From the NCBI RefSeq assembly GCF_012911005.2, contig NZ_WTVS01000039.1, positions 1 to 55,146 on the forward strand: a DNA stretch of 55,146 bases. The letters are read 5' to 3'. The DNA comes from Aromatoleum toluolicum. GTDB taxonomy: Bacteria > Pseudomonadota > Gammaproteobacteria > Burkholderiales > Rhodocyclaceae. The notes beneath the pieces were generated by a model. It saw only the letters and a program-made list of their open reading frames with translations. It searched no databases and was not told the origin of the DNA. Made by a program: the position numbers and the translations under genes. Below, one piece after another: positions 1-55,146 of this stretch (the first letter of the stretch is position 1; each line of letters starts with the position of its first letter).

Positions 1-1
1 G

Positions 2-934
2 CCCCCGGACACCAGCCCCGCCGTCGCGGCGCCCCATCCGGCCGCTGCCGTCGAAACCCGTTTTTCCAACACCTTCCTGCGCCTGAAGAAGAAGCTCGAG
101 CGCGGCGTCGGCAAGGCGATCGCCGACTTCAACATGATCGGCGAAGGCGACACCGTGCTGGTGTGCGTATCGGGCGGCAAGGACTCCTACACGCTGCTGT
201 CCTGCCTGATGGCGCTGCGCGAGCGCGCGCCGGTGGACTTCCGCATCGTCGCGATGAACCTCGACCAGAAGCAGCCGGGCTTTCCCGCCGACGTGCTGCC
301 GGCCTACTTCGAGTCGATCGGCATCGAGTACCGCATCGTCACCGAGGACACCTACTCGATCGTCAAGGACAAGATCCCCGAGGGCAAGACCACCTGCTCG
401 CTGTGCTCGCGCCTGCGCCGCGGCATCATCTACCGCGTCGCCAAGGAGATCGGCGCGACGCGCATCGCGCTCGGCCACCACCGCGACGACATGATCGAGA
501 CGCTGTTCCTCAACATGTTCTTCGGCGGCAAGCTGAAATCCATGCCGCCCAAGCTCGTCAGCGACAACGGCGAACACGTCGTGATCCGCCCGCTCGCGTA
601 CTGCACCGAGAACGACATCGCCCGCTTCGCGCGCACGATGGACTTCCCCATCATCCCGTGCAACCTGTGCGGCTCGCAGGAGAACGCCCAGCGCAAGCAG
701 ATCAAGACCATGCTGCAGGGCTGGGCGCGCGAGTTCCCGGGGCGCATCGAGTCGATCGCGACGGCGATGAGCCAGGTCGTGCCCTCGCACCTCGCGGACA
801 ATGCGCTGTTCGATTTCCCCAATCTCACGCGCGACACGCCGGTCGCCGAGGGCGACATCGCCTTCGACCGCCCCGAGCTGCCGTCGCAGGACCGCATCAT
901 TCCCATCGTGAGTGAATTCACGGACGAGGATTGA
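2..934 (+). CDS. ttcA: tRNA 2-thiocytidine(32) synthetase TtcA (5' end cut by window edge)
   Basis: TtcA thiolates cytidine 32 of certain tRNAs in an ATP- and Fe-S-dependent reaction in the cytoplasm. The frame is open from base 2, so the first codons lie outside the window. About 310 residues are visible, close to full length for the family. The PP-loop ATPase motif [10 protein letters not shown] is present (about bases 170-199), as are the two CxxC pairs that hold the iron-sulfur cluster: CSLC at bases 395-406 and CNLC at 659-670. [11 protein letters not shown] and a C-terminal family pattern follow. An internal ATG at 134 would cut off conserved N-terminal sequence ([16 protein letters not shown]), so it is not the start. 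The next gene starts about 120 bases downstream on the same strand. Confidence 0.96.
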
Positions 935-1055
935 GCGTCCATGCCGGCGGCTTGCGTCGCCGGCACCATTTGACGATCATTTCAGACTCCGCGATGTCCT
1001 CTTCCGCATCGCCCGGCCGCCCCCGCCGGCCCGCAACCGCAACGGAACCCCGGTC

Positions 1056-1907
1056 ATGACCCAGCCGAACAACGTCTGCGTCCTCGTCGCCGAAATACCC
1101 GGCGCGGACCGCATCGCCGACGCTCTCGACGCTGCCGAGGCACGGCGCGCGCTGGAGCGCTGCATGCACCGCATCGACCTCGCGATCGAAGCCAACGGCG
1201 GCACGGCGCAGCGGCGCGGCGCGGCCCGCGTCTGTGCGACATTCGCGCGCGGCGACGAGGCGGTGCTGTCCACCTGCGAGATGTTCGACCGCGTGCAGAG
1301 CCTGCCCCCGCTGCGCGGCCTGCGCATGACGATCTGCGTCGGCCTGCACTGCGGCACCGGCGCCGACGACGCCGAACTCGGCGCCACGCGCCTGGCGGAA
1401 ACGGCCAAACCCGGGCACGCGCTCGCGAGCGAGGCCGTCGTGATGCAGCTGTCGGCCACCGGGCGGCAGTTCGTCGCCGCCTCGCCCTCGCGCAACCCCG
1501 CACTCGCCGGCTTGGGCTGGACCGCCTTCGCGGTGGCGCGCCAGCCCGCCACCGCCGCCTCGGTTCCGGTCGACCGACGGATCGAGCAGCGTGTGCGCAT
1601 CCGCCACGGCCAGAACACCCTGTTCGTGGACGAAACGCGCCCGGTGGTGCTGCTCGGACGCGAACTCGGCAACGACATCGTGATCGCGGACCCGCGCGCG
1701 TCGCGCCAGCATGCCCGCATCGAACGCCGGCGCGAGGGTTTCGTGCTGATCGACCAGAGCACCAACGGCACCTTCCTCGCCGACGACAGCGGCAACGAGC
1801 GCTGCATCAAGGGGGCCGAGCTCGTGCTCGCGGGCAGCGGACGTATCGGCTGCGGCTTCTCGGCGAACGAGGTCGAGCGCGAGCTGGTGTTCGTCGACAT
1901 CGTATGA
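1056..1907 (+). CDS. degenerate class III nucleotide cyclase domain fused to an FHA domain
   Basis: A 283-residue cytoplasmic signalling protein. Residues about 8-170 resemble a class III adenylate/guanylate cyclase fold (VLVAEIPG start, EANGG, GLHCG). The two metal-binding aspartates expected after the first strand and in the GD-rich hairpin are replaced (VAEIPG; GAARVCATF), so catalysis is doubtful. Residues about 190-283 form a forkhead-associated domain with the phosphothreonine-binding signature: LLGRELGNDIVI, SRQHARI and DQSTNGTFL. The start is the ATG at 1056; an upstream in-frame ATG at 912 would overlap ttcA with unrelated sequence. The FHA call is firm from motifs; the pseudo-cyclase reading is inference. 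Confidence 0.85.
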   Translation: MTQPNNVCVLVAEIPGADRIADALDAAEARRALERCMHRIDLAIEANGGTAQRRGAARVCATFARGDEAVLSTCEMFDRVQSLPPLRGLRMTICVGLHCGTGADDAELGATRLAETAKPGHALASEAVVMQLSATGRQFVAASPSRNPALAGLGWTAFAVARQPATAASVPVDRRIEQRVRIRHGQNTLFVDETRPVVLLGRELGNDIVIADPRASRQHARIERRREGFVLIDQSTNGTFLADDSGNERCIKGAELVLAGSGRIGCGFSANEVERELVFVDIV

Positions 1908-2001
1908 GGGGCCGGGCCGGAACGGGTGCAAGACCCGCCGGGACAGCGTATGGGCGCACTGGCGCGGCGCCGGCGAGGAAAAATCCGGCGCGACATCGCG
2001 G

Positions 2002-2421
2002 ATGAGCTTCCTGTCGCTGCTCGATCCCGGCCCCGACGCCGGGCTGGCCGCCCTATTCGTGTCGAGCTTCCTCTCCGCGACGCTGCTGCCGGGCGGCTCG
2101 GAGCTGGTGCTCGCCGGCGTGCTGAGCCTGCGCCCGGAACAGCTCGTGCCCGCCGTGGCGCTCGCGACGCTGGGGAACACGGCGGGCGGCATGAGCACCT
2201 GGGGTCTCGCGCGCCTGCTGCCGCAGCGCGCCGACACCACCCGCCTCGACTGGGTGCGCCGTCATGGCGCACCGGTGCTGCTGCTCTCCTGGGCGCCCGT
2301 CGTCGGCGACGCGCTGTGTGGCGCCGCCGGCTGGCTGCGCCTGCCGTGGCTGCCCTGCCTGCTGTGGATGGGCGCGGGCAAGCTGCTACGCTACGCGCTC
2401 ATCGCCTTTTCCGTCACCTAA
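2002..2421 (+). CDS. small YqaA/DedA-like (SNARE-associated) inner-membrane protein
   Basis: A 139-residue hydrophobic protein with several predicted membrane helices (residues about 14-35, 45-65, 88-110 and 115-137). The pattern FLSATLLPGGSELVLAG, followed by a G-rich segment with LGNTAGG and a late Pro-rich helix, matches the YqaA branch of the DedA/VTT superfamily. That superfamily contributes to membrane homeostasis, often as lipid scramblases or transporters, but YqaA itself has no firm function. The gene lies 94 bases after the FHA gene and 16 bases before the RidA-like gene, all on the plus strand. They may share a transcript. Confidence 0.75.
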   Translation: MSFLSLLDPGPDAGLAALFVSSFLSATLLPGGSELVLAGVLSLRPEQLVPAVALATLGNTAGGMSTWGLARLLPQRADTTRLDWVRRHGAPVLLLSWAPVVGDALCGAAGWLRLPWLPCLLWMGAGKLLRYALIAFSVT

Positions 2422-2437
2422 CCCCCTTCCTGCCCCC

Positions 2438-2797
2438 ATGAACATCCAGCGCCTGGGCACCACCGCCCGCTATTCCGACATCGTCATCCACAACGGCACC
2501 GCATGGATCGTGGAGGTCCCCGCCAGCGCGGACGCCGACGCCGCGACGCAGACCGGCGAGATCCTCGCGAGCCTCGACACGCTGCTGGCGCGCGCCGGAA
2601 GCAGCCGCGAGCGCCTGCTGTCGGCGACGATCTACCTCACCGACATGGCCGACTACGACGCCATGAACGCGGCGTGGGACGCCTGGCTCCCCCCCGGCAC
2701 GGCCCCGTCGCGCGCCTGCGTGCAGGTGGCCGGGCTCGCTCATGCGGGCTGGCGCGTGGAGATCGCGATCGTCGCCGCCTGCGCGCGCGCCGACTGA
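2438..2797 (+). CDS. RidA/YjgF family protein (putative enamine/imine deaminase)
   Basis: A 119-residue RidA-superfamily protein. RidA enzymes hydrolyse reactive enamine/imine intermediates such as 2-aminoacrylate released by PLP enzymes. Visible family features are the strand pattern around VIHNGTAWIVEVP, the segment QTGEILASLDTLLARAGSSRERL, the ATIYLTDMADY strand, and the C-terminal SRACVQVAGLAHAGWRVEIAI block. The catalytic arginine of true RidA sits in a (S/A)RxxVxV context; here RACVQV places Arg in the corresponding position, but subgroup and substrate cannot be fixed. The start is the ATG at 2438. A longer frame from 2264 overlaps the previous gene and lacks similarity. Confidence 0.88.
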   Translation: MNIQRLGTTARYSDIVIHNGTAWIVEVPASADADAATQTGEILASLDTLLARAGSSRERLLSATIYLTDMADYDAMNAAWDAWLPPGTAPSRACVQVAGLAHAGWRVEIAIVAACARAD

Positions 2798-2943
2798 ACT
2801 TTCGCCCCCGCAGCTGTCCGACAACAGTCTCAACCTGCAGAAAAATCAAGACCCTACGCGCCTCAAGGATTTAAAGCGCGCGTCTATTGCACTGCAGTAA
2901 GTTACAATTTGCGGTTCACTGCCGTCCGGTACCGGAACATCTC

Positions 2944-5900
2944 ATGACCCAACGCCTGCGCGAGATTCCCTATAACTACACGTCGTTCTCCGACCGCGAG
3001 ATCGTCATCCGCCTGCTGGGCGCCGACGCGTGGCAGACGCTCAATGCGCTGCGCGAAGAGCGCGTCACCGGGCGCTCGGCGCGCATGCTGTACGAGGTGC
3101 TCGGCGACATCTGGGTCGTGCAGCGCAACCCCTACCTGCAGGACGACCTGCTGGGCAACCCGGAACGGCGCAAGGCGCTGATCGAGGCGCTGCGCCACCG
3201 CCTCACCGAGGTCGAGAAGCGCCGCGAGGAAAGCGCATCCGCGGACCCCGACCGCAGCGACAACGTGGCACGCCTCGTCGCCGCCGCGCACGGTGCGGTG
3301 GATCGCTTCGCCGCTTTCTTCGACGATACCGGCGCGCTGCGCAGGCAGACGCTCAAGGCGCTGGCGCGTCACACACGGCGCGACAACATCTGCTTCGACG
3401 GACACGCGCGCGTGTCCCACGTCACCGACGCGACCGACTGGCGCGTCGAGTACCCCTTCGTGGTCCTGTATCCGGACACCGAAGAGGAGATGGCCCCGCT
3501 CGTGAAGAGCTGCATCGAGCTCGGGCTCACGATCATCCCGCGCGGCGGCGGCACCGGCTACACCGGCGGCGCCGTGCCGCTCGACGCGCGCTCGGTCGTC
3601 ATCAACACCGAGAAGCTGATCGACCTCGGCAAGGTCGAGGAAATGCTGCTGCCCGACCGCAGCGGCAATCCCGCCCAGCCCTACATGACGATCCGCACCG
3701 GCGCGGGCATCGTCACCGAGCGCGTGGCGGAAGCCGCCTCGGCGGCCGGCCGCGTGTTCGCCGTCGACCCGACCTCGGCCAGCGCCTCGTGCATCGGCGG
3801 CAACATCGCGATGAACGCCGGCGGCAAGAAGGCCGTGCTGTGGGGCACCGCGCTCGACAACCTGGCGTGGTGGAAGATGGTCACGCCGGACGGCAACTGG
3901 CTGGAGGTCGAGCGCCTCGACCACAATTTCGGCAAGATCCACGAGCAGGAAACCGTGCGCTTCCGCCTGCGCCGCTTCGATGCCGCGAACTACGCGCTGC
4001 TCGGCGAGGAAGTCCTGACGCTGCCGGGCGCCTCGTGCCGCAAGACCGGCCTCGGCAAGGATGTCACCGACAAGTTCCTCGGCGGCGTGCCGGGCGTGCA
4101 GAAGGAAGGCACGGACGGCCTGATCGTCGCCGCGCGCTGGGTGCTGCACAAGATGCCGCCGGTGACGCGCACGGTCTGTCTCGAATTCTTCGGCCAGGTG
4201 CGCGAGGCTGTGCCGGCGATCGTCGAGATCACCGACTGGTTCAAGCCCGGCGCCGAAGGCCACCGCCTGGGCGTGCAGCTCGCGGGCCTCGAGCACCTTG
4301 ACGAGCGCTACGTGAAGGCCGTCGGCTACACGACCAAGGCCAAGCGCCACGGCCGGCCGAAGATGGTGCTGATCGGCGACATCGTCGGCCACGACGAGGC
4401 CGCCGTGATGGCCGCGGCCTCGGAGGTCGTGCGCATGTGCAACGTGCGCGGCGCCGAAGGCTTCATCGCCGTCAGCCCCGAGCAGCGCAAGCGCTTCTGG
4501 CTGGACCGCTCGCGCACCGCGGCGATCTCGCGCCACACCAACGCGTTCAAGGTGAACGAGGACGTCGTGATCCCGCTGCCGCGCATGGGCGACTACTGCG
4601 ACGGCATCGAGCGCATCAACATCGAGCTGTCGACGCAGAACAAGCTGGAACTGTGCGACGCGCTGAGCGAACTCCTGCAGGGCGAGCTGCCGCTCGACCA
4701 GGGCGACGCGAACCTCTCCAGCGAAGAGCTGATCGGCGACCGCCGCCAGGCCGCGCTCGACTACGTCGCGAGCGTGCGCCGGCGCTGGCAATGGCTGCTC
4801 GACAATCTCGACCTGCCGCTGGCGCAGGCCGAGGCCGCCTTCGGCGAGTACGGCGTGCATGCCGGCGAGCTGACCAACCGCGCGGCGCACCCCAGGCTGT
4901 TCCACCGTCTGCAGGACTACTCGGTGCGCACCTCGTGGAAGACCGAGCTCAAGCCGCGCCTCGACAAGATCTTCGACGGCGTGGTGTTCCGCGCCGTGCT
5001 TGCGCGCATCGAGGAAGTGCACAAGGAAGTGCTGCGCGGCCGGGTCTTCGTCGCGCTGCACATGCACGCCGGCGACGGCAACGTGCACACCAACATCCCG
5101 GTGAACTCCGACCACTACGACATGCTGCAGAGTGCCAACCGCGCGGTCGACCGCATCATGGCGCTGGCGCGCTCGCTCGACGGCGTGATCTCGGGCGAGC
5201 ACGGCATCGGCATCACCAAGCTCGACTACCTCACCGACGAGGAAATGGCGAACTTCTGGGCGTACAAGCAGAAGGTCGACCCCGAAGGCCGCTTCAACCG
5301 CGGCAAGCTGATGCGCGGCGCCGGCACGCTCACCGGCAACCTCGACAACGCCTACACGCCCAGCTTCAACCTGATGGGCCACGAATCGCTGATCATGGAG
5401 CAGACCGAGATCGGCGACATCGCGCACGACATCAAGGACTGCCTGCGCTGCGGCAAGTGCAAGCCGGTGTGCTCGACGCACGTGCCGCGCGCGAACCTGC
5501 TGTACAGCCCGAGGAACAAGATCCTCAGCACCTCGCTGCTGATCGAGGCCTTCCTGTACGAGGAGCAGACGCGCCGCGGCGTGTCGCTCGCGCACTGGGC
5601 CGAGTTCGAGGACGTCGCCGACCATTGCACGGTGTGCCACAAGTGCGAGAAGCCCTGCCCGGTGGACATCGACTTCGGCGACGTGTCGATCAAGATGCGC
5701 AACCTGCTGCGCAAGCAGGGCAAGAAGAGCTTCAACCCCGGGAAGGCCGCGGCGATGGCCTTCCTCACCGCGAAGGATCCGGCGACGATCAAGCTGATCC
5801 GCACCGGCATGCTCCAGTGGGGCTACAAGGTGCAGCGCCTCGGCCACCGCATCGGCAAGTCACTGGGCCTGATTCAAGCCCAGGTGAAGCAGCCGCCCGC

Positions 5901-6846
5901 GACCCTCGGCAAGCCGCCGCTCAAGGCGCAGGTGATCCACTTCATCAACAAGCCGATGCCCGGCAACCTGCCCAAGCGCACCAGCCGCGCGCTGCTCGAC
6001 ATCGAGGACGACAAGGTCATCCCGGTGATCCGCAACCCGCAGCTCAAGCGCGACGAGTCGGAGGCGGTGTTCTACTTCCCCGGCTGCGGCTCGGAGCGGC
6101 TGTTCAGCCAGGTCGGCCTCGCCACCCAGGCGATGCTGTATCAGGTCGGCGCGACCACCGTGCTGCCGCCGGGCTACCTGTGCTGCGGCTACCCGCAGAC
6201 CTCGGCCGGCGAGGACGACAAGGGCCAGCAGATCACGACCGACAACCGCGTGCTGTTCCACCGCGTCGCCAACACGCTGAACTACCTCGACATCAAGACG
6301 GTGATCGTGTCCTGCGGCACCTGCATGGATCAGCTGCTGAAATACCAGTTCGACAAGATCTTCCCCGGCTGCCGCCTGCTCGACATCCACGAGTACCTGA
6401 TGGAGAAGGGCGTCAAGCTCGAAGGCCTCAGCGGCACGAAGTACATGTACCACGAGCCCTGCCACACGCCGATGAAGGTGCATTCGGGCATCAAGGTCGC
6501 CAACGAGCTGATGGGCACGCGCGTCGACCTGAGCGACCGCTGCTGCGGCGAATCGGGCACGCTCGCGGCCGCGCGGCCGGACATCTCGACCCAGGTGCGC
6601 TTCCGCAAGCAGCAGGAGATCGAGAATGGCGCCGCGGCGCTGCGCGACGGCGGCCACGACCCGGTCAAGATCCTGACCTCGTGCCCGTCCTGCCTGCAGG
6701 GTTTGAGCCGTTACGCCAATGACGCCGGCGGCGTGGATGCGGACTACATCGTCGTCGAGATCGCGAAGCACGTGCTGGGCGAGAGCTGGATGCCGGAGTA
6801 CGTGCAGCGCGCCAACAACGGCGGCATCGAGCGGGTGCTGCTGTAA
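2944..6846 (+). CDS. giant FAD/4Fe-4S oxidoreductase, D-2-hydroxyacid dehydrogenase type (DUF3683 N-terminus)
   Basis: A 1300-residue fusion of a GlcD/D-lactate-dehydrogenase-like flavoprotein and a GlcF-like iron-sulfur protein. It probably oxidises a D-2-hydroxyacid and passes electrons to the quinone pool; the substrate is not known. Order: an N-terminal DUF3683 region (about 1-165); a PCMH-type FAD-binding domain ([11 protein letters not shown] near residue 200); a FAD-oxidase C-terminal domain with HAGDGNVH near 708 and [10 protein letters not shown] near 750; two 4Fe-4S clusters ([11 protein letters not shown] near 833, [14 protein letters not shown] near 895); and two cysteine-rich CCG blocks (CCGYP near 1079, CGTC near 1124, HEPCH near 1170, CCGESG near 1200, CPSC near 1247). 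The start is the ATG at 2944. A TACAAT -10-like hexamer lies at 2903-2908 without a convincing -35. Confidence 0.9.
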
Positions 6847-6941
6847 GCGATTCGCGAGACCGCCCGGCGTCCCGCCGCGGGAGCATTCCCGCGGCGCCTC
6901 GCCCGGCGCGCGACGCAAGCCTGCATGATCGATCTTCGGCG

Positions 6942-8738
<1,797 letters not shown>

Positions 8739-8969
8739 GGCGGCGCGGCCCGGCACGGTCGCGCGGCACGCATCGCAGCGCCGGGCGGTTTGAGCATGCC
8801 CCCGGGAGATGCCCCCTGCGTTCGGGTTCGACCACCCTCCCCCGAGGGTCCGCGCCAACACGCACGCTACGACAACCGCGTAGCGCGGCGGTGTAAACTC
8901 GGGGCCTTGCCCCGGAGACCCCTAGCGAGGACCGGCCCCGCCCCCTCCGGCATGATCCAAGGAGGCGCC

Positions 8970-10385
8970 ATGCGCAAGCGCGACAACACGCTCACCACCG
9001 ACCACAAAGCTCTCGCGATCAACCTCGACAGGTACAAGTACGGCTCGATCGTCGAGATCGGTGCCGGACAGGAGGTGGCGCGGCGATTCTTCTCGGTCGG
9101 GGCCGCCGCCGGCACCATCGCCAAGACCATGTCGGCCTACGACATGGCCGTGAGCGACGACATCTACGGCCACGTCGACCGCTACGTGAGTCGCTCGCGA
9201 CTGTTGCAGATGCTCGAGAAGGAGTTCACCCAGGTCGTCGAGCGGCTCGCCCATGTGCGGGCCAGGAACACGACCTTCTTCGCCTACGCGGCGACGGTGA
9301 CCGCTCGCAGCTTCAAGCAGAAGAACGAATGCCACGGCTGGGTGGGCATCCGGCTGCAACTGCACCCGGGCGCCCGGCCGAGCGACGTGGTGCTGCACGT
9401 GCGCATGCTGGACCAGGACAACGCGCAGCAGTCGGAGGCGCTCGGAATCCTGGGCGTGAACCTGATCTACGGCGCATTCATGCATCACCAGAACCCCGAG
9501 TGGGTCGTCGAGGGGCTGGCCGACGGGCTGGGCTCCGATCGCATCGAGGTGGACCTGATCCACTTCTCCGGCCCGTATTTCGAGGAGGTCGAGAACCGCC
9601 TGATGAACCTGCACCTGATCCGCAGCTGGCTCACGCGGGCGGTCGTGTTCAATCCGGCGGGCGAGGTGGTGGTGCCGGGAGAACTGTTCTATCGCAAGCC
9701 GGTAATGGTCATGCGCGGCAACTTCAAGCCGGTGACGCTGGTGAACGTCGACATGATGTCGGCCGGCCTCAAGCAATTCAGCCAGCTCGCTGCGGTGAAT
9801 GAGAACGAGATCCTTTCCCTCGCCGAAATCACGATGAACTCGCTGGTCAGCGGCGACAACGTGGACGGGGCGGACTTCCTCGCGCGCATCGACCTCCTCT
9901 CCTCGCAGGGCTACACGGTGATGATCTCGGACTACGTGCGCTTCTTCCGCCTGCGGGCCTACTTGCGCCGCTACACCCAGAAGCCGATCGGCATCGTGCT
10001 GTCGGTGCGGGATTTCGACTTCCTGTTCGACGAGAAGTACTACGAAGGCCTCGAGGGCGGCATCCTCGAAGCCTTCGGCAAGCTGTTCCCGGACAACACG
10101 CACGTCTATGTGTATCCGTCGCGCCCGCGCCACGGCGACGCAAAGGCCCTGGTCACGCTCGACAACGTGGAGGTGCCGGCCAACCTGCACCACCTGCTCG
10201 CCTTCCTGAAGGAAAACCAGAAACTGATTGCCGTCCGGCCCCACGACGACAGCCACCTGCACATCGACGTCACCGAGGTGCTCTCCGGCCTGCGCCGCGG
10301 CCGCGGCGAATGGGAACAGCACGTCCCCGAGGCGGTGGCAGCGCGGATCATGGAATCCCGACTGCTCGGCTTCGACACGGAATGA
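8970..10385 (+). CDS. conserved protein of unknown function, 471 residues
   Basis: I recognise this as a widespread conserved family but cannot give it a function. Homologues carry conflicting automatic names (for example nicotinamide-nucleotide adenylyltransferase or TonB-dependent receptor) that nothing in this sequence supports. It is soluble-looking, with no signal peptide or membrane helix. Distinctive blocks are KYGSIVEIGAGQEVARRFF (residues about 17-35), TIAKTMSAYDM, a repeat of the KxFSQL type near the middle (GLKQFSQLAA) and SVRDFDFLFDEKYY near residue 350. The ATG at 8970 is chosen over ATGs at 8952 and 8790 because a strong GGAGG ribosome site lies at 8961-8965. The 231-base gap before it holds only a short hairpin (8834-8849: ACCCTC, loop CCCC, GAGGGT). 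Confidence 0.8.
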   Translation: MRKRDNTLTTDHKALAINLDRYKYGSIVEIGAGQEVARRFFSVGAAAGTIAKTMSAYDMAVSDDIYGHVDRYVSRSRLLQMLEKEFTQVVERLAHVRARNTTFFAYAATVTARSFKQKNECHGWVGIRLQLHPGARPSDVVLHVRMLDQDNAQQSEALGILGVNLIYGAFMHHQNPEWVVEGLADGLGSDRIEVDLIHFSGPYFEEVENRLMNLHLIRSWLTRAVVFNPAGEVVVPGELFYRKPVMVMRGNFKPVTLVNVDMMSAGLKQFSQLAAVNENEILSLAEITMNSLVSGDNVDGADFLARIDLLSSQGYTVMISDYVRFFRLRAYLRRYTQKPIGIVLSVRDFDFLFDEKYYEGLEGGILEAFGKLFPDNTHVYVYPSRPRHGDAKALVTLDNVEVPANLHHLLAFLKENQKLIAVRPHDDSHLHIDVTEVLSGLRRGRGEWEQHVPEAVAARIMESRLLGFDTE

Positions 10386-10443
10386 ACGGTGGCCGGCCCG
10401 GGACGCCCCGCCGCAGGGCCGAACACCCGACGAACGCGCAGCG

Positions 10444-10471
10444 TTGCAGTCCCGCCATGATTGACTAGATT
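10444..10471 (+). promoter_or_regulatory. candidate sigma-70 promoter for the DUF5602-like gene
   Basis: TTGCAG at 10444-10449 and TAGATT at 10466-10471 are separated by 16 bases, a fair match to a housekeeping -35/-10 pair. It lies in the 158-base gap before the exported protein, whose start at 10544 is preceded by a GGGAGG ribosome site. Read from sequence only. Confidence 0.4.
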
Positions 10472-10543
10472 GAAGGACCGGGGCAGGCATGCCGAACCGC
10501 CCTGCCACAAAGAGTCGAAGTACCGATCGCGGGAGGGCTAATC

Positions 10544-11332
10544 ATGAGGCGGGCGCAGGCGCGGGCGTGGCGGAACCTTTTCCTGGCGGGCGCGACGGCG
10601 CTCGCCACACTCGGTGCGGGGAGCGCCCTGGCGGAAGGCAAGGCGGCGGTCTACGACGGCAAGCCGGTCAAGATCGGTCAGGGCACGGCCCATACCGTGG
10701 TGCGCACCGGCGCTGACGGCGCGGTGTCCGCGATCGGGGTGGTATTCACGGAGAGCATGCTCGACGGGCTGCCCGTGGCGGCGCCCGGCACCAGTCCGCA
10801 TTTTCCTTACGTGTTGAGCATGCCGACGAAAGGGCCGAAGTCGGTCATCGATCACGTGGTGATCGATTGGGAATCGGTGGGCCATCCGCCGCCGCAGGTC
10901 TACGACGTGCCGCATTTCGATTTCCATTTCTACGTCGTGAGCCGCGAGGAGGTGTCGAAGGTCCGTTTCAATGGCCCGGACGACTCGGCCGCTCCGGAGC
11001 AGCAGCCGCCGGCCGAACTGATGCCCGCCGGCTACATCCTGCCGCCGGGCACCGCCGTTCCGCGCATGGGTGTGCACGCAATCAACCCGGCCGCACCCGA
11101 GTTCCAGAAGCAGCCGTTCACGGCGACCTTCATCTACGGCTACTACAAGAAGCGCCTCACCTTCGTGGAACCGATGGCATCGCTCGAATTCCTCAAGTCG
11201 AAACCCTCGTTCTCGGCGCCGGTGCCGCGGCCCGCGAAATACTCGAAGAGCGGCGCCTATCCGTCGCGCTACCGCGTCAGCTATGACGACGCGAAAAAGG
11301 TCTATGAGGTGATGCTCGAGGAGTTGCGCTAG
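10544..11332 (+). CDS. exported protein, DUF5602/TTHB210-like
   Basis: A 262-residue secreted protein. Residues 1-30 form a clear Sec signal peptide (RAQARAWRNLF, then an Ala/Leu-rich core, cleavage near SALA|EG). The mature part has a central HFDFHFYVVSREEV segment and the repeating Pro-rich pattern typical of the DUF5602 (TTHB210-like) family, as far as I recognise it. That family has structures but no settled function. Near the C-terminus is a long KxxKSKPSFSAPVPRPAKY linker. Ribosome site GGGAGG at about 10530-10535. The gene stands alone between its own promoter-like sequence and a convergent sirtuin gene 36 bases downstream, with no obvious terminator between them. Confidence 0.7.
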   Translation: MRRAQARAWRNLFLAGATALATLGAGSALAEGKAAVYDGKPVKIGQGTAHTVVRTGADGAVSAIGVVFTESMLDGLPVAAPGTSPHFPYVLSMPTKGPKSVIDHVVIDWESVGHPPPQVYDVPHFDFHFYVVSREEVSKVRFNGPDDSAAPEQQPPAELMPAGYILPPGTAVPRMGVHAINPAAPEFQKQPFTATFIYGYYKKRLTFVEPMASLEFLKSKPSFSAPVPRPAKYSKSGAYPSRYRVSYDDAKKVYEVMLEELR

Positions 11333-11368
11333 GCTCGACAAGCCCACGCGCCTGCATCGCAGCCCGGC

Positions 11369-12151
11369 TCAGTCCTCGAGCGGACGCTCCGGATGCAGCC
11401 GGCGCCACAGCTCGGGCATCGCCTCGGCGGCGCCAAGGCGCAGGCGGTGCGTGACGATTTCACTGACTTCGGTGTCGCCGGGGTTGATCTCGACGCTGGG
11501 CACGCCGGCTTCCCTCGCCCACCACACCGGCCCCGAGATGTAGGGGAACACGCTGGTCGTGCCGATCGACACGACCAGGTCGAGGCCGTGCGCGATCAGC
11601 GTCTCGAGCCGGTGCAGCCCCTCGTCGGGCAGCATCTCGCCGAACAGCACGACGTCGGGCCGCAGCACGCCGCCGCACTTCGGGCACGCGGGCGGCAGCT
11701 GCAGGCCGGCGTAATCCTTCACGCTGCGATGGTGGCTGCAGTCCATGCAGCGCAGGTGATGCACGGTGCCGTGGATCTCGATCAGGTGGCGCGAGCCGGC
11801 GTCGTGGTGCAGGCCGTCGACGTTCTGCGTCAGCACCCACACGCCCGGCTTCTCGTGCTCCAGCGCCGCGATGATGCGGTGCGCGATGTTGGGCTGGGCG
11901 CCGCGGCAGTTGGCCTCGATCTGCGCGATGTACTTCCACGAGATGTCGGGCCGGCGCTGCATCATCTCGCCCGACAGCGCCTCCTCGATCATCAGCCCCT
12001 CGTCGGTGAGGCGCTCGTGGTACAGGCCGCCGATGCCGCGATAGGTCGGCAGGCCGGAATCGGCCGAGATGCCCGCGCCGGTGATGAAGAGGATGCGCCG
12101 GGCGTCGCCGATCAGGCGCGCGACGCGGTCCAGGGTCTGGGCTTCGGTCAC
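11369..12151 (-). CDS. NAD-dependent protein deacylase, Sir2 family
   Basis: A 260-residue sirtuin that removes acyl groups from protein lysines using NAD+. The NAD-binding motif GAGISADSGLPTYRG is near residues 25-39. The TQNVDGLH motif and the catalytic His in IEIHGTVHH are present, as are both zinc-binding CxxC pairs (CMDC and CPKC). The length is normal for a bacterial class III/CobB-like enzyme. The start is GTG at 12151 with a GGAGGG ribosome site about 8 bases upstream. It follows a molybdopterin oxidoreductase on the same strand with a 148-base gap that contains a hairpin, so co-transcription is uncertain. CobB is the best-known relative, but this could be another sirtuin subclass. 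Confidence 0.93.
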   Translation of the reverse strand: MTEAQTLDRVARLIGDARRILFITGAGISADSGLPTYRGIGGLYHERLTDEGLMIEEALSGEMMQRRPDISWKYIAQIEANCRGAQPNIAHRIIAALEHEKPGVWVLTQNVDGLHHDAGSRHLIEIHGTVHHLRCMDCSHHRSVKDYAGLQLPPACPKCGGVLRPDVVLFGEMLPDEGLHRLETLIAHGLDLVVSIGTTSVFPYISGPVWWAREAGVPSVEINPGDTEVSEIVTHRLRLGAAEAMPELWRRLHPERPLED

Positions 12152-12205
12152 TCGACCACCCTCCGGCCGCTATGCGACGTAGGGTCTGCTTTGCATAGCT
12201 GACCC

Positions 12206-12238
12206 GTTTCGCAGGCGCGGAGGAGTGCTCCGCGAAAC
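12206..12238. repeat. imperfect hairpin between the sirtuin and the molybdopterin oxidoreductase
   Basis: An outer GTTTC/GAAAC pair encloses an inner GCGGAG-GAGTG-CTCCGC stem. A second palindrome, CTATGC/GCATAG, lies just to the left (about 12171-12198). A short CTCCC-CAA-GGGAG hairpin lies to the right (about 12250-12262). On the minus strand these sit downstream of the oxidoreductase stop codon. They could attenuate or end that transcript, though there is no T-tract. Confidence 0.4.
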
Positions 12239-12299
12239 CCCTGCTTCACCCTCCCCAAGGGAGAAAGAGCGCCACCGTCGGGCGGCCGCGCGGCCGCAC

Positions 12300-14375
12300 T
12301 CATGCCTTGTTCACCTCGACGAGACAGTCGTAGAAGGTCGGCCCGCCGCCGATGTCGGTCAGCGCGGGCGAAGTCACCGCATTGGCGTTTTCGCCGTCGC
12401 CCGAGAGCTTGCGCCACCACACCGAGGGGCACACGACGAGCCCCGGCCGCACGCGCGCGGTGACGACCGCCTGCGCGTGGAAGGCGCCGCGGTCGTTGAA
12501 GATGCGCACGCGCTCGCCCGCCGCGATGCCGCGCCGCGCGGCGTCGTCCGGGTGGATCTCGAGCTTCGGCCCGCCCTCCTGCTCGCGGAAGCGCGGCAGG
12601 TTGGCGAAGCTGGTGTTGAGGAAGTTGCGCGCCGGCGGCGAGATCATCGCGAGCGGATAGCGCGCGGCGAGCGCGGGATTGCTGATCGGCGACTCGTGCG
12701 GCGGCACCCAGCCCGGCAGCGGGTCGAAGCCGCGCTGTGCGAGTGAATCCGACCAGAACTCGCACTTGCCCGAGGGCGTCGGGAAATTGCCCTGCGCGAA
12801 GGGCGCGAACGGGCGCGGCAGGTTCAGGCGCGCCCAGCCACGCGCCCTCAGCGTCTCCGGGTCGAGGCCCAGCGCGCGGTGGTCGCGGCGCCGGAACGCC
12901 TGCGCAGCGATTTCGTCGTCGGACTCGAACAGCGCCGCATCGGTAAAGCCGAGGCGCGCGGCGAGCAGCCGGAACACCTCGCTGTTGGGCTTCGCCTCGC
13001 CCAGCGGCGCGATCGCCGGCTCGTTGGTCAGCGCGTAGAGGTGGCCGTAGGCCTTGTGCACGTCGCGGTGCTCGAGCTGGCTCGTGGCGGGCAGCAGGAT
13101 GTCGGCGTAGTCGGCGGTGTCGGTCTGGAACAGCTCATGCACGACGCAGAACAGGTCCTCGCGCAGGAAGCCTTCGCGGACGCGCGTGCCGTTCGGGGCG
13201 ACCGCGAGCGGGTTCGAGTTGTACACGTACAGCGCGCGGATCGCCGGATCGCCCGCCGCGAGCAGCGCCTCGCCGATCGTCGCCATGTTGATCGTGCGCG
13301 GCGCGCGCGCGTGGTGCGCCGTGTACAGGTCGGGGCGCTCGAGCGCCTGCTGGTCGACCGGAAAGTTGCCCGAGGTCGACAGCAGCGCGCCGCCCGCGGG
13401 ATGGCGCCACGCGCCGATGAGCGCCGGCAGGCAGGCGATGTTGCGCATCACCGCCGCGCCGCCGGCGCAGCGGTTGAGGCCGTAGTTGGCGCGGATCGCC
13501 GCGGGCGTGGTGCTGCCATACTCGCGCGCGAGCGTGCGGATCGTGTCGGCCGGCAGCCCCGTCAGCGGTGCCGCCCACTCCGGCGTGCAGGCCTTCACGC
13601 GCTCGGCGAGCGCGTCGAAGCCGAGCGTATGGGCGTCGATGTAGTCGTGGTCGATGAGGCCGTCGGCGATCAGCACCTGCATCATCGCCAATGCGAGCGC
13701 GCCGTCGGTGCCGGGCCACGGTGCGAGGTGCAGGTCGCACTTCTCGGCCGTCTGCGAGCGCCACGGGTCGATGCACACGAGCTTGGCGCCGCGCCGCTTC
13801 GCCTCCTGGATGTAGCGCCAGCCGTGCAGGTTGGAGACGACCGGGTTGCCGCCCCAGATCAGGATCAGCTTCGCGTCGACGATCGCTTCCGGGTCCATGC
13901 CGACCGAGGCCCCCATCGTCGCCTTCCAGCCCGCCGCGCCGGCCGACGCGCAGATCGTGCGATCGAGCAGCGATGCGCCGAGGCGGTGGAAGAAGCGGCG
14001 GTCGATGCTTTCGCTTTGCACCAGGCCCATCGTGCCGGCGTAGCTGTAGGGCAGGATCGCACGCGGGTCGTCGGCGGCGATCGCGGCGAACCTGGTGGCG
14101 ACCGTGTCGAGCGCCTCGTCCCACGAGATGCGCTCGAAGCGCCCTTCGCCCTTGCGGCCGACGCGCTTCATCGGATGCAGCAGGCGCTGGTCGGAATAGA
14201 CGCGTTCGAGGTAGTGCGCGACCTTGGTGCACAGCGCGCCGTTCGTGAAGGGCAGGTCGTCGGCGCCGCGGATCTTCACCGCGCGGCCGTCCTCGACGGT
14301 GACCTCCATCGCACAGGTGTCGGGACAGTCGTGCGGACAGGCGGCGCGGACGACCTTGCTGGCGGCAATGCTCAT
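12300..14375 (-). CDS. molybdopterin-dependent oxidoreductase (formate dehydrogenase/DMSO reductase superfamily)
   Basis: A 691-residue molybdenum enzyme subunit. The N-terminus carries a 4Fe-4S site, with cysteines at 13, 17, 21 and 49 (ACPHDCPDTCAMEV, then NGALC). The molybdopterin domains follow (SYAGTMGLVQSE, LILIWGGNPVVSNLH), then a MopB C-terminal domain (LEIHPDDAARRGI, GERVRIFNDRGAF). There is no twin-arginine signal, so it should be cytoplasmic. No dedicated electron-transfer or membrane partner gene is beside it, so it may be a standalone single-subunit type. The start is ATG 14375 with an AGGAG site 5-6 bases upstream; a frame extending to 14423 is less likely. The substrate is unknown. 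Confidence 0.88.
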   Translation of the reverse strand: MSIAASKVVRAACPHDCPDTCAMEVTVEDGRAVKIRGADDLPFTNGALCTKVAHYLERVYSDQRLLHPMKRVGRKGEGRFERISWDEALDTVATRFAAIAADDPRAILPYSYAGTMGLVQSESIDRRFFHRLGASLLDRTICASAGAAGWKATMGASVGMDPEAIVDAKLILIWGGNPVVSNLHGWRYIQEAKRRGAKLVCIDPWRSQTAEKCDLHLAPWPGTDGALALAMMQVLIADGLIDHDYIDAHTLGFDALAERVKACTPEWAAPLTGLPADTIRTLAREYGSTTPAAIRANYGLNRCAGGAAVMRNIACLPALIGAWRHPAGGALLSTSGNFPVDQQALERPDLYTAHHARAPRTINMATIGEALLAAGDPAIRALYVYNSNPLAVAPNGTRVREGFLREDLFCVVHELFQTDTADYADILLPATSQLEHRDVHKAYGHLYALTNEPAIAPLGEAKPNSEVFRLLAARLGFTDAALFESDDEIAAQAFRRRDHRALGLDPETLRARGWARLNLPRPFAPFAQGNFPTPSGKCEFWSDSLAQRGFDPLPGWVPPHESPISNPALAARYPLAMISPPARNFLNTSFANLPRFREQEGGPKLEIHPDDAARRGIAAGERVRIFNDRGAFHAQAVVTARVRPGLVVCPSVWWRKLSGDGENANAVTSPALTDIGGGPTFYDCLVEVNKA

Positions 14376-14469
14376 GACCACTCCTGAATCTCGCCGGGTC
14401 GCACGCTGCGCTCCGGCCTGCAACCCGCGGACGGAAATCCCGGCGTCGCGCCCGCCGCCGGCCGCATGT

Positions 14470-15099
14470 TCAGCGCTGATTCGCGGCGGCGCTGCTCAGC
14501 TCCACGTAGCGGGCGCGGTCGGCCTCGAAGCGCGTGCGCGTCGCCGCGAGGTCGCGCGTCTTCTCCTCGATGAGCCTGCCCTGCGCCGCCAGCTCGCTGT
14601 CGATCGAGCGCAGATTGGCGGCGAGCTCGCGCGGCAGCTCACGCCCCTTGTGGAACTCGGCTTCCTTCTCGAAGCGCTGGCGTTTCGTGCGCAGCTCCTT
14701 GTCGCGTTTGCGCGCATCCTCGATGCTGCGCTCGATGTCGCCAATCTCGCGGTCGCGGCGACGGTCGAGATCCTCTACGCTCGCGTAGGTCTCGAGCAGG
14801 GCCTGGTCGAGGCGGCGCTGTTTGGCCTGGCGCGTCTCGTCATCCTTCTTCTGCTGTTCCGCCGCCCTGCGGCGCGCGATTTCCTCCGCGCTCAGCGGTG
14901 CCGAGATCTCGCGCTTGATCGTGCCCTGCGGGCCGATCTCGCGGTACGCGCGCCCGTAGCAGGCCTGCGGGAGCACGTCGCCGCACTGGCGCCGGCCGTC
15001 GCCATCCTCGCAGCAATACACTTTCGCGCCGGCGGGGTTCGCCAGCGTCAGGCCCAGCAGGAGCGCTGCCAGGAGTTCAGGACTGCGTCGCGATGCCAT
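14470..15099 (-). CDS. exported coiled-coil protein with DUF4124-like N-terminus
   Basis: A 209-residue protein with a Sec signal peptide ([20 protein letters not shown], cleavage near AGA|KV). The short Cys-containing mature start ([15 protein letters not shown]) resembles the DUF4124 domain of periplasmic proteins. Residues about 70-200 are charged and strongly heptad-like ([15 protein letters not shown] and similar), predicting a long coiled coil. Its first 23 bases overlap the 3' end of pyrE on the same strand, which suggests translational coupling. Function unknown. A role in the periplasm or as a structural spacer is only a guess from the architecture. Confidence 0.75.
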
Positions 15100-15724
15100 A
15101 GGTGTTCCGGTAGGCCTGCACGGCCTCGAGGTTGGCGGCCAGCTCCGGGCTGTCGCCCAGGTAGCCGATCAGGTCTTCCAGCGTCGCGACGGCGACGACG
15201 GGGATGCCGAAGCTCTCGCGCACTTCCTGCACCGCCGATTTCTCGCCCTTGCCGCGCTCCATGCGGTCGAGCGCGATTACCACGCCCGCCGGTTCGGCTC
15301 CGGCGCCGCGGATGATGTCGACCGATTCGCGCACCGAGGTGCCGGCCGAGATCACGTCGTCGAGGATCAGCACGCGGCCCTTGAGCGGCGCACCGACGAG
15401 GGTGCCGCCTTCGCCGTGGTCCTTGGCTTCCTTGCGGTTGAACGCGAAGGGCAGGTTCACGCCCTGATCGGCCAGCCGGATCGCCACGCCGGCGACCAGC
15501 GGGATGCCCTTGTACGCCGGGCCGAAGAGCATGTCGCAGGGCACGCCCGCGGCGACGATCGCGCGCGCGTAGAAACCACACAGCTCGCGGAACGAGCTGC
15601 CGTCGTCGAACAGCCCGGCATTGAAGAAATACGGCGAATTGCGCCCCGCCTTGGTCACGAAGGACCCGAAACGCAGCACGCCCTTGTCGCAGGCCAACGT
15701 GATGAAATCCCGGCTAAAATCCAC
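15077..15724 (-). CDS. pyrE: orotate phosphoribosyltransferase
   Basis: Converts orotate and PRPP to OMP in de novo pyrimidine synthesis. The 215-residue length is normal. The N-terminal [23 protein letters not shown] block, [10 protein letters not shown] and the PRPP loop [13 protein letters not shown] are all present. It starts with GTG at 15724 and a GGAAG-type ribosome site. It is divergent from the xth gene, only 33 bases away, so the two promoters must overlap. The downstream coiled-coil gene overlaps its end by 23 bases. This is one of four PRPP-linked genes in the window (with upp, hpt-like and prs-like). Confidence 0.97.
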
Positions 15725-15757
15725 GCTCTTGCTTCCAGTTCTGGGTTATCCGGCCGA

Positions 15758-16540
15758 ATGTTACGCATCATCACCCTAAACCTCAACGGCATCCGATCGG
15801 CCACCACCAAGGGCTTCATCGACTGGCTCGGTGCACAGGATGCGGACGTCGTCTGCCTGCAGGAATTGAAGGCCCACGCGGGCGACCTCAATGACGCGAT
15901 GCGCGGGCCCGCCGGCTACACGGGTTACTTCCACCACGCCGAGAAGAAGGGCTACAGCGGCGTCGGTGTGTATGCGCGGCGCACACCCGACCGCATCGTC
16001 GAGGGGCTCGGCATCGCCGACATCGACGCCGAGGGGCGCTTCCTGCAGCTCGACTTCGGGCAGCTGTCGGTCGTGTCGCTGTACCTACCCTCCGGTTCGA
16101 GCTCCGAGGAGCGCCAGCAGATCAAGTTCAGCTTCATGGAGCGCTTCCTGCCGCACATGGCGCAATTGCACGCAAGCGGGCGCGAGGTCGTGATCTGCGG
16201 CGACTGGAACATCGCGCACCGGGAAATCGACCTCAAGAACTGGAAGTCGAACCAGAAGAACTCCGGCTTCCTGCCCGAAGAGCGCGCATGGATGACGCGC
16301 GTGCTCGACGAGCAGGGCTGGATCGACGTCTACCGCCGCCTGCATCCCGACACCACCGACGCCTGCTACACGTGGTGGTCGAACCGCGGCCAGGCGTGGG
16401 CGAAGAACGTCGGCTGGCGCCTCGACTACCAGCTCGCGACGCCGGGCATCGCCGCGACGGCGCGCACCGCGCAGGTCTACAAGGACCAGCGCTTCTCCGA
16501 CCACGCGCCACTGACGATCGATTACGCCTGGTCCGCCTGA
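15758..16540 (+). CDS. xth: exodeoxyribonuclease III / AP endonuclease
   Basis: A 260-residue enzyme that cleaves DNA at abasic sites and digests 3' ends during base-excision repair. The EEP fold motifs are intact: LNLNGIRSA at the N-terminus, the metal-binding Glu in CLQELKA, CGDWNIAHREIDL, NSGFLPEERAWM, WWSNRGQAWAKNVGWRLDYQL, and the catalytic SDHAPL at the C-terminus. The ATG at 15758 begins the conserved MLRIITLNLNG block. The longer frame to 15416 runs antisense through pyrE and is rejected. The gene converges on an AraC-type regulator with only 12 bases between stops. Confidence 0.97.
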   Translation: MLRIITLNLNGIRSATTKGFIDWLGAQDADVVCLQELKAHAGDLNDAMRGPAGYTGYFHHAEKKGYSGVGVYARRTPDRIVEGLGIADIDAEGRFLQLDFGQLSVVSLYLPSGSSSEERQQIKFSFMERFLPHMAQLHASGREVVICGDWNIAHREIDLKNWKSNQKNSGFLPEERAWMTRVLDEQGWIDVYRRLHPDTTDACYTWWSNRGQAWAKNVGWRLDYQLATPGIAATARTAQVYKDQRFSDHAPLTIDYAWSA

Positions 16541-16552
16541 CGCCCGTGCGGC

Positions 16553-17608
16553 TCAGTGCGCGTGGCCGGCGGCTTCGCGCAGCACCTCGCGCAGGTCGCC
16601 GAACTTGCGCCGGTAGCGTGCCGGCGTGAGCTTCACCTCGCGCTTGAACAGGCGCGAGAAGAAGCTCGCGTCCTCGTAGCCGAGTTCCTCCGCGATCGCC
16701 TCGATCGGCAGGCGCGTCGCCTCCAGCATCTGCTTGGCCTCCTCGATGCGCACCGCGTGCACGTAGGCGAGCGGCGACATGCCCGTGACCTGGCGGAAGC
16801 GGCGCACGAAGGCGCGCTCCGACAGGCCCGTGAGTTCGGCCATCGCGGCGACCGGCGCGGGCTCCGCATAATGCGTCGCGGCCCACACCTGGGCGCGCGC
16901 GATCAGCGCGTCGTCGGTCTGCCGGCTGGCCGACAGGCGCGCGAACGGCTGCTGGCCGACGTGGTGCCAGTCGATGAGATTCACGCGGGCGAGCTGCATC
17001 GCCGCCTCGACCCCGGCGAAGCGTGCGATCAGGTACAGCGCAAGGTCCTGCCACGTCGTGCCGCCGCCCGCCATCACCAGCCGCTGGCCGTCGCCGGCGA
17101 CGACCAGCGAGCGCTGGCACTGCACGCGCACTTCCGGGAAGCGTTCGGCGAGCGCGCCGCAGAATGCCCAGTGCGTCGTCGCCGCCTCGCCGTCCAGCAG
17201 CCCCGCCTGCGCCATCAGCAGCGCGCCGGAACAGGCCGACGCGATGACCGCGCCGCCCGCGTAGGCATCGCGCAGCCACGCGCACTCGGCGTCGAAGCGC
17301 GCGCCCAACGGTTCGGTCGGCACGACCGCGAGTTCGGGGATGCACACCAGGTCCGGCTCGGCCAGCGCATCGAGGCGGCAGTCCGGGCACACGCGCACGC
17401 CGTTCGCGACCGTCAGCGGTGTGCCGTCCGCCGACACGACGACCGAGGCCATCAGCGAGGGGCCGGGCGTGCCATGCTCGATCAGCCCCCAGTCGCGCCC
17501 GGCCGCATGGAAGAAGTCGTGCATGCCGTACAGCACCGAGGCGCTCGTCTCGGCGAAGGCGAGGATGGCGACCCGGGGCGGGCCGCCGGCGGAGCGGGCG
17601 GAATGCAT
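16553..17608 (-). CDS. GlxA-type transcriptional regulator (DJ-1/PfpI domain plus AraC DNA-binding domain)
   Basis: A 351-residue regulator. Residues about 10-190 form a DJ-1/PfpI-like amidotransferase fold with the nucleophile-elbow sequence ASACSGALLMAQAGLL. Residues about 245-340 contain two AraC helix-turn-helix motifs (VAAMAELTGLSERAFVRRFR and IEAIAEELGYEDASFFSRLF, followed by TPARYRRKFG). This domain pair marks the GlxA/FtrA regulators, whose first domain probably senses a small ligand and no longer acts as an enzyme. It is divergent from a TTC38-like gene across 122 bases, and that gene is its most likely target. Start ATG 17608. Confidence 0.92.
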   Translation of the reverse strand: MHSARSAGGPPRVAILAFAETSASVLYGMHDFFHAAGRDWGLIEHGTPGPSLMASVVVSADGTPLTVANGVRVCPDCRLDALAEPDLVCIPELAVVPTEPLGARFDAECAWLRDAYAGGAVIASACSGALLMAQAGLLDGEAATTHWAFCGALAERFPEVRVQCQRSLVVAGDGQRLVMAGGGTTWQDLALYLIARFAGVEAAMQLARVNLIDWHHVGQQPFARLSASRQTDDALIARAQVWAATHYAEPAPVAAMAELTGLSERAFVRRFRQVTGMSPLAYVHAVRIEEAKQMLEATRLPIEAIAEELGYEDASFFSRLFKREVKLTPARYRRKFGDLREVLREAAGHAH

Positions 17609-17730
17609 GGCGCGATCGTCCTGTTCGTGACCGTTTTCACCTTAGTCCACGCAATCGCTCCGCCATAGGATGCATTCCAGACACCGCCGCCGCGACGGCG
17701 CAAGGTGCACCACCCCAACGGAGAGACACG

Positions 17731-19047
17731 ATGAACACGACCGACCTTGCCGGCAATCCACTCAGCCACGCCGACGACGCAGCCCTCGCGCACTACGCCC
17801 GCGCGCTGCGGCAATTCCACTGCTACTGCGGCGACCCGGTCGCGACGACGGATGCCGCGACGGCGATCCAGCCGGACTTCGTGATGGGCCACGTGCTGCA
17901 TGCGTGGCTGCACCTGCTCGGCACCGAACCGGACGGCGTCGCCGTCGCCCGCGCGGACGCGGCGAAGGCGGCCGCCTGCGCACCGAACCGGCGCGAACAG
18001 GCGCACCTCGACGCGATCGCACACTTCGCCGGCGGGCGCTGGGAGGCGGCGGGACGCGTGCTCGAGGACCTGACGATCGAGTGGCCGCGCGACGTCCTCG
18101 CGCTGCAGGCGGGACACCTCATCGATTTCTACCGCGGCGACGCGCGCATGCTGCGCGACCGCATTGCCCGCGCGCTGCCCGCGTGGGATGCGTCCATGCC
18201 CGGCTACCACGCCCTGCTCGGCATGCACGCCTTCGGCTGCGAGGAAACGGGCGATTACCGCCGCGCGGAAGCGCAGGGGCAGCGCGCGCTGGAACTCGAA
18301 CCGGCCGATTCCTGGGCGCACCACGCGGTCGCCCACGTGCTCGAGATGGAGGGGCGCACCAGCGACGGCATCGCCTGGATGCGCGGACGCCAGCCGCACT
18401 GGGCGGAGGACAACTTCTTCGCCGTGCATAACTGGTGGCACCTCGCCCTCTTCCACCTCGACCGCGACGAGATCGACGAGGCGCTCGCGCTCTTCGACGG
18501 CCCGATCCACGGGCCGCGCTCGGTGCTGATGCTGGATCTCGTCGACGCGTCGGCGCTGCTGTGCCGGCTGCAGTTCGCCGGCATCGACGTCGCCGCGCGC
18601 TGGGCGAGCGTCGCCGAGTGCTGGCGCACGTCGGCACGGCCTGGGCTGTATTCGTTCAACGACCTGCACGCGATGATGGCGTGGCTCGGGGCGGGCCAGG
18701 ACGCTCACGCGGGCGACTGGATGGCCGCGCAGCGCAAGCTCGACCCGGCGCAGGTCGGCGACCACGCCGCAATCGGGGCCGCGGTCGGCGAACCGCTGCT
18801 GCGCGCCTTCGCCGACCTCGCTGCCGGCCGGTTCGACGCCGCGATCGAGACGCTGCGCAGCGTGCGCCCGATCGCGCTGCGCTTCGGCGGCAGCAACGCC
18901 CAGCGCGACCTCATCGACCTCGCGTTGATCGAGGCGGCGCTGCGCGGCGGACGGGCCGCCCTCGCCCGCGCGCTGATCAACGAGCGTCTCGCACGCAAGC
19001 CCGACAGCGCGATCAATCGCCGCCTCGTCGCGCGCCTGCCGCGCTGA
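17731..19047 (+). CDS. TTC38-like tetratricopeptide-repeat protein
   Basis: A 438-residue soluble alpha-helical protein. The pattern ADSWAHHAVAHVLEMEGR followed by GIAWMRGRQPHWAEDNFFA, with NWWHLALFHLD, strongly resembles the tetratricopeptide-repeat protein 38 family. Those proteins are found from bacteria to mammals but lack a defined biochemical role. TPR-type helical repeats cover most of the length. Start ATG 17731 with GGAGAG six bases upstream. It is divergent from a GlxA-type regulator, which suggests it is inducible by a small molecule. A strong hairpin follows the stop codon. Confidence 0.82.
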   Translation: MNTTDLAGNPLSHADDAALAHYARALRQFHCYCGDPVATTDAATAIQPDFVMGHVLHAWLHLLGTEPDGVAVARADAAKAAACAPNRREQAHLDAIAHFAGGRWEAAGRVLEDLTIEWPRDVLALQAGHLIDFYRGDARMLRDRIARALPAWDASMPGYHALLGMHAFGCEETGDYRRAEAQGQRALELEPADSWAHHAVAHVLEMEGRTSDGIAWMRGRQPHWAEDNFFAVHNWWHLALFHLDRDEIDEALALFDGPIHGPRSVLMLDLVDASALLCRLQFAGIDVAARWASVAECWRTSARPGLYSFNDLHAMMAWLGAGQDAHAGDWMAAQRKLDPAQVGDHAAIGAAVGEPLLRAFADLAAGRFDAAIETLRSVRPIALRFGGSNAQRDLIDLALIEAALRGGRAALARALINERLARKPDSAINRRLVARLPR

Positions 19048-19058
19048 ACCGCCTGCGC

Positions 19059-19092
19059 GCACGCGCCGCCCCGGAAAAGGGGCGGCGCGTGC
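19059..19092 (+). terminator. 14-bp perfect hairpin after the TPR gene
   Basis: Arms at 19059-19072 and 19079-19092 are perfectly complementary (GCACGCGCCGCCCC and its complement) around a six-base GGAAAA loop, 11 bases past the stop codon. There is no T-tract, so it may end transcription with Rho, or protect the 3' end, rather than act as a classical intrinsic terminator. Confidence 0.6.
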
Positions 19093-19145
19093 CGGCGTCG
19101 CCGTGCCGCCGAGGCATCCCGTCACGCGCGATAAGCCTTTAGCAT

Positions 19146-19174
19146 TTGCCTTCGCGCCGGAATCGGGCTAGCCT
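19146..19174 (+). promoter_or_regulatory. candidate promoter for the yqjDEK-like operon
   Basis: TTGCCT at 19146-19151 and TAGCCT at 19169-19174 with a 17-base spacer, about 60 bases before the first ATG. The match to sigma-70 is moderate. The -10 is also compatible with a stress sigma factor, which would fit the operon, but that is inference. Confidence 0.4.
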
Positions 19175-19235
19175 GACTTTGCCTCGTGCGCTTGCGCGCA
19201 CGTCAATGTTGCCAGCACAGACGGGGGTACGAAAA

Positions 19236-19547
19236 ATGTCCAACAATGCCGATGTTTCCCGCGACAAACTCGTTTCCGACTTCAAGGTCGTGATCAGCGA
19301 CGCCGAGGAGCTGCTGAAGCTGACCGCCGGGCAGGCCGGCGACAAGCTGAGTGAAGTGCGCAGCCGCCTCAGCGACCGCATGGCGACCGCGAAAGACCGC
19401 ATGTCCGACATGGAAGCGGTCGCCGTGGAGCAAGCGAAGAAGGTCGCCCATGCGACCGACGACTACGTGCACAAGAATCCGTGGCAGGCGGTCGGGATCG
19501 CCGCCGGCATGGCCTTCCTGCTGGGCCTGCTGTCGGGCCGTCGCTGA
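19236..19547 (+). CDS. YqjD/ElaB-like DUF883 membrane-anchored protein
   Basis: A 103-residue protein with an amphipathic coiled-coil body (DKLVSDFKVVISDAEELLKL, RSRLSDRMATAKDRMSDME) and a C-terminal glycine-rich membrane anchor (NPWQAVGIAAGMAFLLGLLSGRR). This is the DUF883 signature. In E. coli, YqjD and ElaB are tail-anchored, bind ribosomes and are induced by RpoS in stationary phase. That biology is family knowledge, not shown here. It is the first gene of a three-gene run with a 4-base gap to the next. Start ATG 19236; a longer frame from 19146 covers the promoter region. Confidence 0.88.
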   Translation: MSNNADVSRDKLVSDFKVVISDAEELLKLTAGQAGDKLSEVRSRLSDRMATAKDRMSDMEAVAVEQAKKVAHATDDYVHKNPWQAVGIAAGMAFLLGLLSGRR

Positions 19548-19551
19548 CCCC

Positions 19552-19935
19552 GTGGCCGAGGAGCACAAGCGGCGCCTCGCGGGCAGCCTGCGCGGCTTCC
19601 TGGACGCCGGCCTCGCGACCGCGCAGACGCGGCTGGAGCTGCTCGCCGTCGAGGCGCAGGAAGAGAAGCTGCGCCTCACCGGGCTGCTGTTCAACACCTT
19701 GTTGAGCGCGGTGTTTCTCGGTTTCGGCGTCGTGTTCCTGGTGGTGTTCCTGACAGTGCTGTTCTGGGACGACCACCGCCTGCTGGCGCTGGGGCTGGGA
19801 ACCGTCGTGCTGCTCGCGGCGGGCCTCCTGACGGCGCGCAATGCGGCGCGTGAAGTGAGGCGCGGCAGCCGCCTGTTCGCGGCGAGCCTGGGCGAACTCG
19901 CGCGCGACCGCGAAGCGCTGCGGCCACGCGAATGA
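19552..19935 (+). CDS. YqjE-like phage-holin-family (DUF1469) membrane protein
   Basis: A 127-residue protein with a basic amphipathic N-terminus (HKRRLAGSLRGFLDAGLATA) and two adjacent transmembrane helices (residues about 45-70 and 75-95), the DUF1469/YqjE layout. The start is taken as GTG 19552, four bases after the previous stop, which begins the conserved VAEEHKRRL segment. No upstream start fits without overlapping the DUF883 gene. Its end overlaps the next ATG in an ATGA, a sign of translational coupling. Despite the Pfam name it is not expected to be a phage holin. Confidence 0.82.
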   Translation: MAEEHKRRLAGSLRGFLDAGLATAQTRLELLAVEAQEEKLRLTGLLFNTLLSAVFLGFGVVFLVVFLTVLFWDDHRLLALGLGTVVLLAAGLLTARNAAREVRRGSRLFAASLGELARDREALRPRE

Positions 19936-20249
19936 ATCCGCGGCTGCTCGAACTGGCGCTGCGCAGGCAGCGCCTGCAGTTCGCCGCGGAGAGCCAACGC
20001 GAGGTCATCGTTGCCGGCCTTGCGCGCGTCGAATCGGTGCTCGACGTCGTCGACCGCGCCAGCGACCAGGTGCGCGGTCTGCGCGACCATGTGCCGCTGC
20101 TGACCGCGCTGGCCCTCGCCGTCGTTGTCATCCGGCCGCGCGGGGCGCTGCGCGCGGCGCGCCGCGCCTGGTTCGGCTGGCTGCTCTACCGCCGGCTCGG
20201 GCGCAGCCTCGATTCCGTTATCGGCTACCTGCGGCGCGTCGCTAGCTGA
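19932..20249 (+). CDS. YqjK-like small membrane protein
   Basis: A 105-residue protein. A long N-terminal helix of the kind seen in YqjK (RLLELALRRQRLQFAAESQRE) is followed by one hydrophobic segment (LLTALALAVVVIRP) and a basic tail (RAARRAWFGWLLYRRLGRSL). It starts inside the stop codon of the YqjE-like gene (ATGA at 19932-19935) and ends overlapping, by 8 bases, the convergent uraA gene. Position is as important as sequence for this call. The family has no known biochemical function. Confidence 0.7.
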   Translation: MNPRLLELALRRQRLQFAAESQREVIVAGLARVESVLDVVDRASDQVRGLRDHVPLLTALALAVVVIRPRGALRAARRAWFGWLLYRRLGRSLDSVIGYLRRVAS

Positions 20250-21486
20250 CGCGCTTCTTCGGCAGCACGAAGTTCAGCAGCACCGCCGCGAGCCCGCACA
20301 GGCTCACGCCCTGCAGCGCGACGCCGTCGAGCTTGAGCGCGAGCCCGCCGATGCCGAACACCAGCACCGAGGACACGATCACGAGGTTGCGCGGCTCCTC
20401 GAGGTCGACGCGCGCGGCGATCAGCGTCTTCAGGCCGATGCTCGCAACCGAGCCGAACAGCAGCATCATGATGCCGCCCATCACCGGCACCGGGATCGAC
20501 TGCAGGATCGCGTTGAACTTGCCGAAGAAGGCCATCACGACCGCGAGCACTGCGGCCCAGGTCATGATCGCGGGGTTGAAGTTGCGCGTGAGCGTCACGG
20601 CGCCGGTCACTTCCGAGTAGGTCGTCACCGGCGGCCCGCCGATCAGGCCGGCGAACGCCACCGCCAGGCCGTCGCCGGCGAGCGTGCGGTGCAGGCCGGG
20701 GCGCTCGGTGTAGTCCTTGCCGGTGACGCCGCCGATCGCGACGATGTCGCCGACGTGTTCGATCGCCGGCGCGAGCGCGACCGGCAGCAGGAACAGGATC
20801 GCCGCCCACTCGAAGCGCGGCGCGGTGAATTGCGGCAGCGCGATCCACGGCGCGGCGGCGATCTTGCCGAAATCGACCAGCCCGATCGTCGCGGAGAGCA
20901 TGTAGCCGACCAGCACGCCGGCGAGGATCGGCACGAGCTTGAGGAAGCCGCGCGCGTAGGTCGCGACGACGACCGTCGTGCCGAACGAGGCCGCCGCGAT
21001 GAACATCGAGGTCGTGTAGGGCACCAGCTCGACCTTGCCGTCGCCGCTGCGGCCCATGGCCATATTGACGGCCACCGCCGCGAGCGACAGGCCGATGATC
21101 ATGATGATCGGGCCGATCACGACCGGCGGCATGTACTTGTGCACGATGTCCGCACCGTGGCGCCACACCAGGCCCGCGAAGAGGAAATACACGAGGCTCA
21201 CGCAGATCATGCCGCCCATCGTCGCGGCGGGGCCCCAGGTCTGCATGCTGAAGATGATGGGCGCGATGAAGGCGAAGCTGGAGCCGAGGAAGATCGGCAC
21301 CTGGCGGCCGGTGACGAGCTGGAACAGCAGCGTGCCCACACCCGCGCCGAGCAGCGCCATGCTCGGGTTGAGGCCGGTGAGCAGCGGCACCAGCACCAGC
21401 GCGCCAAACGCGACGAAGAGAATCTGGGCGCCGGAAATCGCCTGCCGCCACAGCGGCTCGGCGCCCTCGATCGGGAGTTCGCGCAT
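20242..21486 (-). CDS. uraA: uracil:proton symporter (NCS2 family)
   Basis: A 414-residue inner-membrane permease that imports uracil. It has about 14 membrane spans and the NCS2 family motifs: the early FLGSSFAFIAP segment, the substrate-binding Glu in APAIEHVGDIVAIGGVTGKDY, GLIGGPPVTTYSEVTGAVTLTRNFNP, and PVPVMGGIMMLLFGSVASIG. It lies 7 bases downstream of upp on the same strand, so import and salvage of uracil are co-expressed. Start ATG 21486. A xanthine permease is the alternative, but the upp linkage and the TYSE motif favour uracil. Confidence 0.95.
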   Translation of the reverse strand: MRELPIEGAEPLWRQAISGAQILFVAFGALVLVPLLTGLNPSMALLGAGVGTLLFQLVTGRQVPIFLGSSFAFIAPIIFSMQTWGPAATMGGMICVSLVYFLFAGLVWRHGADIVHKYMPPVVIGPIIMIIGLSLAAVAVNMAMGRSGDGKVELVPYTTSMFIAAASFGTTVVVATYARGFLKLVPILAGVLVGYMLSATIGLVDFGKIAAAPWIALPQFTAPRFEWAAILFLLPVALAPAIEHVGDIVAIGGVTGKDYTERPGLHRTLAGDGLAVAFAGLIGGPPVTTYSEVTGAVTLTRNFNPAIMTWAAVLAVVMAFFGKFNAILQSIPVPVMGGIMMLLFGSVASIGLKTLIAARVDLEEPRNLVIVSSVLVFGIGGLALKLDGVALQGVSLCGLAAVLLNFVLPKKRVS

Positions 21487-21493
21487 GGGGGTC

Positions 21494-22129
21494 TCAGTTG
21501 TGATGCTTGGTGCCGAAGATCTTGTCGCCGGCGTCGCCCAGGCCCGGGATGATGTAGCCGTGCTCGTTGAGGTGGCTGTCGATGCTTGCGGTGAAGATCT
21601 GCACGTCGGGATGCTTTTCCTCCATCAGGCGCACGCCTTCGGGCGCCGCGACCAGCACCAGCGCGCGGATCTGGCGGCAGCCGGCGCGCTTGAGCATGTC
21701 GACGGTCGCGACCATCGAGCCGCCGGTCGCGAGCATCGGGTCGATGATCAGCGCCATGCGCTCGGCGAGGTTGCCGACGAACTTCTCGACGTAGGGCGCG
21801 GGCATCAGCGTCTCCTCGTTGCGCGCGATGCCGACGACGCTGACCTTGGCGCTCGGGATCATGTCGAGCACGCCGTCGAGCATGCCCAGCCCGGCACGCA
21901 GGATGGGCACGACGGTGACTTTCTTGCCCTTGATGCGTTCGACTTCGACCGGGCCGGCCCAGCCGTCTATCGTCACCGTTTCGAGCGCGAAGTCCTGGCA
22001 GGCCTCGTAGGCCAGCAGGCGGGCGAGCTCGGCGGTGAGTTCGCGGAACTTCTTGGTGCTGATGTCGGCCTCGCGCATCAGTCCGATCTTGTGGCGGACG
22101 AGCGGGTGGTTGATCTGTTTCACGGACAT
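21494..22129 (-). CDS. upp: uracil phosphoribosyltransferase
   Basis: A 211-residue pyrimidine salvage enzyme that makes UMP from uracil and PRPP. Diagnostic blocks are [20 protein letters not shown] at the N-terminus, [13 protein letters not shown], the PRPP-binding [10 protein letters not shown], and the C-terminal [15 protein letters not shown]. Start ATG 22129 gives the standard [11 protein letters not shown] start with a GGGAG site upstream. A frame extending to 22402 runs antisense into the neighbouring hpt-like gene. It is the first gene of the upp-uraA operon and is divergent from the hpt-like gene across 112 bases. Confidence 0.97.
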
Positions 22130-22241
22130 GGAGGGTGGCTCCCGGCAGCGGTGTGGAATCGCGCGCCAGTCTAACGCAAGGGCGCGGCGCAATGCCCTCC
22201 GGTAGAATGGGGTCTTTCCACAATATCCGCGGGAGGGCGTG

Positions 22242-22799
22242 ATGGCCGTCGATCTGGACGAAATCATCCGCGTGCGCGAGGAAGCCGACTGCCTCGCCGA
22301 TGGCGCGACCGTGAATGCCGCGCTGGACCGCATGGCGGCGGAGATCACCGCGCAGATGCGCGACAAGAACCCGCTGGTGTACGTCGTGATGAACGGCGGC
22401 ATGATCCTCGCGGGGCAAATCCTGCCGCGCCTGCCCTTTCCGCTCGAACTGGCCTACCTGCACGCGACGCGCTACGGCCATGCGCTGAAGGGCGCGGACC
22501 TCGACTGGCGCATGCGGCCGACGCAGGACCTGCGCGGGCGTGCGGTGCTGGTGCTCGACGACATCCTCGACGAGGGCCGCACGTTGCACGCGATCCTGGA
22601 ATACCTGAAATGCGAAGGCGCCGCGGAAGTGCGTTCCGCGGTGCTCACGCACAAGCTGCACGAGCGCAAGGCCTATCCGGGCATGCGCGCGGACTTCACC
22701 GGGCTCGACGTCGCCGACCGCTTCCTGTTCGGCTGCGGCATGGACTACAAAGGCTACTGGCGCAACGCGCCGGGCATCTACGCGGTGAAGGGACTGTGA
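22242..22799 (+). CDS. hypoxanthine-guanine phosphoribosyltransferase family protein
   Basis: A 185-residue type I phosphoribosyltransferase for purine salvage. It shows [13 protein letters not shown] (the PPi loop region), the PRPP loop [14 protein letters not shown], and a C-terminal [26 protein letters not shown] block of the HPRT branch. The family keeps the name hypoxanthine-guanine PRT in beta-proteobacteria; whether it prefers hypoxanthine, guanine or xanthine cannot be read from the sequence. ATG 22242 is chosen over GTG 22239 because the GGGAGG site at 22231-22236 is then properly spaced. A TAGAAT -10-like hexamer lies at 22203-22208. The next gene follows after 10 bases. Confidence 0.9.
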
Positions 22800-22809
22800 G
22801 GACAAGGCA

Positions 22810-23145
22810 ATGCTGATCACCTTCAAGTCGGCCGCGGGCGCCGACGTCATCATGTTCGGCGACATCGCGAAGAAGCTTGTCGCGATCCTCGGCAAGGATC
22901 CGCAGGACGGCAAGGGCATCGTCACAGTCGAACAGCTGCCCGACGCGATCGCGCGCCTGCGCGCCGCGATCGACGAGGACAAGGCGCGCCAGGCCGGCCA
23001 CGCGCAGGACGAGGACGAGGACGAACCCGATCCCGAGCGCCGCGGCATGGCCGCGCCGGTGAGCCTCGCGCAGCGCGCGTGGCCGCTGCTCGACCTGCTG
23101 CAGCTGTCGCAGAAGGAAGGCGTGCCGGTCGTGTGGGGCGTCTGA
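22810..23145 (+). CDS. DUF1840 domain protein
   Basis: A 111-residue soluble protein of the DUF1840 family (MLITFKSAAGADVIMFGDIAKKL at the start, VSLAQRAWPLLDLLQLSQKEGVPVVWGV at the end). The middle is a very acidic linker (QDEDEDEPDPE). The family is common in beta-proteobacteria and has no known function. One idea is that it reads metabolite or metal status, but nothing here shows that. It follows the hpt-like gene by 10 bases, so it is probably in the same operon. Confidence 0.88.
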   Translation: MLITFKSAAGADVIMFGDIAKKLVAILGKDPQDGKGIVTVEQLPDAIARLRAAIDEDKARQAGHAQDEDEDEPDPERRGMAAPVSLAQRAWPLLDLLQLSQKEGVPVVWGV

Positions 23146-23221
23146 GCGCCCTGCCCGGCGTGCGCCCGGTGCATCGACCCGCAGGTCGCGGGCGTTCCGC
23201 GGCCGACGCACGATCGCCGCA

Positions 23222-24625
23222 ATGACTGTGCAAGCGCAGATGCAGCCGTCACCTTCCGTGTCATCCCTGCCCGGCGCGCTGCTGTTCGCCATGGTGTTCG
23301 TCGAGGGCTTCGCGTCGCTCGGCGCGGAAGTCATCGCGTTGCGGCGCCTGGTGCCGCATCTGGGCAGCGCGATCACGATCACGGCGCCGACGATAGGCTT
23401 CTTCCTGCTCGCACTGGCGCTCGGCTACCAGTCCGGCGGGCGCGTCGAACGCGATTTCCTCGCACGCGTGCGGCTCAACTTCGTCGTCGCGGCGGCGCTG
23501 ACCGGCGTCGGGCTGGCCGGTCCGGTCGTCGATGCGCTGTTCGCGCACGTCCGCCCGCCGCTCGTCGCCTACCTCGTCTTCGTCGCCGGCGTGCTCGGCC
23601 CGATCGCGTGGCTCCTCGGCCAGACCGTGCCGGTACTGACGAACCTGCTGCGCCACGAGCGCGCGGGCGCGCGCAGCGGCGCCGCGCTGTACTGGTCGAC
23701 GCTGGGCTCCTTCCTCGGCTCGCTGTCACTGTCGCTCGTCGTGATGCAGTGGCTGGGGGTGTCGGCCGCGGTGCTGGTATGCGCTGCCCTGCTGCTCGCG
23801 ATCGTGCCCTTCCTCGCTGCGCCCGCCGCACGGCCCGCGCTACGCACGCTGCCGCTGCCCGCCCTCGTCGCCGCAGCCGCGCTCGCCTGCAACGTGCTGC
23901 TGCCGCAGCAGATCGAGACCGCCTACGCGACCTACCGCGTCGATGCGGCCGCGGTGCCCGGGCGGACCAATGCGCGCGTGTTCCGCAACAACAACTCGGC
24001 GGCGTCGATGATCGACGCGAGCGAGCCGCCGCGCTACACGCGCTACATCGAGCGCCTGCGCGCGATCCTGCTCGACGAGCTGGGCTTTCGCGGCCGGCGC
24101 GTGCTCGTGCTCGGCGGTGGCGGCTTCACGCTGTCGCACCGCGAACCGCTCAACGACTATCTCTACGTCGACATCGACCCGGCGATCCGCGAGATCGCCG
24201 AACGAGAATTCCTGCGCGAACCGATCCGCGGGCGCTTCCTCGCGACCGACGCGCGCCGCTTCGTCGCCGACACGACGGAGCGCTTCGACGCCATCGTCGT
24301 CGATGTGTACAGCGCCCTCACGAGCATCCCGGCGCATCTGGTGACGCAGGAGTTCTGGGCGGGCACGCGCCGCGCCCTCGCACCGGACGGCGTGATGCTC
24401 GCGAATCTGATCCTCGACCCGCGCCTCGCAACGCCCTACGCGCGCAACCTGCTCGCAACGATCCAGTCGGTGTATGGCCAGTGTGCGGTCGAGGTGCTGT
24501 TCCGCGACCGGCCGCAGAGCAACGTGCTGGTGCAGTGCTTCGCCGGCGACGGCGAACCGGCGCCGGCCGAGCCCTACACCGACGAACGCAACCGCGCGGA
24601 CATCGACCTGCTGCGCGGCGGGTGA
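23222..24625 (+). CDS. membrane-bound spermidine-synthase-like methyltransferase-fold protein
   Basis: A 467-residue protein. The first 215 residues form about seven membrane helices (FAMVFVEGFASLGAEVIALRR, FFLLALALGYQSGG, LVAYLVFVAGVLGPIAWLLG). The C-terminal half is a spermidine/spermine synthase-like Rossmann domain with the SAM-site sequence VLVLGGGGFTLSHREPLNDY, then VDIDPAIREIA and DAIVVDVYSALTSIPAHL. The catalytic Asp pair of true spermidine synthases is only partly kept, so polyamine synthesis is not certain. The fused membrane type is widespread but uncharacterised. It converges on a Bcr/CflA transporter with 3 bases between the genes. Confidence 0.85.
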   Translation: MTVQAQMQPSPSVSSLPGALLFAMVFVEGFASLGAEVIALRRLVPHLGSAITITAPTIGFFLLALALGYQSGGRVERDFLARVRLNFVVAAALTGVGLAGPVVDALFAHVRPPLVAYLVFVAGVLGPIAWLLGQTVPVLTNLLRHERAGARSGAALYWSTLGSFLGSLSLSLVVMQWLGVSAAVLVCAALLLAIVPFLAAPAARPALRTLPLPALVAAAALACNVLLPQQIETAYATYRVDAAAVPGRTNARVFRNNNSAASMIDASEPPRYTRYIERLRAILLDELGFRGRRVLVLGGGGFTLSHREPLNDYLYVDIDPAIREIAEREFLREPIRGRFLATDARRFVADTTERFDAIVVDVYSALTSIPAHLVTQEFWAGTRRALAPDGVMLANLILDPRLATPYARNLLATIQSVYGQCAVEVLFRDRPQSNVLVQCFAGDGEPAPAEPYTDERNRADIDLLRGG

Positions 24626-24628
24626 GCC

Positions 24629-25837
24629 TCAGGCCTCGCCGGGGCACACGCCGGACGCAGCCGGCCGCACCCAGACCAGGTAGCTCGCGAGGCTGCCGAG
24701 CGCCATCAGGGCGATCACCAGCGCCATCGGCACGACCGAACCGCCGAGTGTGTGGCCGACGACGACGCCGGCGAGCGCCGCGAGCCCCATCTGCGAGAAA
24801 CCCATCAGCGAAGCGGCCGAGCCGGCCATGTGCGGATAGGGCGCCATCGCAATCGCCGCGGCATTGGGCATCACGAGCCCGATCGAGCAGGCCGAGAACC
24901 ACATCGGCAGCATCACCGCGAGCGGGTGATGCACGCCGGCGAGCGCCAGACCTAGCATCAGCGTGCCGGCCGCGACCCCGAGCAGCGTGCCGGTGCACAT
25001 CAGCCGGTCCGGGCCGAGGCGGCGCGACAGGCGTCCCGAGAGCGTCGTGCCCGTCATGTAGCCCGATACCATCAGGCCGAACGCGAGGCCCATCTGCTGC
25101 GGACTGAAACCGAACATGTCGATGAACACGAAGGACGAACCGGAGATGAAGGCAAACAGTCCGGCGTAGGCCAGCGCATTGCACAGCAGGACGCCGCGGT
25201 AGCGGCGGTCGCGCAGCAGCGCCGCGAAGTTCGTCCACATCCCCGCCGCCCGCCCGGGCGCGGGATGCATGTGGAGATTGGTCTCGCGCAGCACGCAGGC
25301 GGTCGCGAACAGCAACAGCGCGGAATACACGACAAGGAAGGCGAAGGTCGCGCGCCAGCCCCACCACACCGCGAGCCATCCGCCCAGCACCGGCCCGACA
25401 AGGGGCGCCAGCGCCATCGCGGTGCCGACGTAGGACAGCATGCGTGCCGAATCATGCGGCCCGTAGATGTCGCGCACGACGGCGCGCCCGAGCACCGGAC
25501 CGGCACAGGCGCCCAGCGCCTGCAGGAAGCGCGCGACGATCAGCGCGTCGATCGACGCGGCGAAGACGCAGGCGACGGACGCGATGAGGTACACCGCAAT
25601 ACCGAAGAGCAGCACCGGACGACGCCCGTAGCGGTCCGACAGCGGGCCGTAGACGAGCTGGCCGATCGCGAAGCCGAACAGGAAGATGGACAGCGTGAGC
25701 TGGGTGTGGGCGACGTCCGTCGCCAGCCCCGACGTGATGGACGGCAGCGCGGGCAGGTAGAAGTCGGTCGACAGCGGCCCCAGCGCGACGAGGGCGGTGA
25801 CGAGGATGGCGAGCGGCAGGGACGGCGCGGTATTCAT
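24629..25837 (-). CDS. Bcr/CflA family multidrug exporter (MFS)
   Basis: A 402-residue major-facilitator transporter with 12 predicted membrane helices. It carries MFS motif A (GPLSDRYGRRPVLL), the Bcr/CflA-typical STDFYLPALPSIT near the N-terminus, RFLQALGACAGPVLGRAVVRD, and GWRATFAFLV. It exports drugs or metabolites with proton antiport. Relatives export bicyclomycin, sulfonamides or cysteine; the substrate is unknown here. Start ATG 25837 is used, with ATG 25858 as an alternative; neither has a strong ribosome site. It lies on the same strand as the aromatic-hydroxylase operon and just downstream of its apparent remnant. Confidence 0.9.
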   Translation of the reverse strand: MNTAPSLPLAILVTALVALGPLSTDFYLPALPSITSGLATDVAHTQLTLSIFLFGFAIGQLVYGPLSDRYGRRPVLLFGIAVYLIASVACVFAASIDALIVARFLQALGACAGPVLGRAVVRDIYGPHDSARMLSYVGTAMALAPLVGPVLGGWLAVWWGWRATFAFLVVYSALLLFATACVLRETNLHMHPAPGRAAGMWTNFAALLRDRRYRGVLLCNALAYAGLFAFISGSSFVFIDMFGFSPQQMGLAFGLMVSGYMTGTTLSGRLSRRLGPDRLMCTGTLLGVAAGTLMLGLALAGVHHPLAVMLPMWFSACSIGLVMPNAAAIAMAPYPHMAGSAASLMGFSQMGLAALAGVVVGHTLGGSVVPMALVIALMALGSLASYLVWVRPAASGVCPGEA

Positions 25838-25919
25838 GGTGCGGGCGGAGAAGGACATGCTGGCCCGGATGGTAACGCCGTCGCGCGCCACCCGGAACAC
25901 AGTCGGGTTAATTATTTGA

Positions 25920-26099
25920 TTACCAGCAATCACCATTACTGACGATGACAACCCGCGACGCTGGCCGCGGCTGCGCACGGCGGTCGCCGAAGCGCATGAA
26001 GCGCGTTTGCGGCTTCCCGGTCTCGATGGTCTCGTACATGCGCAGCGCGGCGAGGCGGCAGTAGCCGACGCCGCCATGCCGGTTCTCGTCGTCGCTCAC
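25920..26099 (-). pseudogene. truncated fumarylacetoacetate-hydrolase-family remnant
   Basis: A 59-codon frame starting with GTG inside the stop codon of the DUF2783 gene. It contains GVGYCRLAALRMYETIETG and KPQTRFMRFGDR. That is the shape of the conserved C-terminal block of long FAH-family hydrolases, in which G-Y-x-C-(I/L)-A-E-x-R-x-x-E-T-I-x-x-G-K-P-x-T-x-F-M-R-F-G-D-R is followed by VRIEM. Roughly 270 upstream residues are missing, and after GDR the frame runs into unrelated RAQPRPASR; in the next frame VR continues, as if one base had been gained. A large deletion joining the DUF2783 end to the FAH interior is the simplest reading. The family assignment is from memory of the motif. Confidence 0.6.
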
Positions 26100-26320
26100 A
26101 CGCCTTCGCGCGCGACTTTCATCGCCTCGCGCAGCACCGAGACGTCGCCGATATGGTTCGCAAGCAAAAGGATAAGGCGGGCGTTCGCCATCGCGCTCTG
26201 CTCGTCGCTGAGGTCGCGATGCATGTCGATCAGCGCCTCGTAGAAGTCGTCGCCGGGGCTGAAGGCACGGAAGTAGCGCTTGCCGGGGGTGAAGAAGTTG
26301 GGGTCGGTGTTGAGGCTCAT
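26096..26320 (-). CDS. DUF2783 small protein
   Basis: A 74-residue protein with the DUF2783 pattern: DPNFFTPGKRYFRAF, then DDFYEALIDMHRDLSDEQSA and ARLILLLANHIGDVSVLREA. These small proteins usually sit beside flavin monooxygenases of aromatic degradation. Their role is unknown; an accessory or subunit function has been suggested by proximity only. Start ATG 26320 has an AAGGAG site. It lies 12 bases after the hydroxylase gene on the same strand. Confidence 0.85.
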   Translation of the reverse strand: MSLNTDPNFFTPGKRYFRAFSPGDDFYEALIDMHRDLSDEQSAMANARLILLLANHIGDVSVLREAMKVAREGV

Positions 26321-26332
26321 GGCGGCGCTCCT

Positions 26333-28012
26333 TCAGGCGTTGCAGGTCGCGCGGGCGAGCGCGGCGCGCACCTTCGCGGCGTCGAAGCTGCGCCAGCGCG
26401 CAGCGACATGCTGGTCGGGGCGGATCAGGTAGCTCGTGCCCGGCTTGAGGTCGTAGCGCTCGCGGATGCGTCCCTTCGCGTCGATCAGCGTGCCGAGGCC
26501 CGCGGGCGCCGTGCCGCGCTCGGCCACGACCAGGGTCTCGACCGGGATCGAGCCTGCGGCGAGCGCCGCGCAGGCGTCGGCGGTCGCCGCATCGACGTCG
26601 CCCGCATCCGGCATGCAGTACAGCAGCACGAAGCGGTTGCCGGCCGCCTGCAGCAGCCACTTCTCGCCGCGCGCGCTGTCGACCGGGGCGTCGTCCATCG
26701 GCGCACCGGGCACCATGTTGCCGGCGAACACCTCCGTGTCGGGCGTGTTGAGGCGCGACTCGACGAGGAAGCTCGGCACCGACAGGCGCCCCGAATTCAC
26801 CAGTGCGCGCGCGAACGGATAGTCCTTCGCCAGCCCCAGCACCGCGTTGCGGAAGGTCCGGCTGGTCGCGCTCTTGGGCGTGATGAAGTCGGTCGAGCGC
26901 GTCGAGTTCATGAGGTTCTCGTCGGCGGCGGCGACACGCTCTTCCGAATAGGTATCCAGCAATGCGTCGGGGGCCTTGCCGTCCAGCACCAGCTTGAGCT
27001 TCCACACCAGATTGTCGGTGTCCTGGATGCCGGAATTGGCGCCGCGCGCGCCGAAGGGCGAGACCTGATGCGCGGCGTCACCGGTGAACAGCAGTCGCCC
27101 GTGGCGGAACGCGTGCATGCGCCGGCACTGGAAGGTGTAGACGCTGACCCACTCGAGCTCGAATTCTCTCTCCTCGTTTGCGTGCCATCCGAGCATCGCC
27201 TTGATGCGCGGGATGACCTTCTCGGGCTTCTTCTCCTCCTCCGGATCGACGTTCCAGCCGAGCTGGAAGTCGATGCGCCACACGTTGTCGGCCTGGCGGT
27301 GAAGCAGCACCGACTGGTTCGGATGGAAGGGCGGATCGAACCAGAACCAGCGCTCGGTGGGGTAATCCGCCTTCATCACGACGTCGGCGATCAGGAAGCG
27401 GTCCATGAAGATCTTGCCTTCGATGTCCAGCCCCATCATGTGGCGGATCGGGCTGCGCGCGCCGTCGGCCACCACCACCCAGTCGGTGTCGATCGAGTAC
27501 GCGCCGTCGGCGGTGTCGACGCGCAGCGCGACGCGTCCGCCCTCGTCGCTGACCGCGATCACGTTGTTCTTCCAGCGCAGGTCGATGTTCGGCAGCGACT
27601 GCGCGCGGCGCACCAGGTATTCCTCGAGGTAGTACTGCTGCAGGTTGATCATGCCCGGGCGGTGGTGGTCGGGCTCCGGGCACAGATTGAAGTTGAACAC
27701 CTCCTGCTCGCGGAAGAAGGTGCGGCCGACGTTCCACGACACGCCCTTCGCCACCATCTCCTCGGCACAGCCGAGGCGGTCCATGATCTCGAGCGCACGC
27801 TTCGCGTAGCACACGCCGCGCGAACCGATCGATACCGTGTCGTCGTTGTCGAGCAGCACGACCGGCACGCCGTGGATCGCGAGGTCGATCGCCGCCGCGA
27901 GGCCGACGGGGCCAGCGCCGACCACCACGACCGGATAGCGCCCCCCGCGCCCCTCGGCGAGTTCCGGCGGGCGCCGGTATTCGAACTTCGGATACTGGTA
28001 CGTGCTCAGCAC
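26333..28012 (-). CDS. FAD-dependent aromatic hydroxylase (MhpA/PheA-TfdB type)
   Basis: A 559-residue group A flavoprotein monooxygenase that would hydroxylate a phenolic acid or similar ring using NAD(P)H and O2. It has the N-terminal dinucleotide-binding VVVGAGPVGLAAAIDLA, the DG motif VVVADGARSPIRHMMGL, and the GD motif LLFTGDAAHQVSPFGARGAN. The C-terminal thioredoxin-like domain typical of 3-(3-hydroxyphenyl)propionate or phenol hydroxylases follows (LKPGTSYLIRPDQHVAARW). The start is GTG 28012, with an AGGAGG site about 8 bases upstream. It heads an operon with DUF2783 and is divergent from an IclR regulator. The exact substrate is unknown. Confidence 0.9.
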   Translation of the reverse strand: MLSTYQYPKFEYRRPPELAEGRGGRYPVVVVGAGPVGLAAAIDLAIHGVPVVLLDNDDTVSIGSRGVCYAKRALEIMDRLGCAEEMVAKGVSWNVGRTFFREQEVFNFNLCPEPDHHRPGMINLQQYYLEEYLVRRAQSLPNIDLRWKNNVIAVSDEGGRVALRVDTADGAYSIDTDWVVVADGARSPIRHMMGLDIEGKIFMDRFLIADVVMKADYPTERWFWFDPPFHPNQSVLLHRQADNVWRIDFQLGWNVDPEEEKKPEKVIPRIKAMLGWHANEEREFELEWVSVYTFQCRRMHAFRHGRLLFTGDAAHQVSPFGARGANSGIQDTDNLVWKLKLVLDGKAPDALLDTYSEERVAAADENLMNSTRSTDFITPKSATSRTFRNAVLGLAKDYPFARALVNSGRLSVPSFLVESRLNTPDTEVFAGNMVPGAPMDDAPVDSARGEKWLLQAAGNRFVLLYCMPDAGDVDAATADACAALAAGSIPVETLVVAERGTAPAGLGTLIDAKGRIRERYDLKPGTSYLIRPDQHVAARWRSFDAAKVRAALARATCNA

Positions 28013-28139
28013 GGGGGTCTCCTCCTGAGTTCAATCGTTGTTGGCACCGCCTTCTGCGGGCGGGTCGCAGGCCTGCTGTTCGTCTGCCCGGACACGGGCG
28101 CCCCGCCGGAGCCCCGGGGGAGTGAATTTCATCCTAGCC

Positions 28140-28184
28140 AACAATTTGTTAATCGTCAATTCGTTTGCTATCGTTGAATATCAA
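28140..28184. promoter_or_regulatory. AT-rich operator region between the hydroxylase and IclR genes
   Basis: In an otherwise GC-rich 213-base divergent gap, the block from about 28138 to 28190 is AT-rich. It contains a perfect 5-bp inverted repeat AACAA-T-TTGTT (28140-28150) and TTGA-ATA-TCAA (28174-28184). These are good candidates for IclR-type operator half-sites controlling both genes. This is inference from position and symmetry; no consensus was matched. Confidence 0.45.
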
Positions 28185-28225
28185 TCGCAGAAGGCGATCC
28201 GCGCAACTGCTAAGATTCGCCCTCC

Positions 28226-29062
28226 ATGGGAGACAAGAACTTGGACAACGAAACGCTCGCGGAGCGCCCGGACGAACGCGCCGGCAAGCAAGGCGGCGAC
28301 CGGCGCGGCATCCAGTCGATCGAGGTCGGCGGCGCGCTGCTGCAGGCGCTGGTGCGCCAGGGCGCACCGATGATCCTCAAGGAGCTCGCGCGCGAGGCCG
28401 GCATGCCGCCGGCCAAGGCCCACCCCTACCTCGTGAGCTTCGGCAAGCTCGGGCTGATCGAGCAGGACCCGCTCACCGGCCGGTACGGGCTGGGCGCCTT
28501 CGCGCTGCAGATGGGGCTCTCGGCGCTGCACGGCGTGAATCCGCTGCGCGTCGCGACCCCCGAGGCGGCACGGCTCTCCGACGAGATCCAGCAGAACGTC
28601 GCGATCGCCGTGTGGGGCAACCACGGGCCGACCATCGTCAGCATCGAGGAATGCAGCCGCCAGGTGCACGTGAACATGCGCGTCGGCACCGTGATGGACC
28701 TGCTCACCTCCGCGACCGGCCGCACCTTCGCCGCCTTCCTGCCGGCGCGCGTGACCCACACGCTGATCGAGGAGGATTTCGCCCGCCTCGCTGCGGCCAA
28801 CGGCGCCCCCACGCGCGAGCAGCTCGCCGCGGAACTCGCCGAGATCCGCCGCGAGCGCCTCGCCCGCGCCGTCGGCAAACCCATCCCCGGCATCAACGCC
28901 TTCACCGCGCCGGTCTTTGACCATACCGGCCACCTCGCGCTGGCGATCACCGCAATGGGCCCCGCCGCGAGCTTCGACCCGGCATGGGACGGCCCGGTGG
29001 CGACCAAGCTGCGCGCGTGTGCAGAGGCAATTTCGGCGCGACTGGGCAACACCGGGACCTGA
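28226..29062 (+). CDS. IclR-family transcriptional regulator
   Basis: A 278-residue regulator. Residues about 30-95 form the winged helix (IQSIEVGGALLQALVRQG, LKELAREAGMPPAKAHPYL, LIEQDPLTGRYGLGAFALQMG). Residues about 110-270 form the IclR effector-binding domain (VAIAVWGNHGPTIVSIEE, LTSATGRTFAAFLP, INAFTAPVFDHTGHLALAI). Such proteins respond to aromatic acids or their ring-cleavage products. Its divergent partner is the aromatic hydroxylase, so it probably controls that operon. Start ATG 28226. The long hydrophilic N-terminus before the helix is a little unusual. Confidence 0.92.
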   Translation: MGDKNLDNETLAERPDERAGKQGGDRRGIQSIEVGGALLQALVRQGAPMILKELAREAGMPPAKAHPYLVSFGKLGLIEQDPLTGRYGLGAFALQMGLSALHGVNPLRVATPEAARLSDEIQQNVAIAVWGNHGPTIVSIEECSRQVHVNMRVGTVMDLLTSATGRTFAAFLPARVTHTLIEEDFARLAAANGAPTREQLAAELAEIRRERLARAVGKPIPGINAFTAPVFDHTGHLALAITAMGPAASFDPAWDGPVATKLRACAEAISARLGNTGT

Positions 29063-29125
29063 CGCGTGCGCGGGCGGCACGCGGACAAGCGATCACGCGG
29101 CGCGGCCCGCACAGGCATCCGGTTC

Positions 29126-29863
29126 ATGCGGGCAACGCGGCTCATCGCGCTCACGGCCGCCCTCGCCCTCCCGGGCGCCACCGTCGCACAGACGCAGACC
29201 GCAAGCCCGCTCGTCGCCGTCGACGTCGGCCACACGCTGGACGCGCCGGGCGCGATCAGCGCGCGCGGCCGCACGGAGTTCGAGTTCAACCGCGAGCTTG
29301 CCGGGCGCGTCGTCGCGGCCCTCGAACGCCTCGGCCTGCGCGCCGAACTGATCAACGCCGACGGCCGCATCGAGTCCCTGCAGGCGCGCCCGGAGCGTGC
29401 CGCGCAGGCAGCCTTCCTGATCTCGATCCACCACGACTCGGTCGGCGCGCAGTACCTTACGCCCTGGGAATGGCAGGGCATGGCCCTCGATTTCAGCGAC
29501 CTGTGGGCAGGCCACTCGCTCTTCGTGTCGCGCCGCAATCCCGACGTCGCGGCCAGCCTGATGTGCGCATCGACGATCGGCGCACGGCTGCAGCGCGCGG
29601 GTTTCGTGCCGACGGAGAAGAACGGTCGCCGCCGCGAATACGCCGACGCGCAGCATGCGACCCATTACTTCGACAACCTCGTCGTGCTCTACCGCGCGCA
29701 GCAACCGGCGGTGCTGTTCGAGGCGGGGGTGGTCAAGCACCGCGACGAGGAGTTGCTGCTGCGCGACCCGGAGCGCCAGCAGCGCATGGCCGAGGAGATC
29801 GCCACCGGCGTCGCCGCCTGCGTCACGGCAGGCGGCCTCGCCGCGGCACGGCGCGCCGAGTGA
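29126..29863 (+). CDS. exported N-acetylmuramoyl-L-alanine amidase (Amidase_3)
   Basis: A 245-residue periplasmic zinc hydrolase that cuts the amide bond between MurNAc and the peptide stem. A signal peptide occupies residues 1-22 (LIALTAALALPGATVAQ). The zinc ligands fit the AmiC-type pattern: His in AVDVGHT, Glu in FEFNRELA, His in SIHHDSVG, with the catalytic Glu in LFEAGVV. There is no AMIN or LysM targeting domain, so it is a short stand-alone catalytic form. Start ATG 29126 begins the signal peptide; a longer frame from 29066 does not. It converges on a cytochrome c gene 14 bases away. Confidence 0.9.
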   Translation: MRATRLIALTAALALPGATVAQTQTASPLVAVDVGHTLDAPGAISARGRTEFEFNRELAGRVVAALERLGLRAELINADGRIESLQARPERAAQAAFLISIHHDSVGAQYLTPWEWQGMALDFSDLWAGHSLFVSRRNPDVAASLMCASTIGARLQRAGFVPTEKNGRRREYADAQHATHYFDNLVVLYRAQQPAVLFEAGVVKHRDEELLLRDPERQQRMAEEIATGVAACVTAGGLAAARRAE

Positions 29864-29876
29864 GGACGGCGCGGGC

Positions 29877-30515
29877 CTACTTCAGGCTCGCGAGGTACTG
29901 CACCACGGACTCGATATTGGCCTCACCGAGCTGCGCGACCGACGCGCTCATCTCGGCATTGGTGCGTTCGCCGCTGCGCGCGAGGTAGCGCTTGAGGCTC
30001 AGGCGCAGGTAGGTCGGCTGCTGGCCGGCGATGCGCGCGAAGGTCTCCGTGCCATACCCGTCCGCCTGGTGGCAGGACACGCACAGGCGCTTGTAGTGGC
30101 CGGCACCGGCGGTGGCGGCAGGCGGCGGCGGAGCGACGGCAGCGGTCGCCGGCTGGTTCGCGTAGAACAAGGCGATGGCCGCCTTCTCGCGGTCGCCCAG
30201 GACCTTCATCAGCCCCTGCATGAACTCGTTGCGGCGCGTGCCCGACAGGAAGGCGTCGATCTGGCTGACGATGTAGGCCGGATTCTGGCTGGCGAGGTTG
30301 GGCACCTCCGGATAGCGGGCGATGCCCTTGTCGCCGTGGCAGTTCTTGCAGAAAAAGGCTGCGGCGTCGCCTTCGCGCACGAGGGCCGTGCGGGTTGCGG
30401 GATCGGCCGCCGCCTTCGCGACCAACTGCATCACCGCCTCGTTGCCGGCGAACGCCGTGCCGCTGCAGGCGCCGATCAGCAGCGCCGCGAAGAGAGCCAG
30501 ACGGCTCCGAATCAT
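29877..30515 (-). CDS. dihaem cytochrome c (cytochrome c4-like)
   Basis: A 212-residue periplasmic electron carrier with two CxxCH haem-binding sites: CKNCH at residues 56-60 and CVSCH at 145-149. Each sits in a class I c-type domain joined by a Pro/Ala-rich linker (AVAPPPPAATAG). The start is ATG 30515 (MIRSRLALFAALLIGACSG). The IGAC segment is a possible lipobox, so it could be a lipoprotein; cleavage near AFA|GN as an ordinary secreted protein is equally plausible. It lies between the amidase and murB with no partner oxidase gene. Cytochrome c4 is the closest named relative. Confidence 0.88.
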   Translation of the reverse strand: MIRSRLALFAALLIGACSGTAFAGNEAVMQLVAKAAADPATRTALVREGDAAAFFCKNCHGDKGIARYPEVPNLASQNPAYIVSQIDAFLSGTRRNEFMQGLMKVLGDREKAAIALFYANQPATAAVAPPPPAATAGAGHYKRLCVSCHQADGYGTETFARIAGQQPTYLRLSLKRYLARSGERTNAEMSASVAQLGEANIESVVQYLASLK

Positions 30516-30641
30516 GTTCGTGTCCCCCGGGGAGTGTGGCGCGCCATGGCGGCACGCGGTCATGCCAGCAAAGCCGCCGCCGGACAAAGCGCGCATTTGA
30601 GCATGGTTCCGGCCCCGTGGTCCACGGGCGCCGGCGCACGC

Positions 30642-31670
30642 TCAGACGAAGACCGGCTCGGGCTCCAGATGCACGCCGAAGCGCGCGAAGACGTCGTCCT
30701 GGATCGCCCGCGCGATGCGCTCGACATCGGCACCGGTCGCGCCGCCGCGATTGACGAGCACCAGCGCCTGCTGCTCGTAGGCGCCGACGGGCCCGAGGTC
30801 GCGCCCCTTCCAGCCGCTGCGGTCGATCAGCCAGCCGGCGGCGAGCTTGAAGCCGCCGTCGGGCTGCGGGTAGCGCGGAAGGTCGGGATGGGCGGCATCG
30901 AGCCGCGCCAGCACCGCGGCATCGACGACGGGGTTCTTGAAGAAGCTGCCGGCATTGCCGAGGCGCGCGGGATCGGGCAGCTTGCGCTGGCGGATGGCGA
31001 TGACGGCGTCCGACACGTCGAGCGCGGACGGCTGCGCGATGCCGCGCGTGGCGAGCTCGCGCGCGAGGTCGGCATAGCCCGTGACCGGCTGCCAGCGCTT
31101 GGGCAGGCGGAAGGTGACGGCGGCAATCAGCACGCGCCCCGCGAGCGCCTGCTTGAACACGCTGTCGCGATAGGCGAAGCGGCAGTCCGCCGGGCCGAGC
31201 CGCAGCATCTCGCCGGTCTCCAGCGACACCGCCTGCAGGCAGTGGAAGCGCTCGGCCATCTCGAGCCCGTAGGCGCCGATGTTCTGCACCGGGGCGGCGC
31301 CGACGGTGCCGGGAATCAGCGACAGGTTCTCCAGCCCCGGCCAGCCTTGCGCGAGCGTCCAGCGTACGAAGTCGTGCCAGTTCTCGCCTGCGCCGGCCTC
31401 GACGTACCACGCGTCGGCGTCCTCGTCGACGAGGCGCCGTCCGGCGATCGCGACCTTCAGCACCAGGCCGGGGAAGTCGCGCGTGAGCACGAGATTGCTG
31501 CCGCCGCCGAGCACCAGGCGCGGCAGCGCCCACTCCGGGCTCGCGATCAGCGCGACGACCTGCGCCACGTCGTCGATGGTGGCGAGCCGGGCCGCGCGCG
31601 CCGGCAGGCCGAAGGTATTGAAGGGGCGCAGGTCGGCACCCGACACGATCGCGGGCATCGCGGCGGTCAT
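30642..31670 (-). CDS. murB: UDP-N-acetylenolpyruvoylglucosamine reductase
   Basis: A 342-residue FAD enzyme that reduces UDP-GlcNAc-enolpyruvate to UDP-MurNAc in peptidoglycan precursor synthesis. Present are [10 protein letters not shown] near the N-terminus, the FAD-binding [30 protein letters not shown], the catalytic serine region [13 protein letters not shown], and a C-terminal Glu context ([13 protein letters not shown]). The length is that of the type I enzymes. Start ATG 31670. The PACE efflux gene ends 7 bases upstream on the same strand, so they are probably co-transcribed. Its place outside the main mur cluster is common for murB. Confidence 0.96.
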
Positions 31671-31677
31671 GGACAGA

Positions 31678-32148
31678 TCATTTCGCACGGACGAACGCCT
31701 CGGTCGCGGTCGGTTCGATGGGGAAGGCGCGGTCGTAGCCGAGGTTGAAGGCGAAGGCATAGATCACATAAGCGGTCGCGAGCCCGAGGTCGGCGACCAG
31801 CGCCTCCAGCCAGCCCATGCCGGTCCACGCCATGATCACCGGCAGGGTCATCAGCAGCAGCCCGCCCTCGAAGCCCAGCGCATGCACGGCGCGCAGCGCG
31901 AAGGGTCGACGGTCGGCGGTGCGGCCGGTGCGGCGCCCCTCGATCCAGTCGAAGGCGGTGTTATAGACGGCGTTCCACAGCGCGGCGATCAGCGCCGCAA
32001 TGGCGAGCAGGCCCAGCGAATCGGCGATCGGCACACCGCTCAGCCACGCAAAGGGCGGGGTGATGAGCGCGAGGCCGCCGATTTCGAACAGGACCACCTG
32101 GCGGGCGCGATCCCGGACGGAGCGGAGTTTGGGGTGATGGACGGACAA
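31678..32148 (-). CDS. PACE-family efflux transporter
   Basis: A 156-residue inner-membrane protein with four helices in two tandem BTP repeats. Both repeats carry the family motifs: [15 protein letters not shown] then [16 protein letters not shown], and [16 protein letters not shown] then [16 protein letters not shown]. The membrane Glu in LFEIGGL corresponds to the essential proton-coupling residue of AceI. Characterised relatives export chlorhexidine or short-chain diamines such as cadaverine and putrescine. The start is TTG 32148, with no clear ribosome site; no in-frame ATG precedes the conserved first motif. It is directly upstream of murB. Confidence 0.88.
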
Positions 32149-32240
32149 GGAAGCAGGACTCGGAGGGGCGACCCGAGAAGATAGAACCTCGCCCCCCCAA
32201 AATCAACTGCTGCACTGCAACAGTACTGCGGGATGCGGCG

Positions 32241-34394
32241 TCAGCGCCCGCCCTCGAACTGGCCGAAGGGCGGGCGGCGGCGTTGCTCTTCCTCGCCGCT
32301 GCCGCGGTTGTCCCGTGGCGGCGCCTCGCGCTGGAGGCGCTGGCGCTCGGCCTGACGCTGCTGTTGCTGTTCGGCCTGACGCTGCTGCTCGGCCTGCCGT
32401 TGTTGCTGCTCGGCCTGCCGCTGTTGCTGGAGCTGGATCTGGCGCTGCTGCACCTCGCGCTCGCGCTGCTCCGTCTGCTGGCGCAGCGCGTCGCGCCGGC
32501 GTTCCTGCTCCTGCGCCTGCATCGCCTGCTGGCGGCTGCGTTCTTCGCGCTGCTGCTCGATCTGCTGCCGGCGCGCCTCGCGCTCGCCCGCCTCCTGCTG
32601 GCGTTGGGTTTCGAGGCGCTGCTGGCGTTCCTGCTGGCGCTGTTCGACTTCCTCGCGCTGCGCGCGGCGGGCCTCGTCGCGCCGCTGTTCCTGCTGTTCG
32701 CGCAGGACCGAGCGCTGACGCTGCTGTTCTTCCTGCTGCGCGGCCTCGCGACGCCCCTGTTCCTCGCGCTCGCGCGCGTTCTGCTGGCGCAGGGCCTCGA
32801 GCCGCTCCTGCCGCGTCGTCGCCTCGTCGCGCCGTTCCTCACGCAGCTGCTCGCGGCGCTGGTCCTGCTGCTCGCGCTGCAGTTGGCGCTGGCGTTGCTG
32901 GTCCTGCTCGCGCGCGCCCCGCTCCTCACGCTCGCGCGCCTGCTGCTGGCGCAGCGCCTCGGTGCGCTCCTGCCGCGACTCCAGGCGCTGCTGGCGCTCG
33001 TCCTGGCGCTGATCGCGCACGGCCGGCTGACGCTCGTCGCGGTCGCCGCGCTGCTGCATGAACTGGGCCGGCTGCACGGCACGCACGCGCGTACCGTCGG
33101 GGCGCACCACCTCGCGCACCGGGAAGCCGCGCCGCTCCCATTCGCGGAAGCGGTGCTCGCGACGGCGCTCGACGTCGAGCGCGACCGGCTTGGGCGCGCG
33201 CAGGATGCGCTCCGACACCCGCGTCACCGCCTCGCTGCGGTCGCGGAACGCGTAGCGCACGTGCCGCGGGGTTTTCACGACGCGATCGATCTCGATCACG
33301 TTGGTGATGTGGGTGATGTTGACCTGGCGCACGTAGGTCGGGCTGTAGCGGTAGTGCGGCACATACACTTCGCGCGGCGCGAGCGGGAACCAGCTGACGT
33401 TGGGGAGACCGGAGGTGTAGGTGATGCTCACGCCCGGCGTGCCGATCCACCCGACCAGCGCCGGCGCATACACCGGACGCGCGATGTAGCGACCCGGCAC
33501 CCAGGCCCACACGCCGCGGATGCGCACCCAGCGGCCGTAGTGGAAGGGCGCGAAGCCCCACGGCGCGTCATCGACCCAGGTCCAGCCCCACGGCGCGATC
33601 GAGACCCAGCGACCGTAGCGGTAGGGCGCCCAGCCATAGGGCACGTCGCGCGGGAACCACACCGCACCGTAGTCGTCGTACTCGCGCCAGTCGCCGTATT
33701 CGTACAGGTCCTCGGCACCGGTCATCTCGGGCGAAACGTAGTTGTTGCGCGCGACACGGTCGTCGCGCCGGTCGCGCGCGAGGGACCACTCCATGAAGTC
33801 GTCCTCGTCGGGCTCGTCCCACTGGACGTCGGTCGGCCCGTCGCTCCAGATCTGGGCGCGGCGCCCCTCGGTGACGCCGACGTGGCGGTCGTCGGTGCGG
33901 AAGTCGATGTGGCCGCGGTGGTTGCTCACCAGCGTGCCCGAATCGACGAAGTCGACACGGTACTGGCCGGGCTCGGTCGGCACGGCCACGCCGTCGCGCG
34001 TCTCGACCTCGATCGCGTCCTCGCGGTCGGCGCTGCGGATGCGCAGCGCCACGCTGCCTTCCTTGAGGCGCACGCGGATGCGCTCGTCGTCGAGCCGCAG
34101 CACCTCGACTGCGGTCGCCTGGTCGAGGCGCAGCACGCTCGATCCGATGCGCAGCTCGGCGCGCGCGTCGGATTCGGTCGCGATCTCGTCGCCGGTCGTG
34201 ACCGGCAGGTTCACGGCCGCGCTCACCCACTCGCGGGTGCTGTCGCGGCGCAGGGCCACTTCGCCCTCGACGACGGACAGCCGCCCGGCGCGCGACGGCG
34301 GGTCGGCCAGCACGGCGCCGCTCGCGCCCGTCAGGGCAAGCACCAGCGGCACGATGAACAGCTGTCGCAAGGCGTTTTTCAGGTTGCGGACCAT
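32241..34394 (-). CDS. exported FecR/DUF6600 protein with long Q/R/E-rich tail
   Basis: A 717-residue periplasmic protein. There is a signal peptide (LFIVPLVLALTGASGAVLA). Next comes a FecR-like beta domain, residues about 35-150 (RLSVVEGEVALRRDSTREWV, GDEIATESDARAELRIGSSVLRL). Then a W/Y/G-rich DUF6600 region at about 230-320 has repeated YG-R/D-W units (YGWAPYRYGRWVSIAPWGWTW). From about residue 445 to the end the protein is almost only Q, R, E and A in imperfect short repeats (QQRQAEQQ and variants), probably an extended or coiled rod. No sigma or anti-sigma partner is nearby, so classic FecR signalling is unlikely. Start ATG 34394 is chosen because it begins the signal peptide. Confidence 0.8.
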   Translation of the reverse strand: MVRNLKNALRQLFIVPLVLALTGASGAVLADPPSRAGRLSVVEGEVALRRDSTREWVSAAVNLPVTTGDEIATESDARAELRIGSSVLRLDQATAVEVLRLDDERIRVRLKEGSVALRIRSADREDAIEVETRDGVAVPTEPGQYRVDFVDSGTLVSNHRGHIDFRTDDRHVGVTEGRRAQIWSDGPTDVQWDEPDEDDFMEWSLARDRRDDRVARNNYVSPEMTGAEDLYEYGDWREYDDYGAVWFPRDVPYGWAPYRYGRWVSIAPWGWTWVDDAPWGFAPFHYGRWVRIRGVWAWVPGRYIARPVYAPALVGWIGTPGVSITYTSGLPNVSWFPLAPREVYVPHYRYSPTYVRQVNITHITNVIEIDRVVKTPRHVRYAFRDRSEAVTRVSERILRAPKPVALDVERRREHRFREWERRGFPVREVVRPDGTRVRAVQPAQFMQQRGDRDERQPAVRDQRQDERQQRLESRQERTEALRQQQAREREERGAREQDQQRQRQLQREQQDQRREQLREERRDEATTRQERLEALRQQNAREREEQGRREAAQQEEQQRQRSVLREQQEQRRDEARRAQREEVEQRQQERQQRLETQRQQEAGEREARRQQIEQQREERSRQQAMQAQEQERRRDALRQQTEQREREVQQRQIQLQQQRQAEQQQRQAEQQRQAEQQQQRQAERQRLQREAPPRDNRGSGEEEQRRRPPFGQFEGGR

Positions 34395-34526
34395 TTCGAT
34401 GTCACTCCGGACTAGCCCCTGGCGGGGCGGACAGATCCGGCGCGCCTCGCGTCCTCGGCAAACGCACCGGAATCTGGTCATTCAACGGCCATCCAATACC
34501 GCTGCCGACCGCCCACACAAATCTTT

Positions 34527-37500
34527 TCAATTCGGCGGCTGCGCGCGCTCCGCCTCGCCCTGCCCCTCCGGCGCCGGCACCAGCGGACGCACCTCGCCGG
34601 TGGCCATGCCCGCATCGGCGCCGCCGCGCACCGGCTCCTCGGCGGAGGCGTCCGCATCGCGCTCGGCCTCGGTCGGGGGTACACGCGCCGGCTCGGGCTC
34701 GGCGACGGTCTGGGTCAGGTAGGGCAGCAGCGTCGGCGCCATCGACTTCAGGATCTGCACCGGCAGACCCGACGTGAATTTGAACGATGCGGCGTCCGCT
34801 CCGATCACGTACGCGGTCAGCGTGCCGAAGTGGCGCGGGCCGAGGTAGAAGACGAAGGTGGCGGTGCGGTTCATCGCGACCCCGCCCTTCACCTGGCCGC
34901 GCGCGCCCGAGATCACGATGCGGTTGTCGCCGGTGCCGGTCTTGCCGCCGACCACGATCGGCGTGCCGTCGGGCGCCGCGAAGGCGCCGGCGAGGCGGCG
35001 GGCGGTGCCACCCTCGACGACCTCGGACAGGGCGCCGCGCAGGGCCGTCGCGACCTCGGAGGACATCACGCGCTCGCCCTCGCTCGGCCGGCGCGCGAAC
35101 ACCGTCTCGTACGGCGTGTCCGGCGCGAAGTGCAGGCGGTCGATGCGCGCGCTCGGCAGGCGCACGCCGTCGTTGACGATGATGCCCATCAGCTCGGCCA
35201 GCGCTGCGGGGCGGTCGCCGGCGCTGCCCAGCGCCGTCGCGAGCGAGGGCACGAGGCGGTTGAACGGATAGCCCAGACGCACCCAGCGGCGGTGGATGTC
35301 GAGGAAGGCCTCGACCTCGAGGATGGTGTAGATGCGCGTGTCCTGGGCGCCCTTGTAGCGCGTGCGGAACAGCCAGCGGTACACGGCTTGGCGCTCGGCC
35401 TTGCTGGCGGCGACCACCTCGTCGAAGCTCGCCTCGGGATGGGTGGCGAGGTAGCCTGCGAGCCACAGCTCCAGCGGGTGCACGCGCGCGATGAAGCCCT
35501 GGTCGGGCAGGTCGAAGGAGCCCGGCGCATAGCGTTTGTACAGCGCGGCCAAACGCTCTTCGCCAAGCTGGGCGGCCGGCAGGCGCTCCGCGACGAAGGC
35601 CGAGAAGCTCTTCAGGTCGGCCTCCGGGTTGAGGTAGCGGTAGGTCGCCGCGAGGCGGTCGGCGCTCGGGCGCAGGCCGTCCATGAAGGTCGCGCGGATC
35701 TTCTCCGGGCTCTGCCCCTTGTACTTGCGCCAGAAGCGCCGCATGAAGACCTGCGCCTCGCGATCGGCGAACTTGGCGAGATATTCGCTGCGGCGCGGAT
35801 CGTCGTCGTCCTGCAGCAGCTTCGCGGTACTGCCGGGCACCTGGTACATCGTGTGGCGCACGACGTCGCGCATCAGGCGCACGAAGGGCAGGTTGATCGA
35901 GGCCTGCAGCGCCTGGCGGATCGTCGGCACGCGGCTGTCGTCTTCCTTGCGGAAGTTGTTGAAGGTGTGCAGGCCCCCGCCGGTGAAGAAGGCCTCGCCG
36001 GGGCCGGCCGAATACGGGCGCTCCAGCGCCGCTTCGAGCATCGCCGGCAGGTTGCGGTCGGACGTGCGGATCAGGTAGTCGATCGCCCAGCGCGTGATCG
36101 CGTCGTGGCGGTCGACCTGCACCGCGCGCAGCTCGGCCACGGATTGCGCCGCGTGGCGCTGGTGCAGCTCGGCGACGATTTCGAGGTAGGTCGCGAGCAC
36201 GCGCAGCTTGGCCGTGGACCCGAGCTCGAGCTTGCTGCCCTCGTTGATGTCGAGCGGCTGGTCGGTGGTGTCGGTCTGCACGCGCACGCGGTTGCCGCCC
36301 GGGGTGCGCTCGAACAGGGTGAAGCTGTAATGCACCTTGTCGAGCTGCGCCGGGGTGAGCAGGCGCTCGCCGATGATGCCGGCGTTGCGGCCGAACTCGG
36401 GCTCGGCAAGCTGCTGCAGGTAGCCGGTGACGACTTCCTGCAGCTTGCCGTCGAGCGTCGTCGAGGCTCGCAGGTCGAGGCGGTCGAGGTCGTAGAGCGA
36501 CACGTCGAGCATGCCGGCGATGCGCGTGCGCACCAGCGTCGAGCCCTTGTCGGCCGGCACCGGCACGCGCGCGGGGTCGACCGCGGGGTCGCGGAACGCG
36601 AGCTTCGCCTTGAGGCCCGCGTCGCGCAGGCCCGGCCCGATCAGCCCGCCTTCGGCGAGGATGCGCAGGTGCGCGTCGGCGAGCTTGGCGAGGTCGTCGC
36701 GACCGCGCCCCAGGTAGTGGGAAGGGCGCCGGTGAGCGATCATCAGCGCGAGCACCTGACGCAGCGCGAGGCCCTGCTCGGCGAGCTCGTCGCCGCTCGC
36801 CTCGTCCTTCGCGAGCAGTGCGTTGACGCGCGCGAAGTCGGCGCCGAACCACACCCACAGGCCGTCACCCAGGCCGTGCACCTCGCCATACACGGGCGCG
36901 GCAGACAGCGGCACGGTGTTGAGGTAGTCGAGCACCAGGTCGCGCCGCGCCGGCAGCGTTTCCGCGCCGTCGCGGTAGGCGCGCACGCTCGCGGACACCA
37001 TCTGGCGCAGCTTCTCGCGCGGGGAGTGGGTGACGCCGTCGGGCGAGTGGCGGTATTTCTCGATCTGCGTCGCGAGGGTGCTGCCGCCGGGGGTATTGAG
37101 GTCGTCGTCGACGACCTTCGCGAGCTGGGCGACGATCGCGCGGCCGAAGCGCGCCCAGTCCACGGCCGGGTTCATGTGCGGGCGCTCGGGATCCAGCAGG
37201 TCGCGGTTCTCGATGAATAGCAGCCCCTGCACGATGCGCGGCGGGATACTGTCGAACGTGTCGTAATGGCGGATGGGATAGTGCGTCGCGTACAGCGCTT
37301 CGCCGCGCGCATCGCTGACCGCCAGGCCGGTGTGCGTCTTTTCGCGGTACGGCGGGAAATAGCCGCGGCCGGCGTAATCGAGCAGCGCGTCGGAGAACCG
37401 CGCCTGGCGCTCGATCGCATAGCCGCGCGCGGCGAGGCGTTCGGAGAAGTCCCGGAGCTGCGTGTAGCCCAGACGCAGGTCGAAGGGGCCGTGTTCGGGG

Positions 37501-37736
37501 AAGCGGATCGCCTCGCTCGGGCCAGGCTGCAGCGCGTAGGAGAGCTTCGCCGCGTAGCGCGGGATCTCGCGCGACTGCAGCCAGGACGTTTCGCTTTCGT
37601 AATACGCCGCGACGCCGCCGACGATGATCGCCAGGACACACAGCCAGAACAGCGAGCGCCGCAGCGTCCTGAACCACCCTCGCCGTTCCGACTTCTTGTT
37701 GCTGGTGTTACCTGACACGTCGGCGCCCGCATGCAT
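34527..37736 (-). CDS. GT51/transpeptidase penicillin-binding protein (class A type, 1069 residues)
   Basis: A large bifunctional peptidoglycan synthase anchored by one N-terminal helix (SLFWLCVLAIIVGGVAAYY, residues about 29-47). The glycosyltransferase domain, residues about 155-330, has ENRDLL near 174 in place of the usual EDRxF, and GGSTLATQIEK near 215. The transpeptidase domain has the STAK tetrad (SxxK) near 504, SIN near 610 and KTGTGDN near 928, so all three penicillin-binding motifs are intact. A long extra region separates SIN from KTG. The Pro/Glu-rich C-terminal tail is probably disordered. It belongs to a variant clade, not to standard PBP1a. Start ATG 37736. Confidence 0.88.
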   Translation of the reverse strand: MHAGADVSGNTSNKKSERRGWFRTLRRSLFWLCVLAIIVGGVAAYYESETSWLQSREIPRYAAKLSYALQPGPSEAIRFPEHGPFDLRLGYTQLRDFSERLAARGYAIERQARFSDALLDYAGRGYFPPYREKTHTGLAVSDARGEALYATHYPIRHYDTFDSIPPRIVQGLLFIENRDLLDPERPHMNPAVDWARFGRAIVAQLAKVVDDDLNTPGGSTLATQIEKYRHSPDGVTHSPREKLRQMVSASVRAYRDGAETLPARRDLVLDYLNTVPLSAAPVYGEVHGLGDGLWVWFGADFARVNALLAKDEASGDELAEQGLALRQVLALMIAHRRPSHYLGRGRDDLAKLADAHLRILAEGGLIGPGLRDAGLKAKLAFRDPAVDPARVPVPADKGSTLVRTRIAGMLDVSLYDLDRLDLRASTTLDGKLQEVVTGYLQQLAEPEFGRNAGIIGERLLTPAQLDKVHYSFTLFERTPGGNRVRVQTDTTDQPLDINEGSKLELGSTAKLRVLATYLEIVAELHQRHAAQSVAELRAVQVDRHDAITRWAIDYLIRTSDRNLPAMLEAALERPYSAGPGEAFFTGGGLHTFNNFRKEDDSRVPTIRQALQASINLPFVRLMRDVVRHTMYQVPGSTAKLLQDDDDPRRSEYLAKFADREAQVFMRRFWRKYKGQSPEKIRATFMDGLRPSADRLAATYRYLNPEADLKSFSAFVAERLPAAQLGEERLAALYKRYAPGSFDLPDQGFIARVHPLELWLAGYLATHPEASFDEVVAASKAERQAVYRWLFRTRYKGAQDTRIYTILEVEAFLDIHRRWVRLGYPFNRLVPSLATALGSAGDRPAALAELMGIIVNDGVRLPSARIDRLHFAPDTPYETVFARRPSEGERVMSSEVATALRGALSEVVEGGTARRLAGAFAAPDGTPIVVGGKTGTGDNRIVISGARGQVKGGVAMNRTATFVFYLGPRHFGTLTAYVIGADAASFKFTSGLPVQILKSMAPTLLPYLTQTVAEPEPARVPPTEAERDADASAEEPVRGGADAGMATGEVRPLVPAPEGQGEAERAQPPN

Positions 37737-37852
37737 GAGATGCGGGGATTATCCAGCATCGGCACGCCATGCAGATACCCGTGTTGCGTGAAGGAAACAG
37801 CTGCGCCGTGGTGCAGCGCAGCATTTGCGGCCAGCCGGACAGCTGCGACACC

Positions 37853-37909
37853 GTTCGAGCGGGGCCTGTCGAAGCCCTGCATATGACCTTCGACGAGCTC
37901 AGGGCGAAC
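37853..37909. repeat. REP-like imperfect inverted repeat
   Basis: Two 22-base arms (37853-37874 and 37888-37909) pair imperfectly (16 of 22 positions) around a 13-base centre. The core of the right arm, read on the minus strand, is CCTGAGCTCGTCGAAGG, typical of the dispersed REP-like repeats of many proteobacteria. It sits between prfC (downstream on the minus strand) and the PBP gene. A related half copy occurs at 48216-48233. Confidence 0.6.
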
Positions 37910-37939
37910 TGGATCAGGCCGCCGGGCCGACTCCCCCGC

Positions 37940-39562
<1,623 letters not shown>

Positions 39563-39773
39563 GGATCGGTTCGCAAAAAAACAAAGCCGCCGGCCGGAAT
39601 CGGCGAGGCGGAGACAAACGCAATTCTATCAAGGAATTAGGGACGACCACAGGGAAACGGGCGGAAAGCGTGGAAATCCCCGCGCGGCAGCGCACGCGCA
39701 CCACCACACGCGGCGTGACGGCGCGAAAATCTGCGATGATGCGGCCCTCGTCCCTTCTCATCCACGCACGACC

Positions 39774-40040
39774 ATGCCCAAAGCCGCTCCCACGCTGCGC
39801 CAGCGCAAGATCTTCGCCCTCACCCGCATCCTCGGCGGCCTCGTCGCCGCCTGCTACCTCGGCTACGTCGTCATCGCGAACCTCGCCGGCGGCATGCCCT
39901 TCGACAGCAAGCTGATGTTCACGGCGCTGGTCGCGGCGGCGGGGTTGGGCTATGCGGCCTGGTATCTGCGCGATCTTTCCGCGGTCGCGCGCGAGGAGCG
40001 CGCGCAGGGCGTAAACGGCAACGGCGGCGCGAAGGGCTGA
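39774..40040 (+). CDS. small two-helix membrane protein, unknown function
   Basis: An 88-residue protein with two hydrophobic segments (residues about 14-36, TRILGGLVAACYLGYVVIANL, and 44-64, KLMFTALVAAAGLGYAAWYL) and a charged Gly/Asn-rich tail. I do not recognise a family. The frame, GC pattern and position support a real gene: it lies between the divergent prfC and the convergent terC, with an ATG at 39774. The 211-base gap between prfC and this gene shows no feature I can name. Confidence 0.6.
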   Translation: MPKAAPTLRQRKIFALTRILGGLVAACYLGYVVIANLAGGMPFDSKLMFTALVAAAGLGYAAWYLRDLSAVAREERAQGVNGNGGAKG

Positions 40041-40092
40041 GCCGCCGCGCCGCCGTCGGCACGCCGGGTTTCCCCGGCGCGACCGGCCCGCG

Positions 40093-40854
40093 TCAGCGCG
40101 CCGGCTGCTTCTCCGCAACGTAGGGTTCGTGCAGCACCACCGGCTTGACCGCGCGCTTGCGCATGCGAATGTTGAGCATCTCGACGACCACCGAGAATGC
40201 CATCGCGGAATAGATGTAGCCCTTCGGCACGTGATGACCGAAGCCTTCGGCGATCAGCACGACACCGACCACCATCAGGAAGGACAGCGCCAGCATCTTC
40301 ACGGTCGGGTGCTCCGAAACGAAGTTGCCGATCGGCGCCGACGCCACCATCATCAGGCCGACCGACGCGATCACCGCGGCCATCATCACGGTCAGGTTGC
40401 TCACCATGCCGATCGCGGTGATGATCGAGTCGAGCGAGAACACCAGGTCGATGACGATGATCTGCATGATCACGGCCGAGAAGGTCGCCTTGACGGCCGA
40501 CGAGGCCTCGCCCTCCTCGCCTTCCATCAGCTGATGGATCTCGCCGGTGCTCTTCCACACGAGGAACAGGCCGCCCCCCAGCAGGATCAGGTCGCGCGCC
40601 GAAAAACCGTGGCCGAACAGCTCGAACAGCGCCTGGTTGAGGCCGGCGAGCCACGCCAGGATGGACAGCAGCGCGAGGCGCATGAACATCGCGAGGAACA
40701 ACCCCAGGCGACGCGCGAACGCACGCCGCTCGGGCGGCAGCTTGTCGACGAGAATCGAGATGAAGATGATGTTGTCGATGCCCAACACCAGCTCCAGCGC
40801 GGTGAGGGTCAGGAAGGCGACGATGAGTTGCGGGTCGGTAAGGAATTCGATCAT
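40093..40854 (-). CDS. TerC-family integral membrane protein
   Basis: A 253-residue TerC/Alx-type membrane protein with about seven helices. It shows the conserved ALELVLGIDNIIFISILVDKLP with its membrane Asp, VIMQIIVIDLVFSLDSIITAIG with the second Asp, and FVSEHPTVKMLALSFLMVVG. Family members are linked to manganese export and metallation of exocytoplasmic enzymes, and to tellurite resistance in some cases. No Mn-sensing yybP-ykoY riboswitch was seen upstream. It is divergent from the TonB-dependent receptor gene. Start ATG 40854. Confidence 0.92.
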   Translation of the reverse strand: MIEFLTDPQLIVAFLTLTALELVLGIDNIIFISILVDKLPPERRAFARRLGLFLAMFMRLALLSILAWLAGLNQALFELFGHGFSARDLILLGGGLFLVWKSTGEIHQLMEGEEGEASSAVKATFSAVIMQIIVIDLVFSLDSIITAIGMVSNLTVMMAAVIASVGLMMVASAPIGNFVSEHPTVKMLALSFLMVVGVVLIAEGFGHHVPKGYIYSAMAFSVVVEMLNIRMRKRAVKPVVLHEPYVAEKQPAR

Positions 40855-41004
40855 GGCGGGTCATCAAATGGACAATCCCGCTTATATAGCATGCCTCCTG
40901 CAAGAACGATGAACTGCGCAACCGCAGCAAAGGTTCCGCAATTCCTGATTGACGGTTGCCGGCACGCGGCCGGAAGCGGTTTCAGCGCCGGCAGTACGTA
41001 CCGA

Positions 41005-41020
41005 CGTGATGTCGATCACG
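41005..41020. promoter_or_regulatory. CRP/FNR-like palindrome upstream of the TonB receptor
   Basis: CGTGAT-GTCG-ATCACG is a perfect 6-bp inverted repeat with a 4-base centre. It fits both GTGA-N6-TCAC (CRP type) and the (T/G)TGAT-N4-ATCA(A/C) shape of FNR/DNR-type sites. It lies about 127 bases before the receptor start and 150 bases before terC. Which gene it would control is unknown. Confidence 0.45.
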
Positions 41021-41065
41021 CCCACAACGCCGACTGTGCCAAACCCGGCAACATAAGCATCGGAA

Positions 41066-41104
41066 ATACCCGGGCTATCACCATGGGGGTAGGGAACCGG
41101 GTAT
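41066..41104 (+). promoter_or_regulatory. structured leader hairpin before the TonB receptor
   Basis: ATACCCGG (41066-41073) pairs with CCGGGTAT (41097-41104). Inside it CTATC (41075-41079) pairs with GGTAG (41088-41092), one pair being G-U. It ends 42 bases before the TTG start. The heptamers TAGGGAA (41090-41096) and ACCTGCC (about 41120-41126) recall pieces of the cobalamin riboswitch, but the full aptamer is absent. Confidence 0.4.
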
Positions 41105-41146
41105 CCTTGCGGGTTTCGCACCTGCCACGCCTGGACCGAGATTCCG

Positions 41147-43180
41147 TTGGCCGCCTTCCCGATCCGCCTCCTCAGCCTGCACCTGACGATCGCCTTGAGT
41201 GCGAGCGTCGCGATTCCCGCCTCCGCGGCCGAATCGCCATACTTCGAGGAGCTGCCGCTGGTACTGAGCGCGACCCGCCTGCCCCAGCCCCGGCACGAGG
41301 TGCCCGGCGCGGTGACGGTGATCGACCGCGAGCTGATCGCCGCAACCGGCTACCGCGATCTGGCGCGCGTGCTGCGGCTCGTCCCCGGGATGCAGATCGG
41401 GCAGGAGCGCGGGCACGCGCAGTGGGTGACCTACCACGGATTGTCGAGCGATTACCCGACCGAAATGCAGGTGCTGGTCGACGGCCGCTCGGCGATCAAC
41501 GGCAGCGCCTTCGGCGGCATCGACTGGACCGCCCTGCCCCTCACGCTCGACGAGATCGACCGCATCGAGGTGGTGCGCGGCACCAACGCGACGAGCTACG
41601 GCGCGAATGCCTTCCTCGGGGTCATCAATATCATCACCCGCCACAGCGTCGAGGATCCCGGTCTGCGGGTGGACCTGCGCGCGGGCGACGACCGCATCCG
41701 CGACGCGACCTTCACCTGGAGCGGCGGCGACGACCCGCTGACCCTGCGCGTGAACGCGGTGACGCAGCGCGACGAGGGCTTCGACGGCCTGCACGACACC
41801 CGCCGCACCGACACCTTCTCGCTGCGGGGCGACCTGCAGGTCGACGCCCAGAACTCGCTGCTGCTGCGGGTCGCGAGCAACAGCGGCACGCGCGGCGAGG
41901 GCTATCCGGGTTCCGTGTTCAACAACAACGGCACTCGCCACAGCAGGAACCACAGCCACAACATCCACCTGCAGTGGCAGCACAACGACTCTGCGAACGC
42001 GGAGTGGCTGCTCAATTACTACCGCAATCACGAACGCGTGCGCGAAGAATGGATCGCGAGCGCACCGATGTTCCCGGCGGTGCCGCTCAACCGCAACCGT
42101 GACAGCGTGCGCGACAGCGTGGGGATCCAGCGGCGCAGCGCGCCCGCGCCTGACCTGCAGCTGGTGTGGGGGCTGGAGGCCCAGCGCGAGGATGTCGACG
42201 CGCCCTTCCTCTACTTCGGCGGCAACCCCGACCCGCAGTACCTGTATCGCGGATCGGGCAACGTCGAGTGGCGCGCGCTGGACGACGTGACGCTGAACCT
42301 GGGCGGCGCCGTGGAGCGGTATTCCGGCGGCAAGACCCACCTCAGCCCGCGCGCCTTCGCGAACTGGCAGGCGGCCCCCGGACACACGCTGCGCGCCGGC
42401 TATTCCCGCGGCCTGCGCCAGAACAACGTGTTCTCGCGCTACGCGGACATTCGCGCGATCGACCCGGCGAGCGGCCTGGTGCTGGTCCACCCCTACCTGC
42501 CCAATCCCGACCTCGATCAGACGCGCGTCGACGCCCGCGAAATCGGCTACTTCGGCCGCTTCGAGACCTGGAACACGACGCTGGACGTACGGGTGTTCGA
42601 GGAGAAGATCCACGACTTCGTCGTGCGCGTACCCCAACCCGATCCCGCGACGGCGCCTCTGCTGTCGTCCTTCCTCGGCTCCACCCGCTACGAGAACCTC
42701 GACTCCGCGGTGCGCCTGCGCGGCATCGAATACGAGCTGTCGACGCGCCCCCGGCCCGGCACCGAGCTGCGCGTCGCGCACGCCATCCTCGACCGCAACA
42801 GCAGCCACCCCGGCATCGAGGACCGCAGCGCCCCCTACTCCGCGGCGGTGAGCTGGCTCCAGGACTGGGGCGGCGGCTGGAAGAGCATGGTCAGCGTCAT
42901 GCGCATGGGGCCACTTGCCGGCGGCGACGGCTATGTACCGCGCTATCGCTTCGTCGCCCAGCCCTACACGACGACCGACGCGAACATCACCTACACGACC
43001 AGGGTCGCCGGGCACACCGTGCAGTGGGGCCTCACCGCCCAGAACATCGGACCCCGCCACCAGGAATTCGCCGACCGTAGCCAGCAGGCCGCAAGCGGCT
43101 CGAACGACCCGGTTAACGAGGCCTGCCCGGTCGCGTACCTCTCGCTCAGCATCGCGCTGGAGCGCGGCAAACGCCCGTGA
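41147..43180 (+). CDS. TonB-dependent outer-membrane receptor
   Basis: A 677-residue receptor. There is a signal peptide (LLSLHLTIALSASVAIPASAAES), then a plug domain, residues about 45-160 (PGAVTVIDRELIAATGYRDL, VLVDGRSAING, IDRIEVVRGTNATSYGANAF, VINIITR), then a 22-strand-type barrel. It ends without the usual terminal Phe, at about VAYLSLSIALERGKRP. No clear TonB box is seen near the mature N-terminus. The start is TTG 41147, the only start before the signal peptide. Its stop overlaps the next GTG (GTGA). The ligand is unknown; vitamin B12, sideophores or metals are options. Confidence 0.87.
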   Translation: MAAFPIRLLSLHLTIALSASVAIPASAAESPYFEELPLVLSATRLPQPRHEVPGAVTVIDRELIAATGYRDLARVLRLVPGMQIGQERGHAQWVTYHGLSSDYPTEMQVLVDGRSAINGSAFGGIDWTALPLTLDEIDRIEVVRGTNATSYGANAFLGVINIITRHSVEDPGLRVDLRAGDDRIRDATFTWSGGDDPLTLRVNAVTQRDEGFDGLHDTRRTDTFSLRGDLQVDAQNSLLLRVASNSGTRGEGYPGSVFNNNGTRHSRNHSHNIHLQWQHNDSANAEWLLNYYRNHERVREEWIASAPMFPAVPLNRNRDSVRDSVGIQRRSAPAPDLQLVWGLEAQREDVDAPFLYFGGNPDPQYLYRGSGNVEWRALDDVTLNLGGAVERYSGGKTHLSPRAFANWQAAPGHTLRAGYSRGLRQNNVFSRYADIRAIDPASGLVLVHPYLPNPDLDQTRVDAREIGYFGRFETWNTTLDVRVFEEKIHDFVVRVPQPDPATAPLLSSFLGSTRYENLDSAVRLRGIEYELSTRPRPGTELRVAHAILDRNSSHPGIEDRSAPYSAAVSWLQDWGGGWKSMVSVMRMGPLAGGDGYVPRYRFVAQPYTTTDANITYTTRVAGHTVQWGLTAQNIGPRHQEFADRSQQAASGSNDPVNEACPVAYLSLSIALERGKRP

Positions 43181-43725
43181 CTGCTGCAGCGAACGCGCAG
43201 CTTCGTCCTTACCCGGCGAGCCGCCCCTGCCCGATCGATTCGATCGCGGTGAGCGTCTGCCGCGAGGACGGTGGCGGGCTACGGCTGCGTTTCGAACTCG
43301 TGGGGAACGTCCAACAAGTGGCCGTCCCCGGCCCGCGCACCGCGCGGATGGCGGACGGGCTGTGGGCGCACACCTGCTGCGAGGCTTTCGTCGGCCTCCC
43401 CGGCAGCCCGGCCTACCGCGAGTTCAATTTCTCGCCCTCGGGCGAATGGGCGATCTACGACTTCGACGCCTACCGCAAGCGAAGCACGGCGGGAATCGTC
43501 CCGCCGGCCCCCCGCATCGCGTCCAGGCTCGAAGCGGACCGGCTCGTGCTCGACGCGACCGTCGACCCAGCGACCCTGCCGCAGGGCTCGCCGCTCGAGC
43601 TCGGCCTCACGACGGTCGTCGAAACGCTCGACGGCACGCTATCCTATTGGGCCCTGCACCACGCCGGTGCCCGCCCCGATTTCCATCTCCGCGACACCTT
43701 CACGCTGACGCTGGCTCGGCCCTGA
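43177..43725 (+). CDS. DOMON-like domain protein
   Basis: A 182-residue soluble protein with a DOMON-like ligand-binding fold as its likely identity: RLRFELVGNVQQVAVPGPRTA, DGLWAHTCCEAFVG, REFNFSPSGEWAIYDFDAYR, and PDFHLRDTFTLTLARP. DOMON-type domains bind haem or sugars. This cytosolic bacterial subfamily is uncharacterised. The start is GTG 43177 inside the stop of the TonB receptor gene, so its translation should be coupled. It is followed, 25 bases on, by a DUF1343/NamZ-type gene, and the pair recurs in related bacteria as far as I recall. Confidence 0.8.
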   Translation: MTAAANAQLRPYPASRPCPIDSIAVSVCREDGGGLRLRFELVGNVQQVAVPGPRTARMADGLWAHTCCEAFVGLPGSPAYREFNFSPSGEWAIYDFDAYRKRSTAGIVPPAPRIASRLEADRLVLDATVDPATLPQGSPLELGLTTVVETLDGTLSYWALHHAGARPDFHLRDTFTLTLARP

Positions 43726-43750
43726 GTACGTCGGAAACCACCAATACATC

Positions 43751-44971
43751 ATGACCGCTTCCATCCGGTTCGGCCTCGACCGCCTGCTCGAAGACCCCGC
43801 GCTGCGCCGCCCGCTCGCCGGCCGCCGCGTCGCCCTGCTCGCCCATCCCGCGTCCGTCACGCGCGCGCTCACGCATTCGCTCGACGCGCTCGGTGCGTTG
43901 CCGGACATCACGCTCAGCGCCGCCTTCGGCCCGCAGCACGGCCTGCGCGGCGACAAGCAGGACAACATGGTCGAGTCGCCCGACTTCATCGACCCGGCAC
44001 ACGGCATCCCCGTGTTCAGCCTGTACGGCGAAGTGCGCCGGCCCACCGACGCGATGATGGACACCTTCGACGTGCTGCTCGTCGACCTGCAGGATCTCGG
44101 CTGCCGCATCTACACCTTCATCACGACGCTGCGCTACGTGCTCGAAGCGGCAGCGCGCCACGGCAAGGCGGTGTGGGTGCTCGACCGCCCGAACCCCGCC
44201 GGCCGGCCGGTCGAAGGCCTCGTCCTGCGCCCCGGTTGGGAAAGCTTCGTCGGCGCCGGCCCGCTGCCGATGCGGCACGGCCTGACGATGGGCGAGCTCG
44301 CACGCTGGTTCGTCGCGACCCTGAAGCTCGACGTCGACTGCCAGGTCGTCACGATGGACGGCTGGCAGCCGGACGCGGCCCCCGGCTACGGCTGGCCGCT
44401 GGGCGAGCGCAGCTGGGTCAATCCCAGCCCCAACGCGCCCAACCTGTCGATGGCGCGCGCCTATGCCGGCACCGTGATGCTGGAAGGCACGACGCTGTCG
44501 GAAGGCCGCGGCACGACCCGACCGCTGGAGCTCTTCGGCGCCCCCGACATCGACGCGCGCGCGCTCCGCGCGGAGATGCGGCACCTCGCCCCGCACTGGC
44601 TCGCCGGCTGCGTGCTGCGCGAGTGCTGGTTCGAGCCGACCTTCCACAAGCACGCCGGCAAGCTGTGCAGCGGCCTGCAGATCCACGTCGAGGATCCGGC
44701 ACATTACGACCACGCCGCGTTCCGTCCCTGGCGCGTGCAGGCGCTCGCCTTCAAGGCGCTGCGCGGCCTGCAGCCCGACTACCCGCTGTGGCGCGACTTC
44801 CCCTACGAGTACGAGCACGAGCGCCTCGCGATCGACCTCATCAATGGCAGCGAGCTGTTGCGCCGCTGGGTGGACGATCCGGCCGCGACCCCGGCCGACC
44901 TCGACGCCCTCACCGTCCCCGACGAGTCCGACTGGACCGCAGCGCGCGAACCCTTCCTGCTGTATCGCTGA
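43751..44971 (+). CDS. DUF1343/NamZ-family exo-beta-N-acetylmuramidase-like protein
   Basis: A 406-residue protein of the DUF1343 family, in which NamZ (GH171) removes MurNAc from the non-reducing end of peptidoglycan fragments. Diagnostic blocks are ALLAHPASVT, FGPQHGLRGDKQDNM, DVLLVDLQDLGCRIYTFITT, VLDRPNPAGRPVEGLVL, GEWARW-like GELARWFVATL, and PNAPNLSMARAYAGTVMLEGT. There is no signal peptide, so the protein appears cytoplasmic, consistent with recycling of imported muropeptides. It follows the DOMON-like gene by 25 bases. Confidence 0.88.
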   Translation: MTASIRFGLDRLLEDPALRRPLAGRRVALLAHPASVTRALTHSLDALGALPDITLSAAFGPQHGLRGDKQDNMVESPDFIDPAHGIPVFSLYGEVRRPTDAMMDTFDVLLVDLQDLGCRIYTFITTLRYVLEAAARHGKAVWVLDRPNPAGRPVEGLVLRPGWESFVGAGPLPMRHGLTMGELARWFVATLKLDVDCQVVTMDGWQPDAAPGYGWPLGERSWVNPSPNAPNLSMARAYAGTVMLEGTTLSEGRGTTRPLELFGAPDIDARALRAEMRHLAPHWLAGCVLRECWFEPTFHKHAGKLCSGLQIHVEDPAHYDHAAFRPWRVQALAFKALRGLQPDYPLWRDFPYEYEHERLAIDLINGSELLRRWVDDPAATPADLDALTVPDESDWTAAREPFLLYR

Positions 44972-45164
44972 ACGGCGCAACGCGGCGACACGCCCCCGGA
45001 TCGCCGCACCGCAGCATCCAGCACCCCGCGCGCCGCCCGCCGCCTTGTAACTTCCTCCCGCGCCCTCCGCGCCGCAGCGCAGCAATCCCCCACCCGTGTC
45101 GCCCGCCGGCGACAGCGCAATAGCCGCGCCACACGCGGCTTTCCGCGCGCACGCCGGCCGTTCC

Positions 45165-45186
45165 GTCGCCTCAAGGCGACGATTTT
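45165..45186 (+). terminator. candidate terminator after the NamZ-like gene
   Basis: GTCGCC-TCAA-GGCGAC, a 6-bp stem with a 4-base loop, is followed by GATTTTG. It lies about 195 bases past the stop codon, so it may only insulate the next promoter. Confidence 0.45.
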
Positions 45187-45255
45187 GCGCCCGCGCAGCG
45201 CTGCACGGCCATGCCAATGGCTTCAACACGTTGATACAAAACAGTTTTCCATGAC

Positions 45256-45271
45256 TGGCCCGCCGCTTGCA
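45256..45271 (+). promoter_or_regulatory. sigma-54 (RpoN) promoter of the EF-hand gene
   Basis: TGGCCCG-CCGC-TTGCA matches the sigma-54 consensus TGGCACG-N4-TTGC(A/T) with one difference. The -24 GG (45257-45258) and -12 GC (45269-45270) are 10 bases apart, as required. The predicted start of transcription is near 45283, about 44 bases before the GTG start of the EF-hand gene. This implies control by an enhancer-binding protein, nitrogen status or a related signal. Confidence 0.75.
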
Positions 45272-45326
45272 AAGTGGTGGAGGTCTTCTGCGTTCCCCGC
45301 AGAATCCACCAGGATGGAGAAACAAC

Positions 45327-45638
45327 GTGCTAAGCAAACGCCTGATCTGCGCCACGCTCGCACTGAGCGTGCTGGCCCCGCTGGTCGCCGCCGCCGCCGG
45401 GGCCTTCACGCCCGTCGCCCTCGATTCCCAGTCGCAGCGCGCCGCCGAACCCGAACCGGACGCGAACTACGTCTTCGGCCTGCTCGACCGCAACAGCGAC
45501 AGCCGCATCGACGGCGACGAAGCGCGCGCCTCGGCGCCGCTGGTGAAGTACTTCGGCGACATCGACACCGACTCCGACGGCAAGATCAGCCGTCCCGAAT
45601 GGGTCGCCTATTTCCAGCACATGGATCCGCGCACCTGA
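45327..45638 (+). CDS. exported EF-hand calcium-binding protein
   Basis: A 103-residue secreted protein with a Sec signal peptide (RLICATLALSVLAPLVAAAAG). Two EF-hand loops are present: DRNSDSRIDGDE and DTDSDGKISRPE, both with the acidic residues at loop positions 1, 3, 5 and 12 needed for calcium. The start is GTG 45327, with a GGAG site at 45316-45319. It is behind a good sigma-54 promoter and ahead of a strong hairpin, so it is probably a single-gene transcript. The function is unknown; a calcium-dependent periplasmic role is inference. Confidence 0.85.
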   Translation: MLSKRLICATLALSVLAPLVAAAAGAFTPVALDSQSQRAAEPEPDANYVFGLLDRNSDSRIDGDEARASAPLVKYFGDIDTDSDGKISRPEWVAYFQHMDPRT

Positions 45639-45671
45639 GCTCGGTGTCCGCCTCCTCATCGAGTTCCTGAC

Positions 45672-45695
45672 CCCGGAAGCGCGGGCGCTTCCGGG
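45672..45695 (+). terminator. 11-bp hairpin after the EF-hand gene
   Basis: CCCGGAAGCGC (45672-45682), loop GG, GCGCTTCCGGG (45685-45695). It lies 34 bases after the stop codon. The T-tract is weak (CGCCTTTCC further on), so the terminator call is moderate. A second 8-bp hairpin (CTGCCGCG/CGCGGCAG, 45727-45749) follows before the prs-like gene. Confidence 0.55.
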
Positions 45696-45816
45696 CGCGT
45701 GAGTCGCCTTTCCACATCGTCGCATTCTGCCGCGGCCCCGTCGCGGCAGCTACAATTCGCAACGAGATGTTGCGCCGGCCCCGCGGCGCGGCACCACCGC
45801 CACCGGAGCGAATGCG

Positions 45817-46758
45817 ATGAACGACGCCCTGCGCATCTTTGCGTGCAACTCCAACCGTCCGCTGGCCGCGGAGATCTGCGACACGCTCGGACTGGCGCTG
45901 AGCCCGCTGGAGATCTCGCGCTTCTCGAACGACAACCTGCACGTGCAGATCCGCGACAACGTGCGCGAGCGCGACGTGTTCGTCGTGCAGTCCTTCACCG
46001 AGCCGGTGAGCGACCACATCATGGAGCTGATGATCACGCTCGACGCGCTGCGCAGCGCCTCGGCGCGGCGCGTGACCGCGGTGATCCCCTACTACTCCTA
46101 CGCGCGTTCCGACAAGAAGGATGCCCCGCGCATCTCGATCACCGGGCGCCTGATCGCCGACATGCTGCAGACCGCCGGCGCCAACCGCGTGCTGACGATG
46201 GACCTGCATGCGGACCAGGTGCACGGCTTCTTCTCGGTGCCGGTCGACCACCTCACCGCAATCCCGACCATCGCCGAGCACTTCCGCCGCAACCACGACC
46301 TCGCGCACATGGTCGCGGTAGCGACCGACGCCGGCGGCGCGAAACGCGTCGGGCGCTTCTCCGAGCGCCTGGGCATCCCGATGGCGATCATCGACAAGCG
46401 CCGCGTCAGCGACACCAACGTCACCCACGGCGAGGTTGTCGGCAACGTCAAGGGGCGTGACGTCGTGATCTTCGAGGACGAGATCTCGACCGGCGGCACG
46501 CTGCTGTCGACCATTGGCACGCTCAAAGCCGCCGGGGTGCGCTCGATCCACGTCGGCGCCGTGCATGCGGTGCTGTGCGGCCCGGCGATCGACCGCCTGC
46601 GCGACGCGCCGATCGAGTCCATCGTCGTCACCAACACCGTACATATGCCGCCGGGCAAGCGCCTCGACAAGATCACCCAGCTCACCGTCGCACCGCTGTT
46701 CGCCTCGGCGATCGAGCGCATCCACAGCGGCGAGAGCGTCGGTGCACTGTTCGAGTAG
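45817..46758 (+). CDS. ribose-phosphate pyrophosphokinase, divergent paralogue
   Basis: A 313-residue PRPP synthetase. It would make PRPP from ribose 5-phosphate and ATP, feeding nucleotide, His and Trp pathways. Family blocks are present: SRFSNDNLHVQIRDNVRERD, PYYSYARSDKKDAPRISITG, VLTMDLHADQVHGFFSVPVD and a PRPP loop. Several differ from the housekeeping enzyme: the flexible loop is ARSDKKDAPR rather than ARQDRRxRSxR, and the PRPP loop reads FEDEISTGGT where DDxxDTGGT is usual. I therefore read it as a second, divergent Prs. Start ATG 45817 has a GGAG site. A TACAAT -10-like hexamer is at 45751-45756. Confidence 0.88.
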   Translation: MNDALRIFACNSNRPLAAEICDTLGLALSPLEISRFSNDNLHVQIRDNVRERDVFVVQSFTEPVSDHIMELMITLDALRSASARRVTAVIPYYSYARSDKKDAPRISITGRLIADMLQTAGANRVLTMDLHADQVHGFFSVPVDHLTAIPTIAEHFRRNHDLAHMVAVATDAGGAKRVGRFSERLGIPMAIIDKRRVSDTNVTHGEVVGNVKGRDVVIFEDEISTGGTLLSTIGTLKAAGVRSIHVGAVHAVLCGPAIDRLRDAPIESIVVTNTVHMPPGKRLDKITQLTVAPLFASAIERIHSGESVGALFE

Positions 46759-46770
46759 CGCCGCCGCGAT

Positions 46771-47694
46771 TCAGGCGGAGCGCGTCGCCGCCAGCCAGGC
46801 CTCGTAGCCGCCCTTGAGCGGACGCGCCGCGGCGTAACCCAGGTCGCTCAGCACATGCGCGGCACGCACCGCAGTCGCGTCGCCGGGACAGGCGCACATT
46901 GTCACGATGAGCCGCTCGCGCGGCCAGTCTCCTACCGCGTGCAGGAGGTTGTCGATTTCGGCCGCGCGCGCGCCGTCCACCGCCCCCTTGGTCGCGATCA
47001 GCGCCGCACCGCGCAGGTCGAGGAACAGCGGCGGCACGTCGGACTCCATCGCCGCGATCAGTTCGGATGGCGTGACATGCGGGATCGCCGCGAGCTTCTC
47101 GAAGCGGTAGCGCTGCCACAGCTTCCACGCGATCCATCCGCCCAGCGCAAGCGCCAGCAAGGCGATCATCGTCGAACCGTGGCGGCTCATCGCCGCAAGC
47201 GCGGTCTGCACCTCGTCGCGCAGCCACCAGCCGGCGAGAATTGCGCCCCCCGCCCACAGCGCGGCCCCGGCAGCGGCCGCCGCCAGGAAGCCGGGCAGCG
47301 GCATGCGCAGCGACCCGGCGATGGGCGGCGCGACGGTCGAGAAGCCGGGCACGAACTTCGCGACGACCAGCGACCACACGCCCCAGCGCATGAAGCGCGC
47401 CTCGGTCTGCGTTACGCAGGAACCAGGATTGAGCGATAGCCGGCACAGGCCGGACAGCACGCGATAGCCGAAGATGCGCCCGGCGAGATACCACACCCAG
47501 TCGGCGACGACCGAGGCCGCCACCGCTGCGGCGAGCATCACGCCCGCCTGGCCCGAGCTTGCCGCGAGGCTGCCCGCGACCAGCAGCGTCGGCACCGCCG
47601 GCACCGGCAGGCCCAGTTGCTGGAGCAGCACATTGACGAACACGACCCAAACCGCGTCACGCTGGATCGCTTCGGTAATCTGGCTGAGATCCAT
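46771..47694 (-). CDS. DedA-family membrane protein fused to a rhodanese domain
   Basis: A 307-residue inner-membrane protein. Residues about 1-190 are a DedA/VTT domain (QQLGLPVPAVPTLLVAGSLAA, VADWVWYLAGRIFGYRVL, RFMRWGVWSLVVAKFVPGFS, STVAPPIAGSLRMPLPGFL). Residues about 205-300 form a rhodanese-like sulfurtransferase domain (LFLDLRGAALIATKGAVDGA). Its active-site loop is CACPGDATAVR, placing a Cys at the catalytic position. Such fusions are known but their substrate is not. Start ATG 47694 with a GGAGG site upstream. It converges on the prs-like gene with 12 bases between. Confidence 0.88.
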   Translation of the reverse strand: MDLSQITEAIQRDAVWVVFVNVLLQQLGLPVPAVPTLLVAGSLAASSGQAGVMLAAAVAASVVADWVWYLAGRIFGYRVLSGLCRLSLNPGSCVTQTEARFMRWGVWSLVVAKFVPGFSTVAPPIAGSLRMPLPGFLAAAAAGAALWAGGAILAGWWLRDEVQTALAAMSRHGSTMIALLALALGGWIAWKLWQRYRFEKLAAIPHVTPSELIAAMESDVPPLFLDLRGAALIATKGAVDGARAAEIDNLLHAVGDWPRERLIVTMCACPGDATAVRAAHVLSDLGYAAARPLKGGYEAWLAATRSA

Positions 47695-47733
47695 CACGCC
47701 CCTCCCGGCGTCGCCGGGGAGCTCCAAATGAAG

Positions 47734-47767
47734 AGAGCCACGATTCTCTCGCGAAAATCGTGGCTCT
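47734..47767 (-). terminator. 12-bp perfect hairpin after the small exported protein gene
   Basis: AGAGCCACGATT (47734-47745) and AATCGTGGCTCT (47756-47767) pair perfectly around a 10-base loop. On the minus strand it lies 22 bases past the stop of the 125-residue gene, followed by TCATTTGG. This is the likely end of that transcript, just ahead of the DedA-rhodanese gene. Confidence 0.6.
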
Positions 47768-47788
47768 GCGTGACCGGAACGGAAACAC

Positions 47789-48166
47789 TCAGCGCTCGGG
47801 CTCGCCCTTCAGGCCGCGCACGAAGGCCTTGCCGCCGTCGCGCACGGTGTGACCGATCGTGATGCCGGTACGCTTCATCGCGTCCCAGGTCACGACCGCC
47901 GCGTCGCGCGCGGTGTGGCCGACCGCCTTGCCGGCCTTCCCCGCCGCCTGCCCCACTTCCTTGCCGGCATCGCGTGCGCCAGTGCCGATGTCGTGCATCG
48001 TCGAGCCGACGCCATGGCCGACATCCTCGGCCGTCGTCGTGCCGCGCGAATCCTGCGCGAACGCGGACAGGGATGTCGCCGCACCCAGCGCCAGCAGCAT
48101 TCCGACGACGATTCGCGCGATTGAGGCCGGCCTCCGAGACCGGCCGGATCGAATGCTTGCTTGCAT
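47789..48166 (-). CDS. small exported Gly/Ala/Lys-rich protein
   Basis: A 125-residue secreted protein. A Sec signal peptide (IARIVVGMLLALGAATSLSAFAQ) is followed by an amphipathic repeat of the AGKAVGHTARDA type (GHGVGSTMHDIGTGARDAGK, EVGQAAGKAGKAVGHTARDA). That pattern resembles small periplasmic proteins of unknown function and has some likeness to membrane-perturbing amphipathic helices. I do not recognise a named family. Start ATG 48166 has an AGGAGA site. It precedes a strong hairpin and is likely a single-gene unit. Confidence 0.65.
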   Translation of the reverse strand: MQASIRSGRSRRPASIARIVVGMLLALGAATSLSAFAQDSRGTTTAEDVGHGVGSTMHDIGTGARDAGKEVGQAAGKAGKAVGHTARDAAVVTWDAMKRTGITIGHTVRDGGKAFVRGLKGEPER

Positions 48167-48215
48167 GATCGGGTCTCTCCTGTTTTCGGTCATCCGGGCA
48201 ACGAACTGCCGCTCC

Positions 48216-48233
48216 GCCTGAGCACGTCGAAGG
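48216..48233. repeat. REP-like half element
   Basis: GCCTGAGCACGTCGAAGG differs by one base from the core of the right arm at 37888-37909 (CCTGAGCTCGTCGAAGG). It lies between the small exported protein and metH. A 6-bp hairpin (AGTGCC/GGCACT, 48241-48260) is next to it. Confidence 0.45.
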
Positions 48234-48318
48234 CCTTGGCAGTGCCGCTGCCCTGGCACTTCAAGTTTAGGCCAGCACCCGCCCTCCCGGGGTAAGCACG
48301 CGTAACGCCCCGAAACGC

Positions 48319-52032
<3,714 letters not shown>

Positions 52033-52080
52033 GGTTCTACCTCGGTCGATTCAAGCACCGGGCGGAAGCCGCAGGAGCGC

Positions 52081-52130
52081 ACAAAAGCAAACGGCGCGGC
52101 AAACCCCGGTGTTGGTTTGCGAGCGCCGTT
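52081..52130 (-). terminator. transcription terminator that overlaps the SAH riboswitch
   Basis: On the minus strand AACGGCG (52130-52124) pairs with CGCCGTT (52096-52090). Inside it GCAAACC (52120-52114) pairs with GGTTTGC (52105-52099). GCTTTTGT follows at about 52088-52081. The first strand shares 52126-52124 with the pseudoknot element of the aptamer, so ligand binding should weaken the terminator. Confidence 0.7.
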
Positions 52131-52181
52131 GTTCGGTTGCCGAGCCTGGCCCGCAATTGATCGGGTCGCAGCGCTCCTCGG
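52121..52181 (-). ncRNA. S-adenosylhomocysteine (SAH) riboswitch aptamer
   Basis: On the minus strand the sequence runs CCGAGGAGCGCTGCGACCC ... GGGCCAGGCTCGG ... AACGGCGCTC, the SAH riboswitch core. The P1 stem is CCGAG (52181-52177) with CTCGG (52144-52140). The P2 stem is CCCG/CGGG around ATCAATTG. The pseudoknot is GAGCGC (52176-52171) with GCGCTC (52126-52121). SAH riboswitches are known upstream of ahcY, metH and metF in beta- and gamma-proteobacteria and activate on SAH accumulation. Confidence 0.92.
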
Positions 52182-52191
52182 CAAGCGGGTG

Positions 52192-52220
52192 ATTCTATGG
52201 AATTTTTCCGCCGGTGCCAA
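52192..52220 (-). promoter_or_regulatory. metH promoter, near-consensus sigma-70
   Basis: On the minus strand, TTGGCA (52220-52215) and TAGAAT (52197-52192) are separated by exactly 17 bases. Transcription should begin at about 52185, immediately before the first stem of the SAH aptamer. Confidence 0.75.
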
Positions 52221-52235
52221 GCCGGTGGGGGGACA

Positions 52236-55146
52236 CTACATCAGCTCGCGCCAGTACACCCGGCGCCACTTCGTCGGCGGGCTTCCTGCCATCTCCGGAA
52301 TCGTCGGATTCTTGACCGTGCGATCGGACATGCGAATCAGCGCGCGCTTGCCGGACGAGGTCTCGACGATCACCGGCCGGCTGCCCAGCGCATTGCCGAG
52401 ATACCAGCCGCTCTCGAAGGTATCGCTGCCGCTCGTCGAGCGCCGCACCGCGCCGCCCGTGTCGGCATCGACGGCAAAGAACCAGCTCGAACCGCCCGGA
52501 TCACAGATCGCGGTGGTCGGGACGTTGACCGTGAACACCAGCACGCCCGTCGTGGTGACCGCCGGATGCGTATTGATGCGCCCGTTCGCGATCGGAAGAT
52601 CGAAGTACCAGCCCTTGTTGGCAGTCTGCAGCGTGTTCGTCGTCAGCGTGAAGGTGCCGCCCGAGGAGCTCGCGACGCGCTGGCAGACGAAGTCGCCGTT
52701 GCCGCCGTTGCCCGGACAACCCGCACCATTGCTGCCACGAATGTCGGGAAGCGTCGGCGTGGCGACGGTCGTGTCGTCGATGATGCCGTACATCGATTGC
52801 GTCTGGGTCGCATGGGTGTTCACCGGCGTATTTCCCGGGACGTCGCTGTTGCCGAGATATTGGCCCGTTCCGACATAAACATAGAATTTGTCGCTGCTGC
52901 CGCGCACTTGCCGGACGACCGGAGCGGAGGTCACCGGCTGGGCGGCACCGCCACCGTCGGCGAGCGCCGCGATTTTCGTCGCCGACCAGTTGGCAAGGTC
53001 GAAGCGCCAGACATTGCCGAGGAGGTCGCCGCCGTATACGAAGCGAGTCATCTGGTCGGCTGCGGCGTTGCTGAGGCGGGCGAGATGGGTCAGCCCCGCG
53101 GGCAAAGAGGGCGAGCCAGCGGGGGTCGCGATGTGCCGCAGCACCGTGCCGTCGCGCGGGTCGAGCGCCCACACGTGACCGAGACCGTCGCCGCCACCGC
53201 TCGTGCCGTTGTTGTAGCCGGATGTCACGAGCACGACCCAGCCGTCGCTGGGCGTGCGCACGATCAGCGGCGTGCCGAAGCTGAAGCCGCTGTCGGCCGC
53301 CGGGGTCTTTTCCCACAGCACCTTGGCTGCGGCAGCCGTCTCGCTCGCCGCGGTGCCGTCGCTGATGTCCAGCGCGTAATACCCGGTCCCGCCCTTGCCC
53401 AGCCCGCCGACGAGGATCTTGCGTCGGAAGCCAGACACGTCGACGTCGGCGACCGCGGGCGTCGCATCGACGAAATATTCGTGCGCGTAAGTCGGCTCGG
53501 CGAGCTTCCACAGACGCGAATGCAGCATTCTCGGCACGTAGGCCCACAGCTCGCTGCCGCCGGCAGTGCCCGTGCCGCCGTCGAAGGCGTGCACCATCCC
53601 GTCGTTGGCACCCTGATAGACGACAGTCGAACTGCCGTAGCTAACGATGGCCGGCTCCGCGTTGATGATGTCGCCCAGCAGGTGTTGGCGACGGCGATAG
53701 ATTGAGGCCTCGCCGGAACGGTCACCGCGCAGATAGTCGATGACGCCAGTGGTGAGGCCGATCGCGTCGTTGCGGTAGTTTGCGCCGGTGAACGCGCTGC
53801 CGCTGCTGCCGGTGTAGGAGACGATCCTGCGGCTCGACTGCGGGCTCGCGAGCGCGTCGAGCCGCGCCTGCGCCGACCACAGGCGCGGGGTGATCGGCAG
53901 GCCGCTCGCGAGGTCGAGTGAGAAGGCCTCGAGATCGCCGGTCCAGTAGCCCGACGTGAAGCTCGACGCATAGCTGGTGTTGTTGGTCGTGAGCTGCGTG
54001 CTCGTGACTGCGACCGCGGCGGCCGCACTGTCCTTGTCGAGCGCGTCGTTGAGCGCGCCGACGAAGGCCCGCGTCAGGGATTCCTCGTTTTCGGCGGAAA
54101 GGAACAGCCCGCCGCCCTGGCGCGCCGTCTCCTGCATCAGCGGGTCGTTTAGCGCCTGGCGATCGGCGAAACCCACCGTATAGGTGCGCAGGTTGTTCAC
54201 CGACGCCTGTCCGCCCGGCGCGGAGAGGTCGGGCCGCAGGTCGGTCTCGAAGAGCGCCTGCGCGACGTCGTCGAGGTAGTCGCTACCCGCGCTCTCGTAA
54301 CTGTGTGCGCCGCCGAGGTGCCCGGTGTGGTTCGTCGCCGCGCCGCCGTTCTTCTGGTCGTAGGCCCTCGCGCCGCTCGTCGTGCAGCTCCCGCTGTCGC
54401 CGTCGTAGTCGCACAAGTGCTCGTTGTTCGACAGGGCCTGGTCCTGCTGCGGGCGCCCGTCGGTCATCAGCACGGCGATCGAGCGCTGGCACCAGTACTG
54501 CACCGGGCAGGACAGGCCGGAGCAGCCCGTCGGCAGGGTGCCGCTCAACCGGTGCGGCGCCGACGTGCCCTGCTTGAAGAGCTGCGCGATGCTCACGGTC
54601 GTCGGCGTCGTGGCACCGGGGTGTATCGTCAGGTTGCCCGAGTAACCGAGCGTGAAGAAGTGCCCGACGTCGGCAAGCGTTTCCGCGAGCGGCGTGCTGC
54701 CGGTGGCAGCGAGGCCGTCGATGCTGGACTTGAGATCGGCAAGGTGCGACGAGCCGAGATTCGCGAGCCCGCGCACGAGGAGGCCGCCGTCGTCGCCGTT
54801 GTAGGTCGTCAGGCCGACACGGGCCTTCACGGTGGTCGCCGTGGTCTGCAGGGGGATGGTGTCGAGCGCGGCCTTGGTGGCCTTCTTTGCGATCTCCAGG
54901 CGCGTCCGCGTATCCGGCTTGCGGTCACCCCAAGCGGTCAGCGTGCCGATGCGAAAATACCAGTTGAGGTAACGGCCGGCGTACTCGGCGGGCAGGTAGG
55001 AGGCTCCCGCCGCGGTGCGGCAGTTGGTGCCGCAACTCTGCTGCGTGGCGAGCAGACGCACGTCCGGATAGACCGCGTCATCGACGAAACATACTTGCCC
55101 CGCCGCCGTGCCGACATCACAGCCGCTCGTGCAATCGGTACTCGAC
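52236..55146 (-). CDS. PilY1-like type IV pilus tip/assembly protein (5' end cut by window edge)
   Basis: About 970 residues are visible, open to the right edge. The visible N-terminal part is a von Willebrand-factor A type region, with TGSTPLAETLADVGHFF, IAVLMTDGRPQQDQ and many cysteines, but the first metal-binding DxSxS lies outside. From about residue 480 a PilY1 beta-propeller follows: STVVYQGANDGMVHAFDGG, KILVGGLGKGGTGYYALDI, RFVYGGDLLGNVWRFDLAN, VYVGTGQYLG. The aspartate-rich calcium loop that usually precedes the YVYAGDLLGN motif is replaced by LSNAAADQMTRF. Two PilY1 roles are known, pilus biogenesis and surface sensing. Downstream are the metH promoter and riboswitch. Confidence 0.9.
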   Translation of the reverse strand, partial: SSTDCTSGCDVGTAAGQVCFVDDAVYPDVRLLATQQSCGTNCRTAAGASYLPAEYAGRYLNWYFRIGTLTAWGDRKPDTRTRLEIAKKATKAALDTIPLQTTATTVKARVGLTTYNGDDGGLLVRGLANLGSSHLADLKSSIDGLAATGSTPLAETLADVGHFFTLGYSGNLTIHPGATTPTTVSIAQLFKQGTSAPHRLSGTLPTGCSGLSCPVQYWCQRSIAVLMTDGRPQQDQALSNNEHLCDYDGDSGSCTTSGARAYDQKNGGAATNHTGHLGGAHSYESAGSDYLDDVAQALFETDLRPDLSAPGGQASVNNLRTYTVGFADRQALNDPLMQETARQGGGLFLSAENEESLTRAFVGALNDALDKDSAAAAVAVTSTQLTTNNTSYASSFTSGYWTGDLEAFSLDLASGLPITPRLWSAQARLDALASPQSSRRIVSYTGSSGSAFTGANYRNDAIGLTTGVIDYLRGDRSGEASIYRRRQHLLGDIINAEPAIVSYGSSTVVYQGANDGMVHAFDGGTGTAGGSELWAYVPRMLHSRLWKLAEPTYAHEYFVDATPAVADVDVSGFRRKILVGGLGKGGTGYYALDISDGTAASETAAAAKVLWEKTPAADSGFSFGTPLIVRTPSDGWVVLVTSGYNNGTSGGGDGLGHVWALDPRDGTVLRHIATPAGSPSLPAGLTHLARLSNAAADQMTRFVYGGDLLGNVWRFDLANWSATKIAALADGGGAAQPVTSAPVVRQVRGSSDKFYVYVGTGQYLGNSDVPGNTPVNTHATQTQSMYGIIDDTTVATPTLPDIRGSNGAGCPGNGGNGDFVCQRVASSSGGTFTLTTNTLQTANKGWYFDLPIANGRINTHPAVTTTGVLVFTVNVPTTAICDPGGSSWFFAVDADTGGAVRRSTSGSDTFESGWYLGNALGSRPVIVETSSGKRALIRMSDRTVKNPTIPEMAGSPPTKWRRVYWRELM

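Follow-up and report, generated by a model that had tools for sequence, protein, structure and literature searches.

The window, a stretch of 55,146 nucleotides from Aromatoleum toluolicum, carries on its minus strand the gene metH, which encodes cobalamin-dependent methionine synthase and is preceded by a leader with a promoter, an SAH riboswitch aptamer and a terminator-like hairpin that shares one strand with the aptamer. The features of the locus are as follows.

52192-52220, minus strand: sigma-70-like promoter, TTGGCA-N17-TAGAAT (consensus scan, 10/12)
52114-52185, minus strand: SAH riboswitch aptamer, RF01057 (65 bits, E 9.1e-10, full model)
52178-52184, minus strand: P1 5' strand, UUGCCGA (Rfam alignment; covariation in relatives)
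52169-52176, minus strand: pseudoknot 5' strand, GAGCGCUG (sequence; pairs kept in relatives)
52137-52143, minus strand: P1 3' strand, UCGGCAA (Rfam alignment; covariation in relatives)
52121-52128, minus strand: pseudoknot 3' strand, CGGCGCUC, of which bases 1-6 also belong to the terminator (sequence; conserved)
52090-52130, minus strand: terminator hairpin with outer arms AACGGCGC (52130-52123) and GCGCCGUU (52097-52090) and inner arms GCAAACC (52120-52114) and GGUUUGC (52105-52099) (-23.9 kcal/mol; kept in relatives)
52082-52089, minus strand: U-tract, UGCUUUUG (sequence; in the 44 aligned leaders, T is at least 90% conserved at three positions)
52040-52043, minus strand: probable ribosome-binding site GAGG, with the ATG 7 nt downstream (read from the sequence)
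48319-52032, minus strand: metH, cobalamin-dependent methionine synthase, 1237 aa (TIGR02082 1699.7 bits, PRK09490 2110.7 bits; solved relatives)

The metH frame is full-length, scores far over the cut-offs of both TIGR02082 and PRK09490, and lies directly 3' of the aptamer, which is thus sited in the leader of a methyl-cycle gene as expected of an SAH riboswitch. The promoter is present as the initial annotation had described it, with TTGGCA at 52220-52215, a 17-nt spacer and TAGAAT at 52197-52192; sites of this grade number two in 7 kb when both strands are scanned, against 0.3 in shuffled sequence, and six bases separate it from the aptamer. Flanking the locus on the same strand are a gene for a PilY1/PilC-like pilus tip protein (52236-55146, open at the window end, with an NCBIfam match below cut-off) and a single frame (46771-47727) in which a DedA-like membrane domain is followed by a rhodanese-like domain, both below NCBIfam cut-offs.

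RF01057 is the only Rfam family that matches over its cut-off anywhere in the window, and the alignment, running from 52185 to 52114, spans model positions 1-78. The initial annotation had named an SAH aptamer core here and proposed this very model as its check; the match, with 65 bits where the gathering threshold is 37, bears it out. The P1 and P2 helices and the pseudoknot are all present, the last formed by GAGCGCUG and CGGCGCUC through eight standard pairs, one G-U among them, worth -13.1 kcal/mol as a bare duplex. Judged by its sequence, the element is an SAH riboswitch of the known class that senses the waste product SAH, an ordinary and well-built member with nothing different in the aptamer.

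Overlapping the 3' part of this aptamer is a 15-bp hairpin that reads, in order, AACGGCGC-UC-GCAAACC, a loop of eight bases and GGUUUGC-C-GCGCCGUU, followed by UGCUUUUG. Six bases, CGGCGC (52128-52123), are common to the pseudoknot strand and to the hairpin's 5' arm, and because of this overlap the terminator and the pseudoknot are mutually exclusive. The overlap of a terminator strand with the pseudoknot had been recognised from the start, whereas the extent of the arm had been drawn too short: the outer arm is the eight-nucleotide AACGGCGC, and the stem is seven pairs longer. The conflict between the two structures, likewise anticipated, is visible in the shared strand and kept in 62 of 80 metH leaders under the strict test given below. 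With the pseudoknot strand held, the inner hairpin alone is left, at -9.5 kcal/mol, so that before any ligand 14.4 kcal/mol is lost (-23.9 to -9.5) against 13.1 gained, a balance that ignores the loop cost of the pseudoknot; as the loss of the outer stem is about equal to the pseudoknot gain, the energy of a bound ligand could tip it. The order of synthesis also fits a switch, the pseudoknot strand being finished 31 bases ahead of the terminator's last base.

Folding energy alone and simple terminator scanning were dropped as ways of judging the hairpin: the 121-nt leader has an unexceptional fold energy (z -1.72, equalled or bettered by 13 of 200 shuffles), and the hairpin at 52130-52090 is absent from the output of a simple consensus scan, we think because of its internal loop. 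Right after the terminator, GCGCUCCU (52080-52073, minus strand) forms an eight-base complement to AGGAGCGC of the aptamer (52178-52171), in some members of the genus only. We assign no role to the second GCGCUC that it contains (52080-52075), which pairs with the aptamer in the centroid fold, since some members of the genus lack it and, by the time it is transcribed, the termination decision has been taken.

Together, these elements make it very probable that metH is under transcriptional control by an SAH riboswitch acting as an ON switch. Transcription would begin near 52185, as the promoter implies, and the aptamer would be made first. With SAH present, the aptamer would be stabilised and its pseudoknot would hold CGGCGCUC (52128-52121), so that the eight-base outer 5' arm of the terminator would lose six bases and a 7-bp hairpin would be left; as this remnant would not stand directly before the U-tract, polymerase would read on into metH. 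Without SAH, the shared strand would be captured by GCGCCGUU (52097-52090), the 15-bp hairpin would form just before the U-tract, and transcription would stop. What the sequences show is the aptamer match, the complementary pseudoknot strands, the hairpin and the strand it shares, the gene, and conservation; from these, taken with the published class, we infer the ON direction, SAH binding, SAH dependence and termination efficiency.

The arrangement was then followed through related genomes. In the Aromatoleum toluolicum genome (6.16 Mb in 289 contigs) RF01057 matches twice, once before metH and once before ahcY; the model matches in 17 of 17 genomes of the genus, twice in 16 of these, and in 187 of the 199 genomes of the family that were searched, compared with 0 of 14 controls. 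A typed-pattern search for the terminator in the species genomes returned 102 stretches, and among the 80 matches listed the genera include Aromatoleum, Azoarcus, Thauera, Zoogloea, Azospira, Azonexus, Denitromonas and Dechloromonas, which we take to belong together in Rhodocyclales. For a test of the platform we used 172 loci picked by the aptamer alone (60 among the matches listed and 112 fetched), which tblastn assigned to metH in 80 cases and to ahcY in 92. The strict test demanded that a downstream arm form at least seven contiguous pairs with the AACGGCGC-type strand of 8 nt and that the ten bases after it include at least four T, the expectation being taken from 100 dinucleotide shuffles per locus. 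It was passed by 62 of the 80 metH leaders against 2.45 in shuffles, and by three of the 92 ahcY leaders against 0.49 expected; eight contiguous pairs with a T-rich tail occur in 55 of the 80 metH leaders against 0.69 after dinucleotide shuffling. All 16 metH leaders from the genus (L001, L033-L047) pass, and with 16 of the 80 coming from the window's own genus the 80 rows are not independent.

The 18 metH leaders that fail the strict test do so in different ways. Three (L008, L013, L031) retain the outer arm with one mismatch or a weak T stretch, five (L023, L079, L088, L090, L091) have a shorter form of the terminator, L070 has lost the outer arm, and nine (L021, L112, L134, L138, L153, L161, L162, L163, L166) carry a different platform. 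The five with the shorter form belong to one genus (g40) and have GACGCUC as the shared strand, with GAGCGUUG as its aptamer partner; its terminator partner is GCGUU in four of the five and GCGUC in the fifth. Both partners follow the change in the shared strand. Conversely, the metH-type hairpin is present in three ahcY leaders (L006, L103, L152), the T stretch of L006 being too poor for the strict test. These cases suggest an exchange of platforms between metH and ahcY. A further ahcY leader, L164, passes the strict test and also has the usual ahcY motifs. Inspected by eye, six metH leaders (L138, L153, L161, L162, L163, L166) have an ahcY-like platform in which GGTC before the ribosome-binding site faces GACC at an ATGACC or GTGACC start; a script count found the ahcY-like start hairpin among metH loci in L138, L153 and L161 only, a count biased by its requirement for a helix. 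The terminator-type metH frames that were inspected start with ATGC, and one with GTGC.

Covariation was assessed in an alignment of 44 of the 80 metH loci, from which the nine leaders with other platforms, near-identical rows and rows with no 3' arm were left out and in which L070 was kept. The core aptamer columns are invariant among these relatives; across aptamer and pseudoknot, 96.9% of cells are paired and eight pairs have changed on both sides, with 35 cells showing such two-sided change against 8.4 in shuffles. In the terminator, 95.2% of cells are paired and four pairs have changed on both sides, all of them in the inner stem, giving 12 two-sided-change cells against 3.8 shuffled; the covariation score is 0.116 against 0.094 shuffled (reached by 0 of 500) and at most 0.059 when the arms are slid. 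Further terminator pair types show no excess in the 44 leaders (11 against 10.6 in shuffles), and none of the outer eight pairs has changed on both sides there, so that conservation of the outer arm could partly reflect the aptamer. The support for these eight pairs comes from their conservation and from the strict arm test, in which real leaders exceed shuffles. All eight pseudoknot pairs are standard in 80 of 80 metH leaders and 66 of 92 ahcY leaders (seven are standard in 25 further ahcY leaders and four in one, which is mis-set), a count that makes a weak test because the anchors GRGCGYTG and CGCYC already fix part of the strands; among the ahcY rows, L150 is mis-set and L027 and L100 probably are.

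These data bear on three other explanations. The best of them, which we consider unlikely, holds that the aptamer senses SAH and acts mainly through translation or Rho, the hairpin being a pause or stability element. Although the hairpin and U-tract are sited between the promoter and metH, where an attenuator belongs, UGCUUUUG is interrupted by GC, and a platform without a terminator is found in nine of the 80 metH leaders of the family and in the ahcY leader of the same genome. Against this, the arm with its T-rich tail marks metH leaders in particular (62 of 80, against three of 92 ahcY leaders), and the probable metH ribosome-binding site (52043-52040) lies outside the hairpin, 46 bases beyond it. 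Very improbable is a second explanation, in which the hairpin is the ordinary terminator of the PilY1/PilC-like gene and the aptamer incidental or degenerate: that gene does end on the same strand at 52236, 15 bases before the promoter, yet the hairpin lies downstream of the metH promoter, is built from the pseudoknot strand and stays in place among genus members whose sequence 5' of the promoter varies, and we rejected it on these grounds. The most remote of the three is an aptamer that now binds a different ligand or that switches metH OFF, for although the ligand is predicted from sequence, the match is full-length at 65 bits, the core columns are invariant, and the geometry would give an ON response with any ligand that stabilises the pseudoknot. 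SAH-dependent transcriptional activation of metH is thus the reading we retain.

The second SAH riboswitch of the genome, before ahcY and outside the window (L002:1501-1660, contig C233), lacks the metH-type terminator. Its leader has an anti-pseudoknot helix, an RCCGGG hairpin, CCCGGYCACA before the ribosome-binding site and CUGUGRC in the start-codon region. Three motifs recur in an alignment of 52 of the 92 ahcY leaders (short leaders, L006, L103, L152 and near-identical rows having been dropped): a hairpin that follows the pseudoknot strand contains RCCGGG, the ribosome-binding site is preceded by CCCGGYCACAG, and CUGUGRC lies in the start-codon region. Counted from fixed alignment columns with no helix required, the Y of CCCGGY and the start-region base are C-G in 27 of the 52 leaders, T-A in 14, T-T in four, C-A in two, C-T in one, T-G in none and others in four, while the R of RCCGGG and the Y are G-C in 30, A-T in nine, G-T in nine, A-C in none and others in four. 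Among relatives, then, Y covaries with each of its two partners, and these bases connect the leader with the start-codon region. By paired cells and by covariation score, no shuffle out of 500 reaches either helix; the number of RCCGGG-helix pairs changed on both sides is not above shuffles (379 of 500 reach it). On the protein tree the Y changes at least 11 times, and the tree test of its covariation is not significant (four independent pairs on supported branches, of which on average 3.6 agree and none oppose, median p 0.125), the other helix giving two pairs, 1.3 agreeing and none opposing; with four supported independent pairs, ancestry weakens the covariation evidence.

The ahcY platform differs from that of metH and is apparently translational. 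As a lead, we propose a relay in which, without SAH, the pseudoknot strand would pair downstream and RCCGGG would be locked in its hairpin, leaving CCCGGYCACAG free to pair with CUGUGRC and close the start site; with SAH, the released RCCGGG would capture CCCGGY and the start site would open. Folding with the pseudoknot blocked, carried out for six leaders (five ahcY, one metH), gave start hairpins that were clearly weaker in L002 (1.0 to 0.22), mildly weaker in L128 (1.0 to 0.71) and L123 (0.99 to 0.78), hardly changed in L156 (1.0 to 0.93) and not weakened in L111 and L163. For L002, pairing of the start codon fell (0.65 to 0.42) and that of the ribosome-binding site rose (0.45 to 0.63), a mixed result that lowers the odds of the relay. 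We accordingly grant somewhat less than an even chance to the tentative reading that, within one genome, the same SAH aptamer is joined to a different platform for each gene, namely intrinsic termination at metH and a translational relay at ahcY. A separate variant is seen in nine ahcY leaders (L032, L081, L098, L099, L107, L110, L121, L139, L141), where the pseudoknot is compensated, GGGCGCTG with CGGCGCCC; in eight of these (not L139) a CATTCA..TGAATGGAG hairpin comes next and would directly cover the ribosome-binding site. Control of metH apparently by termination and of ahcY apparently by translation, within one genome, could show why levels of control differ.

For metH itself, the finding in the window mostly confirms known biology: the RF01057 consensus, P1, P2, pseudoknot and methyl-cycle gene of the class are as in this leader. 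The class-founding paper, Wang et al. 2008 (Mol Cell), reportedly concerned the SAH riboswitch of Dechloromonas aromatica, likewise in a metH leader and from a related bacterium. SAH riboswitches are on record for three groups of gamma- and four of beta-proteobacteria; the core targets are ahcY and metF, and metH is a target in Comamonadaceae (PMC4239095). The class and its link to metH are thus already published in the regulon account of that paper, the part drawn on here, which covers the regulon and not the terminator geometry of this metH leader. The affinity cited for SAH riboswitches is a Kd of 20 nM, with SAM bound at least 1000-fold more weakly, in a 2024 assay paper that employs a split aptamer named Dar1 (PMC11188199). 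Closer to the geometry seen here are the crcB (fluoride) and pfl (ZTP) riboswitches, in which the terminator also overlaps the 3' region of the aptamer although aptamers and ligands differ; for the crcB and pfl RNAs this overlap led to the expectation that expression rises with ligand (PMC2864571), and competition with the terminator is described for the ZTP riboswitch (PMC10907184). Beside these systems, the metH leader stands as a clean, naturally occurring ON-switch layout: six bases would serve two partners, and most of the metH leaders examined in the family keep this arrangement.
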